Shown here one piece after another: positions 1 to 64,000 of a DNA stretch of 64,000 nucleotides; position 1 is the first letter of the stretch, and the number at the start of each line of letters is the position of its first letter. A program made the translations under genes and the position numbers. This DNA is from Xiphophorus maculatus (lineage: Eukaryota > Chordata > Actinopteri > Cyprinodontiformes > Poeciliidae), in assembly GCF_002775205.1 (NCBI RefSeq), contig NC_036443.1, forward strand, positions 16,654,373 to 16,718,372, given 5' to 3'. Under the pieces are notes generated by a model. That model ran no database searches. It had not been told where the DNA came from and was given only the letters and a program-made list of their open reading frames with translations.

Positions 1-2402
1 TTATTATTCTTACCTGGATTTCAGGAAATAAGCTACATAAAGTTGCACATGCTGTTCAATATAGCTGAATATATTCAAAATTATTCTACCTGATGTGCAT
101 ATTTGCAGATGAATAAAATATGACACAACATGATGTGTGGACTATGAGCCTTCATCAGAACAGCAACACCAACAAGTTCCCTAGAAATGCCTCACTAATG
201 TGTGAGCAGGTCAGGTCAGGCCAAATCACCATAAATACATGCACACACCCAAACAAAGATCCAAATAAACACACAGTTGCAGCCAACGTTACTGAAATTT
301 GGATTACAGAATAGTTCATCTTAGTACACGCATATCGAATCTGGAGTTTTGTAACAGTAGAGAGTGACGTTTTTCTTTTTACACAGCTATTTACCAAAGC
401 AAACAAACACAGAAGCACATGAATGCAAAAACATCTAAATAGTTTTTCTGCAGAGCATTTCAGCTACTCCGTTTGTTCAAATATCTAGCCATTCATTGTC
501 TGTCAGTTATCAGAGACTGGGTCACTGAGGTAACGTATCTTGGAAGGAAACTCAGTCAAACCTTTGCATATAGACACACTCTGGCTCATTCTAAGGGGAA
601 CCCCAAATGGTTACTAGGCCATAAGGTACATAGTCCTTCTGGTCTGCCCAGGGGGCACACTTATGGAAAACCTCTAAAGCAGTGGTCTCAAACTGCATTC
701 ATCAAGGGCCAGAGTCCTGCAACTTTGAGATGTGTCCCTTCTCCTATACATTTGCGTCACTAGCATGCAGTCAAGCTCTCCACAACTCTGCTAATGAGCT
801 AATATTGGAGTCATGTGTCCTGAAGCAGAGAGGAATGCAGTTTCAGACCCCTACTCTAAAGAGAGACATCTTTGAGGCATCCTGTTCAGATGCCAGATGC
901 AAAGGACCAATGGCTGCTGACTGAGCTCACTCTGTATGATGAAACTCCTCACTAAAACTCTAGAGCCGAGTTTGGCCACCTTATTGAAGAAGCTCACTTC
1001 AGCCACTTGTATTCAGGATCTTGTTCAATTGATCATGATACATGTCTCATGGCCATAGGAGAATATAAATTGACCAGTAAATGGAGACTTTAGCTTTTTG
1101 GCTCAATTCCTTCTTTACCACGACGAGTCAATGTGACACCTGCAAAACTACAAATGTGGCCATAATTTGTCAACACATCTCCTGCTCCAACCTTTCATCA
1201 CTCTTGAACAAGACAAATCTCCTTCACTGGACCCTCAACCTAGAGCACAACTTGTTCAGAGTAAAAACCATGTCCTGATGCTCAGAGGATATGACTTTTT
1301 AATGTTCAGCCATCATAAATACTAATCTTGAGATCGCATTAGGGGCTCCTCAAGGATCCTTTTTGAAACACTTCAAATTAAGTATCTAATTGCTTCTCCT
1401 AACTCAGATTATGAAGTATTCTAATCTCTCTTGATAGGCAAAAATCTCTGTAATATCAATGACTGAACGGGCTAGAATGTCATACCAAATAATGTGGAAA
1501 ACACAGGGTTTTTTTGTTGCTTATGACAACAAAAATGTCAGAACAGCAGATCGGTACTCAACTACACTCAATTACTTTGTGAATCAATGGTGCTATAAAT
1601 AATATAATTTATAAATTATCCGTCATTCAACGCTGCCATAATGTGAACTCAGAATATTACATATTGATTTCTCAGCAACATGGTTTGGTTAACAGCCTCA
1701 GTAAGTAAGGATTTCAACTACTGATTTCTGGTAATGGCAACAGAATTGGAAAAAAAAGCATCTCGTTCAGCAAATTAGTAATTTTTTTTATGTCTTTCCT
1801 CAATGCAAGCAATTTGATTATTTTAAGTCTATTTCTAGCCATTCACTCCAAATCGGCTTTTAATGACTTGCTGCAGCAATTTGTAAGACATTTCTTCTCA
1901 ATTTATATCCAACATAATATATCAACACACAGACTCGTTGCCATCGCAACTAACAGCGCTGTTAATTAGGGTGCTTCCTTCTCCCTCACTATTTTTTTAC
2001 CTTTTTCCTGACCTTATGTAGTTGTCATGGCATTTACAGTTAGTAGCAAAGTCCTGCATCACTTTTTCTTTTACATATTACGAATACATTTAAGATTAAG
2101 TACGTTATATTGACAACTTATCAGCTAAAAGCAGTCATTGTTGGAGAGCAGTTGTTTGCCCTCCTGCAAGGATCATATGCGTTGCAATAGGTCTATAGGA
2201 AATATTTGAAAAAAATCATGTAGTGTTAAGGATGAAGATGAAATGAACCAACTACTTAACAGAAGTACTTCAACTTTGTCACTTTAACAAACTATAATAT
2301 GGTCTTTTCTTGTAGAGATTTTTGAAAGAAGCAGAAGTCTGTGCTCTGATTACCGACACAAGATGCTGGCACAGAAAGAGAGACAGAGAGAGAAACAGTT
2401 AC
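1..2402 (-). other. Intron 2 of the plakophilin-like gene (partial)
   Basis: This AT-rich stretch lies downstream of the last visible exon of the minus-strand plakophilin-like gene, so it is read as intron running off the left edge. I found no further plakophilin exon on either strand. The ORFs here are short and lack recognisable domains. The only identifiable element is the hAT-type MITE at 680-853. Confidence 0.5.
680..853. mobile_element. Non-autonomous hAT MITE with 8-bp TSD
   Basis: The element starts CAGTGGTCTCAAACTGCATT and ends in the imperfect inverse GCAGTTTCAGACCCCTA. It is flanked by a perfect 8-bp direct repeat CTCTAAAG (672-679 and 854-861), the target-site length of hAT transposons. 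It has no coding capacity. It belongs to the same general family as the better preserved copy at 28660-28881, sharing the GGTCTCAAACT terminus and the AAGGGCCAGAGTCCTGCAACTTTGAGATGTG-type inner sequence in shorter blocks. The last base (A instead of G) breaks the terminal repeat. Confidence 0.8.
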
Positions 2403-4741
2403 CTTATTGTGGAAAGCGGCTGACCCGCTGGAGTTGGTGTGGCTGTAGGTGCTAGCTGCCCTATACTTGAACATTCCAAAGTCAGAGGTTTTTAAAGTCT
2501 GTGGAGCAGGGCCTGTGCAAATAAAAGAGAAATAAGAAAGTAAAACCACTGAATCCTTTAAAAAATATATATAAATCAACATGTTTATGCATATACTCCA
2601 AACCTTAGAAATAGCTTTTATTTTAATAGTCCGATAGTTCTAAAGCTAGAATGAAAAACAGACATGAAATCGAGCCAGAATCAAGAGGGTGGATGTTGTA
2701 ATCAGGTCGTAGAGATGAGATGAGGTCTCAGGACAACAGACTCACGGCTGTTCTGGGCCAAGAGATTTCTGCTTGAAAAATTGCTTCCTTAATCACCAAA
2801 TTATTCAGAGTGGAGGAAAAAAAGACTACTTGGCATAAAGAAAAATGCCTTTAAGGCTAAATGAAGTTAAAATAAACACATTACTAAAACAGTTTGTTTT
2901 ACTAATGTGTGTTGAAATTGGGAATAAGTATTTGAGTATTTGAGGAGTGAAATCAAATAATTTTTATTAAAAATTTGCTGTTGTAACTGCGGATGATTTT
3001 AAGTAAAACTCTCATGATAGAAAAAAAAATGCTGCATATTGGAAAAAAAATAAAGCAAAGTCTTGCAGCATAGTCAACTAGGCAACTCTTATAGGTTGTT
3101 TTCAGCTAAACACAAATTTGACTTAAACAGAATAGGTACTGGTTTAAAACAATTTCAATGTGTGCACACACACACTTCTCTGTTTTGTTTTTGTTTACGA
3201 ATAAGCACAAACTGGTTTTCCTCTAACTTTGAAAAGCTAAGCAAAACCATTTCTGCAGCTTTGCACCTCAAAACCTAAACATAAACCCTATGACATGGTC
3301 CCTTAAAACAAGCTAAACGTTTTTCCGTAATCTGACCGACTGGTGTGATAGAACTGATTCAATTCAGAGAGGCAAATGTCTATTATTATGATGTTTGTTG
3401 CTGCCTTGTGAATTTGTATATACATTGCTTTAACATTTCTGTATGGAACTCTAAATGGTTAATGTGAGCTCCCAGATATTAAAGTTAAAAGCAGGCCTGT
3501 GAACTCAGATGTGTGTGCGGCTCCAATCCTTATTTCTTCCCATCATTCAGAGTTTGAGAACTGTGAACACACCAATTAGTTATCTTTGAAAACGTTCAAA
3601 GGTAATTTGAATAAAGCATAAAAAAAACATGTTTGAGGTTTATTTTCAAACTGAGATAAAATTAGGGATTTAATTTCTAGCTTCCAACAAAAAAAAAAGG
3701 TAACTTGTAAAAATGCATGCAATTAGTAAATCCACAGCAGCAGAAGAACTTTTAACAGTTTTCATTTGATTTTCATTTCTAGAATAAATTAGCCAATTTT
3801 GAATTATTTCATGTGATCTAATTTTATGTTGTGTTCACACGCGTTATTTTTTATGGCAAATATTTCACTATTAGTGACATTTGTGTGCATGCTCAAAGTG
3901 GCTGTAAAACAGTAAAGCTGTAGGCATGTAACTGCGCACACCAATCCGGTGTTTTCATAGCAACATAAAATAAACAGAACTAAATAGACTCTTTGTTTTT
4001 CCGATTATGCAAAAGTCGTACTCTTGTTATTACATTTATACATTTTAGCAGCTCCCACCACTGCGTTCTGCAGGATAAGCCAATCCCAGAGGTTTTGTAT
4101 GCCTGGAAAAGGGTTGCTTTAATGACGTTTGTGTGCGTTTCCTGACATGCTACCTGCAGGAGGTGCGTCAAGTAAATAAGAGTCGACTGACATTTATAAA
4201 GTACAAGCAACTTAAGTCTCGAAAAGTCTATTTTGCTGTCCCAACCTATCGAAACTGTGACAGTAGTCTTGTAAACATTTTTGGTGTGTGTGTGCGTGTG
4301 TGTGTGCACAAGCGTCACTCCCACACCGAACTAGTTTGGACTAGAAATTGCAGCGTCCCCGCCACCTCCCTGGATTTCATCTACACACATCAAACGAGTG
4401 CCTAACCGTATCAAAAAAAAAAAAAAAGAGTCTGGGAACGGAGCCAGTTTGGTGAGCGACACCTCTGGAAATTTGAATGACGCACCTTTCCCCAGACAGC
4501 AAAACTAAACTCGAAAGCTTTCAAACTGCCTTTCCATCCACGAGACTTAAAATAACTCAAAGAAATCGGTTTCCATACTTGTGGGACTCGTCGTGCCGTT
4601 CTTGTACTTCGATTTGCTCCTCTTAATGGTGTTGACTTGGCTCAGCACGCGTTGCTGTCCCGAGCTCAGGTCCTTGTCGGACGGCGTCACGAGCGAGGTG
4701 TCCGGGCTCCCGGTGTCCGCGGTCGATCGCAGTCCCATCAT
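2403..4741 (-). CDS. pkp1: Plakophilin-1-like armadillo protein, N-terminal exons (partial)
   Basis: Two coding exons are visible: 4741-4579 (54 codons plus 1 nt) and 2512-2403 (37 codons in frame after joining). The start is the ATG at 4741 (MMGLRSTADTGS), the first ATG in the frame. Residues 19-46 contain a PSDKDL segment, then SGQQRVLSQVNTIKRSKSK, closely resembling the plakophilin-1 head (PSD...SGRQRVQEQV...VKRQKSK). Plakophilins are desmosomal plaque proteins whose head binds desmoplakin and cadherin tails and whose armadillo repeats follow in later exons. Those repeats would lie left of position 1. Exon 1 ends in donor GTATGG; exon 2 has acceptor TTTGCACAG and donor GTAACT. The assignment rests on this short head region only; another plakophilin paralogue is possible. 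Confidence 0.6.
2513..4578 (-). other. Intron 1 of the plakophilin-like gene
   Basis: Intron between the two coding exons, phase 1 at both ends. It contains a short TG-rich microsatellite near 4282-4308 and several A-runs. I see no exon or identifiable element in it. Confidence 0.55.
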
Positions 4742-5100
4742 CTTCCCAAACTCGGATCCCTGACCTGGAGCGGGTGGGTCAAACGAGTTCTCCAAACGAG
4801 AGCGGAGGCCCCACGGTGAAGAAGCGCAGCAACAACGGGTGCAGCGGATAAGCCAAAGAGTTCACATATGGTAAATGTTCCCAGAGCAGAAGGTGTGGAC
4901 TCCACCCTCGGGGACCGCGCCCCTTCGAGGGCTAAGGAAAGTTCACATGCAGGTGCGGGGATGAAGGGTGGAGCACAGGCAAGAGAGAGAGAGAGGGACC
5001 CATGAAAGTGCCAGCGCACATTTAAATACTTAGTTGTGTCATTGTTGGGACCGTTGCAGAACTGCACAGTGTTTGTGTTTTAACTTGCAAACTATTCCAG
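4742..5100 (-). promoter_or_regulatory. Putative promoter and 5'UTR of the plakophilin-like gene
   Basis: On the minus strand a TATA-like AGTATTTAAATG (forward about 5018-5030) lies about 280 bp upstream of the ATG. A (CT)n tract follows (forward GA repeat 4983-4994), then a locally GC-rich leader. This layout suits a TATA-type core promoter with a 5'UTR of about 250 nt continuous with exon 1. No transcript evidence is available. Confidence 0.35.
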
Positions 5101-5214
5101 CTGAAGGGTGAACCGAGGACAAGCGGTTCAAAGAGTCGTTTGATGCAAATTTCCATCATCCTACTTGAACAAGTCATCAGAATAAAAGCTGTAGTGAAAA
5201 TTAAAACAACTTTT

Positions 5215-5253
<39 letters not shown>

Positions 5254-5809
5254 AAGATAGAACTGTATGATGATGGACACAAAGTATTAGAAAAGGACTG
5301 CATTATGTCAAAGGTTCACCTTCCCAGCAGGACAACATTTATGTGCACTGCCAGAGCTGCAGTGCATTAGTTTAGATCAAATCCATGCATCAAAATTATT
5401 TTGTTCGCATATGCTCTTCATTCAGCCTGCATATCCTTAATTCATTTTAAAATGAAGAACCTGCAAATATGTTGGCGTCACATATGTTATCAGAGTATTT
5501 GCAGCTGAAAGTGCAATGGGGTTTGCTAAAAGATAGACTTCTTACTGTCTGATTTGCACGTGAGGCAGGCGGCATGAGTCAGACTGGGAGGAGAAAGACT
5601 GAAAAAAAAGGAGGAGTCAAAGGATCAAGGAAAAGAAGAAGAGTTAGAGGGGGAACTGTGGCGATAGGAACACATGCTTTCAGCATAACCCGACTGTTTT
5701 GGCAAAGGTTCTGCAGGTAAGAGTTTCCCACCACACCCTTTTGTTGAACAGCACCAAGGCAATAAATACCTGGGTTTCTGTTACTTACCCTACGTGCCAG
5801 TGAGTCTCC

Positions 5810-5840
<31 letters not shown>

Positions 5841-8800
5841 GAAACTGCAGTTGATGCCAACAAAAGCAAAAGTTATATTCTGCCACTGATACATTACAAC
5901 CTAGAAGTAAATGGAACTGCATAGAATACAAGACCTTTTAAAATTGTTCAATTTTATGTTTTGTCATAACATCATTCGATTTGTTACAGTAGTACTGTTG
6001 CTGCATTATTGTCCTGCAAAACATTCGAAAAATGTGTTAGGTTGGGCAGTTATGGCTAATGATGGTACGCAACGCAAAAATTAATAAAATACATACATAA
6101 AATTGGCCTGACAAAACGCCGAGACTTTTAATAGCAACCAGTGGTATTTGCTGCATTTACTGTATGTTGTCTTTAGTCGACCTCTTCATCTCCAATGTAA
6201 AAAATAAAAACAATATTGAGTTCATGAGAATGAGATGAAGTGTTGAAACTTTTTTCTATTTTCTGAGCAGGTAATGGAAGAATCTCCATTTTTTTGTTTT
6301 TTTTTTGTTTCATGTTCTAATTGAACATGAAACAAGAGCTGATCACACACAGTCTAGATTTCTTTAGGAACTGTGAAATAGCTTTTTAATATTTTGCTGA
6401 ACTGAAATCCTGAATCTGTTACCAAACCTGCCATCTACAGTTTATTCAAAATGTTTCCACTCGGCACAAACCCCAGGAGGGTGACTGTCCACTTCCACTT
6501 GACTTGAAAAGCCTTTGTGAGACTTTTCAAGAAGATGAGTCATTTCACTAAAGACTTTGATTCAAAAGTTTTAGGCTAAACAATACTACTTTCTTAGATT
6601 TATTATTCTCTAAGGAAGTGACTGTGAAACAAGATCTGCAATATAAAGTGTTCTTTTTTTTTTTGGTGAGTCTTCATTGGCTTTAAAGCTATTGTGTTGG
6701 TAGGTGGAGCCGCACAGACCATGTTAATGGCTGCCAATAAAAACACTTAGAACATTTATTTGGAAACTCAGAAAACAATAACAAAGACCCAAGCAACCGC
6801 ACCTACTACATATCATCAATACTCTGCCACATTTCCCAGTTAGTCGACACATTGTTTATTGGCTTTTTGCCTGTCGCAAAAAATCAATTCATGCAATGTG
6901 ATGAAAATCAATTAATCGCAAACAAGCTCAAGATTCCCCATTTGCATGATTTATTGCTTTTCTCTGTTTACCAGAAACGTTGTGACAAATGTCTTCAGTC
7001 TCGTGATTTGGTCTCAGCTAGACCCTTTATGAAGGACAATTTTTTTTTATCACAGAGGATTCATAATTCATTTTATTTGATATTTCTGTTGCTTTATTTT
7101 GGATTTTTTTTTTTTTTTAAATGTCTTCCAGTCCCAATGTTAAATATTCATTAGAATTTAAAGTTTATTAATCTTTGAGAATGTGTTCTTTCATTATTGT
7201 GCCTTTACCATTATATTACTTGAAAATAGTCTCAAAACGACAGCATTGTAGCCTATCACAATAACTATATGATAATTTATTGTCCAGCAAAATTTGCAAT
7301 CCTGAGATGCCTATTGAATGTATGCCTGAATATACAGCATGCAAGGCCAAATTTAAATAAAAATCCTTGGTTTAAGTGTGACATCAGCACTGAACATGAA
7401 CACACATTAACACTAAGCCACTGACAATTTGTATTGCATGTACTCTCTGCATGCAACCTGAACAGAACATAAAAGTTACAAAATAATCCAATAACTGACT
7501 ATTCATACCTTCCAGACCGAGACTTTGATTTTCTTCAAACTTAAGGAATGGTAACGCTAACAAAAGTGCTGGGTAATCAAATAGAAGGACGAGCTGGGGG
7601 AAAACAAAAATGAAGGCAGCAAATCTTTAAATAAGACAGATTAAAATGCATGTAAAGAAAGTAAAGGTGGTGCTATAAGGTAGCCTGACGTTATAGCACC
7701 GCCTAGAAGAAACATGAAGTACTGCACTTTCCAGGGAAGACAATTTTGAAAAGTCGCTTATAATAAAAAGTTCTTTACATTATTCTAAGTGTGGATTGTG
7801 GTGTTAATTGCTGCACATTTTAATCATAAACAGTCCTAAAATGTAATCTGGTATTAATTTCAATACCACCACTGGTGGTCATATTAACTGTAGCAGATGC
7901 TTCTAGGTAAAGACATTTTCCCTATGGCTAAACCATTTTTAGACATGTTCAAATCTCAGGACGTTTTCTTTTTTAAATAAAATTCCTTGCTTCACCTAAA
8001 GAAAAAAAAAAAAATACACGTGCTGTGCATTTGTGTCACTCAGTTTACTCTGATGACACCCAACAATAAAATCCTATGGAACCAACTGCCTTCAGAAATC
8101 ATCAAATTAGTTAGTAGTCGATAAATGTGAAACTTGAGAGTAAATTCAGCAGTAATGTGAAGTCCTCAGAAGTTTCCTCAATGAGGGAGGAGGGTCAGGT
8201 ATAAAAGTACCTAGAGCCAAGAAGAGGAAGAAGGTGCTCCGCTCAGATGAAAGGAAGCTTAAACCTTTTGAACTTAACGTGGGAGAAAACTAACATAAGC
8301 ACATCACCATGAGGATATTGTGTAGATGGAAAAACATCTTGGTAACAGTATCATGCTGTGGAGATTTTTTTCTTCCACAGGGACAGGCAAATTGGCCAGA
8401 AAAACACTGGTAAAAAAGGCAAACCCCAAAACCTTGCAGCTGTACTTGAAACTGAAAAACAATCCTACTGCTATCAACTTAATTACGTCAAACTTAACAT
8501 TGGTATATCAAATGCAACTGCTAAAAAAAAATCATAAAACGTTACGGTTGTAATATGAAGAAGGGTTTGGAAACATTTGCATAGAACTGGATACCAAGCC
8601 GGTATCCAAGCATCCCTTTTCTTGCCAAGTTATAACAATACAATAAATGAAGAACTTAACTTTTCGATTTTTTATTTGAGAATTCATTAAAAATGATAAC
8701 TTGTCTTCTCGCTCTGACTCAAACAACATGTGAATTTACTGGTACAGCTTAGAAGCACAGATTTTATTCTTTGGGAGGATTTGAATAAAGGAATTATGAT

Positions 8801-9351
8801 GCAAAGAGACACTAAAAATGCAGCACTTTTTGTCGACTCCACAATAAAAATTAAATTTAAAACAGAACCACCAGTTCTCTTGTTTATATATATATAAAAA
8901 CGGAGTGAAAAGCCATGTGTACCAGTTTCAAAGATATTTTACAAGAGTGTCAGATGAAGTTTGTTAGTGTTGACAGGTAAAAATCTACCCAAATGCACTT
9001 AAGAGTGATAATAATGTGTAATCTGTACCATACATACATGAATACCCAACCTATACATCCATCCTTTATCATATTTTTCTCACCGTGTTGGTAAAATACA
9101 AAAGAAATACCTTACAAAACACATCTTATTGTTTTGGCTTAAACATAGTACCATTACAAATGTAGTGTACACATCCTATACATCAGTGCTCCTCAGCTTA
9201 GCACATTCTTATCTTTAACTCATGTGGAGGTAGAAAAACTCCAGCAAGCCCACACAGTCAGAGTAAAGACAGTCTTTTTATGTATGAACCTTTTTTCTTT
9301 AAAAAATAAAAATACATTTTGTCAATAAAAAAGTGTGAAACTAATGTGAAC
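5101..9351. other. Intergenic region between plakophilin-like gene and tead3
   Basis: No exon with family similarity was seen on either strand. It holds two A-homopolymers of about 30 bp (5219-5248 and 5809-5838) and other short A/T runs. All ORFs are short and low in complexity. Confidence 0.5.
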
Positions 9352-10170
9352 TTTATTTCCAAAACAGTTTGGAGCCAGTCTTCCAATAGGTTTTACCTCC
9401 CCCACTACGCATCACTGAAAACAATTAAACTACTGCTTCGATAATATTGCTTTCTCCTTACATTATAGTGTTTAAAAAATAAATACGACATGCACGTCTT
9501 TACATGTAGTGCATTATTGTCTGAGACGAGGCAGACCATCTGCAATAAGATCATTCTATCTTTGATCAAATCGATTAAAAGTCCATGATTTTCACGTAAC
9601 AGAATTTGTACCTTTCAAAGATACAGAAACAATAAGACGCCAATGTGGCAGGTTACAATGACACTCACTAAAATCATTTGTTTAGAAAACATATGCTTAA
9701 ACTCGTCTTACGTCAGTCTTGTCTACGATGTTAAAAACATGCTTACCACAGCATCAATCCCGCTGATCAAAAATGCTTTAACCAGATAACAAAAAGTCCC
9801 TGATGGAGTTTTGAGACCGTTTTTCCTATGCTTTCCTTTTCTGCAGTGTTTTACTCCATGTCAATGAACTCATGTTTCTAACTTAGAAAGCAAACAAAAC
9901 AGAAAATGAAGAGAAAGTAAAGCAATGACAGTTGGCACGTTGTGGGATGTTGCTGCTTGCTCTGTTTGCCATCTGAAAAATGTACACATCAAACAAGCTA
10001 AAGGTACGACTAAAGTGTGACGGTTGGTCTAAAAAAAACAAAAAACAAAAAAAAAAAAACAAGAGTGCGTTCAGAGTAAAGGAGTTGGGGCTCTGTGTGC
10101 CGAGCTGGAAATAAGTGTTTTTAAGCCATTTGTATCAAAAGTCAGATGAGTCTTTGCACCAGATATGCTG
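9352..10170 (-). other. tead3: Probable tead3 3'UTR
   Basis: This follows the tead3 stop codon (10173-10171) on the minus strand. A minus-strand AATAAA (forward TTTATT at 9352-9357) would give a 3'UTR of about 0.8 kb. It is AT-rich and has no ORF of note. The exact end is a guess because other TTTATT motifs occur further left. Confidence 0.35.
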
Positions 10171-13100
10171 CTAGTCATTAACAAGGCGATACACATGGTA
10201 CTGAGCTCCATGTTCGCTTGTGGACACTTCAAACACGAAGGCAATGCACAGCAGAGTCTCCTGGGTCTCTCTGTTGGACACCACCTGATAAAGGACAAAA
10301 AGGACAACAGGAAGGTAAGAGTTTAGGAGGTTAACAGTAATAAGTTATGGTAAACAGTACATTTAAGAGAATACATAAAGTATGAATTAAACTTAAGTAG
10401 GTTGAAGAAAATTGGAAATGATTTTAAGTGATGTTGGTGTTTTTTGCTTCTGGTATGAGAGTGAATTGTTTTTGCACTTAACCTGCTGAACTTAACTTAC
10501 TGAACTTTAGTGAATAAAATTTCGCATAACAATTATTAACAGGTTCTAGGAAAGTACTGAAATCTGTTTTTAAGCTAGACCTTGTTAAATATAAACTCTA
10601 TAAAAACAAGCCATTTTTCTCGTACAAGTAAATTTAACGCTACAGTCTCTATTATTGCAGCTTGAAGGGGCGGTATTACTGTATGTATTTTCCAGGCTTT
10701 CTGTTATAAAAATGCTGTCTATATCAAATTTGGAAATTTGACTTTACAATTTGATGCCTTGAAATTGGTCTCAATTTCATCTTCAACGACAGTAAAGAGC
10801 TGGTTGACAATTGCAGTCATTCCCTTTCTTTAATCTTTAATCACTTTAGTCCTTCTATCCCCTCGGGCAAATTTTCTTGTTTGGTCAAAAGCTTCGCCAA
10901 TGAATTTGAGTCCTAATGGCTTCTTGACTACAGTCTGTAGCATCGTAGATGTCTTCAAACCCTTTCAAAATGATGATTGTGTTTAAGGTGACTGAGGAAA
11001 TTTGACATGCTAAACACCCTCTTTTTCTTCTCGTAGAAATGTCTTTCAACATTTGTTAAACAAAGTCGGCTTATTGTCTTCTAAGCCCTTAAAGAGGTTC
11101 CAGACTTCTGCTGCTATGCTCTCCGTTTTTCTGACAAGCCTGACTGCATTCACATGGTGTTGGAAGTTCCCAGTTTCTGAGCCGTTCTGACCTTTTATGT
11201 TTATATTTCTGTCATTTGTTTTTAACTGTTATATCAGATTCAGTAAAATACCTGCAGGATGGTGAAGTTCTCAAGTACACTGTTCATCATGTATTTCTCT
11301 GGGAGATGCTTGAGTTTGTGGATAAAGTTGATCATGTATTCACACATAGGTGAACGATGGATGCGGAACATGTACTTTCCTCCCTCTAATAGACCAAATT
11401 CTGTCTGCATGGGGAAAGAAACACACGCATAAGCGTGTATTAAAACACACACCCCCCCAAGTTATTTCTCTGCATCACAACAACGGTGGCTGTTCTCACC
11501 TCAACTTTCTCCACCACCTGTTTTCCAAAGGAGCAAACCTTTGTGGAAACACTGATGGAGATGCCTTCGGTCCCACTGTACTGGCTGCTCACTCCATAAA
11601 ATGCACTAGGGCCCTCCTCAATGTCACCGCTCAGATCCGCCTGGAACAGGAACACCAGCCAAAAATAAATAAAGAAGCTCCCGATGACAAATAATAGCTT
11701 TGGAAGCTCATTTATTACACTGTGTATCAGAAAAAAGTGTGGCTCAGTGTTGCGTTGATTTTTCTAATATATTTCTTATTGACTTTTTGATTAACAAATT
11801 GAAAGACAGAGATCCAAGATATCCTACTTAAATATTATCTGTCTGGTGGTATCTGATGTTGTGCGATTAGCCTCTCAGTGATTTTTTTTTTTCTCCCCTC
11901 AACTCTCAGAGACAATTATTCTTTTTATGTACTAACCCAGAACTTAACGAGAAAGAACGCATTGTGAGGACCCTTTTCGTATAGCTCCTTCAGGCCGCCT
12001 TTCTTTTCTGAGAACTTGTCGTAAATCTGTCTCACGTCTATAGACTCCAAAACCGGGTCGCTGTAGCCTGGATTTGATGGTCCAATGTGAACAAAAAGGT
12101 GTTTATACTGCAGAAAGAAATATGAAAGTCAGAGAGAAGAATACAGCTTTTTTTCTTCTTCTACACACATTCTTTTCGTTATCACATAGTACCGTCTCTC
12201 TGTCTTTTTGAGACTCCATAAAAGCAGAGTACTCGAGTAAACGTAGTTTTGCAGAAGCAATGGTTCTGTCTTGCCATACAGGAGCAGCGATTGCTGTAGG
12301 CCGAGGTGGTGGCAACGTCTCATAACCTGTTGTGCAATCACACATTAAAAAAAATAAACATTTACCTGGGAGTAGCTACAATAATAGGTAAACATTATTG
12401 TGGAGTCTTACTGATTGGTGGAGGGACAGGTGCTGGTAGTGTAGTGTACGGAGGCTGTGCAAAGGGCTTGATGCTATAAATTTTAAGAATTGAAAATGAA
12501 AAAAAAAAAAACAGTTGGAAGGAAGAAATTCATAAAATTATGAAGCTCCGACTTTCCCTGCCAGACTTACTCCTGAGAATGTCCAGGCTGTCCTGGGACA
12601 GGGCCGGGCCAGTACTGAGCAACAACACAGAATGGAAACAAGTCATAAAGCATTTAGATTTTAGCAGGAACATTAAATAAAAAAATAAAAGTTGAGCGTG
12701 TCTAGTTTTTGGTAAGGGTGCTCCAATCAGGAGCCGATTGTCAATTACAAACAGCAGGATCTGCTGGGACAGATACTGAATCAAGAGATGTCCCAAAGTT
12801 GACTACATGCCATCAGGGTTATTAAAAACTGATCAAATAATTTACAGACATTGCCGCAATTTTTTTTTTTCCTGACTGCTGAGCATTAAGGCTCCACATC
12901 TGCTCAGCTTTCATTTAAACCGAACTAATTTGTTGGGGAAATCTTGATTAAACCTGTGATAACAGAGCGACTCAGATGGTCACTAGAAAACTTCATAAAA
13001 ACAAAGATACTGAGCTATTTTCTCCGTATTAAAGAATAATTCTTCATTTAGGATCAGTACTGTTCTGTACCACTTATTTCTGCTCATAATATCCAAGGTT

Positions 13101-16100
13101 TTCACACATAATCAAATTAAAAAAAAATCAATCCTTCTACATACTGTAATTTCCAAAATTAGCAAATAAGAAAAAAATAAAATCACAAACTGTGACATGG
13201 ATGGACAAATTGACAGACAGGAACTTGTCTGGATGCATTTAAAAAAGATCTGCTGAAAGAACAAGCTAAATAGACTGCAGTTATATCCGTTACTTCTAAG
13301 TACTTTTGCTGCCCTCTGGTGGAATCTGCCTAATGCTTTAAAAAAAAAAGAAGTGCATTCTCTTTTAAAATACCTGCCTGGATTTTCTGATCAACATTTT
13401 CAGTGACCACCAATAAAAATCAACCGATACAAATAACTGGCAATGAGGGCCTGATTACTGGAGCACCCTTAGTGTGTGTCTCACTCTGACTGGTGGAGGG
13501 AAGGGAGTCTGAGGTTTCATTACACTCGCTGACACAATCTGAGCCGACGACAGGTTGGCCACTGTCTGGAGTGCCTTATCTTTGGATACCTGATCCTAAA
13601 TGAAAGAAGAGACACACACAGAGTAATACACAATGGTAAAAAACCATCAATTTCAATGTAGGTTAACATAAAGGTCAGACAACTTTTAAAGGATCATCTT
13701 ATCCAGTGGGCCAGCCAACATTCACTTAAGGTCAGCAAGATGCAGTTACTATAAAGGACAAGACATGAAAGACAGCAAAGCAGAGCTAAGAAGCAAAAGC
13801 TGGAGGCGTACCAAGTTGGAAGAGCTAAACCATCACCAGCACTTAGCTAAAGCCACTAAAATAAAAAAAAAAGAAAAAACAAAGCAATGAGTAGTTTTTG
13901 AGTATGGCAGTAGAGCTGCAATATGAACTAGCAGTAATAAAAATGTAATGCCAACCACACAGCGCAACAAAAGCCTGAAGCAGAGAACTGGAGTTGTGTA
14001 ACCAAAAACTTACCAAGTTCATGGCCTATGGCAAAAGAGACATGTAATAAATTCAATTTAGTACACTCAAAACGAAGGGGACAGATGTTGGGTAACACAA
14101 AAACTCTGTCTGCTTTGAAATTCATTTGGGGCAGTCATCACTCTGGGTTACTCTGAACTCCTCACAAATGTTGGGATTTTAAATAACTAATTATGCCCAA
14201 AGAGCCCAAAATGTGGCAGAAAAAAAGAAAAATCTATGTCAAGTCAAAACTTTCAGCAGTAATAACAATAACGTAGTGAAGGAAAGTTTGTATTTGCAGT
14301 TGTTGACAGTCTTCATGAGACCAACTTGTTTTGTTGGACTTGAAAATGTCTGACTACATTACATGGTGTGTAATGAGTGAAGACTTTGTTGAAACCAGGT
14401 TGGAATAATTTACCAATAACTTCTAAATGATGAACCACAAAATGCTCTGAAGAAGTCTAAATATTTCACTGGAAGGTTTAAGAATAAACTCAAGCAAACA
14501 CTAAATTTAAAACCTTTTACCATATAAGAAAACTAACAAATCAGGGGGGGGTGACACTATGAACAACTTTTGTGACTTTAAAACTTTTAAAATATTTTGT
14601 GGTATTTATTGGGACAACAGTAAAAGTGACAAAACAGTATGTACAACCTCTTTGGAAACTCTAACTGCATTCTATCGTATTTTTAAATTATTGTTACTTA
14701 TTGATGTTCTTATGGAATCAACAATGGAGAAAATAGTAAATATAAAAATCCCAACAGCACAGCCATTTTGTGGGGGTTTCAAAGCAAATTCCATTAATTG
14801 GAATTTGTCATAAAGATAAATTCTTATAATATTTTTTTTTCCAGATAAAAGATATGATAAATGCCCATTCTTAATCAGTCCTAAAGGGTGCTTACATCCA
14901 CAAATGTATTTAATTTTTAAGAAGCAAGAAGTCAGTGCAAAATGATGGTAGACAACACTGCGCTCAAGGGACAAACAGGAAAAAAGTAGAGAAAGAAAAG
15001 GAAAAAATACTCAAGAATGGGAAAACAGATCAGGTTTATCTTCAAAGTGTAACCCTCAGTGAGAAGAATATTACAATGTCTTTGCTAGTGTGTGTGTGTT
15101 TGTGTTTGCAGGCATGAATGCACTTTATCATATACATAGATAAACTAACCAAGCAATGTAATCTCATGCAATTATCTGCCAGATGTCCTGAGCGAAATGA
15201 GCAGGCCAGCAAACTCTCATGCATAGACAAAAACTCTTAGCAAAAAATCTAATCCCTTGAAAAGTCACAAAATAAAGGTTCCCCCCCCCATGAGCAACGA
15301 TAACAAAACTACAGCCAGCAAGCAAACATGATATTTGTGATACAAAGAAAAAAAATGTACTGTATCTAAATGTGCGCATAACACATAGCTTCACTTCTGC
15401 GTCATTAACTGCGAGTCCAAATTAAGGTTTTACTCTCATGCAGCTAAAAGCAAGAGCAGCGGCAGCAGAGCAGCGCTACAGAGCCTGAATTAATTTGACA
15501 TGCAGCTGTGCAAATTAGCTGACTATTAACAAATCTAAAGGTGTATTCCACAGTTTCACAGCATGCAATCTAATCTTAGGAGAGAAGGCTTGCAAGAGCT
15601 GACCAGTGACAGTCCCTGTGGTCTGAACTATGACCAATCTGCAGTTGGAGCTTTGACAACCAACAAGTATTTTTTAACTCTATTACAATACAATAGGTTT
15701 AGTAAGATTTGAGCGACATGCAGAACAACGCTGCCAGCACTGCAAAGTCAGTACGCCTGTGTACCTTCAGCTTAGACTGAAATTCACGAGACTTTCTCTT
15801 GGCCAACACTTGCAGGTGACTAGAGACCTGAAGAAAGACAGGATGAAGGGGAAAGGATGGAAGGAAATGGGGAAAAGAAGGAGGACTGTAACTACAGAGG
15901 ATAGAGAGAGTTGATGCCACGGGAACCCACCTTGATGCTCGCCTGGTATTCACGTACCCGCTTACGTGCCAAAACTTGAATGTGACTAGATACCTTTGGG
16001 GTCAAGTTTAACCCCATGAAAACAAAAAGGAGGATCTTTCAATTTAGAAACAACCAAGATGGCATCCATTTTTGTGAGTGACTAAACATGTGTAATGTTC

Positions 16101-18527
16101 TACAAAACACCGCTGGAAATATGCGTATTGTCCAGAAATATCTGTGCTTACCTGTTTGCGAGTACGTGTCTTTCCAGTTCGAAGCTTTATATAGCGAGCT
16201 ATCAGCTCATTTCGACCTAGAATCCAGAGGAGAAACAAGTGATTAAAAGAAGCAACAAAAAGGGAGCTGAGTACGTGTGTCTCATTTTAATAAAGTTACA
16301 AGTAATTCAATCTTAGTTCTACACCAAGTTTGATAACGGATGACATCAGCACTATCCCGTCCAGACCACTCCAACTCCACAAATTTGTCAGCTCCCCCTT
16401 CACAAGATGCCGCTCTGGGAAGTTGCCCAAGTCGCCCACACCAGAAACCGACAGACACTGCAAGTCCTTTATAGTAAAGAACTCACAGAGCAGGTATATT
16501 CACTGAAGCCAAAAGCTAAAATTAAAGTGAATCCTTTTGTTTTAATCCCTTGACTATTTTGCAAAAGAAGCAAGTGCAACTTTACTGATGGCTCTAGTTA
16601 ATTGTAAGATGTCTCTGAAAAAAACAAAATAAAAAAGGCTTTTGTTGATCCAACCCAGCACTCATTACACAATTATAATCTCTGGCAGGCTTTGCATATC
16701 TGTGGCTTCACAATGTCCCCATTAAAAGCTTCATAGGCCTGGTTTGGCCTTCCTTCCTGGCAGAGCTCCAAAACAAATGACAAATAGGATGTATGAAAAA
16801 AAAAAAAAAAAAAGTAGTGAATGTCTGCACGGGTGACTACAGACTGCCTGTTCATCACTTTCTTCCTTTGCCTCACTAGCTACAAATCAGCCATGATGAT
16901 CTGATCGTAAAGTGGTGAGCAACTCACTCTGCTGCAAGAAGGTTAACTGGAGGTGTAATGGTTGATCCCATATGTGTAGCAACATCATCAGCAAATAAAA
17001 CGATGTGCTTTTCTTGGAAGTGACTGAGCCCCTTGGGGACTCTGGATGAGTCACATCAGTTAACTTACCAGCAACATAAAATTCCCCAAAAATCCTCAAA
17101 AAGAGGTTGACTCAGACAAATCAGACCACTCCAACTCCCCAAACACAAGGACACAAAGTCCTTCCTGCCTACTGCTGCTCCTTATAAGGTCAGTGACTTT
17201 TCTTTTGAAGTAGTTGATTGCAAAACTGAAAATGAGGAGCATAGGGCATAAAAACAAAGACCCAGAAACAACACTGAAAGCCCGGGGGATCGTTTACTGG
17301 CAGACAGAAATGGTGCCTTTAAACTCAATGTAGATTAAATAAAGGACTGCTGTTCATTTCACAAGGGCTGATGTAGAAATAACCTCCAAGATTTTACTCC
17401 TGGGAATTTGTGCCAGTGATGATCTCACCTGACGAGGCCCGACTGCCCATCTGTTCCTGCTCCGTCATCTAGAGCATACTTACCAGTTAGCGTTGCTATG
17501 TGGCACATGAATAATACAGCAAAAAGGCCTACTAGCCACTGCAACAATTGGCTAGAGCTAGACATGGGCCGGTCAGCGGCCAAAGGTATTCAAACCCTTA
17601 AAGTTAGGTTTAAAAAGTGATTACATTTATCCTCCTATGATTTGAAAATATTTTATTGATATGCCACGGAAATTGCCGGAGTTTTCTCCAGCATCATAGA
17701 AAAGCACAGTGATGCTCAGCAAAGGTCAGTCAATTGTAAATATAAATGCAGGAGAAGCAACACTTATTTCTCTTAATACAATAATGCTTTTTAACTCTAT
17801 CGTTGGCAAGTGACTAAGTGTTTTGTACTGCAGCCTGGCTACCTGAACAAATAGCCCGACTCCTCAATTAATATCAGTTATATTTTATACTTGCATTAGT
17901 CTAGGAAGCAGAGCTATAAAAGGTAATATTCAGTGCATTAAACATGTGAAAACTACACCTTAATTTAGTGTATTTATTCAAAAGTTTTGCTCAAGTCAGT
18001 GGATCAAAATCATAATAAATATTAAAGAGATGAACCAGAAAAGTTGCAAGTAGCTATTCCCCCCCATCAGCTCTAAATCATAAAAGAAATGGTCAAATAG
18101 TGAAAAGTAGTAATCTTGTTTCCAATTTATCACTGCCAACATTTTTTTATCTATAAATTACTTAACTAAGAACATGAGTTTAAAATAAATTAAATAGGTA
18201 AAAAACATGTGTGTTGCTTCATAAGTTGGGATAACTTTGTAATTTCTCAGTCTTCTGTTAATGAAAACTACTTATCACAAAATTTGTAAAAAAAAAAAAT
18301 TCTTTCTCATCTGGGATAGCTCCAGAAAAAAACTCCAAACATAATAAACAAACACAAAATGGAAAACATATGGTAAAATCTCAAAGAAAACTGCAAATTG
18401 ATATTGGACAGAACAAGCCTGTCAAAGCATATCAAGCTAAATATTACAATCACACAACAGCAATAATTAATGTAAGATTTCAGGAGCAGTGGGAGTAATT
18501 GCTTTTTCTTTAGAGGTAGAAAAAAAT

Positions 18528-18592
<65 letters not shown>

Positions 18593-21500
18593 CAAATACA
18601 GAGACATATTTATTCAAACTAATGTGTGAAGTTTAGTGGATTGAGATATTTATTTAAAAAATGCACATTGTTTTACTGTTGTTCCTTGATTTCAATTTAT
18701 TCTTTTTAAATCTGACTGTAAAAAGGCAACGAGTAAAGACTTTACAACTGGCGTTAAAACGGTGCATATGACGAGCATATCTGCACCATTTGAGTCACCA
18801 ACAATTGATTTATAAGAAGGCAGTCTTACACCATAAGCAACTTTAGTTGCGAGAATGATATGAAAAATATTGTGACTAACCCTCCCACTCCGACTTTATC
18901 ATTTCTTGTGGGGGAGAAAACAACGAGTGGGAGTGATGTGTCAGAAGCAAGTTCTACACCTGAATAAACTTCTGCTTATTTTTAAGTGTTTTGCAGCGTT
19001 TTTCCTACCATTATTCCCTACCATTATGCACCACGCCCCGCCAACGGGACCGCTCGCCGTGCAGCATGCAGTAATTGACGGTATTAACAGTTAAAGTTAT
19101 TGCCTTTACCAGCATAAGTACCGCCAGATCTCGTGAGCCATTTCTGTTCCTACATGGTCGATAGCCATCTTTCAGCTCTCTCTCAAGCTCGGTTTAGAGT
19201 AGACGCATCATTGTGAACTTTCAAAAGCGTCAACATCAAAGTTGATAAAAGCTGAATGGAAACGCGTGCTTCTACTCCGTTTTCTGCGATGCTAGCACGT
19301 GATGAGTCGGGTAGGCTAGCACGAGGGCGAACACCGCCAGCAAAAGGACAGCTCACACAAAAACAGCTGCAAAAAAACTGCAATACTGATATGGATATCA
19401 GCGTTATTTTAAGCATATTGAATTGTGTTTTGGTTGCAGTACTTGCAGGTAGCAGCAGGAGTTATACTCTTGTACCTTCGCATATGGCGAAGGCTAAGTG
19501 CTTAATGTCCTAGATAAGCTCAAGTGCAACTTCAATGGCAGTTAAATACATTTTATTTGTGTCAATTGCCGTTATTCAATTGCTCTACATACTGATTGTA
19601 GTTATTAAAAGAAAGAAGAGGTGCACCTATTGCATTTTTATGGACAATAAAAAACTATTTGTGGGCTAACTGTTTCTAACTTGCTTCTGCACTAAATATA
19701 GCAAAAAAGTTGCAAAGTTGGCAACAGTAGGAAGACTATTGTCAAACACAGCCCTCTCTCAGAGCCTTGTGGTAGTAGAAAACATCAGTTGCATGTGCAA
19801 GAATCGATAGATCGTTGATCACATAAAATTAAAGAAATTGGGGATGATCAATCATTGCCCTCCACCAGGGCCAGGTCTCTAGGGGAAACACTGAGCAGTG
19901 CTACTCTGCTGTCCTTTAAGTTGGTTAGGAAATGCTAAGCTGTTGTTCTGTGAAAACAAATCTGGGTGTAATAATAAAAATTAGCACAGCTTTTAAGCGC
20001 CACAATGCTGAAACAAACTTATCTGTGACATAGGTGTTTTGTTTTTTTTTTCCCCTCATAGCACATCACCTAATGAAGTAGAGGCTGAAGCGGATGAAAA
20101 TGCTAATAAGTGACTGATCAACATGACTGGGATTCTTAGATGTGAGCCAAAACCTTCATTAATATAGGAATAAAATTCTATTCCACATACTCTTCTTAAG
20201 GCCCTGAATGCACCCTGGTGCAAACAGACAGAGAGTACAATGAACATGCACATACAGTATATTAAACTGAATAAAGCAGACCAATGTAAACAAATTTTTA
20301 AGCCATCAGTGCATAAACAAAAACAAACAAAATGACACTTTCCACGCCAACTTGACCTAAAACGTCAACTCGCTCTATCCTTTGATCTTGTTACTACTGG
20401 CTGCCCTCTGACCCCAAAGCCAAATACTTCTCTCCAAAACTACCTGCAGACAGATCACTAGTCGACAAACTAAGAGGTCTCTGTAAAAAGGGAAGACAAC
20501 AAAACAAAGCTCTATAATGCAGATATGGCCAATAAAAAACCTTGTGCAAGCGGTAAACATAAACAGGGTCTAAAATCAGAACCTGCTGAGGTCCAAATGA
20601 AGGTTATTTTTGGATTACATTGATAAAGTGAATGTTTTAAAGATAAAATCAGTTTTTGGTTATTTATTATTGCGTTTCAAATCTGCAGCAAGTTAAAAAG
20701 AAAGAACAGAATAAAAACAGAAATGGAAAGGTGGACAGAGAGCAAGAAACATAAACTGAAAAGTGAATTCATACAGCCCAGAATGCCTTCTTCATGACGT
20801 CCACCAACAAAGTGTGGCTAAAATACGATGCAAACCGGAACATCAAAAAGTGATTTATTTCAGTAATTCAACTCAAACTGTGATCATCCTGTTTTTTATA
20901 GGATCATTACATACAGGGTGATAGATTTCAGAAATAATTTGGAAGATAATGGATTATAGCCAAAACCCTTTATTCTTATTACCAGAAAAACACCAGAAAA
21001 GATCAATAAATGTTACGTCAAGACTTCCACAGTAATGTGGAAAACAGCTGACTTGACAGTTGTTCAGCAGACACTCCCTCAGAAGGAGGGTAAGCCACAC
21101 AAAGTTCTACATCCAAGCATATTAAAGGAAAGCTTGACAGAAGGAAAAAGGATGGTAAAAAAAAAAAAAAAACGTGCACAAGTAACAGGAGTTAAATCAG
21201 CCTTGACAAGATTGTTAAGCAAAGTCCAGTCAAAACACTGTGAGGAAGATTCGCAACTAGAATCAGCGCTTCAAAAGCCACCACACAGATATATCTAGGA
21301 CATGAGCTACAACTGTTGCATTCCTTGTGTTAAACCAATCCTTGGCCAGGCAACGTCAGAAGTACTTTACATGAGCGGCGCATAAGAAAAGGATTGGAGT
21401 GTTGCTCAGTGCTCCAAACTTTTTTTTTCTTTTCCACAGAAAAGTACATTTTGTATTTCAGTGGAAATCAATGTCCCAGAGACCAGCGGAAGAGTGGAGA

Positions 21501-22182
21501 AGGCCAAAATCCAAGCTGCCTGAGGTCCATCACCAATGAGGATTTACAGGAGAAAGTTATCTGTTGGTGTCGGTCCACTAAGTTTTACCGACTCCAAAGT
21601 CACCCTAGATTGTGAGAACTTCATGCTTCCCTTTGCTGAAAAGCTCTATGGAGAGGCTGATTTCATCTTCCACAGGACCCCCAAAAGTACCAATGCCTGC
21701 TTCAATGACAAGAGTACCGCTGTGCTTGCTGGTCAGTACATGTGCAAAGGAAAAATTTGCAGACAGACAGCTAATCCAATTGAGTTCATACACTATATTC
21801 TATCCAGTACATCATTTTCATTAGGCCAGCAACACATTTAGGAATACGCCCATTTTCGACAGTTTTGTCTGTGATTATGCTGTACTTAAGACGTAGAAGA
21901 CAGGAATTTAAGGAGTGAAAAGAAAACTGGCCATCATAATTATCTCAGGACAGAAATCTTCTTACCATACATCTTGCCCTCATCTGAAAGTATGATCTTT
22001 CTCCTCCCGCAAGGAGGGTAGATGGCCAGCGCTTCTTGAAAGCTCTGCTCAATGTCTGGACTCCAGACGCCTTCTGGGTCGCCATCCAATCCACGGTCAG
22101 CCCCATCTGCCAGTCCCTCTCCGTTCCCGCTCTCCTCCTGCGCCCCATCAGGGCTGCTTCGGCAACTCCACTCCGACGCAAT
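10171..22182 (-). CDS. tead3: TEAD3 transcription factor (TEA domain, YAP/TAZ partner), complete
   Basis: Sequence-specific nuclear transcription factor; the family binds MCAT (CATTCC) sites through an N-terminal TEA domain and recruits YAP/TAZ through a C-terminal domain. Coding exons (minus strand): 22182-21966, 16216-16152, then 15993-15931 or 15827-15765, 14025-14014, 13595-13485, 12614-12571, 12473-12412, 12326-12193, 12107-11937, 11640-11500, 11404-11252, 10284-10171. Joined with one alternative exon these give 1287 nt, 428 aa plus stop, in frame throughout; human TEAD3 is about 435 aa. Visible hallmarks: [20 protein letters not shown] and [14 protein letters not shown] (TEA domain), [73 protein letters not shown] and a C-terminus [18 protein letters not shown]3-type features are [21 protein letters not shown] and [13 protein letters not shown]. 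One residue of the usual TY(S/N)KH junction is missing. Fish carry tead3a and tead3b; which this is cannot be told here. Confidence 0.95.
12713..13471. mobile_element. Probable hAT-like element in a tead3 intron
   Basis: TAAGGGTGCTCCAATCAGG (12713-12731) is matched in inverse orientation by CTGATTACTGGAGCACCCTTA (13451-13471), an imperfect terminal inverted repeat of about 20 bp around 0.76 kb of AT-rich DNA without an ORF. I could not find a matching target-site duplication, so the element is old or the boundaries are approximate. Its right end lies 14 nt from the splice donor of the tead3 exon 13595-13485. Confidence 0.45.
14014..14025 (-). CDS. tead3: tead3 12-nt microexon (AMNL)
   Basis: The exon GCCATGAACTTG encodes AMNL between acceptor TTTTGCCATAG and donor GTAAGTTTTT. 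Mammalian TEAD3 has the same AMNL right after the TEA domain, before [13 protein letters not shown]1 lacks it. The exon is 12 nt and phase 0, so skipping it leaves a TEAD1-like junction in frame. Confidence 0.85.
14026..15764 (-). other. tead3: tead3 intron before the microexon
   Basis: Intron between alternative exon b and the AMNL microexon. It is AT-rich, with a C9 run near 15281-15289 and short A runs. No further exon was recognised. Confidence 0.5.
15765..15827 (-). CDS. tead3: tead3 alternative exon b (TEAD1/2/4-type recognition-helix half)
   Basis: Exactly 63 nt, phase 0, encoding VSSHLQ then [15 protein letters not shown]. This matches the TEAD1/TEAD2/TEAD4 form (VLARRKSR...SKLK) better than TEAD3. 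It has a good acceptor (TGTCTTTCTTCAG) and a GTACAC donor. It is interpreted as a tandem duplicate of exon a used in a mutually exclusive way, since each keeps the frame and inclusion of both would repeat half a helix. Both copies are open and splice-competent, so neither looks like a decayed exon. Confidence 0.85.
15931..15993 (-). CDS. tead3: tead3 alternative exon a (TEAD3-type recognition-helix half)
   Basis: Exactly 63 nt, phase 0 at both ends, encoding VSSHIQ then [15 protein letters not shown]. This matches the mammalian TEAD3 form (VLARKKVREYQ..IK). It forms the second half of the third helix of the TEA domain, the DNA-recognition helix. Its acceptor (GACCCCAAAG) has a poor pyrimidine tract; its donor is GTGGGT. 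A GGGGT/ACCCC inverted pair (15998-16002 and 16011-16015) sits against the acceptor. It is separated by only 103 nt from a paralogous exon of identical length. Confidence 0.9.
18531..18590. repeat. (TA)n microsatellite
   Basis: About 30 uninterrupted AT dinucleotides inside the large tead3 intron. Such tracts vary in length between individuals and can form cruciforms. No further role is visible. Confidence 0.95.
19110..19168 (-). other. Exon-like minus-strand segment, unassigned
   Basis: ATG at 19168 in a fair context (GAAAGATGG) opens a frame [19 protein letters not shown] that runs to a good donor, TGCTG|GTAAAG, at 19110. The surrounding 0.5 kb is less AT-rich than the rest of the intron. 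I do not recognise the peptide and see no partner exon downstream. It could be the first exon of a nested transcript, an alternative tead3 5' exon, or chance. Confidence 0.2.
20840..21800 (+). pseudogene. Tc1/mariner transposase relic
   Basis: Plus-strand frames near 21555-21790 contain [13 protein letters not shown], then [17 protein letters not shown], then [17 protein letters not shown]. These correspond to the central and catalytic-core region of fish Tc1-like transposases ([41 protein letters not shown]). Frames are shifted between segments and an acidic catalytic segment is missing, so it is dead. It lies antisense to tead3 inside its large intron. The left boundary is uncertain. Confidence 0.65.
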
Positions 22183-22208
22183 GATGACGGTTCCAGCTAC
22201 ACACTCAC
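21966..22208 (-). CDS. tead3: tead3 first coding exon with non-AUG (ATT) start
   Basis: The acceptor TGTGCTGCAG ends at 22209 and the exon runs to 21966 (donor GTAAGA). The frame continues back to the acceptor without any ATG; the first in-frame ATG is in KMYG, inside the TEA domain. The codon ATT at 22182-22180, before GCG TCG GAG TGG, aligns with the family's N-terminus (start-A-S-x-x-W). TEAD1 is known to initiate at AUU and other members at non-AUG codons, so ATT is chosen as start. The 26 nt 22208-22183 are 5'UTR. An adjacent ATC (22185-22183) is an alternative near-cognate start. Confidence 0.8.
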
Positions 22209-25200
22209 CTGCAGCACATGAAATGTCCTTATGATAATTATTAGAGTTTTCTATGGGGGGGGGGCTAAAAAAATGTTTTATTGCACTTATATCTATTAGA
22301 TTTATCATGATGGATGCGAGTCGCTTATGATTGGTGTTCATTCAAAACCTAATTATATCATAAACAGAGGAAAAAAATTCCAATTTAGAATGAGTTTTCC
22401 CTTCACATTAAGAACATCCGAGTAGAATATACCACAATACCAGAGGAAAGAGAAGTAATTATTTTTGAAGGGGGTAAATTTAGACTAAAAGAGCCTGCAA
22501 TCAGCAAGGTTTACAGCAGTGGAAGTAATAGTCCATGACTGCTTTGAAAACGCAATCAAAGTTAAAAAAGAATATCTTAAAATAAATCTGAACATACAAA
22601 CTGAAAATGTTCCATGTAAAAGCAAAAAAAAAAAATAAAAAAAAATGTAATGGTAAAGAAGATTCCCCTTCTAAACCACAACACAGACCAGCAGTGAGAA
22701 GTAATTACTGCCAACATTAACAGCTGCAGAAAAATCTAAGGATTTACATAAAGAAAGGAAAAAATTTCCCCCACACCCCCCAAACAAAAATTGTAATTAT
22801 TTGCTACTTCCTTAGTGAGAACTAACCAAAAGAAAGTAGGGCATGAAGACTAGACTTTAAAAAAAATAATAAAAAATCATGGAACAGTTTAGTTTGCACC
22901 AAAATACATTAAGAGACATGCCGTCATAGGAACCTTCCAGCAAGTCTTCTGGTACAAATCTACTCTGCATCACTAGAATCGGAACCAAACAGAGAAGCAG
23001 CATTCAGTTTTTATGCTCCACTAATCTGGAATAAACCTTCAGAAAACTGTCCTGAAACCCATTTGCTTATTACATGAAGCATCTGTAGTCCAACTTTTCT
23101 TTCTTCCCCTTTAGTTTGCCATTGAAATAAACTAATTTTTTCATGTTTTGCCCTTTGAACTGTCTTGTTGCTGACATGTGCTACACAAATAATCTTGTCC
23201 TGCCAAGACTTAAAAAGCAAAACAATTTCGGGATAACCACCCAGTAATGCTTTACTGCAATGTTCAAGATGTGCAGATGTATTAACAATGTTTCCACACC
23301 GAATTATTATGGCTAACGAAATTAGAAAAAAAGACAAATTCTAACTCAATAAATACTGACAAAACCAGATTTTGTTCAGATAGTCGTCTTAGAGAAAACG
23401 GTTTGAAATAAATTACACTCTCTTGTCATAAGGATGCCCCAAGTCTCCTTTGAATACAGACACACATTTACTATGTGAAAGCTGCTGGACGTGTAATGCT
23501 TTCCAGATTGGTGCAAAAATGATCCCAACCACAAAACAACCCCAGACCATCAGTGTGGTCTCTGAACTTCCCCTGCTGTGTTGGGCTCATACTATACACT
23601 ATGCTTACAGACTTCCCAGATTCAGCCTCTGCTGAAAGGGTCGAATTGTTTCCACAGCGATCAGACATAACTGAATGAATGCATGAAAAAGATTTAATGT
23701 GTGATACGCAAGCGGCTCCGAAGATGTTTCACATGCATCCTTGTTTCTCTTTCTATTGACGATTAAGCTCCAATACTCCCTCTCAAAGATTAATACGTTG
23801 TAATATCTAACAAAAAAAAATTACACTCGGATGAGAAGACACTTTAAATATCCAAAATAAACAAACAAAGACACCCAAAACAACAAATAAAATTAATGAC
23901 TTAATCCTTTACAGCCCTTTAACAATCAGCATTCAACAATTTCAAATTTAGCCATAGCATACATCAGGTAGTTTATTTCACCAGCTAACTATAAACTTTA
24001 TAGAGATGCACTAATCAATAAACCAGGGCTCAAAAATAGCCCATTTTAATTTGATCGGCTCTGATAAAATCTCAGCCCGTTTTTGATCAATACATCAAAA
24101 GCATAAATAGAAAAATCTTTTTTTTTTTTTTTAAAAGGGTCATTTTTGTTTTGTCTGCTTGATTGAAAACTGCTACCTAAAGAAATTAAATCACTTTTTT
24201 AAAAATCTTTTGAGTGATTTACCTCTTAGGAGAAAAAAAAAAAAATCAGAATGGTGTCAGGCTTTAAAGAAAACAGCGCGCCACTAAAAGGCAGTGTTTT
24301 TATTGCAACTGATTTGTACGTTCGCTAATCTGCAGCATTGCAGCCCGAATAGCTCCAAATGGCAGTGGAGGCGAATGTTGTGGCATTATGGTCAGGAGGC
24401 ACATGTGGTTCTGTCGTTTTCATTATAGCTCCCAGTGGCCAAAAGGTCAGCTGCTCAGTGCAGCGAGGAGCCAGTAAAGCACCGAGCTAAATAAAACTAT
24501 GAGCTCAGCAAACTTTGAAAGGACACATGCACGGTACGGGCTCCCTTTTGCACCAATGGAAGCAGCGGGGGGGGACACGATTACTCAAGCTCCGTTTCAT
24601 CACAGATTTCATCGGCAACTTCAGATGAGCGCCGCAACAAACCTTGTAGAAATCTGACCGTCGAGCCTCGTTACCAACCACAGATCACAGCGCAAAGAAA
24701 ATGGAAATCAAGCGTAGTTTCTGTCGTGGCTTGATATACTCACATAGTAGCGAAACTTTCCCAACAGCAGCAGCTAGCATGGGGAGGGAAAATGAAGCCG
24801 TTTAGCGAAATGTAAGTTGGGCAAAACTCAGAAGAAGGAAACACACACATTACATCTGCCCTAAAAAGGTTACAAACAACCCATAATTGTGTTACAGTTC
24901 AGAAAACGTCACTGTTAGTTTTCTATTGGGTAAAATGAAGTTGCTTTACTCCTTCGAAGTGCTATGCTAGTTTGTTAGCTTAGGCGCTAATCAAACCGTA
25001 ACAAACTGCAAACTAAGTCTCGAGGACATTTAAAAGTGATTAGTTACGGGCGACAATGGCTTATCACAAACAAGACATACTGCCTGTTAAGCACACGGGA
25101 CTCTTGATTCAGCAAATCCGCGGCGGGAAAATGCTAAATATGTCAAATATCCCAAAACTTCCAGCAAAGGCGAAGCAGCTGCTGCGGCGTGAAAAAAAAA

Positions 25201-25246
25201 AAGTTGCTGCACACAACAAAGAAGGATATCTGGGAGCTGCACTCAC
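22209..25246 (-). other. tead3: tead3 5' intron
   Basis: Intron between the noncoding first exon and the ATT-containing exon. It includes an L2-like fragment (22975-23160), several A/T homopolymers and, near 24280-24800, a less AT-rich part that could be regulatory. No coding exon was found. Confidence 0.45.
22975..23160 (+). repeat. L2-like LINE 3' fragment
   Basis: The text GCATTCAGTTTTTATGCTCC, then ACTAATCTGGAATAAACCTTC and AGAAAACTG, resembles the 3' end of an L2/Rex1-like teleost LINE. A related copy starts near 43785. It is short and decayed, with no coding capacity, and lies in the first tead3 intron. Confidence 0.4.
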
Positions 25247-25350
25247 CTCGCAACGGCTTCCGCGCTCTGCTCTTACAGGGACAAAACTTCTTCTCCCCCG
25301 TAAAACCCTGTTTCTGCACAACACTGGGCTCTGGAATTCAACAGCAGGAA
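25247..25350 (-). other. tead3: Putative tead3 noncoding first exon
   Basis: On the minus strand the segment ends in CGTTGCGAG|GTGAGTGC, a strong donor at 25247, about 3 kb upstream of the acceptor of the ATT-containing exon. Its 5' end is set by placing the start site about 30 nt below the TATA-like element near 25375-25388. It is CpG-rich compared with its surroundings, as expected for a first exon. Not supported by transcripts. Confidence 0.5.
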
Positions 25351-25520
25351 CAATAGAACAGAAAAAGGTGGAATGTATTTTATAAATTTGGTATGAAATC
25401 AGGGCTCGGAAAGAAAACGCGCAGAGGCGTGGCGTCGAAAACACTCGACACGCAAAAGTTTTGTGGCTTCCAGCGCAAACTCCTCCCATGACGGAATGGG
25501 AGACTCCTGATTAGAGATGA
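25351..25520 (-). promoter_or_regulatory. tead3: Putative tead3 promoter with MCAT motifs
   Basis: The minus strand carries TTTATAAAAT (TATA-like, about 25375-25388), followed by ACATTCCACC. The reverse motif GGAATG occurs at 25370-25375 and again at 25493-25498. CATTCC is the MCAT core recognised by TEAD proteins, so the gene may bind its own product. Two 6-mers in this span are not statistically remarkable alone. Confidence 0.4.
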
Positions 25521-26019
25521 CTTCTGCAGAGGGAGACTGGTGGCATACTCGCTGCAAATTTCCTGCCTGGGTTAGTCATAAAGAAAGCGCACATTAATAA
25601 CTTTTGATGGTGGAGGAGCAACAGCAGCCGTTTTTAAAGGGGCCTTAAGCAGAATTTAATTCTGGGGCCCACTTTCTATTAAGATTATTACCACAAGTCA
25701 CATTCTGAATCACTGTTTTATATTGTACTTGTGTTATCACAAGAGCAGTGTGTATTTAGCAAAATTTAAGAGCCTAAAATCAAATTCCATAAACTGACCG
25801 TTCAGTAAAATGTGTTTTGATTGACATCTTCATCAGTCACTTTAGATTAGTCAATAAATCAAGCAGACTTTGGACAAAATCTCAATGTAGTCTAGAGAAA
25901 ATATAACATGTGATTTCAATGTTTTCAAGGTCTGGGTCATTATGGAAAGAGAAAATCAGTGTATGAAATGTTTTAGTATTTTTAGTCATGCATTGTGTAA
26001 ATATCTTTACATTCTATCC

Positions 26020-26300
26020 TTCCATCTATGTGTCCTTCCTCTCCCATCCATTTGGTGTCTCTTACCTCACTTCATTTCTTGTGTCTCCTCCTCCTCGTTT
26101 CCTTCCTACTTTCCATTCTTTTCCACCTTTTCTCTTACTTTTAATTGCTCCGTGTCTTTCCTATCTTATTTGCGTCCTTCATTCTCCTCTTCCTTACATC
26201 AACCTTTAATTATGTCATCTCAGCCATCCTTCCTTCCTCCCTTCTTTATTTCTTCTTTCCTTCCTTTATTCTTTGTGAAATGCCTACATTCCTTCATTGT
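26020..26300 (+). repeat. Degenerate pyrimidine-rich (TTCC) tract
   Basis: A 280-bp stretch dominated by CTTCC, TTCCT and TCCTC on the plus strand. The ORFs across it are simple-sequence artefacts (Ser/Phe/Leu/Pro-rich). Confidence 0.75.
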
Positions 26301-26519
26301 GTCCATATGTCTAACCTTTCCACTGCAGAAATTTCTGCCATTAGTTGGTAGTTATGTTTGTATTTTATTTATTTATTTATTTGTGATGGTAATAAAATTG
26401 GTATTCTTAGAAGCAACAAAGTAAATATGTAAACCTATTGAAATAAATGATTTATGTAATGGCAAAAAGACCTGGGTGTTCATTTTTTAGTCATATTGCC
26501 ACCATGTTATTCATACATT

Positions 26520-27058
26520 TATTAATGTCTTGAGTTCCAAACTAAATATCTAATTCACCAGCTAAATATTTAACTTTCAAATTAAAGATTACTTAGCAAG
26601 TTAAATATTTAGTTTGTAAAATAAATGTTAAGTTCCCTAATAATATTTATTTAGTGAAATATTTAGATTCAAGTTAAGTGTTTATTTTTGCTAAATGCTC
26701 GTTTTGTTCAAAATAAAGTATTTATTTTCCAAATTAGGTAACTAAACATTTGGGTTGCTAGCTACATGTTTAGCTCATAACTAAATATTTAGCATTGTTT
26801 CTAAGTGTATAAGTAGAAAACTAAATGTTGAGTTTGGAAAATAAATATTCAGTTTGAAAATTTAATGTTTAGTTTGGAAAATAAATATTTATTTTCAAAC
26901 TAAGTATGTTATTTAGCAAAGTAGATGTTGAATTCAGAATTAAATATTTAGTTAGCACAATAAATATTTAGTTTGAAAGCTAAATAATTAGCTATTTTGT
27001 TTTGAACTAAATATTTAATTTGAAGGCTACATATTTAGTTTGCAAGCTAAATATTAAT
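26520..27058. repeat. Degenerate tandem array of AAATATTTAG-type units
   Basis: Roughly 20-25 imperfect units of the form CTAAATATTTAGTTTG plus 4-8 variable bases, often AAAAT or CAAG. The core AAATATTT is self-complementary, so each unit is a small palindrome. The array ends sharply at AAATATTAATATGAAGTGCCC. There is no coding capacity; the unit varies in spacing, unlike a young satellite. Confidence 0.8.
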
Positions 27059-27645
27059 ATGAAGTGCCCTTGGGTGCCCCTTGCTGATTTGGGGTCCTTA
27101 AGTTTGCTTTAACCTTCTGGCTGTCTGGGATTGAATCTCTCTCTTTTGTGTCCATTGTATTAAACTTGTTTGTGAAAGGGGCGTAAACGAAAAACATCAG
27201 TGATTAAGACACCCGTTATCATTTAATTCCTTCTGTGTGTCAGATTTTCTTCCAGCAAGCTAAACATTCTTCTTGTCTTCTAAAGAGGCGTTGATTTGCA
27301 TTTCTTATAGTTTTCAGTTATTTTGTTTTAATTTTGGCTGCTTTGTTACTCACTTTACTCAAGGGACACAAAATGGATGATAAATCAGTCCAAAGAAAGG
27401 GGAAACTCGGAACACCTCAAAAGTCTGGAAGAAAGCTTAATTGAATAGAAAATTAAAGAATCTGTCCTATTTTTTATAAAAAAGCATTAGATATGGCTTA
27501 CTGGTATATCTTTTCTATTGATGTTGTCAATTTGAGATACTTTTATGGATTATTTATAGTACACATTTTAATTTCTTGATTAGATGACCATAAACTAAAC
27601 AGGCTAGGAATCATTATTTTTTAAAGAATTGTTTTTGGTTCTAGC

Positions 27646-27812
27646 GGCCTTTAATTCACAGAAGATTGACAGGAAGTTGGGTTATGAGAGAGGGGAGAAG
27701 TCATGTGGCAAAGGTCAATGAACCAGGACTCGAACCTGTGACAGCCGCATCGATGACTGAGGCCTCCATGCATGGGTTGCAAGCTCTGCCCCTTGTGCCA
27801 CCGCCACGATGC
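27646..27812 (-). mobile_element. tRNA-derived SINE
   Basis: Read on the minus strand it starts near GGCGGTGGCACAAGGGG (A-box-like) and holds GGTTCGAGTCC (B box; forward GGACTCGAACC 27726-27736). A tRNA-unrelated body follows with CTTTGCCACATGACTTCTC and TCTCATAACCCAACTTCCTG. This is the usual layout of a fish tRNA-head SINE. No intact tRNA cloverleaf is present, so it is not called as a tRNA gene. Confidence 0.65.
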
Positions 27813-28207
27813 AGGAATCACTAATGTTTTACTGTATTTTACAGAGTTACAATAAAATTTTGTTACAATAAAATTTTGCACAAACCAAAATGAAATCACC
27901 AATAAACTCGTGTAGACATATTCACAAAGACTGAGCACTTCTAATCTACAGTTTGACATCTAGCATTGGATTGTATTTAAGAGCATCTTAATATTTACCT
28001 TTTTTCAGTGTTGATGGTGTGTTTTGCAGTTCTTCAAGTCTATTTGTCATCTTCAAATCTATTTATTATCTTCAAGTCTATTGTGATTTTATTTTATCTT
28101 TTTTAATGCAAATCCGGGTAATCTTGGAGAGATGGGTCTTTGAAGAAAAAGACACAGAGACAGTAACACACATTTCCTTTTGTCGTTTAAAGTCATCCTA
28201 TCAGATG

Positions 28208-28240
28208 ATTTTAAACATCATGTGATATGATGTTTAAAAT
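28208..28240. repeat. Perfect 14-bp inverted repeat, 5-nt loop
   Basis: ATTTTAAACATCAT (28208-28221) and ATGATGTTTAAAAT (28227-28240) are exact reverse complements around GTGAT. A further TTAAACATCAT follows. The stem is AT-rich; no function is evident. Confidence 0.85.
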
Positions 28241-28659
28241 TAAACATCATAGACCCTTTGGACACTAAGTCCTCTGTTGTTGTTTCATAGGAAACACAAA
28301 GCTGTAATTATATTAATTTGATGTATGAGAGATTATCCATCTGACATGGATTTCCAGTCACTCAGTAGTGACCAGTCAAGATATTTTTAACTTAGGAAAG
28401 GAAGTAGTATTAATTGTAATAGCCACTGAGTCACTGAGTGGAGCCTTAAACCCCCTTATCTTGAGCTGGCTGCTGATTATAAACATAGGTATATATTTTC
28501 TTAAGATTTTCCATTTGACTGGGGTTAGTCAAAGTGATTTGGTGCAGGATATGTAACATTAACGTTCCAAAACCCTGTACGAACCTTGCATGTGTCCTTA
28601 ATGTTATTGTGTCTTGTAACTCTGGGGTGTAAAAAGTGACTGGCTAGAATCACTTAATC

Positions 28660-28881
28660 CAGGGGTCTCAAACTCCAGTCCTCGAGGGCCGCAGACCTGC
28701 AGTTTTTAGATGTGCCACAGGTACAAAACACTGGAATAAAACAGCTTAATGACCTCCTCCTTGTGTAGATCAGTTCTCCGAGCCTTAATGACCTAATTAT
28801 TCTATTCAGGTGTGGTGCAGCAGAGGCACATCTAAAAGTTGCAGGACTGTGGCCCTCGAGGACTGGGGTTTGAGACCCCTG
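28660..28881. mobile_element. Non-autonomous hAT MITE with perfect 8-bp TSD
   Basis: 222-bp element with inverted termini CAGGGGTCTCAAACTCCAGT and its complement (ACTGGGGTTTGAGACCCCTG, one mismatch). The flanking duplication ACTTAATC (28652-28659, 28882-28889) is exact. Inner arms also pair (CCTCGAGGGCC, AGATGTGCC / GGCACATCT). It codes for nothing and would have been moved by a hAT transposase elsewhere in the genome. Confidence 0.93.
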
Positions 28882-29287
28882 ACTTAATCAAACTTGGCGA
28901 TGACCTGTGAATATGTTAATCTTTAGTCATTTCTGCACCTGTTAAAGTGTGAATAATAACCTTTTTTTTTAGAGATTAAGGATGCATGGGTAAAATCAAT
29001 ATTTGTTTTAATTTTTTTTGCACATAATGAGACTTTTCAGATCACAATTATATGCTTTAATGTAAAATGTATTTGTCTGACTGCCTTCACACACATACTG
29101 CATAAATCTGACTGACGTCCCATATTTAATCTATTTATTATAACGTCTGAACATATAACAGCTTCAACTCTTCTGAGAAGGCTTTCCGCAAAATTTAGAA
29201 GTGGATTTATGAGAATTTTTGTCTTTCTTGAGAAGCAAAGTCAAACACTCATATAGGATGAGAAATTCTTGGCTAACAGTCTCCACA

Positions 29288-29881
29288 TTAATTTATATCG
29301 AAGGTGTTCAGTGTTGAGGTCAAGTTAAGTTTTTCCATAAAAAAAACTTGCTTGAACAGTGGTATAAGCTTATGCTGGAATTGAACTGAACCGTCCCCAG
29401 AAACTGCTGACCCTTCTTTGACTCCATGTGGCTGATCACTTTGTGGCTGAGTTGCTGTCCTTCCCATTAGCTTGCAAGAATATTTGGTAGTGACTGAAGT
29501 GCCACTATGATGCCCCTGCCACGGTCTGAGCTCTGCCCTCCTGGGAAAGGGATTGGCACAACTGAAATCAATAATTTGTATGGGCGCATGAATAATTTTG
29601 TCAAATAACGGACATTTGTGCCACAATGACGCACATTTACTTATTAAGCTGGGTTTCAAAAATGCTTTATTAATAAGTAATGAATCACATTGTTGACAAA
29701 CCAAGACATAGTTCATAAAATAAGCTTGACTCTGCTGGTGGCTGACATGTGGAAGCTTGTCTGAAACTGAACTTGCCTTTACAGACAATTCCAGGAAGCA
29801 AGGTTGTTCAGGTCTTAAAACACACCTATATAGTTGAAGTACTCCTTTAAAACACATCTGATTAACTTTCCAGAACTGCAC
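29288..29881 (-). pseudogene. 197-codon open frame, possible BED-finger/hAT relic
   Basis: Longest uninterrupted frame outside the recognised genes and the LINE. Around residues 56-92 it has CQQCDSLLINKAFLKPSLIS then KCASLWHKC. This faintly resembles the C-x2-C...KPS.L..H BED zinc finger of ZBED5-like domesticated or mobile hAT transposases. The rest is unrecognisable and lacks a clear promoter. Chance openness is quite possible. Confidence 0.25.
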
Positions 29882-31129
29882 AAGAATAAGCTGCTCTTTT
29901 CTAATGAAATCCCACTTGTGTATGTACTTTGAAAATGTAAAGCAGTTTTAAGGTGAGGGTTTTTTTTAATTTATTTTCTATTAAACTACACCCTTTCAGA
30001 CATAAAAGGGTTAAACGGGCATTATGTCGCTTTTATTCAACTCCTTTTCTGCCCTTTTGCTGTAAAGTACTGTTACTGTTATTATAAGTTACAACCTGCA
30101 TTTACATACCTTAGCCACTAGGTGGCATACTTCATCTTATGCATTCACCAAAAGACCTTTAACCAACCAAGGTACAATGTAAAGTTCTAATTTCTGCTTG
30201 TTTGTTTTTGAATAGCCGAAAAGAAACGCGTCTGGTACGTTTGAGTTTAATCCCAAAAAAATGATTACTTTTTCTTTTAGTTGGTGACATTGGTTATAAA
30301 AACAGTTTCATTTATCTGTCTGTGTCGGTGACCCAATAACAAGGAAAAAACAGAACACCTGTTGAACCACTTCTGCGTAAACCTATTTTGACGTCTTTTT
30401 ATGTGTTCAGTTGGAGGTCAGAAGCCAACCAGATGTTTTTACGCGGTCATGTGCTTAAATCCTCGTCGTTTTTTTCTTCCTATGGCAGCAAACCACCAAA
30501 GCTAGGTAAGTAGACGCCGTTTATAAAGGAAGTTTTGCTTTTTGATTTAACATTTGCAAACATCAAGATTTGATGTAAAGATCGTATAGCATTCAAGGTC
30601 TCATTTGCACATGCTTGTTGTTTTAAATTCTCTATGTTACATTTGCTGTTTATTTATGAAATTATTTATTTAGTAAACAAATGAAAACCTCGCATTTGAG
30701 TTCATTCAAACTGCAGACATGCATACACATACACAAATGACAGCAAAAAAGTTACATTTCAACAATCTCAATCTCACTGAAACCTTAATGATATGTGAAT
30801 ATGAAACGTTGAGGGCCGCATATGGATCAGAGCGCGTTTGTGAGTCCTCAACTCATCTGTCCCAGATCCGATTCCTGGCCTATGGCCGTTTACTGACTCA
30901 TTTCTCAAAGACTAAGAGTTACCATAGTTTGCATGTTGCATCCCTGATATTCCTTCTCTGATTTACCATAAGTCAGATAAGGTAACAATAAAGTGGTATC
31001 TTTTTAGGATTATGCTGTACTTTTTAAATGGAAATGAATAATTAATCACTGTTTAGCCAATACGTAATAAAGAAGGCCATGCTATTTTTTTATGTCTTAT
31101 TTTCCTCTCCCTTTTTCAGCCCCCACACT

Positions 31130-31345
31130 TCTCATTGTGTACAGAGTTAGATTATATGCCAGTGAATTTGCCTGAATTGTATTGGAGCTGCGGATTAAGC
31201 TGGAATGTTTGTAACTGAATTTAAATCCATCTATCTGCAGTTGGATTGTGTTGGTTTAATCTGATAACAAATTTCTAGATATGAAGTGGACTTTGTCTTG
31301 TAAAGTGCCTTGGAGCTATATAAATAAACCGAATTTAAGTGAAAG
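31130..31345 (+). repeat. Fish dispersed-repeat tail
   Basis: TGTCTTGTAAAGTGCCTTGG then AGCTATATAAATAAACCGAATT is a decayed copy of the common teleost repeat ending AAAGTGCCTTGAG...GCTATATAAATAAA. A related sequence in the opposite orientation occurs near 37260-37540. Confidence 0.5.
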
Positions 31346-32139
31346 AGCCAGAGCTCACCCTAAAAGGAAAAGAAAACTTTACCACAGTATCACAGCACAA
31401 CATTTAACTATCTATCACCAAGTAGGGTTCAGCATATCAGAAACAAAACATTATGCCTGAGTACTTGGTAATGTGCACCTGTATTTTGATATTTCTCTTT
31501 TTAGTTGTCAAATGATTATTAGAAATCCAAGAATAATATTGAATTCAAATAAATATAGCTCTTTAAAGTTCCAGAAAATATAATTTTCTTGTGCAAATTT
31601 GACTTGATACCAGGAAAAACCAGGGACTGTGTCCCTGTATGAACTGGGTGTGAGCACTAAAACACGTTGTTATCACATGCAGCTATCAGAGCCATTTACA
31701 GACATCACAGATGGTGGGACAGCTCTTACAAACTCCACACGCCATCTTTCCCTCATCAAAGACGAACGCTTTCTTCTCGTGTGTGTGTTCGTTTAAAGTC
31801 AAATGATCGCTGTGCTCCCAGTGCACATCTGCCCGTGCAACGTTTCAGAACAGTTTAGCTGTGACTATATTTGTCCTCTCTTCCTTCTCTTTCTGGCAGG
31901 GGGACAGCGAAGTCGAGAGCTGGAGAGGTGCCAAAAGAGGCCGGCCTGCCGTGCAGCTGAAACTTTTACAAGCCAAGCAGGAAGAGACAGAGGGAGCAAT
32001 CGAAACAGAAAAGAAGAAGAAAAGTGAGACAGACATCTGGGCCCTTTTTTTTTTTTTATCCCTGTGTCCGTCTCTCCCTCTGCCTTCTTATTTCTTGTTC
32101 AAGCCAAACTATATTTGCTCTTCTTCATTGGCAGGGGGT

Positions 32140-32165
32140 GGGGGGGGGGGGGGGGGGGGGGGGGG
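32140..32165 (+). repeat. G26 homopolymer
   Basis: A run of 26 G preceded by GCAGGGGGT. Such runs can form G-quadruplexes and are prone to length error in sequencing. It lies inside the putative let-7 host transcript, in an intron if the exon model holds. Confidence 0.9.
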
Positions 32166-34194
32166 TAAAAGTAGGGCTCGAGGACAGGACTGGGAAGGGG
32201 AGTGGATATAGGAGGGTGTGTGTTGGGGTGGGGGGAGCTGTCTGAGGGGTTTGGATTGGGGTGGGACCTTGGGTTCAGAGGGTTCAGCTGAGGAGAGAAA
32301 TAAATTCATAAACAACAAAGGAGACGTGACGTCATGTCGAGGGGCTGTCCAACCTGCTGGCTGAATCTCTGCTTCCACGGAAGAACCGGTTCGTTCACAC
32401 CACATGTGTTTGCGTGTGTGTACAGTATGAAGGGGTGTGCGTGGCCTTTGTGCTATCTTCCAGAAAAGTCTTGTGGACTTTGAGCAAAGAAGCTGGACTT
32501 GGATGGTAGGGCTTTGTCTCTGCAGTGAGCGTTCCAGGACAAGGGGAAGCCTTCCAATACTGTGCTTGCGTCTTGTTCAGTCCATTTCTAAGACCATTTA
32601 TCCAGCAGCTTCAATAAGGAATTAGCCGTTCTATGTTTTATAGAAGCAAGATTTGCTTTTTTCTCTTCAAATTGTCAATAACAAGTTAGAAAAAAAATTA
32701 TTTTTTGCAATTAAAATTTTTAAAATAAATACTTTTATTTTAAAATTGACTCCAGCATCTTCAAAATGATACAAGCTCAGAGGTGAGCTCTGATTGGTTG
32801 GCTTGTCTCGGGACAGCAGCTCAAACACCAGTGATTGGCTGCAATAGATGAGGTTGGCCATGTATGAGTAAACTGATTTCCTCTTGTAATGATTGACATA
32901 ATACAGTATTTTCAGAGTGCTGATTGCTGTTCCACTCATATTGATCCAAGAATGGAAACCGAGATCTAGAAATTTGCCAAGGACCAAAAGAAGAAGGGGG
33001 GGAAAAAAACGAAATTCCTCAGAATATCCATCCTGCTTGCCCACCAATTCAATTTCTCGAATACCTCGAAATTCCTCCCGCTCTCTTCTGAGCTCAGATG
33101 GAGGAGAGAGACTGAAAGAAGTGGGCAGAACTGAGGTTCTGGACAGAGACTTATCAGAGTATTCTTTTCTATTTATTTTGACTTCCTGACTCTGAAAATG
33201 TGTTGAGAAGCAGCAGAAGTGTCTGGACGCGCTGGTGTTGCTCCCCACTTGCTTTCTGATGTTGGATGATTAACATGCAAATGTCTGCAAGTTCTCCTCG
33301 CTGCTCGCTCGCTGCTTTGTGTCACTGGGTCTGCTCATGACAGTTCATGGTTCCTCTCCCTCTCTTTTTCTTCTTTTTTTTTTCGTGGCACACTGTCTTT
33401 CTTAACTCCTCCTTCTCTCTCTTCCTCCTCTCACTACAGCATGTCCCCTCCCTTCCTTCTTCAATGTCCTCCCCACAACGCAACCCCCCGCCGCCCGATT
33501 CTGCCCTCCCTTTTCTCCGCTTCCCTCTTGGCAGAGGTGCCAAAGTGGGCAGGCAGACCGAGGCAATCGCATCACGGGGCAGAGCAGAGGGCGAACCAAA
33601 AGCTGGCGAATTGATCATGTGTGTGTTTGTGTTTTGGTCTGTCCTCGCTCTCTTTCTGTATGTGTCTGTTCCTAAGTTAGACTCTGCTTTGGTGACACGC
33701 AGCTGCAAGTAAGGTGGGTCTTTGATTTTTAAGCTCTTCTCCTCCCTGCTGTTTACACAATGATTGATATTCTGATTTGTGCATTTTTTATTATTATTTT
33801 TTGGTTACAGGACTGTGTGAGAGCAGACGTCCCTCTGTTACTCTCTGTACGGACGGACGTACTCACGCCAGTAGGAGGGGATTGTGGGAAAGGGGGTGTA
33901 GCTCTCAGAGGGTGCGCTCTACTCCTCTCGCTTCCCTTCTTCCCGCCATCACGGCCCTCTTTTCAGCCAGTCGTCCGGCCCAGCCAGCCCGTCCGCCCGC
34001 CCGCCTCACCACATACAGGCCTCAGGTATTTTTATTTTTTATTTTTTTGCCTCGATCCCTGCGACAACCTCTTCTCGTCTTACTTACTGTCCTGCAACGT
34101 ATCTCCTGCAGTTATCTCTCACCTTCTTTTCTGTTCTCCATCATGGTCTTCCTCCCGTAAAACGTGTTTTCCGTCGCTGGTTGCCACACCGCAC

Positions 34195-35210
34195 CGTGCT
34201 CGCCACCATTTTGGCCAAATGGACATAGCGAGAGAAACTTTTCCTTGAGCCGAGAGTTCAACTCCCTCCTGACCATCCTTTTACTACTCCCTACTTTGTC
34301 TCTTCTTCCTCCTCCCTCCCCATTGCTCCAGCAGGCTCTGGCACACAGGCTCTGATACACAGTCTCTTTGTGGTTGTCTGTGCTGAACAGGTGTCTATTT
34401 GGAGGCTGGCGTTAGGAATGGCAGGCCGTCTTGGTCACGTCTGACCCAAGAGGGTCGACTCAGCTAGACAGCCCCGGTCAGTAAAAGTTAACCGCTGATC
34501 AACCAGTGGAAAATCTCGTTCCTCGCCGCCATTTTGATAGCTAGCACAAAAATAATGACCCTGCACATTATTCCACTGCAAACTTGTGTGCACTGTCTCA
34601 ATGGTACAACTGAGAAGTGGCACCAGACTCAACAACACGTGCATTTGTGCAAACATGCGCTTAGTTTTATCTCTCTGAAATGCAGGGGTGTGGCAGTTCG
34701 CTAAAGGTCGGGTGTTTGTCCTGAAACATTAACTCAGTCGATAACATATAAATATCTATGACACAGTTACAGATGAAGAGAAACATGCAGTAATGAAAAT
34801 GAGTTCAAGTCGATACTGGTATGTCAAAAAGACTGCAAGTTCTTCTTTTTAGCTGTTAACAGTAAAGCAAAAGATCATCTGCTTTCATAATGAAAAAAAT
34901 ATCCTTTATACACAGAGTCATGTCTGTTTGTCTACTTCCTAAAAATAGCCATGAGATTAATGTTTAACTATTAAGAACACCAAGACACGTCAGACACCAG
35001 AATAAGTTAAAAACGTGCAAATACAGATGCACGTTTTTAACGTGCATCAGGAAAAGTTAATTAACAAACAGCTTTTCTATACTTACTTGTAGAACTATAA
35101 CGAAGTATCGACATGCAAAGTTTAGACTGTATTTGAATATCCTATTACCTTACTGTATCTAGGTCTAAATAGGGGTTGGCGTTAAAATGGCGCCTACATG
35201 CCACGTGTAA
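34195..35210 (+). promoter_or_regulatory. YY1-type motifs in the let-7 host region
   Basis: GCCACCATTTTGG (34202-34214), CGCCGCCATTTTG (34524-34536) and AAAATGGCGCC (35184-35194) match the YY1 core (GCCATNTT / AANATGGC). The last is followed by an E-box CACGTG at 35202-35207. Such motifs are common near start sites and enhancers. Activity is inferred only. Confidence 0.35.
35007..35040. repeat. Perfect 12-bp inverted repeat
   Basis: TTAAAAACGTGC (35007-35018) and GCACGTTTTTAA (35029-35040) around a 10-nt loop, followed by another AACGTGCATC. The stem is too short for a microRNA precursor. Confidence 0.85.
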
Positions 35211-37254
35211 ACACGAGCAGACCCTTTCAACATGCCCCTCACAATTCGTGGTTAAGCTGTTGCCAGTTTCTTTTCATCAGGTTTTGCTATTTCACTTTGC
35301 TTTGCAATAATTTAGGCTGCAAACTAATGCTCACAAATGTTAGCTAGCTTATCAATAAAAGAAACACTTTCATCGGGGCAACTGAAATAAGAGGATCATT
35401 TTTAAAAAGTAGTTTGAGAAAAATAGAGAACAAGAGTTACAGTAGAGAGGCAGAAAGAGAGAGGTAGGAGTGGGAGAGCTCTTTCCCCGCCCCTCTCTTA
35501 TCCTCAGATGAACTTATCGTGTTGCCTCATAATGTTTCTGAGCTTTTTTCTCCTAGAGGCAGTCAGGCTAACTTCCTGCATTCAGCCTCAGCTCAGTTGA
35601 TTGGCTGATATCTTGGCTGACCGGCCACAGTTTGCAGCGAGGCAACAGGAAGTTTTTCTTCTCATGCAGGAAGCTGCAGCTGTTTCATCCTGACATACAC
35701 CACTTTGCACTTTTGCACGCTTCTGAAAAAAAAAAAAAAAAAAACAGAAACATGCACGCAAATGCACACACCCGTTTTGAAAAGGAATACCTGCGTATAT
35801 GTGCTTTATATATATCTATATCTATATCTATATCTGTGTGTGTGTATCAAGGCTGCATGTGCATGCATGTTTATAGAATTTGTAAATGCTTTAACATGTA
35901 GGCGTGTAATGACAAGTCAGATAAGCACTGTTAGGCATCAGAAACATTTGAAACCATGGTAACGTCACATCTAAATGGGGGAAAAATTTATAAATTGAAA
36001 ACCCTGAGAGAGGAAAGAAAGTGTAAATGGAGAAGGTTAAAGTATTAAATGTTTTTAAAAGTTCTGATGTGTAAAGGAAGAAATAAACTTTTAAAGTAGC
36101 AGCAAACTGTTGTCAGATGGCATTTATGGTATAATTAGATGCCCATTTATTCTTCATTAGATTTTGGGACATATGCCTTAACCTACTTGAAACATTTTAG
36201 TGTGTATTTACTATATATTTGAATTAACTATCACTAAGCCAAGTTATTAATAGACATTGGCTGAAGTGAGGTTTTCATGGCATAATAGCTTTGTGTAAAA
36301 TACCACAGTTTCATGGTATAAACTCAATGTTTTAAAGCTAAAATATGTCACATCGTAAATTTGAATTATAAATTAAACTCTAATCTGTTCAGTTATGGGT
36401 GGGACCTCTTTAACCCTCACACTTTGACTGTCCATGTTTTTTACATCCATAAACATTTCCAAACCGCCATATTTGTCCACTTTAGCAGCAATGAAAATGT
36501 GGATTAGCCTTCATTCCACCAGACGATTGGCAGGCAACAGACTGTATTACTCTTTGATCCGTACAGAAAAATTGTGTAAAATTTGGTTGTTACCCAACAT
36601 TTTAAACACAATTTTATTTTTGTCAAGCTCAAAGTTGTCTTAAGAAGAGCTATGTAGCTCGTAAACTGCTGTCGGACTGACTAACAATTTTCATTTACAA
36701 AACTGGCATTTTGGGGACTGCTTTGAAAAACAAAATGTAATAGAGTGAGACAGTATGAATAATTTGTAAGCACTGTGATAATGCCAAAACCAATTTACTG
36801 TTAGCCAGGAACAATGCTAATGGTAGTTTCATCTATTAAAAAAAAACAGAAAACAGGAGTATTGTGTACTAGTATAAGAAACAGCTTAGGTTGAAACAGA
36901 CACAAACTAAGCACAATATCAAACTTGGACTGAAATATTTCACACTGATTCCAGACTGTTTAGAGCGCAATTTGTAATCTGAGACATCTTTATTCTGTTT
37001 TGAAGTAAAACATCGATTCTTTATTTCCAAATAAGAAACTTCAATATTTCCTTGTTTTTTTCTTGTTATTCAAATATTATGCTTAGTCTTGTCATCATCA
37101 GCTGGATGTTTCACACACCCTAAGCATTTTTAAGGAGTTTTAAGCATTTTGATATGTTGACTTCAACAAAAAATAGAAAACATACCTGTTGCATTGTTGC
37201 ATTTATTTTGCAGGACATTGTACTTTGCTATTCTGTTTTTTACAGAGTAATTAC

Positions 37255-37545
37255 TCCAACAATAACATTTAGTTCATTTATATAGAAGCCTTCACAACAA
37301 GGTAATATGAAGGCAATTTACCAAAGAAATCCCAGCTTTATAGATGGTAATAAATAGTCAGTTCTATCATTAAAACACATTTAAAGTCACTTATAGACAT
37401 TTAAAATAGATCGGTAATAAAACAGTGCAGGCAAGTTCAGTTTATTATGACAATTGGTAAGACCTTTTGTGTCTCAGGAAACCCAGCCAAAAGTATTGAG
37501 TCTCTGACTTTGCAGCAATCCCTGCTAGGATGCTAGCAGGGTAAT
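37255..37545 (+). repeat. Decayed teleost dispersed repeat
   Basis: Segments TTCATTTATATAGAAGCC, CAATTTACCAAAGAAATCCC, AAGTTCAGTTTATTATGAC and TTGAGTCTCTGACTTTGCAG follow the order of a widespread fish repeat (TTTATATAGCGCC ... TTTACAAAGAAATCC ... GAGTCTCTGACTTGGCAGCA). Class is uncertain. Confidence 0.5.
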
Positions 37546-38679
37546 TCCTCAGGCTGTCTTCATGGCTGTCATAGCTTGTCGACTGTAGCTGTAAACCAGC
37601 GTTTTGATGGGCATCACAACTTTAATTTTAACTATCCATTGATGGTTCAAATTAGCCTTTTGTTCACAGTGAGTGAAAAGTTCATTAGGCATCTTTCAGC
37701 CAGCTATCCAGCAGTGCAGAGCAACTTGTGGCAGGGACAATGGTTTATTATTTCATACTCCATGCAGCTGGAAAAACTCTGAACACTCCAAGTACTTTAA
37801 ATAGGCTGAAAAGTGGGACGGACACTTGAGCTGTAACGTTTTAAAATCATTGTATATCATTTACTGGCGTAAAAAAAGCTCAAGAGATTTAAATATATTG
37901 TCTATAGTTTTAGTAAGCCTGGCACTATTATTGAACTGAAAGCAGAGTTGTGAATACATTTTTGTTGTCACAACTGTTTTATATTTGTAATAATTTTATG
38001 TGCTGTTCCAGTTTTTTGTTTTTTTTCTTTGGTTGCTTGAACTAACACACCACAAAACCGACATGAATCTTTCGTGGTGTTCGGGAAGAACTAAGTGCTT
38101 AACAATATATAATATTTTCCTTGAAAGTCTATAAATGTTCCTCCCTTATGGGAGGTTTTTATCTCTTGCTGATGTCTCCATCCAGCTTTTTCATCTGTAT
38201 AATTATATGTAGTTGTATGCGGAAGAATCTAATAAAATTAGCCAGTAAAGCACTAGCTCCTTAAATGCATTCAGATGAGGCAACTGGCCTGTTTGTTTTT
38301 GTGTAAGCAAATGCATATGGCCTTACACCCATGTATGTACATACACATATGAGCCTGAGTTGTGTGAGTGTTTAGCCGGGTTGATGAGGATATAAAGAAC
38401 ATCAAAGCGGGCACCATGCCAGGTAGCATGGAGGAGGCTTAGAGCACGCATCCTTCGTTCTTAAGTGTAGGAGTGAGTGAGGCCTTCTTTGGAAGGGTAG
38501 GAAGATTAAATATGCTGGTTTGACAAATTCTCTGTAGCATTTTTTAAAAAATAGAAGATCAGAGGACCTGGCTGGTGTGAAACAAGACATCCGTATGCAT
38601 TTCTATAACAGAGAGATTTCTTCATCCTTCCATCTATTGTGTGACATGCTTCCTCTGCCAACACCAGCTCCCCCACTGA

Positions 38680-38960
38680 GCCTCCTCCTCCTCCTCTTTT
38701 TCCTTTTTTTTTTTTTGCCCACCACCTCCTTACTCCTTATTGAAATTCTGCCTGGCAAAGAGACGCTGCCCATTCTTGGCACAAAGCTCAGAGAGAGAGA
38801 GAGAGAGAGGGATGGAGAGAGGCAGAGAGTGGGAAGGAAAAAACACACACACAAGAATCTGCACCAATCGTTGGGTCCCCCCCCTTCTTTCTCCTCCTCC
38901 TCCTCCTCCTCCTCCTCCTCCTCCTCCTCCTCCTCCTCCTCCTTCTCCTCCTCCTCCTCA
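38680..38960 (+). repeat. Simple-repeat cluster with (CTC)n
   Basis: A CTCCTCCTC run (about 38890-38957) is preceded by (GA)n at 38791-38808, a (CA)n short run and a T-run. ORFs across it (poly-Ser, poly-Pro, poly-Glu, poly-Arg) are artefacts of the triplet repeat. Confidence 0.9.
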
Positions 38961-40829
38961 GTGGCGTCTCTGTGCCAAGCATTCATCCCGTGTCGTGGAC
39001 GAAGGGACCAGGCAAGTCAGTAGGTATTTCCTTGCCTCTGCTTCCTGTAATAATCCGCTCCAAATTTGAGGAGTTTTCTTGGCAGCTGAATATTCTGCGA
39101 GTACGTTTTTTTTTTGTTGTTTTTTTGAGAGAGAGAGAGGTGGTTACTAATTCATTTGTATATTAGTTGAGGAGTAAATCTTAACAAATCCTGCCTCCAG
39201 GGGGGTGAGAGTAAGCTAAGGCCTTTTGTTACCATGATATTTACTGAATTTTGCATGTATTTCTTTTGAAGAGACATTTTTTTTAAAACTGTGTTTGGAC
39301 AGAAGGAATAATTCTAATTGAATCTTCGAGTTTGTATAATGTGCAGATAAACAGAGGTAATTTCGTTTAGTACCAATTGTAACAGCACACATTTTTAATT
39401 ATGAAATAAAAAGAAAGAAAGGGACGAAATGACTTGCAACAAGAGCTTTACAGAAATCTTTTACCAGGATTTTATTTCTGTTCTATCAGATTGTCATAAC
39501 TTACAAGCAAAGCTTTAATCTTTTTTACTCAAAAAGCAATTTGTTGACTTTGAAGATATGGAAAGCTATCTGCTGAGAAGATCCTAAGAGAAACGAATAA
39601 GAGTTGTAAGTCATGCAGCTTTAAAAAAAAACAAAAAAAAACTTGTATCTGTCATCCAAAGACAAATGATTGCACTGAAACAGGAAATTGTCTGCAGAAA
39701 AACATTTCATTCTGTCACAGCAGAGTGCTGATATCAGAGGGCAAGGGGGCAAAGATTCATGGTCCTTGACTCACTCCTAATGCAAGCTTGAAGACTTGTA
39801 GCTTTTATTCTGCAGCAACAGATGCAAAGACAGTCAGATGGACAGATGAGAGTTATACATTTCGTCCCTCTCTCTTGTCTGAGACCCTGCCCAGCTGCCC
39901 AGTCGGGCTTTAGGGGGGCATTTATTCTGTAGCTGCTGACAGAAAATGATTTGCCTCAGCTGAGCTGGGCATGCCCTCCTTTTCTTATGTAGCTTAGAAA
40001 CTGTTTGTAGTCTCAGAAGAGCTCGCGTGACAGACAGGCTCTGGCCTTTACTTACCTTCTAGCCTTTCCCTTTCTAGAATGGGACAGCAATTATTGGCAG
40101 TTTAACCCACAAGCATTTAATGTTTAGAATCAATTTATTTGACTAATTTTCCCCAAATAATCAGTTTGAGTTCCTCTCCAAGCCGTCTAGTCAGGGGGAT
40201 CGTTCTTGGCAAGCAAACGCAGTTCATAGATCTTCTACTAGCTCTTTTGCAGAGGTGGGCATCATGCCAGTTCCCTCACCACCACCCCCTCCACCCTGCC
40301 CCATTTTTTTCCCCTGTCTGGTCTTCTGTGATCAGGCTAGTGGGGTTTACAGCATACTAACTGCAAACTAGTCTGGACCCAAGTCTCAGGGGTTGCGGCT
40401 GTATGCTAATTTATGCAAGCGGTGCACCTTCTAACCCATTCTGTGTCTTCTGAGGCCCCCCGGCCTGGCATTTAGTCTGGTGCTTATTAACTCTTCAGTT
40501 GCTGCCGTTTGAATCTGTTGGCATGCTCCGACCCCGATCTTAGCCGAACGCGCCACATGTGAGCACTCCCTTCTCTATGAACTGTCCAGCTGTCTAACAA
40601 GAAATAGTTTCCTCTGCCTCAATATTGGTGATTGAGCGTGTCGTCTGGGTCGGTTGGCTTCGGCTCACTGCTTGGCACAAGATTCGTCCTCTGTAACTTG
40701 TGATAGAACAGCTGTTCTCTCTTAATTGTGAGGATTGCAGGCTCAGGAATGAAAAGGGAGAAGAAAAAAACAAAACAAAAAAACAAAAACGACACGCAAA
40801 GTGGATCTCGTAATGTTTTTAAGCAGACC

Positions 40830-40866
40830 TAAAATGGCCGAAGCCTTGCAGGACGCCATTTTGTGT
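40830..40866 (+). promoter_or_regulatory. Paired YY1-type motifs 0.75 kb upstream of let-7e
   Basis: AAAATGGCCG (40831-40840) and CGCCATTTTG (40854-40863) form an inverted pair of YY1-like sites. The flanking ACGCAAAGTGGATC and TGTGTTTCCTCG show nothing more. It could be an internal promoter or enhancer for the let-7 pair. Confidence 0.3.
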
Positions 40867-41597
40867 TTCCTCGTTGTGTTTTGGGGGGCAGAATCCCAGC
40901 TTTGTATTCAATCAGAGACAGCTGGTGGAAGCCGTTTTTTGCAGGCATCTGTGTGTGCGTACCTCCGCCTGACAAGCAGCAGCCACTCCAACGCAGGGAT
41001 AGCCCCGCTGGAATGAGCTCAGTTTTTGGCAAAACCGGAGAAGGATTCCTGGCAGAGAATCGAACAACTCTCTCTCTTTTTCTTTCCTCGTTCGATCACA
41101 TGGCAGAGTCTCAGGAAGCTTGTGAGTTGTTTGCTGAGATTTTGCACACTAGCGGTTACTTTCGCATGTCCATCTACCATTAAATTAGTTATCCGTGATT
41201 TATTCTGTTGGGAACAATGCTACAAATTTCTCTTCAGCAACAAAAACGCTACACCGATCAGTAAGAACATGTGGTGCTCCTTTGGCCGTCTTTGGTTTGT
41301 AGTGATTATCGTTTTCTCAGTTTGCGGCTGTCGAAAACTTATCATGAAGCATCAAGAGCTCCGAGAACCTGATATTTTCAAAGAAACTGCTTTAGGAACC
41401 GCCAAGAAATTAGTTTCACTCTGTTCCACAAAGAATTGTCTGTCAACATTTCATTGAAGATGAACATTTGTTGAAGTCACATCCAGTATCATTTTCAAAA
41501 ATTATTTAATTAACATTCTCTGTCTCTTTTTTTTTTTCTATATCCTTGCAGGAGAGTGACATTTGTGGATCTTTGGTGTGGATGCAGCATAGATTGT

Positions 41598-41691
41598 GTC
41601 CTTGGGGCTGAGGTAGTAGATTGAATAGTTGTGGGGTTCTTTAACCTCTTTTTCAGATAACTATGCAATCTACTGTCTTTCCCAAGGAGAC
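41598..41691 (+). ncRNA. let-7e: let-7e precursor microRNA
   Basis: The 5p arm TGAGGTAGTAGATTGAATAG plus TT at 41609-41630 equals fish let-7e; seed GAGGTAG is intact. The 3p arm CTATGCAATCTACTGTCTTT at 41661-41680 pairs with it, and the base TCCTTGGG...CCCAAGGA closes the hairpin. let-7 represses lin-28, ras and hmga2-type targets and drives differentiation. It sits 58 nt after a strong splice acceptor (41551), hence probably exonic in its host. The G in the 3p arm (CTATGCAA rather than CTATACAA) pairs with the T of 5p by wobble or shifts one pair. Confidence 0.95.
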
Positions 41692-41842
41692 AGCTGAGCC
41701 AACCAGTCGTCAACTATCGTCTAAAGATGGACAATGCTGTTGCCTTGTCAAAATGCATGCAGTAATTGATTTAATATATATATAGAGGGTTATTTTTATT
41801 ACTTCCTCAATCAGTTTATGTGCAGTGTGTTTGACTTGGGTT

Positions 41843-41936
41843 CTGTCAGGGTGAGGTAGTAGGTTGTATAGTTTGGTAGGTGGGACTGCACCCTGCTGAG
41901 GTGATAACTATACAGTCTATTGCCTTCCCTGAGGAG
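41843..41936 (+). ncRNA. let-7a: let-7a precursor microRNA
   Basis: The 5p arm TGAGGTAGTAGGTTGTATAG plus TT at 41852-41873 is exact let-7a. The 3p arm CTATACAGTCTATTGCCTTC (41908-41927) pairs with it, and TCAGGG...CCCTGA closes the stem. Its mature 5' end lies 243 nt after that of let-7e on the same strand, so both probably come from one primary transcript. The 3p arm (TTGCCTTCCCTGAGG) is closer to let-7b/c-type arms than to let-7a-type ACTGTCTTTCC arms. Confidence 0.95.
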
Positions 41937-42100
41937 TCCACTGAACAGTTCAACACAATCTCTTTGCAGGAATGTTTTATTTATTTATTTTTTTCCAGAC
42001 AACATAAAGAATAGGTAAATGTCTTACAGGAGGATTTATATGTATTTTATAGCTTTTTTTGTGGACAAAAGTTGTTACATGCTTTAAATATGTACATCTC

Positions 42101-42106
42101 AATAAA
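42101..42106 (+). terminator. Candidate polyadenylation signal of the let-7 host
   Basis: AATAAA about 170 bp after the let-7a hairpin on the plus strand, followed by a T-rich/GT-containing stretch. It is the first canonical signal after the hairpins. Not verified. Confidence 0.3.
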
Positions 42107-42419
42107 ACTAGTCTTCTCAAATCAGTTGTCCAGAAGTCACAGAAGCTAAGAAGTTAGTTATTTTTACTCCCTCACATCAACAGGCGCGCACACACCAGCT
42201 CTGATTCTATCTGAACAACAATCATTGAGTTTGTTGATGTATGGTGCCCTCTAGTGGAGCGTTAATAAATTGCTGTAACTAACATAAAGCCGTGTTTAAA
42301 TGTAATAACATCAGAAATCATTAATGCTGTACAATGATGGAATAATGTATTTGATTGATGAAATACCACAAACAAGCCCTTTTTTCTGGTTCTGCAAACA
42401 CACATTTACATTTCTTAAA

Positions 42420-45225
42420 CTAGTCGCTTGTTATAGCTTGCTGAATTGATTCATTTCTGGTAAAACAATTGAGCTTCAATGTGAGATGCTTCCATATTTG
42501 ACAGTAGGCCTTCTGGATCTTGGGGATGCGACAAGCGTAGACCACTGGGTTGACTGCTGAGTTGGCGTGAGACAGAAGGATACCTGCAGGACGATCGGTT
42601 TGTTACTGAATCAGTAAATTTCTGCAATACATAAGGCTGGAAGAATATTTTGGAACTACAGTTGGTGAGTTTGGTCCATAAACAGGGTCATTCACATAAA
42701 AAACTGATTGTTGATGGTCTACATTTATTTATTTAATAACTAAGTTGATATTATTGATGACAAATATAAATGATTTAATAGCTATGCTTCTAGAACTGCT
42801 ACATTATAGAGGAAACAACTTCTAGGATTTCTAAAAACAAACATTGGATGCACAGCCTTAAACCAATTTTTATTTTCTCAAATCTTCACAGGGTCAAAGG
42901 TTTAGGTACAGGCACAAATATGTTTCCACAATTTCTCTAATATTTGTTTTAACCTCACATGACTGAATACTTCTTGTGGCCAGCGACAAACACATGACAT
43001 GTTTCTGGCTGGATATTTGACCACTATTCTTGGCAGGATTGTAAGTCATTTAAACAGTTGATTTTCTACTGTGGACCTGATTTAAACATACACAGGAGTC
43101 TTTAAATAGAGTTGAGAGGCTTTGGGAATCCTAATCTTAGCCTGCTGTGTCCATTCCAGAGTCATTTATCGTATTTTCGGGGGTTCATTGTCCTGTTGAA
43201 AGCCTACTTGTGTCCCATATTTCAATATTCTTGCTGCTTTTTGAGGTAATGTTAGTCCTCTTTTATTGCTATTTCACACACTTTGATGCATTAACAAAAC
43301 AATCCCACAACATGATGCAACCACCACTGTACCTGTTTGCAGATGGCACATTATTTCTTAGGTTTGATCACCTCAGCTTGACTCTTTCAAGCATACAGTA
43401 TGTCCCTGTGGTCAAGCAGCTCAATCTTTGCCTTATTTGACCATAATACCTTTCTTCCGAATAATATTTACCATTCACTAATATCATATTCGCATCGAGT
43501 TATGCTCATCAGTGGACACTAAGAGATTTTGCCAATATAAAAACTATTCTCCTTGTTAGGTCTTTACTGAGTTGCTTGGACTTTGACATTCTTTAAACTG
43601 TGTTGAGTATTGTCAAACAAATACTGTATTTTTATACTGGCAAATGGAAACTTAATGCCTGAAATCAATCCTGGTCAATAACTGGTCCTTGTAAAGTTAA
43701 AAGACATTAAAGACATTCAGTGAAACATAATAAAAGACCAAAAATGTATGTAAAGAACTAGAACCAAACATGTAGAATCAGGATTCAGTAATTATGCTCC
43801 TCTAATCTGGAACTAACTTCCAGAAAACAGCAAAAATCATGAGAGTTCCTTTAAAGCAAAGGCTGAACCCCATTTGTTCAGAGTTGCTTTTGATTAATCA
43901 TAACTGGAGCCTCATTAGTTTTACGCTGGATTGTAAATTCTCTTTATTTTGCCACTGCAATGTATTAAGTTTTGTTTCTATTATGTAAAGCACTTTGGGT
44001 TGCCTTGATGCTGAAATGTTCTGTACATGATGATAATAATGTTAATTAACGATGATATGTTTAAGTCTACTGAAATAATTTGCAGCCTCTGTGGATCACA
44101 CGAAAGCCACAATAAACGTTAACTTGCAGAACCGATATTGTTCTTATAAAATCAGCAATATAACTGACAGCTTCAACAAAATAAATTACGAAACCCAAAA
44201 TTAATGTGACGTTAGATTTTTGCATGTAAATTTCCCTAAGACACTTGCTGTCTGGAGCTGTAAGCAATCAACTTGTTGTATATGTGGAGACATTTTAACA
44301 TCTGTGCAAGGAATAGGAAAACAACTCTGACCTACCTGTATAAAGTGTTCCCTGGGTCACTGCTTGAGGTCCCCAGAGGAACAGAAGACAGTTCATGAGG
44401 TGCAGAGGGATCCAGCAGAATGCAAATAATGTGAGAACCAGAGCAAGTGAGCAGGCCAGCTTCTTCTCCCTGAGCAGCAAGGCCTGTGCTTGAGGGCAGC
44501 TGTTCTTCAGACGTTTGTGCAGGCTCCAGAAGATGATGATGTACAGAAGTGTCATGACCAATAGAGGGGCCATGATACAGCCGAGAAAGTTGAAATAAAC
44601 CATAAAGGGCAGTGAGATAACTGAGAGGAAGGTGCATTGGGAAGAGCTAGGCAAGGTAGAAGATGTGTTGGTGGAATAATGGCCAGCGGCAGAGAGATTG
44701 TGCCATCCAAGCAGAGGGGTGAATCCCAGTAGAAAAGACAGTATCCAACAGATGGACATGGCCAACAGTGTGCGCCTCTGAGTGACGATGGCTTTGTATC
44801 TGAAAAGAGAGAGAAAAAATAAAAGGAGACAATGAGAAAATTATTCCGGCAATTCTTATAAAGTTGTGAGACGGAGGTCGCCTTTACCTGAAAGGCATGT
44901 GCAGCCGCAGGTATCGGTCAATGGCAATAGCCAGCAGTGAGAGGACGGAGGCCTCTGTCAGCACAAGTATGACGCAGCTGAGGAACAAGCACTGGTGAGA
45001 GGTCAAATTCACCCAGCCATCCAGCAGTACAGCTAGAGGCACGGCAGCTGCACCCACCAAAAAGTCAGCAACAGCCAAGGACACCAAGAAGCAGAAAGTC
45101 GGCTCCCGGAAGCAATCGTGGATACCAACAGCCACCGCACACACCACCAGCACGTTCCCAAGGCAACATGCCACAGCAATGAGCACTTCCAGCACTGTGT
45201 AAGTTACCCAAGCCCAATCAGCCAT
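42420..45225 (-). CDS. Adenosine-receptor-like class A GPCR (A1/A3 group)
   Basis: Seven-transmembrane receptor for extracellular adenosine by family. Exons 45225-44888, 44799-44336 and 42583-42420 join in frame to 966 nt (321 aa plus stop), the usual size of A1 and A3 receptors (about 320 aa). The ATG at 45225 gives [14 protein letters not shown]. Visible motifs: GNVLVVCAV (TM1), SLAVAD (TM2), [14 protein letters not shown] (DRY, end of TM3), [16 protein letters not shown] (TM4), FMVYFNFLG (TM5), [13 protein letters not shown] (TM6), [16 protein letters not shown] (TM7 NPxxY). The tail is short and ends in ITSD. TM1-TM4 read most like A1, TM7 like A3 and A2B, so no subtype symbol is given. 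The first intron, after the DRY helix at MPFR, is the family's usual position; the second, at the start of TM7, is not. 3'-to-3' neighbour of the let-7 unit. Confidence 0.88.
42960..43510 (-). pseudogene. Decayed Tc1/mariner transposase fragment
   Basis: On the minus strand TTTCAACAGGACAATGAACC (forward about 43182-43201) reads FQQDNE, the Tc1 transposase QQDNDP motif around the second catalytic Asp. No frame is open for long. It lies in the second intron of the adenosine-receptor-like gene, antisense relations permitting no expression role. Confidence 0.5.
43785..44045 (+). repeat. L2-like LINE 3' end
   Basis: GATTCAGTAATTATGCTCCT, CTAATCTGGAACTAACTTCC and TGTAAAGCACTTTGGGTTGC form the recognisable 3' part of a teleost L2/Rex1-like element. 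It is closely related to the fragment at 22975-23160 and shares the TATGCTCC(T)CTAATCTGGAA core. Confidence 0.5.
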
Positions 45226-45228
45226 CAC

Positions 45229-46462
45229 TGCAAATAGACAGCAAATAGTATCCTTGAAGATATTTCATGCACAAGCGTAATGAATTCAGTAGCAAGAAAA
45301 GTCCAACATAATCCTTCCTTGTTGTTCAGACTGTGGTTGCAAATGGCTCAAAAGACAACAAGCAGGGGCCTTTTATATGGGATCATGCGTGCACACTTGA
45401 AAGCTGACTGACACTCCATGGAGACACCATCTGTATTTCATCAGCAAGTCAAAAATCCTCCTCAAAACTTTGATAAATATATCCCTGGAGCGTGAGAGGA
45501 GAGGACTTCTAGATCGGTGGTTCCCAAACTTTTCAGCCATTGAACCGCAAAATGACACGTAGAGATTTGTGTTCTCAACTGTCACTACTTAAAGTAAACA
45601 CACACTGTGAGTAAACCAATTAAACAAGAGCACACTGGCAAGCAATCGCATTTGTACATTTTCATTAGTTATTACAACTGTTTTTAAGTGTCGTAACATT
45701 AATTAATGTCATGTCCAATTTGCTCCATTTTTAATTTGTTTTAATTTGAGTGGAAATCATTTCAAGAAAACCCCACCTGATGGTTTGAGATCCACAGTGG
45801 GTCCCAGCCTTGTGTTCAGGTAATGATAGGAAATCGCAATTGCACTAAGATATGAACAACAGTCTGCATAAACTAGAAAACAGGTTTATTTTACTTAGCA
45901 TGTGAAAGGTTTGGAAAATCAAATGTAACAAAAGATTTAATTAAACTCACATACTTTACACATTTTAGCAGTAACTGGCAATTTGGTCCTAAACAACACA
46001 TTACATTTTCTATATAAATGTTTAGTATTAAATGTGAATTCCCTTGGGTTTAATTTTGATGTGACTCATGTTCAATCTGTTTTTAACACCATGTAGTCAG
46101 AAGGATGTTAGGGAAGAGAGGGGGGAAAAAATCCAAAGATCACATAAATGACTTGGAAACCATTAGAGGCCATCTAAATATTTTCTGCAAAATGTTACCA
46201 TCTCAAGTATAAACATGTGGAGCGTGCTAAACACTACTGGGACTTCAACGGGAATCATGTGTTTTGGGTCACATGAGACTTAAATAAAAGTTGTCAGCAA
46301 CAAACACTTCAAAGGATAAATATGTAGAAAAACACATTATTCTATGTTAAAGTGTGTGGCAACATGAACTCTTAGGAATACCATTTTTAAATAAGGACCC
46401 AGAAAAAGCTGCCATCATTTTTTCTATCAGCAGGAAGATGGTCCATATATATATCTATATAT
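45229..46462. other. Upstream region of the adenosine-receptor-like gene
   Basis: No coding exon recognised. GGTGGTTCCCAAACTTTTCA (45517-45536) resembles a hAT-type terminus, but I could not find a convincing partner end or TSD. A possible promoter for the receptor should lie in the first few hundred bases; no TATA motif stands out. Confidence 0.4.
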
Positions 46463-47611
46463 AGTGGCTTTTATCTCCTCCTTTGGCCAGCTAATTATTC
46501 AGATACCCTGCTGGAATAATTAGCTGGCCAAAGGAGGAGATAAAAGCCACTGATATTAAGACTAGAAAACTACTAACAATGCATGGAGGATTCCATCCCA
46601 AATCCAGCACCCTGAGACTGTACACGAGCCGCAAGGAAGGAGGCAGAGGACTAGTGAGTGTGAGAACCACAGTCCAGGACGAAACAACTAAGATCCATAA
46701 ATACATCAGGGACAAAGCCTCAACAGACAATGTGCTCAGTGAATATCTCAGACAACAGGGAACGGAGGTTGAGGTGCCAGAGATACCATCATGGCAGGAC
46801 AAGCCCCTACATTGGATGTACCACCAGCAAATAACCCAAGTGGCTGATATCAGTAAATCCTACCAATAGCTGGAAAAAGCTGGACTCAAGGACAGCACAG
46901 AGGCCCTCATCCTGGCCGCCCAGGAACAGGCCCTAAACACCAGAGCAATAGAGGCCCAGATATACCACACCAGACAAGACCCAAGGTGTAGGTTGTGCAA
47001 GGAGGCCCCTGAGACAGTCCAGCACATAACAGCAGGGTGCAAGATACTGGCAGGGAAAGCGTACATGGAACGACATAACCAAGTTGCAGGCATAGTGTAC
47101 AGAAACATCTGTGCAGAATATGGACTGGAAACCCCGGGATCAAAGTGGGAAACACCCCCAAAGGTGGCGGAGAACGCCAGAGCTAAGATCCTGTGGGACT
47201 TCCAGATCCAGACAGACAAAATGGTAATGGCGAACCAACCAGACATTGTCGTAGTGGATAAACAACAGAGGAAAGCCGTTGTGATAGATGTAGCAATACC
47301 AAGCGACTGCAACATCAGGAAAAAGGAGCACGAGAAACTAGAGAAATACCAGGGCCTCAGGGAGGAACTGGAGAGGGCCTGGAAGGTGAAGACCACAGTG
47401 GTGCCTGTGGTCATCGGGGCCCTCGGGGCAGTCACCCCCAAACTGGACCAATGGCTACAACAGATCCCAGGAACAACATCAGACATCTCAGTCCAGAAAT
47501 GTGCAGTCCTTGGCACAGCCAAGATACTGCGCAGAACCCTCAAGCTCCCAGGCCTCTGGTAGAGGACCCGAGCTCAGAGGATAAGAACCACCCGCGGTGG
47601 GTGAGAAGGGA

Positions 47612-47692
<81 letters not shown>
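46463..47692 (+). mobile_element. 5'-truncated REL-type LINE (R4/Dong/Rex6-like) with 5' foldback
   Basis: The plus-strand frame from 46501 to 47562 encodes the C-terminal end of a LINE polyprotein. It starts RYPAGIISWPKEEIKATD and continues TRKLLTMHGGFHPK (end of reverse transcriptase/thumb). Next comes a CCHC finger CRLCKEAPETVQHITAGC, then QPDIVVVDKQQRKAVVIDVA, the restriction-like-endonuclease (PD...D) region of R2/R4/Dong-type LINEs, ending LKLPGLW-stop. One in-frame TAG (46867-46869, expected Trp) breaks it. The 3' end runs into (TA)n at 47617-47690. At the 5' end a 38-bp segment (46463-46500) is an exact inverted copy of 46514-46551. Confidence 0.8.
47615..47690. repeat. (TA)n microsatellite at the LINE 3' end
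   Basis: About 37 TA dinucleotides directly after the LINE 3' sequence GGGAATTT. The 5' junction is also TA-rich (ATATATATCTATATATAG at 46446-46463), which suggests insertion into a TA microsatellite. Confidence 0.95.
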
Positions 47693-47699
47693 GTGATAA

Positions 47700-48635
47700 G
47701 GACAACTGGAGCATAACAAAGAGTGACTATCTAAAAATTCTATCAATGATCAATGTGAGATCAGAAAACTGCTTTGGTTTGCAAATTCATGGATGTAACA
47801 CCAGAAGAAATCGTCACAACACTTATTCTTAAAAGAAACATAAAAAATGGTTGAAAATCTCTATGAAGAAACCAAGTTAGTTTGCTATTGGAAACTTTAT
47901 GACAGTAATTCTTGGCCTGTACACCTTGCTCAGTTTACGTGTGTGTGGGCGTGTGTTTGCGTGTGTGCGTTTATTGTTGTGAGGGTGTTTTTTGGATGTT
48001 ACTGATTAGCAGGTCTGTTTGCTGTGGCAGTTTTTAATGCATGCTTGTTTTGCATAGAATTTTGGCTATGGTCACATGCCTGTATCTGCCCTGGTACAGT
48101 AAGTCTGTGTATGTGGGCTTGCTTCAAGCACATTAATGTTTATCTCAACAAGCTGCTCTTCACAAGGCATCTTTGTTTGTGTACATAGACAGAGAGAAAA
48201 AAAAAGACTTTTTTCTGCTCTTTTTCATTTTATTTTATCTTGAACAAGATATTTTGACACAAACAGAGCACATTTACGCACATATTTTCATTACCTGCAA
48301 CACAAAATCACAAAACAGAGGAAAAACAACTTTTATTAAGAGACGGATTTAAATTCTACTTATAAAGTAGAGAATATGTCATAATCTTTTAGATTTACTT
48401 GGTGTTTGCCAGCTGACCTCTCATTCACAGCCTGAAATTTGCATGGATCACTTTCATCAGTCTTCTGACACACCACTGTTGTATCTATACAAAGCTCCGA
48501 CTGTCAATAGTTAATGCGCTGGCCTTTCAAATACTTAGTATTTATTTGTCATTAAAATACCTTATAGTTAGAATCTGCACAAAATATGTCACATGAGTCC
48601 AATGATTTTCTGATGTGAGCTTTTTGACACACTAG
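47700..48635. other. Region between LINE and the SPI-like gene, with its 3'UTR
   Basis: No exon seen. A minus-strand AATAAA (forward TTTATT 48541-48546) about 90 nt after the SPI-like stop codon is a plausible polyadenylation signal. A GT-rich run lies near 47937-47975. Confidence 0.4.
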
Positions 48636-50458
48636 CTACTCTAATTTGCTTTCTCCTTGTAGGCCTTTCAGTGTCTTCTCATCGAAGCGGTATGTGAGCT
48701 TCCTCTTCACCTTGTGGATCTCTCCAGTCCGTGAGTAGTTCCTTAGTGCCCGTGCCATCTTCTGGTAGGTCATGGTCTTGCGGTTTCCCTTCCGGCGACC
48801 CCACAGCTGCGCCAGGCTCTCCTTGTTCTGGGAGGAGAACTGAAAGGTCCCAGAGGAGGACTGGACCCACCAGATGCAGCTCCTCATTGATGGAGTCTGT
48901 AGCATCTCAAACAGGAACTGGAACAGGCGCTCCTTCCTCTTTCCTGTTGAAGAGGAAGCAGAGAGAGAAAAAAAAAGGGGTTGATCTGACCGCATCTTGT
49001 GTGCGTAGCTGGACAAAGACACTCCGTCACGAGCTTTTGTTCTGAGAAGTAGTCACTGTAAGGTGTTCTACCTGATAGTGGTGCCAGAGGCAAACTTCTG
49101 TCCTTCCTCTCCCCTCTGTCAGAGGGTGGTGATGGTGAATCTTGGTAATCCTGGTACTGGGAACTGCTTGACTGTGAGTCTGAATCAATGTATATACTGG
49201 TAGGCTCGTAGTATGTTATGTGTTCCTGGATGAACGAAAATAAAAATAAGACAAATAAATCCAACTGAAGATGTGTGATCTGAATACGCTTGACTTTTCT
49301 CACTGAATTTTATAAGATGTCAAAAACTGTTTACTCACCCACTGGTCTTGTGGACTCTGCCAGGCTGGATGTGGAGTTGGCGCCTTGTATTCCTCGTTTG
49401 GAGTGTGGCAGCCGTAGCGCCACTCGTACGGATGCTGACCCGACCAGCTGTTCTCTGAGGAGAGAAAGGCACAAGATTCAGTCGGGCAGAACATCTAAAA
49501 ACAAACAAATATTCCCCCTCCGCTGCCAGCATTCGGCCGACCTATTATCCTGGCGTCCCGGTGGGAGTGAACGTGCGTTTGGTGACCCATGTTAGCAGCC
49601 ATGGATGTTGAAGGTGTGTGAGCGGGTTGGACCTCGAGCGAATGCTCCTGCAGGTACTCCTCGATGACCTCGAGGTCGACCTCAGCGCAGGACGAGGGGG
49701 CCAGCCCACTCCAGGAACCCCGACATCCACCCAGCTTCACCTCAGGCACATAAGCCCTCTGAAAGTCACGCAGCAGGGCAGAAGATTTCAGACGCTCTGG
49801 TTTTCATGAACATTTTGTGTGACACTGGGATGATCTTTTGTTAGTTTTAGCCTCAGGTGTTAACACCTTACATTATTTTTGTTGTTTCAAAGCTTTTGTC
49901 ACTATCTCATGAATTTTAAATGACCTCATCTTTTCCACAAATAATTTTCCATGTCGTCAACTTTCAAAAAATAATGGCTTAGGTAAAACATTTTTTGTGA
50001 AAAGTGATTTTGTCAAAGGTGTCTTAGGCAAAAAAAAAAAAAAAAAAAATCACATTTGGCACAAAAAAAAAAAAAGACTTAGGGCATTATTTCAGGAAGG
50101 TGTCAATATCCTGTTTTCTAAGCAAAAGACAAACTATTCTTATTTTGATAGATTTTACTCAACATTATGAAAATTCAAACTAGATCCAGGTTGCATATTG
50201 TGTCCAGCTAAGGTTTGGATCCTGGAAAAGAGCCAGTTACTAGCTCTGGGATTATGTGTATTTTAGTTTGACTGGCAAATTTATGCAAGTGTTTATGTTT
50301 TCATCTGCATAGATAACATTCAGGCACCACTGATGTGTGGTTCCTAGAAATAAACCCCAATGAGAAAGATCAAATCTTACATAAGACTCAAACAGTATTT
50401 AAAACACAACAACAGCAAAAGGTGGCATTGAACTCACCGTCTCTAACTCTGTCAGCAT
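48636..50458 (-). CDS. SPI-subfamily ETS transcription factor (SPIB/SPIC/PU.1 group)
   Basis: Nuclear DNA-binding factor; the SPI group (PU.1, SPIB, SPIC) controls myeloid and lymphoid genes through GGAA sites. Exons 50458-50438, 49758-49542, 49454-49339, 49225-49072 and 48943-48636 join in frame to 816 nt, 271 aa. The start is ATG CTG ACA at 50458 (MLTELET). The ETS domain is residues about 174-258: [84 protein letters not shown] sequence is most like SPIC, [11 protein letters not shown] like SPIB. The N-terminal part has acidic [18 protein letters not shown] (possible activation segment), a His-rich patch, a YEWRYG stretch and a serine-rich linker; no PEST as clear as in PU.1. The donor at 49542 (GTCGGC) is weak. 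Only about 12 residues follow the ETS domain. Confidence 0.88.
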
Positions 50459-50830
50459 GCTTTAAGGACAAACTAGAAAAAAAAAAAACATAGAAACAAA
50501 ACTCTTATTAGACAACAGAATCAAAGCAAAAAAACATAAAAAGGGAACTGAAAGATGCTTTCACAGACACTTCTCTAAGATGTAAGAGACAATCATATGA
50601 CAGCAAAACACAATAAATACATAAATAAATAAAATGACAAAAGTGTAGCTGCACCTTTGTCAGGTCCTTTGTCTGGTGCTGTGAAGTAGTATCCTCAGGC
50701 AGTGAAGAGTGGCGACATGAGAATTGGAGTGCTCACCTGTACAATGCCTCACTACCTGGGCATCATCTCTCTTATATGGCATGTGCACACTCCCTGCTTC
50801 CCTTTCCCATTGGCCAGCAAGTGCTGAGGT
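50439..50830 (-). promoter_or_regulatory. Promoter and 5' noncoding exon of the SPI-like gene
   Basis: On the minus strand: CCAAT box (forward ATTGG 50809-50813), GGGAAAGGGAAGCAGGGAGT (purine-rich, with GGAA cores), CATATAAG (TATA-like, 50771-50778), then a donor GTACAG|GTGAGC at 50737. The acceptor TTTTTTTCTAG at about 50474 precedes the coding exon. This suggests a very short noncoding exon spliced to the ATG exon. GGAA cores are SPI sites, so autoregulation is possible, as for PU.1. Confidence 0.45.
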
Positions 50831-53800
50831 GGGAGCGGTTTGCAGAACCAGGGTATTTCTGGATATCTGCTGATCTAATAAGAGAATTTTCCCCCCACAC
50901 CAATGTACAATAAAAAAAAGTTTACTATGCGCCTGTATCTGATGCAAAGGTGTGAGTTGTTGGATTGTCGGTTTTAAAAAAGGTGGACTTGATTTGTTTT
51001 ATGTTGCTGTTTTACTTTTTTTTTTTTTAAACTTCAGCACACTGTAAATTTTGAGTTGTTTCTAAAAACTTGTAAATGTCAGGGATATTTGAAATAATTT
51101 ATTCTCCTAAACGTTCAGAGCTTAAGTTACTGAAGTTAGTTTTACTTAGCAATAAAGTAGGTAAATAAATAAATAAAAACTTTGGACATAGTAGGAAAAA
51201 AAGTCAACACAGCTAACAAAAAGTTAACAAGACTCTTTTTTTAAATTAAACACTGGGCTCGTAGTTTTATCAACTAAAACTGCAGCCTGCGAACACATTC
51301 TACATTTAGATAAATAATTTAAGTTTACACTTGTGGTTTTATGTTTCTCCGTCAATCCAGCGTCTTTTAAGGTTTGCATGACAGAAATTAGCACTCTGAA
51401 CAATGTCATAGAAAACAATTTGACCAAAATCAACCATTAGTTCCAAACCCTTAAGTTTTAAAAGAGGAAAATATCGAAGTTGTTCATTTTCAAAACAGAC
51501 CTTTGGCTAAACATACTTTTTGTTCAAGTTGTGAAGTTTTGACCTATAATTTCAAACTAAACTTGAACATCTGATCACAAGCAATCTTCTGCTCTCACAC
51601 TGCCATGTCCAGGTGAAAGGGTCTAGTCTGAAGATTCTTGGTACATCAGTGAACATGTGCAAACCTCAACTTGTTTTGTCAAAGTCCTCTCTATTCAGCT
51701 CTCAGTACAACCATACCACATTAAAAGAGTTCATTAGTTATTTAGTTCAAATCAAAACTGTAAAGACAAAAATTTAAACGACACCAGTGTAGAGAGTGAC
51801 ACACTTCAAGTGGCTTACAGTCAGTTAAAACTTACAATTTGTTTCTAAGAAAAGCAAAATCTCAAAGTAAAGATTCATCTGGTAATGAAGCTATACTTTT
51901 ATGTAACAAAATAGATTAATGTCTGATGACATTCTAATTTACTGAGGTGCACCGGTATCTTAAAAAAATAATGCATGTTATCTTTACCCCCAGATTTTGT
52001 TTTTGTACTTTTATTTCATGCAAATCACAGCCCATGGGATATCTGTGGTTTCTTATTGCATTTGTGACATTGGAGGAAAATCCTGGCTTTAATGCGGTGT
52101 TGGAGACATACAGGTAGACTGAGTACAGTTAGTTAAACATGTCTGCTGCAAATTAGAATTTGTATTAAAATGTCATATTAAAAAAATAGTAATAGATTAA
52201 AAGCAAAAAAAAAAATTATAATTTATTAAACTGTTAATAATGTTCACTTTGCTTCTGAATACATTTTAGGTTCTGGTTGTTTAATATCTGGGACAACAAA
52301 GAAATGTTTGTAAGGGAATCTTTGTTTTGTGATGATATATTGGTGTGTTATATATGAGAAAGAGAAAGAACACCAGAAAGAGACATATCTGTTTAATCAG
52401 ATGTCACAAAATAACTTTAAGGTGTTATCATTAATAACCCCCATATAATCACTTTAAAGTAAGTATACATGGATTAAATATGCAGCAGTTTGTATATTAT
52501 TCAATAAAGCAGGGCTGTTATCTCAAAAATGTTATAAAAGATTATACGTGGGCTGTTAGCAGAATCTAAGGAGAAAACATTTTCTTTAGAAATTCAATTG
52601 TTACGCTGACAGCTGCATAGTTGCCTTAGAGGCCATCTGGTGACTCCTTATTGACCCCTCTGCTCAGTTCTGCAAACACCTACTGTACATCTGTCAAACA
52701 GAACGAGATCAGTAAACTACTAAAGGGAAGCAAACAAACACCAGCATTGCATCACAGGTTAATGCATGACATGATGTCATGTACAGGTTACACTGCATGT
52801 ATGCCTCATTGTGTCTTTCTATTGGGTTTGTTCCTTTTTAATGTTGTGCCGGAGTGTGCTTGTGCTGGTGTTTGCGCGCGCATGTGTGTGTGTTAACAGG
52901 CGTAGATTCCACTACAAAAAAACGGCAGCGTAACATTTTTTATTTTTTTCCCTTGTGGGCTGTCGGTGTCTAGGGATTCCCCCAGCTATGCTATTTTTTT
53001 CCTTTACTGTAAGAACAAATTTGCTAGCACAACAAACTGAAGTAACCTGTTGTGTCAGGAGAGGTCAAACGATTCCTGTATCTTTATGCATTTTGAAATA
53101 GACTACATGGTATTTCTTTTTCAAAATCGTTACAGATTAGCAATTCATTGCGCTAATAATCTCACCTAAACAGGTTCCTCCAGATTGTCTTTCAGGAGTT
53201 CTGTTAAAAGGTTGCACCCAGTTGCTATTTTTCCTGCAGTGTTTAAGTCTCTCTTTTTTAAGATTCATAAACACTGTTAACATGAACCATTATTGCAGTT
53301 TTAAGCTTGGATTTGTTTAAGGATGGTCATTTTGTTTCTGGGCCCTCTTGAGCCTTTGGACCAGCTAATCTGGATTTATGACAAATGAAGACGGGAATAG
53401 ATTTTACTTGCTTCTAGTGTTTTGCAAGAATATCAACACAAAGATCCTTAAGCAAATTACTTTAAATTGAAATTTGAATGCGCTGACTGTGATGGCTAAC
53501 TGTTCTTTTTTTTTTTTTTTTTACCTTGATTTCAAAGAGTGCATTATTCTCAGTGAATACATTACAAGCAGATCATTCACTTCAGGCAGACAAGACTTAA
53601 TTTCCTGGTTTTCTCTGTGTGGGCTGAATACCTGGCATTCATGCGGGATTCCGAAAACAATCTAAAAAAAAAATGTATGCCAAAATGACCTGCAAGCCTC
53701 AGCTGGAAACAAGAGAGATCAGGAAATTATACAAAACAGAATTCACCCATGGAGCACTTTCTAGGACACAGGGAGTAAATGTTGACAGATTAACCCAGAA

Positions 53801-54090
53801 CAAATAAAATAAATCAGAAAAAATATCATTAAAATGCTACTGACTGATGAATTTGTGGTCATCTTGAACCCAAGTTCAGAACAGTTGACCTCCTTGATAA
53901 GATAATATATGACATGTAATATATTACATTTATGTTTTACACCTGAACCTTTATCTCTTCATAATAAAAACTGGCACTGTGTTTGCAGGAACGGGTTTAA
54001 TAACTTCAAATCAAATATATCAAAAATATTGCTGCATGGATATACACAGAGCAAAGATGATGGAGGTGAAGTAAGACAGCGTGAACAAAG
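50831..54090. other. Gene-poor region right of the SPI-like gene
   Basis: I see no exon, RNA gene or structured repeat that can be named. It has A/T homopolymers (51012-51029, 53507-53521) and a short GT-rich stretch (52870-52893). ORFs are short and without domain signatures. Confidence 0.45.
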
Positions 54091-54099
54091 CTGTGTAAG

Positions 54100-54480
54100 C
54101 GTGTCTTAAAACTGCCACAGTGATAAAATTACACATCCAAGCCCAAATCTTTCCATACATCCTCAATAATATTTGGTTAAATTTTTTTCCAGCATGTTGC
54201 ACCTCAACCACATGTCTTTTGTAGGTATCAACTGGATTCTGGTAAAATCCAATATGCTTGCCTCAATATGTTTTGGCAGAGTTAGTAGAAATCATTCAGA
54301 TTGGTTGCTTTTTTGACACAAATCCGGGTTTCAAGCATAGTCCACAAATTTTCAATAGGATTTTCTGGATTGGTTTCTCCCAAAGAGAGGAATGCAACAT
54401 GCTCTCTATTACTGAACAAGTCTGTCACATGTGAAAGCTGCTTTTGGAAGCATATGTCAAACATATTCATTGATGATTGG
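54100..54480 (-). pseudogene. Tc1/mariner transposase C-terminal fragment
   Basis: The minus-strand frame has ETNPENPIENLWTMLETRIC then VKKATNLNDFY, matching the Tc1 transposase DLNPIENLW...L motif around the third catalytic residue and its C-terminal tail. Frame 54470-54282 is open, but the N-terminal DNA-binding part and other catalytic segments are missing or shifted. Confidence 0.7.
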
Positions 54481-57350
54481 CATTCATTTTAAGCACTATG
54501 AATAAAACCCAGGAATTTAAACCAAATAATTTTAATAAAATGTGACATTTGGAATGAAGATAGTATTCAAATATTACAAATAATAAGCTGTGGTCAAGGC
54601 TTGCTTGGTAACAATTCTCAAAATTGATTATATGGATTTTTGTCCAACAAAGCTTGAATCCTGTGCTGAATGCATTCTTGTTTTCAAAAATCATTGAAGT
54701 TTTATGTTGTTGGGAAAATCAATACGTCAAATAAATCAGCTACAGCACAAAATAAATTAGATTCAGGCTCAAGGTGAGTGCATATGTACTTCTGACCAAA
54801 AGTGTAGCTATGTGCTCACTCATATCCTAAGCTACTGGAACACCAAACATAAATATTTTCTCTTTTTTTACCCAAAGAACGCCGCTGATGTTCTCCGTGC
54901 CATGAATGTTTATGCTGGATCAGTAACTGCATCCACTCAGCTTCTGGTTATTGATTGAGCTGATTTTGTAATAGATTTTTTTCTCATTTATCATTTTGCA
55001 TAGCCTGACCATTGCCTTCCAGTGCTTCCATCACAGTCTGGGCTTTCTCTCCTTGACTCAGATTATCTCCGGTAGATTTTTTTTTTACCGGGCCAAGTGA
55101 TTCGGTACAATTTTAAACCTCGACAAAATCCACGGCTGCAGGAAGCAACCATTTCTCAACAGCTGAGAGCCCAGACCTTCTATGCGAAGTAAAGTGAAGT
55201 ACAAAGGTATGGTTACTACTAGGCTATGCATAACCTTGCAACTCACTGCTGATGAGATTTAAAGTCAAAATGATCCAGGAACAAGTGAAAATGCTCACAC
55301 CTAATGTACAGAAGAGCATGCACAACTGTTTTAACCCTCAGGATAGGGTGTGCACACATGCAAACAATGTAAAGGTACATACATTCATCCGAATATGTTA
55401 GATTAAGATTATACAGCATGTTTCAGTTTTGTCCCTGAGGCATGAGATTATTTAGTACTAATAAAAGCTTCACAAGAAAAGCAAACAGCTACTTTTTTAT
55501 TAAGTTTATTATTAACCCACCCTGCATCATGCTGAAATCAGGATCATAATTTGTTTTTATGAGCTGTCGCTATCAAAACTCGAAGTGTCACAGACATAAC
55601 AGCAGCTTTGTTATTTTTATATAATCTCTATGATAAATCCATCCATGTTAAAGTAAAAGAAAAAAAAAACATATCTGAGGGTGCAAAGTTAGATCTCGTG
55701 TCCAAACATAAATCTATAACTATTTAAGTTTTGAAAAGTATTTTACAACATTTGAGTGAAGAACATATAAGATCTAGGAGATTTTTAAAGTTTCACCTCA
55801 ATTTGTATGATATTTTCCATTTTTTTTCATGTTTTTTTATGAATGAACTGAGCTCACAAAACGTTTTTTCAGGGAGATATTTCATTCTACAAGTGCTTGA
55901 GATGATAAATTATGTTTATGGGTTACAAAGATAATGTTCCTCTAACTGGCCACCAGATTCCCCAAAAATGACGTGTAACATTGTTATACACGTCATTGTA
56001 CAACATTGTGTCACAATAAAACACATAGACAATGAGGAAACATTTGAGTGTTTTCTTCATGTTGTAAAAGGTTTTCAGACTCTCAGCTGATTTTTGAAGT
56101 TTTTGACTTATAAATGTATTTAACTACGAATTTTATTTTTAAATTTTAGAATTTTTAAATATTATTTCTAAATAAAAACCCCAAAAGACCTCTTTAAGAA
56201 AACACCAGGAGGTGAATAAGGGAGACTTGATAAACGTGTTTGGAAAAACCCTGGGCTTTCAGTCAGATGGATGACGGTTAGGATTCCTATTGCTCTGCGC
56301 GCACCTGGAGTATTCACACAAGGTGATAAGGCCAGGCAGTCTCTGGACGCTTACAGTCTGAAACACACCTATAAACCCACCGACACAGAGTTTCACTTAC
56401 TTGATTTGTGTCCCTGAAAGAGTTGGGTATCCAGAAATTCAAAATAATCAACATATTAATGAGTAGACAGTGGCCTCTTCAATTATTAACTAGTTTAAGG
56501 AATGTCTGGCTCGTAGGGGCAACTGGAAAGAGACAGAAGTTATTGTTCAGTAACTTTCTGTCCACAAGCTGTGCACAACAATTGTGTAGTTGACTTCAAT
56601 CAATGTGTATACGTTGCCTGTTGCTGGGCATGTGTGATAATGTCTACATGGGTGTGTAAGGGAAATTAAAAAGCGTGTCTGAGTCACTCATGTCATTCAA
56701 CGGTCTCAGTGTAGCAGGTGACTTGTAAAACTGATTCAGAAACCTACACACACTGTTGGTCATGAGTGTGTCAGCTCTGAAGCAATTAAGATGATTGCAT
56801 TGCCTCTTATCAGGCCCACCATCAGTTGCTGATGAGCAAGGGTCTTTGTGTTTATGTGTATATATCTGTGTGTCCAGGTGTCGGTGGATTTACAGTTACA
56901 GCTTAACCCCCCCAGATTAGTGAATATACGCAAATCACCTGTACACATGCAGGTTAGCGGGAATTCCCCCAACGCTCACTCAGAAGCAGAGAGTGTGTTT
57001 GTGTGTGTCAAGTGATAAGTGCCAGACTTGTTTGTTCCTAAAGGGAGTCTTTCTATGAACACAAACACTTCTCAAGGTGGACTAACTCGACTTATACAGT
57101 TTCCAGGGCCTGTTCTCGTCATGGATTTAATTGAAACTAAATGAAACAGCCTTCTTTACAGATGTCTTGTTTTTGTTTTTTTGCTACAGTTTGCATAAAA
57201 TGTTGCAATAAAAAACAGTTTTGACAATTTACTTCATTTAGTAAGTGGAAATAGATAATTAAATCAACATGGCTCTGATGTGAAAATCTAATACTTGTCT
57301 GTGACAACAACAGTGATAACTGAAAGTTAGTTTGCTATGTTGCTCTGGTG
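54481..57350. other. Gene-poor region
   Basis: No exon recognised. An 11-bp perfect inverted repeat AATGACGTGTA (55967-55977) / TACACGTCATT (55987-55997) with CRE-like TGACG cores is the only structure that stands out. Confidence 0.4.
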
Positions 57351-57359
57351 AAATTTTTG

Positions 57360-57800
57360 CCCACTTTTCTTTATTTCAGTCACATTGGAGAGTTTTCAAG
57401 CATGAATGTCTTTTGAAAGTTAACACCACAGCATCCCAGTGATATTTAGGCCTGGACTTTGATTAGACCACTTCAAAACCTTATCTTTTTGTGCTTTGGA
57501 TTATTGTCCAACTGCATAACCCAGCTGCACCTCACACACAGATGGCCGGAAATTCTTCAGGATTTCTTGGTATCAAAAGTAACGGTTCCATCAGTCACAC
57601 CTCCAAATCACCGTACTGACACCGTCAAGTTCGGGGGTCTCATTGATTCCAAAATTTTGGGAAGCAAAAAGATGGTCTTTAGCAAATGTAGAAAAGCTTT
57701 TGAATTTTTGTTAGTAGTTTTTTTTTTTTACTTTGAACTCTCTCGTGGAATCCATTCTCCTCAGTTTTTCTTTCATATTGTTGAATCATGATCTGTGATC
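57360..57800 (-). pseudogene. Decayed Tc1/mariner transposase fragment
   Basis: Minus-strand ATGCAGTTGGACAATAATCC AAAGCAC (forward about 57493-57519) reads MQLDNNPKH, a mutated Tc1 QQDNDPKH motif. Flanking sequence follows the order of the antisense Tc1 copy common in fish (CCACAGCAT ... GGCCTGGACTTTGATTAGAC on the plus strand). No intact frame. Confidence 0.6.
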
Positions 57801-57877
57801 CAAACCAAGGTAAATGAGTCCTGAAGTGCTTTGAATGCGATCAACAAATTATTGCTTTGCTAAAGTAATTCTGGTAG

Positions 57878-58238
57878 TATCATGAACTGCGGTGTGAGGT
57901 GGTGAGGCAGGACGCAGCAGACCCAGGTTGGAGTGAGGAGAAGTAGTTTAATGAAGAATATAGTCCAAATGTCCACAAAAACCTGGCAGCACGACTGAGC
58001 AGAAGCCTGGGGTCAACGTTAGTAGCGGCAGGATAAACGAAGGGACAGAAAGACAGACTGACACAACAAACGACAAGGACCTGACAGAGATGCAGAGACA
58101 CAGGTGACATTAAATACACAGGAAGTAATAAGGGAACGAGACACACCTGGGAACAATCAAGGGGAAGACAAGACAACATGGAAACTCAGAAGACACAGAA
58201 ACTCAAAATAAATACACAGAAAAACACAGATCCTGACA
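57878..58238. mobile_element. Solo LTR, copy 1, with 5-bp TSD
   Basis: 361 bp, flanked by GGTAG (57873-57877 and 58239-58243). Read on the minus strand it starts TGTCAGGATCTGTGTTTTTC and ends near CAGTTCATGATA, i.e. TG..A with one mutated end compared with copy 2. No internal region, gag or pol flanks it, so it is a solo LTR. It aligns by eye along its whole length with the element at 60120-60537. Confidence 0.8.
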
Positions 58239-60119
58239 GGTAGTCCACTTCTGAGAAGGTTCAGTGTTATTCTGTGTTTGCTCTATGTGTGGATATTTGC
58301 TCTCACTGTTGTTTGCTGGAATGTCAAAGCCTTGGAAATTGTATTAGATGTCAATTTATCTGTTTTTGAATTTGCTCCATTTAAGTATCATCTTGGTTGA
58401 GTTTAGCTTGTGAAACTAAATCAAAAATGTTGCTAAACTCAGTTATTTATGACTTACCACAGAAGGTAACACAGCACAGCAGCAGGCTGGTTTGGATCGT
58501 TCATTTCCCTTAATAAATAAAATCAACATTTACAAAACATTTAAAAAAAGCATTAAGGGGGTGACACATTTACATGGCATTCTATGCTATGAGCAATAAC
58601 AACTGTTTGGATGAAAAGATGTGTTAGTTACAAAGATTATTTAAAGTGTCTGTGGCGTGTAACTGTTTTTTAACTGTTTCATGTCCACACCCACAAGTAG
58701 GGCCTGCCTCCGAGGCCAGGTGAGTCAGGAGAGGCAGGCTGGCAGGTGAGGAGACAGTTGCACTTCATGTTGGTAAATGATCAGTGTTTCAAAGACGCTG
58801 GGAAAATATGCAAAACTTGAGGTTGATGCTGCTGTCTCCACCTTCTCCAACACTATCAGTCTAACACACCCTTTTTTTTCTCTGGCTCTGCCCTGTTTTT
58901 TTTTTTTTTTTTTTTAATCTTGGCTCACATGAGAGGCATATTAATGTTTTTTGCAGCAGTCATCTTTGCAACAATGCCATCTAATTGTATACAAGTTTAA
59001 CAACCTTGCAGCGGAGGCACAAAAGACATTCCATTTGCAATGGTCATGAGCAACCGACAAGTCAAAATGCTCCTGCTTTTTGAAGATAATATACATTGCT
59101 CTTATGGGAATGCTTGGAGATAAGGAATGGGACTGGGAACTGGTGGGACTCTGCATTCCCACGGAATATTGTTTGTGTCCTCCAGTAGGCAGTCCGACAA
59201 TCTGTGGTCTCAATAAACACTCATAAAGCACGCGGACATGAACACAGGCCTACCAGCCTTATCGGAGTGACACATAAACTCGAGTGTGAAGACCGTACAT
59301 AAATCATCTGTTTTCACGGCGAGATAAGCAGACAGTCAAGTGTTATCTGAGCTCCGAGGATGAAATAAAACATTTATGTGAAATTTTTTTTTATGCAAAA
59401 AAAAAAAAAAAAACACACACAATGAAGGCTTCAGGGTGTTTGATGAGTTAATCTGAACCAGACCTTTTTTCAGAGAAAAAAGCCCACACATTGATATCAC
59501 ACTGCGTATTTGTCTGTGAGCACAGGCCGCGCCGTGCGATGGAGAATCCCCCCGGCTGCAGATCCACACCTCCACGCCACAGCTGTCATAAGGACGGACC
59601 GGAGGAAAACAACAGCTCTCTTTCTCACCACGCTTTTCGCTTCAATAGCAACAAGCTCTCATGTAACACCTGTCTGCTGTGTTATGAATGACTCTTTTAG
59701 AAGGCGATGGGCCAGTAAGCGTTCATAATACAGAGAAAATAGCTTCTTTATAAAGTGGATCACGGAGGATCACTGTACGTTATGTGATAATTAACTGCTT
59801 ATTCTCTTTAAATCTAATGAACAAAAAAGTTTTAGGTAGCTTTGAGTCTGTTTTAAATCAGACTAATATGATACACTATCCTGATTTTAATTATGATTTG
59901 ATTGTAACGAAAATTATAAACTTTTATCAAAAGAAAGACATTTATCTTTCCTGGATGCTAAAAATGTGATCCATGCTTTTATTCCATCCCAATTTGGGAC
60001 TGTAGCAGTTTTCATGAAGTCAGTGTTAACTTTTTGTTTCATGGCAGCAGCCAGTCCAGAATCCCACTGCTCAAAACACAATTATATTTGCTTAGTGCTT
60101 GCACTGGTTTCCCTTTAAG
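58239..60119. other. Region between the two solo LTRs
   Basis: No retroelement coding region lies between the two LTRs, so they are two insertions, not one provirus. A T-run at 58899-58916 and an A-run at 59397-59413 are present. The ORFs near 59500-59700 are short and have no known domain. Confidence 0.5.
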
Positions 60120-60537
60120 TGTCATGAAGTGGTGGATGTGAAGTGGTGAGGCAGACGCGGTAGACCCAGGTTGAAATGAGAAGCTGATTTAATGGTGAAA
60201 AATAATCCAAAATGACACGGTCCAAAAGCACAATCCAAAAACAGTCCAACTACCAGGCAGCACGGCTGAGCGGAAGCTAGGGCTCAACACCGGTAGCAAC
60301 TGGCGAAACGAATGAACGGACTGGATCGACAGAGAACACATTAGACGAGACGGCAACAAACGACTGCTTAGACAAGGACTCGACAGAGACGCAGAGACAC
60401 AGGTGACATTAAATACACAGGAGGTAATCAGGGAATGAGACACACTTGGGAACAATCAAGGGGAGGACAGGACAACACGGAGACTCAGAAACACAGACAA
60501 CTCAAAATAAATACATGGAAAAACACAGATCCTGACA
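60120..60537. mobile_element. Solo LTR, copy 2, with 5-bp TSD
   Basis: 418 bp, flanked by TTAAG (60115-60119 and 60538-60542). The termini TGTCATGAAG and the complement of GATCCTGACA give the TGTCA...TGACA ends of LTR elements. It shares with copy 1 the blocks GGTGAGGCAG, TAGACCCAGGTTG, GCAGCACG.CTGAGC and AGAGACACAGGTGACATTAA, in the same order and orientation. Copy 1 lacks about 57 bp by comparison. Confidence 0.85.
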
Positions 60538-63500
60538 TTAAGGCCCTTATGGGCCTTAATATAGATTGCCTTTGAATCTGTAGCACCTCAGTTACAGAGC
60601 TGATTAACTGATTTTATGTGCAGCCATTTTGTCAGTTTTAAATGTGTTTTGTCAATAGAAGAGAACCAAATGAAAATGTAAACATTGTGAATTTAAAACA
60701 AAACAGAAAAGCCTTTTCTGCCAAACCGATAATAGCAGTTTTCTCTTCCTGGATATTTTTTTATTTTAAATTTTATTTTTGCACAACTTTGATTAAGTCG
60801 ATGCAAATGGCATACATTTTGGCCATTTTATTTATATATTTATTCTTCTTAAAGTTTTCCTTTAAAGAATAGAGCAATTTGTTTTCCATTTTCTTGTTTT
60901 TGAGCTGTTGAATCACATTAAGAACACATTTGTGCTCATTAGCTTTTAATATGGCATGAGATATTATTAATGAGATATCATTTGTATCGCCTTTTTATTA
61001 TTACATTGATTTTCGTACTTTGATGTTGTTTTTCTACTGTATCTAGAGCACTATGTCCTATGTTCCAGTTGCTTTTAAATGTTCTGTATAAGTACATTTG
61101 AACTTGAAGATAAAGTGCAAAATCTAAAGCAATAGAGAGACTGTCTCAATTCACCTCCAGAGTGCTTAAATTACGGATAGGCAACTTTGTGTCAATGATG
61201 ATATAATAGGAAAACAATTTATTAGGACAGGAAAAAAAAAAAAATCATAAAAATCAGTCGTCTTAATAATAATAATAATAACAATAAACTCTTATTGGTG
61301 ACGTTTGTAAACCTCAGAAGTTGTTATGACATGAAAAGTTACTTTTGCATCATGAATGTCACTGCTAGTTTAAAAAAGAAACTGTGTAAATGCTTTGTTT
61401 ACACTTAAAAACACAATTTAACACAGTTATTGTAAAGATAATGGCCCTTTATTGATAATGGGCAATTTTGTATTTACAAAGCAGCATTTGTATATTTTCT
61501 GATTGCTTGGGCTCAGAGATCTGAAGGCAAAAAGATTTATTTAAAGATTTATATAATTTTTATTTATTTTTTTGTCATTTTTATCTGTAATTATAATAAA
61601 TTCCACAAATCATTGTGAACTGTTGTGAATGTGAACTAAAAACAATCATTTCAAGTTTTATTGCAACTAAGAACAAAAAATGAAGGAGTCGGCAAAACTA
61701 AAAGTTGTGATGGCCACAAATATGAACCTTACCCCAATGACCCATCATGCTTTGCATGAATAAATTGTGCAACTTTGGATCAAAATGCTGGTTAAGAATA
61801 AACATTGATGATGATATATGATACACCGATGTTGCTCACTTTTTCTTTTCTGTAACTCATACCTGATCTTGCAGACACTGACATTTCGTTTCTGGTGTTG
61901 GTCACGGCTCAACCACAATGTCTTTTTGAGAGTTTTCCTTTGCTGACCAAGTGAGAGAAATTGGCATAGCCTACAGATTTTTCAAAAGTCGCTTCAAATG
62001 TTGACACCCCGTTTATCTGGTTGTCTTGTCTGCAAATAACCAATAAAAAAAAATAATAATCTGATCAAAGGAAAAATTCGATACACAAGTTAGGCTTTGT
62101 CTGATTATAGGAACTATAGCGAACAGCACAACCACAGCTTAGCAGGGATGTGTCTGTAAGTGCTTGATTATTGAATCAGGCCAAAAAAGCAAAAAATTAG
62201 CTAAACTCTAAATCAATTTCTTTGAAAAATATGGCACTCTACATACAAGTTGCACGTACAATTATTCCAACAGCAACACTGAAGAAACAGATTGATTACT
62301 GACTGAAAAATAAATATTTAATGACTTCTACGCAGACTTGCAAAACTCCTGGGTTATGTTTAACTGGAGTTCCTTTGAGTAAGACACAGTATATTCATTG
62401 CAGATTTCCCTTTTGCATCTCTGAGACAGTTCATAAAGACAACTGTCTATACCTGAATAATGTGACTATGACTGCTGATCAGGAGTCTTTGAATACACAG
62501 CTGTTTTTAGGAGTGATTTAACCTGGTGATTATACCTCTTTTATCTTTTTTTTTTAACTGAAGACGTATGTGCTGAATTAGTTTTACAGTTTACATCCCT
62601 GCAGGCAAATATGTGCATATTTGAGCCACTGCTTGCATCAGCACATTTACAGATTCAGGAGGTGCAGCATACTGTTTACAATGCCACACAGCTTTGTACT
62701 GAAAATGTTGGCAAGCTGAGACTTGCTACAGATAATGATGATGAAAAAGGCCCATTTCACTAAACTAAGTTTTTAGTCGAAAGAGGCTAATGCTCTGCTT
62801 AAGGATAAGTTCTTTCCACTACTTGTTTCAGTACATTATATTTGGTGCTCTAAGATACACTGAAAGAATAAAATTAAGTGCCTCTGACTTAATCTGAGAA
62901 CCTACCTCTGCAGAACCCCCCCCACCCACTCTCACAGAACCTAATTTTTTATGCATTCTGAGACATGAACACAAGCGATGCAACAAGAAATTCCAAAGAG
63001 GACATATCACAACACAGCACTGCAGAGTAAAGTTTAATCCATGGGAACTACATTATTTTTGGGTTTTTCTGCTGCTGTGATTTCTACAGGTTCAGGAGTG
63101 CCCAGGGAAGCTGGGATAAGTGCGTCAGCTTGTGCACATCGTGCTAAGAGATGCTCTGTTATAGCAGGTGACGGGCTTCCTCTTTCCACCGAAAAACCAT
63201 GACATCGTCAGAGTGGCTGCAGAGATGTCACTTCCCGTCTGCTGAAATGCTCACAAGCCAGAGTGAGGTCAGCGGAATGAAGAACAGGATGGTTTGCCTT
63301 GTTTAGTCCATGCAATTTGGTTAATGTGGTCTGAGATTTGTGCTGAGTGGGCAGCAGAAGAATTATTGTGACATGTGCTAGCTATGACAGTAGAAAGTGT
63401 TTTAACAAGTTATTAAGGCCATTGGGCTTGATGTTGATGTTAATGTTTTTAACTCCTAAATCATAAAGACATATTGTCAACTTACAAGAATAATGGTCTA

Positions 63501-63999
63501 AGTCGTTTTTGCCAAAAGAAATATTTTTGATTTTTTTTTTTCCAAAATAACACTTTATGGATTTTCATAGGAAAATGACGATGTTAAAATACGGCTTTGT
63601 GTGTTTGAAATAATTGGAAAGCTTTCCCCCAAAGCAATCAATTTTTGTTTCTGCTACTTTTTTGTTTCTCAAATAAGTGACTCTTTTGTTATTTTTGACA
63701 GACTGAGATATTTTTTAAAGCACAACAAGAATCAGTAAGGAAGATGAATTTAGGAAAGAACTCCAGTTTGAAGAAAAAAAAACCCTGAAAACACAACCAA
63801 GACGTGGATCTTGATAGTTCGACTTCAAAATTGCTTTAATTCACGTAGCATAGTTGATAACTGTTGGAGACAATTCACCTGGCTTTTGGTCCACATTTAC
63901 ATAATAGCAATGTACATATAATGGACATTGTACAACTTCAGTAAGTTGTCTTTTTTATGTCTAACTGTTTAAATGGGTTGAGTTGCTCTCATGTGATTG
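60538..63999. other. Gene-poor right end
   Basis: No gene recognised. An AAT trinucleotide run lies at 61266-61281. At 63206 an ATG (MTSSEWLQRCHFPSAEML) opens 35 codons and could be a first exon of a gene off the right edge, but there is no supporting similarity. Confidence 0.35.
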
Positions 64000-64000
64000 G

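Follow-up and report, generated by a model that had tools for sequence, protein, structure and literature searches.

Within the Hippo pathway, TEADs are the factors that bind DNA. They are of interest as drug targets, and it is generally assumed that each gene encodes a single, fixed DNA-binding domain sequence. A stretch of 64,000 nucleotides from Xiphophorus maculatus (contig NC_036443.1, positions 16,654,373 to 16,718,372), in the following termed the window, contains a tead3 gene in which two adjacent exons, a and b, both encode the same part of the third helix of this domain. The locus raises the question of whether splicing selects between two versions of the recognition helix, how old such an arrangement would be and what it would change in the protein. 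If tissues make use of the choice between a and b, then binding maps, structures and reporter assays obtained with one form would cover part of TEAD1/TEAD3.

The tandem exons of the window tead3 gene

The TEA domain match (PF01285) at the window locus, designated C1, its full open frame and relatives carrying the names TEAD3 or TEF-5 identify the gene as a TEAD3. Among the matches listed, those with names are annotated as TEF-5, as TEA domain 3 or with generic TEA-domain names, and the closest full-length public relative is TEF-5 of Xiphophorus couchianus (P0002, 97%), a protein containing exon a only. Together with 11 other coding exons, the open frame amounts to 428 residues with exon a, 428 with exon b, 449 with both and 407 with neither (Table 1). 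It starts at an ATT codon (IASEW..., window 22180-22182, reverse strand), and such a non-AUG start is also known from mammalian TEAD genes. The microexon AMNL is included in some public models and missing from others.

Table 1. Positions of tead3 features in the window.
Feature	Position	Strand	Description
tead3 coding span	10171..22182	-	from ATT start codon to TAG stop codon; nearest public relatives carry the name tead3a
First coding exon e2	22182-21966	-	begins with ATT
Upstream exon	16152..16216	-	22 residues; stops one codon ahead of a or b
Exon a	15931..15993	-	63 nt, phase 0, 21 residues, AG/GT borders, donor GTGGGT
a-b intron	15828..15930	-	103 nt, GT-AG, 3' part pyrimidine-rich (84% over last 80 nt)
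TTAC, predicted branch point of exon b	15888..15891	-	A at +42 from donor a, 61 nt from acceptor b
Exon b	15765..15827	-	63 nt, phase 0, 21 residues, AG/GT borders, donor GTACAC
Microexon AMNL	14014..14025	-	12 nt, comes after a or b
Next constitutive exon	13485..13595	-	follows microexon AMNL
Last coding exon e13	10284-10171	-	ends tead3 frame

Direct reading and splicing of the sequence confirm the tandem pair that an initial annotation had located in this otherwise intact gene, with two in-phase 63-nt exons placed 103 nt apart. The acceptor of exon a reads ...GACCCCAAAG and that of exon b ...TTTCTTCAG, and the two exons are identical at 40/63 nucleotides. Their earlier characterization, with exon a resembling the usual TEAD3 sequence and exon b the usual TEAD1/2/4 sequence, is upheld, and the accompanying interpretation as a whole is partly supported.

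Helix 3 of the TEA domain contacts the major groove of MCAT DNA (PMC5876656). Both exons had been described as carrying the VSSH(I/L)Q half of this helix, and latter motif is indeed their common opening; the reading as alternative exons for the distal half holds, and since the opening is shared, the exchange concerns the distal half of helix 3. Base contacts presumably fall into the shared opening, as we assume from the TEAD4-DNA structure. Consistent a/b differences at all three loci that contain the pair are found at positions 11 (K/R), 13 (V/S), 18 (A/S), 19 (S, G or A/K) and 20 (I/L) of the 21 residues, with a net charge of +4 in exon a and +5 in exon b. Because VSSH(I/L)Q is kept, the most likely effect of the swap is a change in the distal helix that would tune backbone contacts, cooperativity or partner interactions more than the core reading of bases. 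A search of the PDB found five TEA-domain sequences, and 5/5 have b-type residues at positions 11 and 13.

Occurrence and products of the exon pair

PF01285 marks five TEAD loci in the genome, and the a/b pair is present in three of them: the window gene, a second tead3 (C20), where the intron between the exons measures 142 nt, and tead1 (C4), where it measures 90 nt. Some public names distinguish window-like proteins as 'TEA domain family member 3 a' from C20-like proteins as '3 b'. At each of these loci the exons are adjacent, homologous and of equal length and phase, as is characteristic of tandem-duplicated exons, and because the same arrangement recurs in C20 and in tead1, the pairing is more than a coincidence. 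The two TEAD loci of C2 contain exon b alone, and a search of both for a remnant of exon a found none above shuffled sequence (best 27-30/63, compared to 31-34 as top of 100 shuffles); we infer that exon a was lost from them. As a separate observation, the tead1-like locus among these (L014, C2:18.7M) carries a CATGG word 90 nt ahead of exon b and a long pyrimidine tract at the position of the a-b intron.

Public proteins, which are mostly computed models, were sorted by patterns for the two exons that miss variants, as in P0229, which was filed as b only though its letters read a+b. A search with the b isoform of the window tead3 returned 3459 matches, and the 120 listed comprise 40 proteins with exon a only, 53 with exon b only, 18 with both exons joined, 5 with read-through of the intron and 4 with neither exon. 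For the second search, which used residues 96-150 of the a+b protein of gar and is biased to joined forms, 120 of 261 matches were listed; among the 104 new ones, 100 are joined and 3 read through the intron, with P0175 as remainder, and their reach includes sharks (Scyliorhinus, Carcharodon, Chiloscyllium, Callorhinchus), frog, rattlesnake, birds, a marsupial and placental mammals. Residues 81-150 of the a isoform of tead1 served as third query, for which 120 of 2332 matches were listed (61 with exon a only, 32 with both exons joined, 12 assigned to b only, 9 with read-through of the intron and 6 matching neither pattern), from fish, Xenopus laevis, gecko, viper, Callorhinchus, Mobula and mammals including Callithrix and Papio.

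Single-exon products with either a or b exist as database models in related fish and other vertebrates, and joined a+b models occur in fish, shark, frog, bird and mammal. For TEF-5 of Brienomyrus brachyistius all three forms are recorded (P0094 with a, P0071 with b, P0067 with a+b), and a form with neither exon is recorded for Poecilia latipinna (P0013). Exons that strictly exclude each other would never be joined, which is not what is found at the level of database models, where the many joined proteins contradict the mutual exclusivity considered in the initial annotation. Nor is the swap between TEAD3 and TEAD1/2/4 types peculiar to fish tead3, as had been supposed, since tead1 has the same pair and TEAD3 models of shark, frog, bird and mammal contain it as well. 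A fish-only origin of the pair is ruled out by these records from sharks, frogs, birds and mammals. A record from lamprey (P0137, TEF-5-like of Lampetra planeri) was set aside; it is likely a fish contamination, because its N-terminus and its DQASKDKAL exon resemble C20 tead3 of the present fish.

The abundance of joined models would be accounted for if a and b were two independent cassette exons that are freely included, giving a, b, both or none, with the joined form of lengthened helix as a main product. Such models make up 18/120 and 32/120 of the matches listed in the searches not aimed at joined forms and 100/104 of the new matches listed in the search that was; the form with neither exon in P. 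latipinna, the length of both exons in multiples of three and a structural model in which the joined form is predicted to keep its helix would equally fit. However, proteins with a single exon exceed joined ones among the matches listed, by 93 to 18 in the first search and 73 to 32 in the third, and a mechanism of choice agrees with the shortness of the intron and with the conserved branch-point-like word that it contains close to the donor. We regard free inclusion as unlikely. We instead consider it probable that the tandem-duplicated pair, which is found in tead1 as well, lets splicing choose between an a and a b form of the distal TEA-domain recognition helix.

Inclusion of both exons had been expected to keep the frame and to break the helix, and while the former is the case, latter is at odds with two AlphaFold models of the gar protein, in which helix 3 encompasses residues 61-85 with b only and 61-106 with a+b and is thus unbroken and 21 residues longer, at a mean confidence that is low in both models (61.4) and modest over exon b (blocks of 58-68). 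The prediction on this basis is that joint inclusion extends helix 3, by 21 residues, and does not interrupt it.

Two further observations concern the public models and the intron. The a-b intron of tead1 (L015 4493-4582) is open and in frame in this genome, and the read-through found in 17 public TEAD1/TEAD3 models may reflect products of intron retention or artefacts of annotation. In the unnamed P0175 (303 aa), a fused GRNELIARY...RKQ-VSSH segment occurs three times in frame, with intron-like stretches between the copies, which end in KVKDLQHSFK, KVKDLQNVIK and KAKEIQGHLK; this is perhaps a second, independent multiplication of a TEA-domain exon.

Age of the pair and selection on its sequence

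In comparisons between C1, C20 and C4, a exons of different genes share 44-53/63 nt and b exons 46-50/63, compared to 39-42/63 for a and b within a locus. Of 5000 codon bootstraps, 98.8% gave a positive mean difference in favor of like with like, and a tree calculated with FastTree groups the a exons of tead1 and tead3 with a support of 0.993. Because a groups with a and b with b, and the pairs agree in order, length and intron word, the duplication appears to predate the split of TEAD1 and TEAD3; most likely, a single event took place in a TEAD gene ancestral to both, an age estimate that draws on the little data contained in 63 nt.

A different history, in which exon b would have come late into tead3 as a copy from a TEAD1/2/4-type gene and would be specific to tead3 of fish, is suggested by the resemblance of this exon to the usual TEAD1/2/4 sequence. 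This origin of exon b is not favored by the fact that tead1 itself holds both exons, with an a-type exon at the same place, nor by the grouping of like with like, including the well supported group of a exons, and both exons are present in TEAD3 of sharks, frog, birds and mammals. We regard this history as highly improbable.

Both exons have diverged at the nucleotide level with little change in the encoded residues. Between C1 and C20, exon a shows 13 nt differences and 2 amino-acid differences, with a mean of 8.2 in neutral simulation (P 0.00005 or less), and exon b 17 nt differences and 2 amino-acid differences, with a neutral mean of 10.0 (P 0.00005 or less). In six comparisons covering both exons, 2-3 amino-acid changes were found where neutral simulation gave means of 6.5-11.2 (P 0.00075 or less). 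These comparisons indicate that both exons are under strong purifying selection. What the window contains is a real, old and conserved tandem exon pair, common to TEAD3 and TEAD1, of an ordinary kind in an unexpected place.

Splice signals and relation to known tandem exons

Splice sites were scored with simple matrices. Of the 12 acceptors of the window gene, that of exon a is the weakest and that of exon b the second strongest, whereas the donor of a is strong and that of b the third weakest of 12. The exons had been described as intact with usable splice sites, of which the former stands and latter needs correction with respect to acceptor a and donor b. The contrast is milder in C20 and C4, where acceptor a scores 7.0 and 6.4 and donor b 8.2 and 8.2, respectively. 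The weak acceptor in the window might be the mark of a decaying exon a that is hardly used in this species, with b as the working exon, and such decay would agree with the lack of exon a at two further TEAD loci in this genome. The strong selection on the reading frame of exon a, its strong donor and the a-only composition of the X. couchianus protein, the closest full-length relative among the matches listed, stand against it and render this explanation highly improbable.

Long pyrimidine tracts characterize the a-b introns, with pyrimidines accounting for 84%, 84% and 70% of the last 80 nt at the three loci. The predicted branch-point A, part of a TTAC at each locus, is located at +42 from donor a in the window, at +49 in C4 tead1 and at +61 in C20. 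A second candidate in C20 is CTGAC at +35, and C4 contains TTCAT at +37. In the 17 read-through public models, intron-derived peptides were tested for whether they could be encoded by particular DNA words, with shuffled peptides as reference. The word CATGGYTACAGG is encodable in 9/9 TEAD1 introns at +47 to +55 (shuffled peptides 0.3% at most), in three reading frames, with viper and mormyrid differing from the other seven. In TEAD3, TGGTTACGGCTT is encodable in 5/8 introns at +47 to +62, likewise in three frames (shuffled peptides up to 0.9%), and no branch-point-like word was found in the remaining 3/8, which are from two puffers and one grouse. Overall, such a word is encodable in 14/17 read-through introns, which points to conservation of the DNA rather than of the peptide.

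A comparable arrangement is known from exons 4a/4b of OGDH, where the choice is imposed by mapped branch points that lie 25-41 nt past the first donor and a threshold of ~50 nt was proposed (PMC7969005); 57 human clusters were assigned to this steric short-distance class (PMC5740500). OGDH and TEAD share a short intron, a long pyrimidine tract, conservation in vertebrates and, by prediction in TEAD, branch points near the first donor. Unlike in OGDH, the branch points of TEAD are predicted, at a larger distance of 42-62 nt, and joining both exons preserves the frame. The position of the predicted word suggests a leaky form of steric exclusion, which should be weak where the distance exceeds 50 nt, as in C20 (+61) and in several fish TEAD3 introns with a predicted branch point at +60 to +62.

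In the mechanism that we propose, exon b would be spliced via the branch point 42-62 nt behind donor a, followed by the long pyrimidine tract, and the use of donor a together with that branch point would be sterically hindered. With acceptor a and donor b both weak in the window gene, pyrimidine-tract-binding and SR-type factors would be able to influence the choice. Since the distance is near the ~50-nt limit and the length of each exon is divisible by three, a fraction of joined a+b transcripts would be expected to evade this exclusion and to give a TEAD with a helix 3 that is 21 residues longer. A review reports that SRSF1 promotes inclusion of TEAD1 exon 5 and that loss of ESRP2 leads to exclusion of a Tead1 exon (PMC10167241).

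The kind of tandem exon described here is already known, as is evident from collections of 236 curated human tandem duplicated exon substitution events (PMC9741552) and 629 mutually exclusive exon clusters (PMC5740500), and neither main text mentions TEAD. Judged by these texts, the TEAD exons resemble the curated examples in that they are adjacent and homologous and agree in length and phase, and also in their age, their conservative residue changes and, at the level of database models, their single-exon products. They differ from them in that joined products are common and that the pair is common to two paralogous genes. In the open literature searched, we found no account of the a/b pair in TEAD1/TEAD3, and an earlier description may exist elsewhere.

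Certain reports on human TEAD1 may concern the same exons. Its 'exon 5B' has a weak 3' and a strong 5' splice site and is skipped at an increased rate upon treatment with risdiplam, as demonstrated by PCR (PMC10325915), and an 'intronic region' ~90 bases upstream of TEAD1 exon 5 shows diminished inclusion (PMC12422734). Both fit exon a, an identification made here: the strength of the splice sites agrees, and 90 nt is the length of the a-b intron in tead1 of the present genome. The accessible text of the two papers mentions neither a duplication of exon 5 nor a change in the DNA-binding helix, and the exon pair offers an explanation for both observations. A study on EMT lists an in-frame skipped exon of TEAD1 as an internal repeat that lies downstream of its TEA domain (PMC3158048), and this exon may also be a member of the pair. 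Other regulated splicing of TEADs in or beside the DNA-binding part includes the TEAD1 exon 6 microexon controlled by RBFOX2 and TEAD4-S controlled by RBM4 (PMC10167241, PMC5867882). As described there, a 12-nt exon that follows the helix is regulated in the former and the DNA-binding domain is lost in the latter, unlike the exchange of half a helix.

In a broader version of the preferred reading, which we put forward tentatively and hold to be possible rather than probable, TEAD1 and TEAD3 of vertebrates, including human, would contain an ancestral splicing switch of the distal helix that predates the vertebrate genome duplications, together with a joined form in which the helix gains 21 residues and a second SSHxQ, both missed by the 5/5 solved TEA domains. 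If true, the output of the Hippo pathway would have a DNA-binding mode that is set by splicing. The pair also provides a testable example of a splicing switch that was kept by two paralogous genes with the identities of a and b preserved.

Besides tead3, the window contains an open reading frame (46993-47562, forward strand) that by eye resembles the C-terminal part of a non-LTR retrotransposon and has no Pfam match, and, on the reverse strand, a 7TM receptor of the rhodopsin family (PF00001) in two open pieces (44295-44765 and 44884-45228). A search for RNA families found none near exons a and b, and those detected in the window are two let-7 microRNA precursors, which are located 160 nt apart on the forward strand (41603-41685 and 41846-41932).
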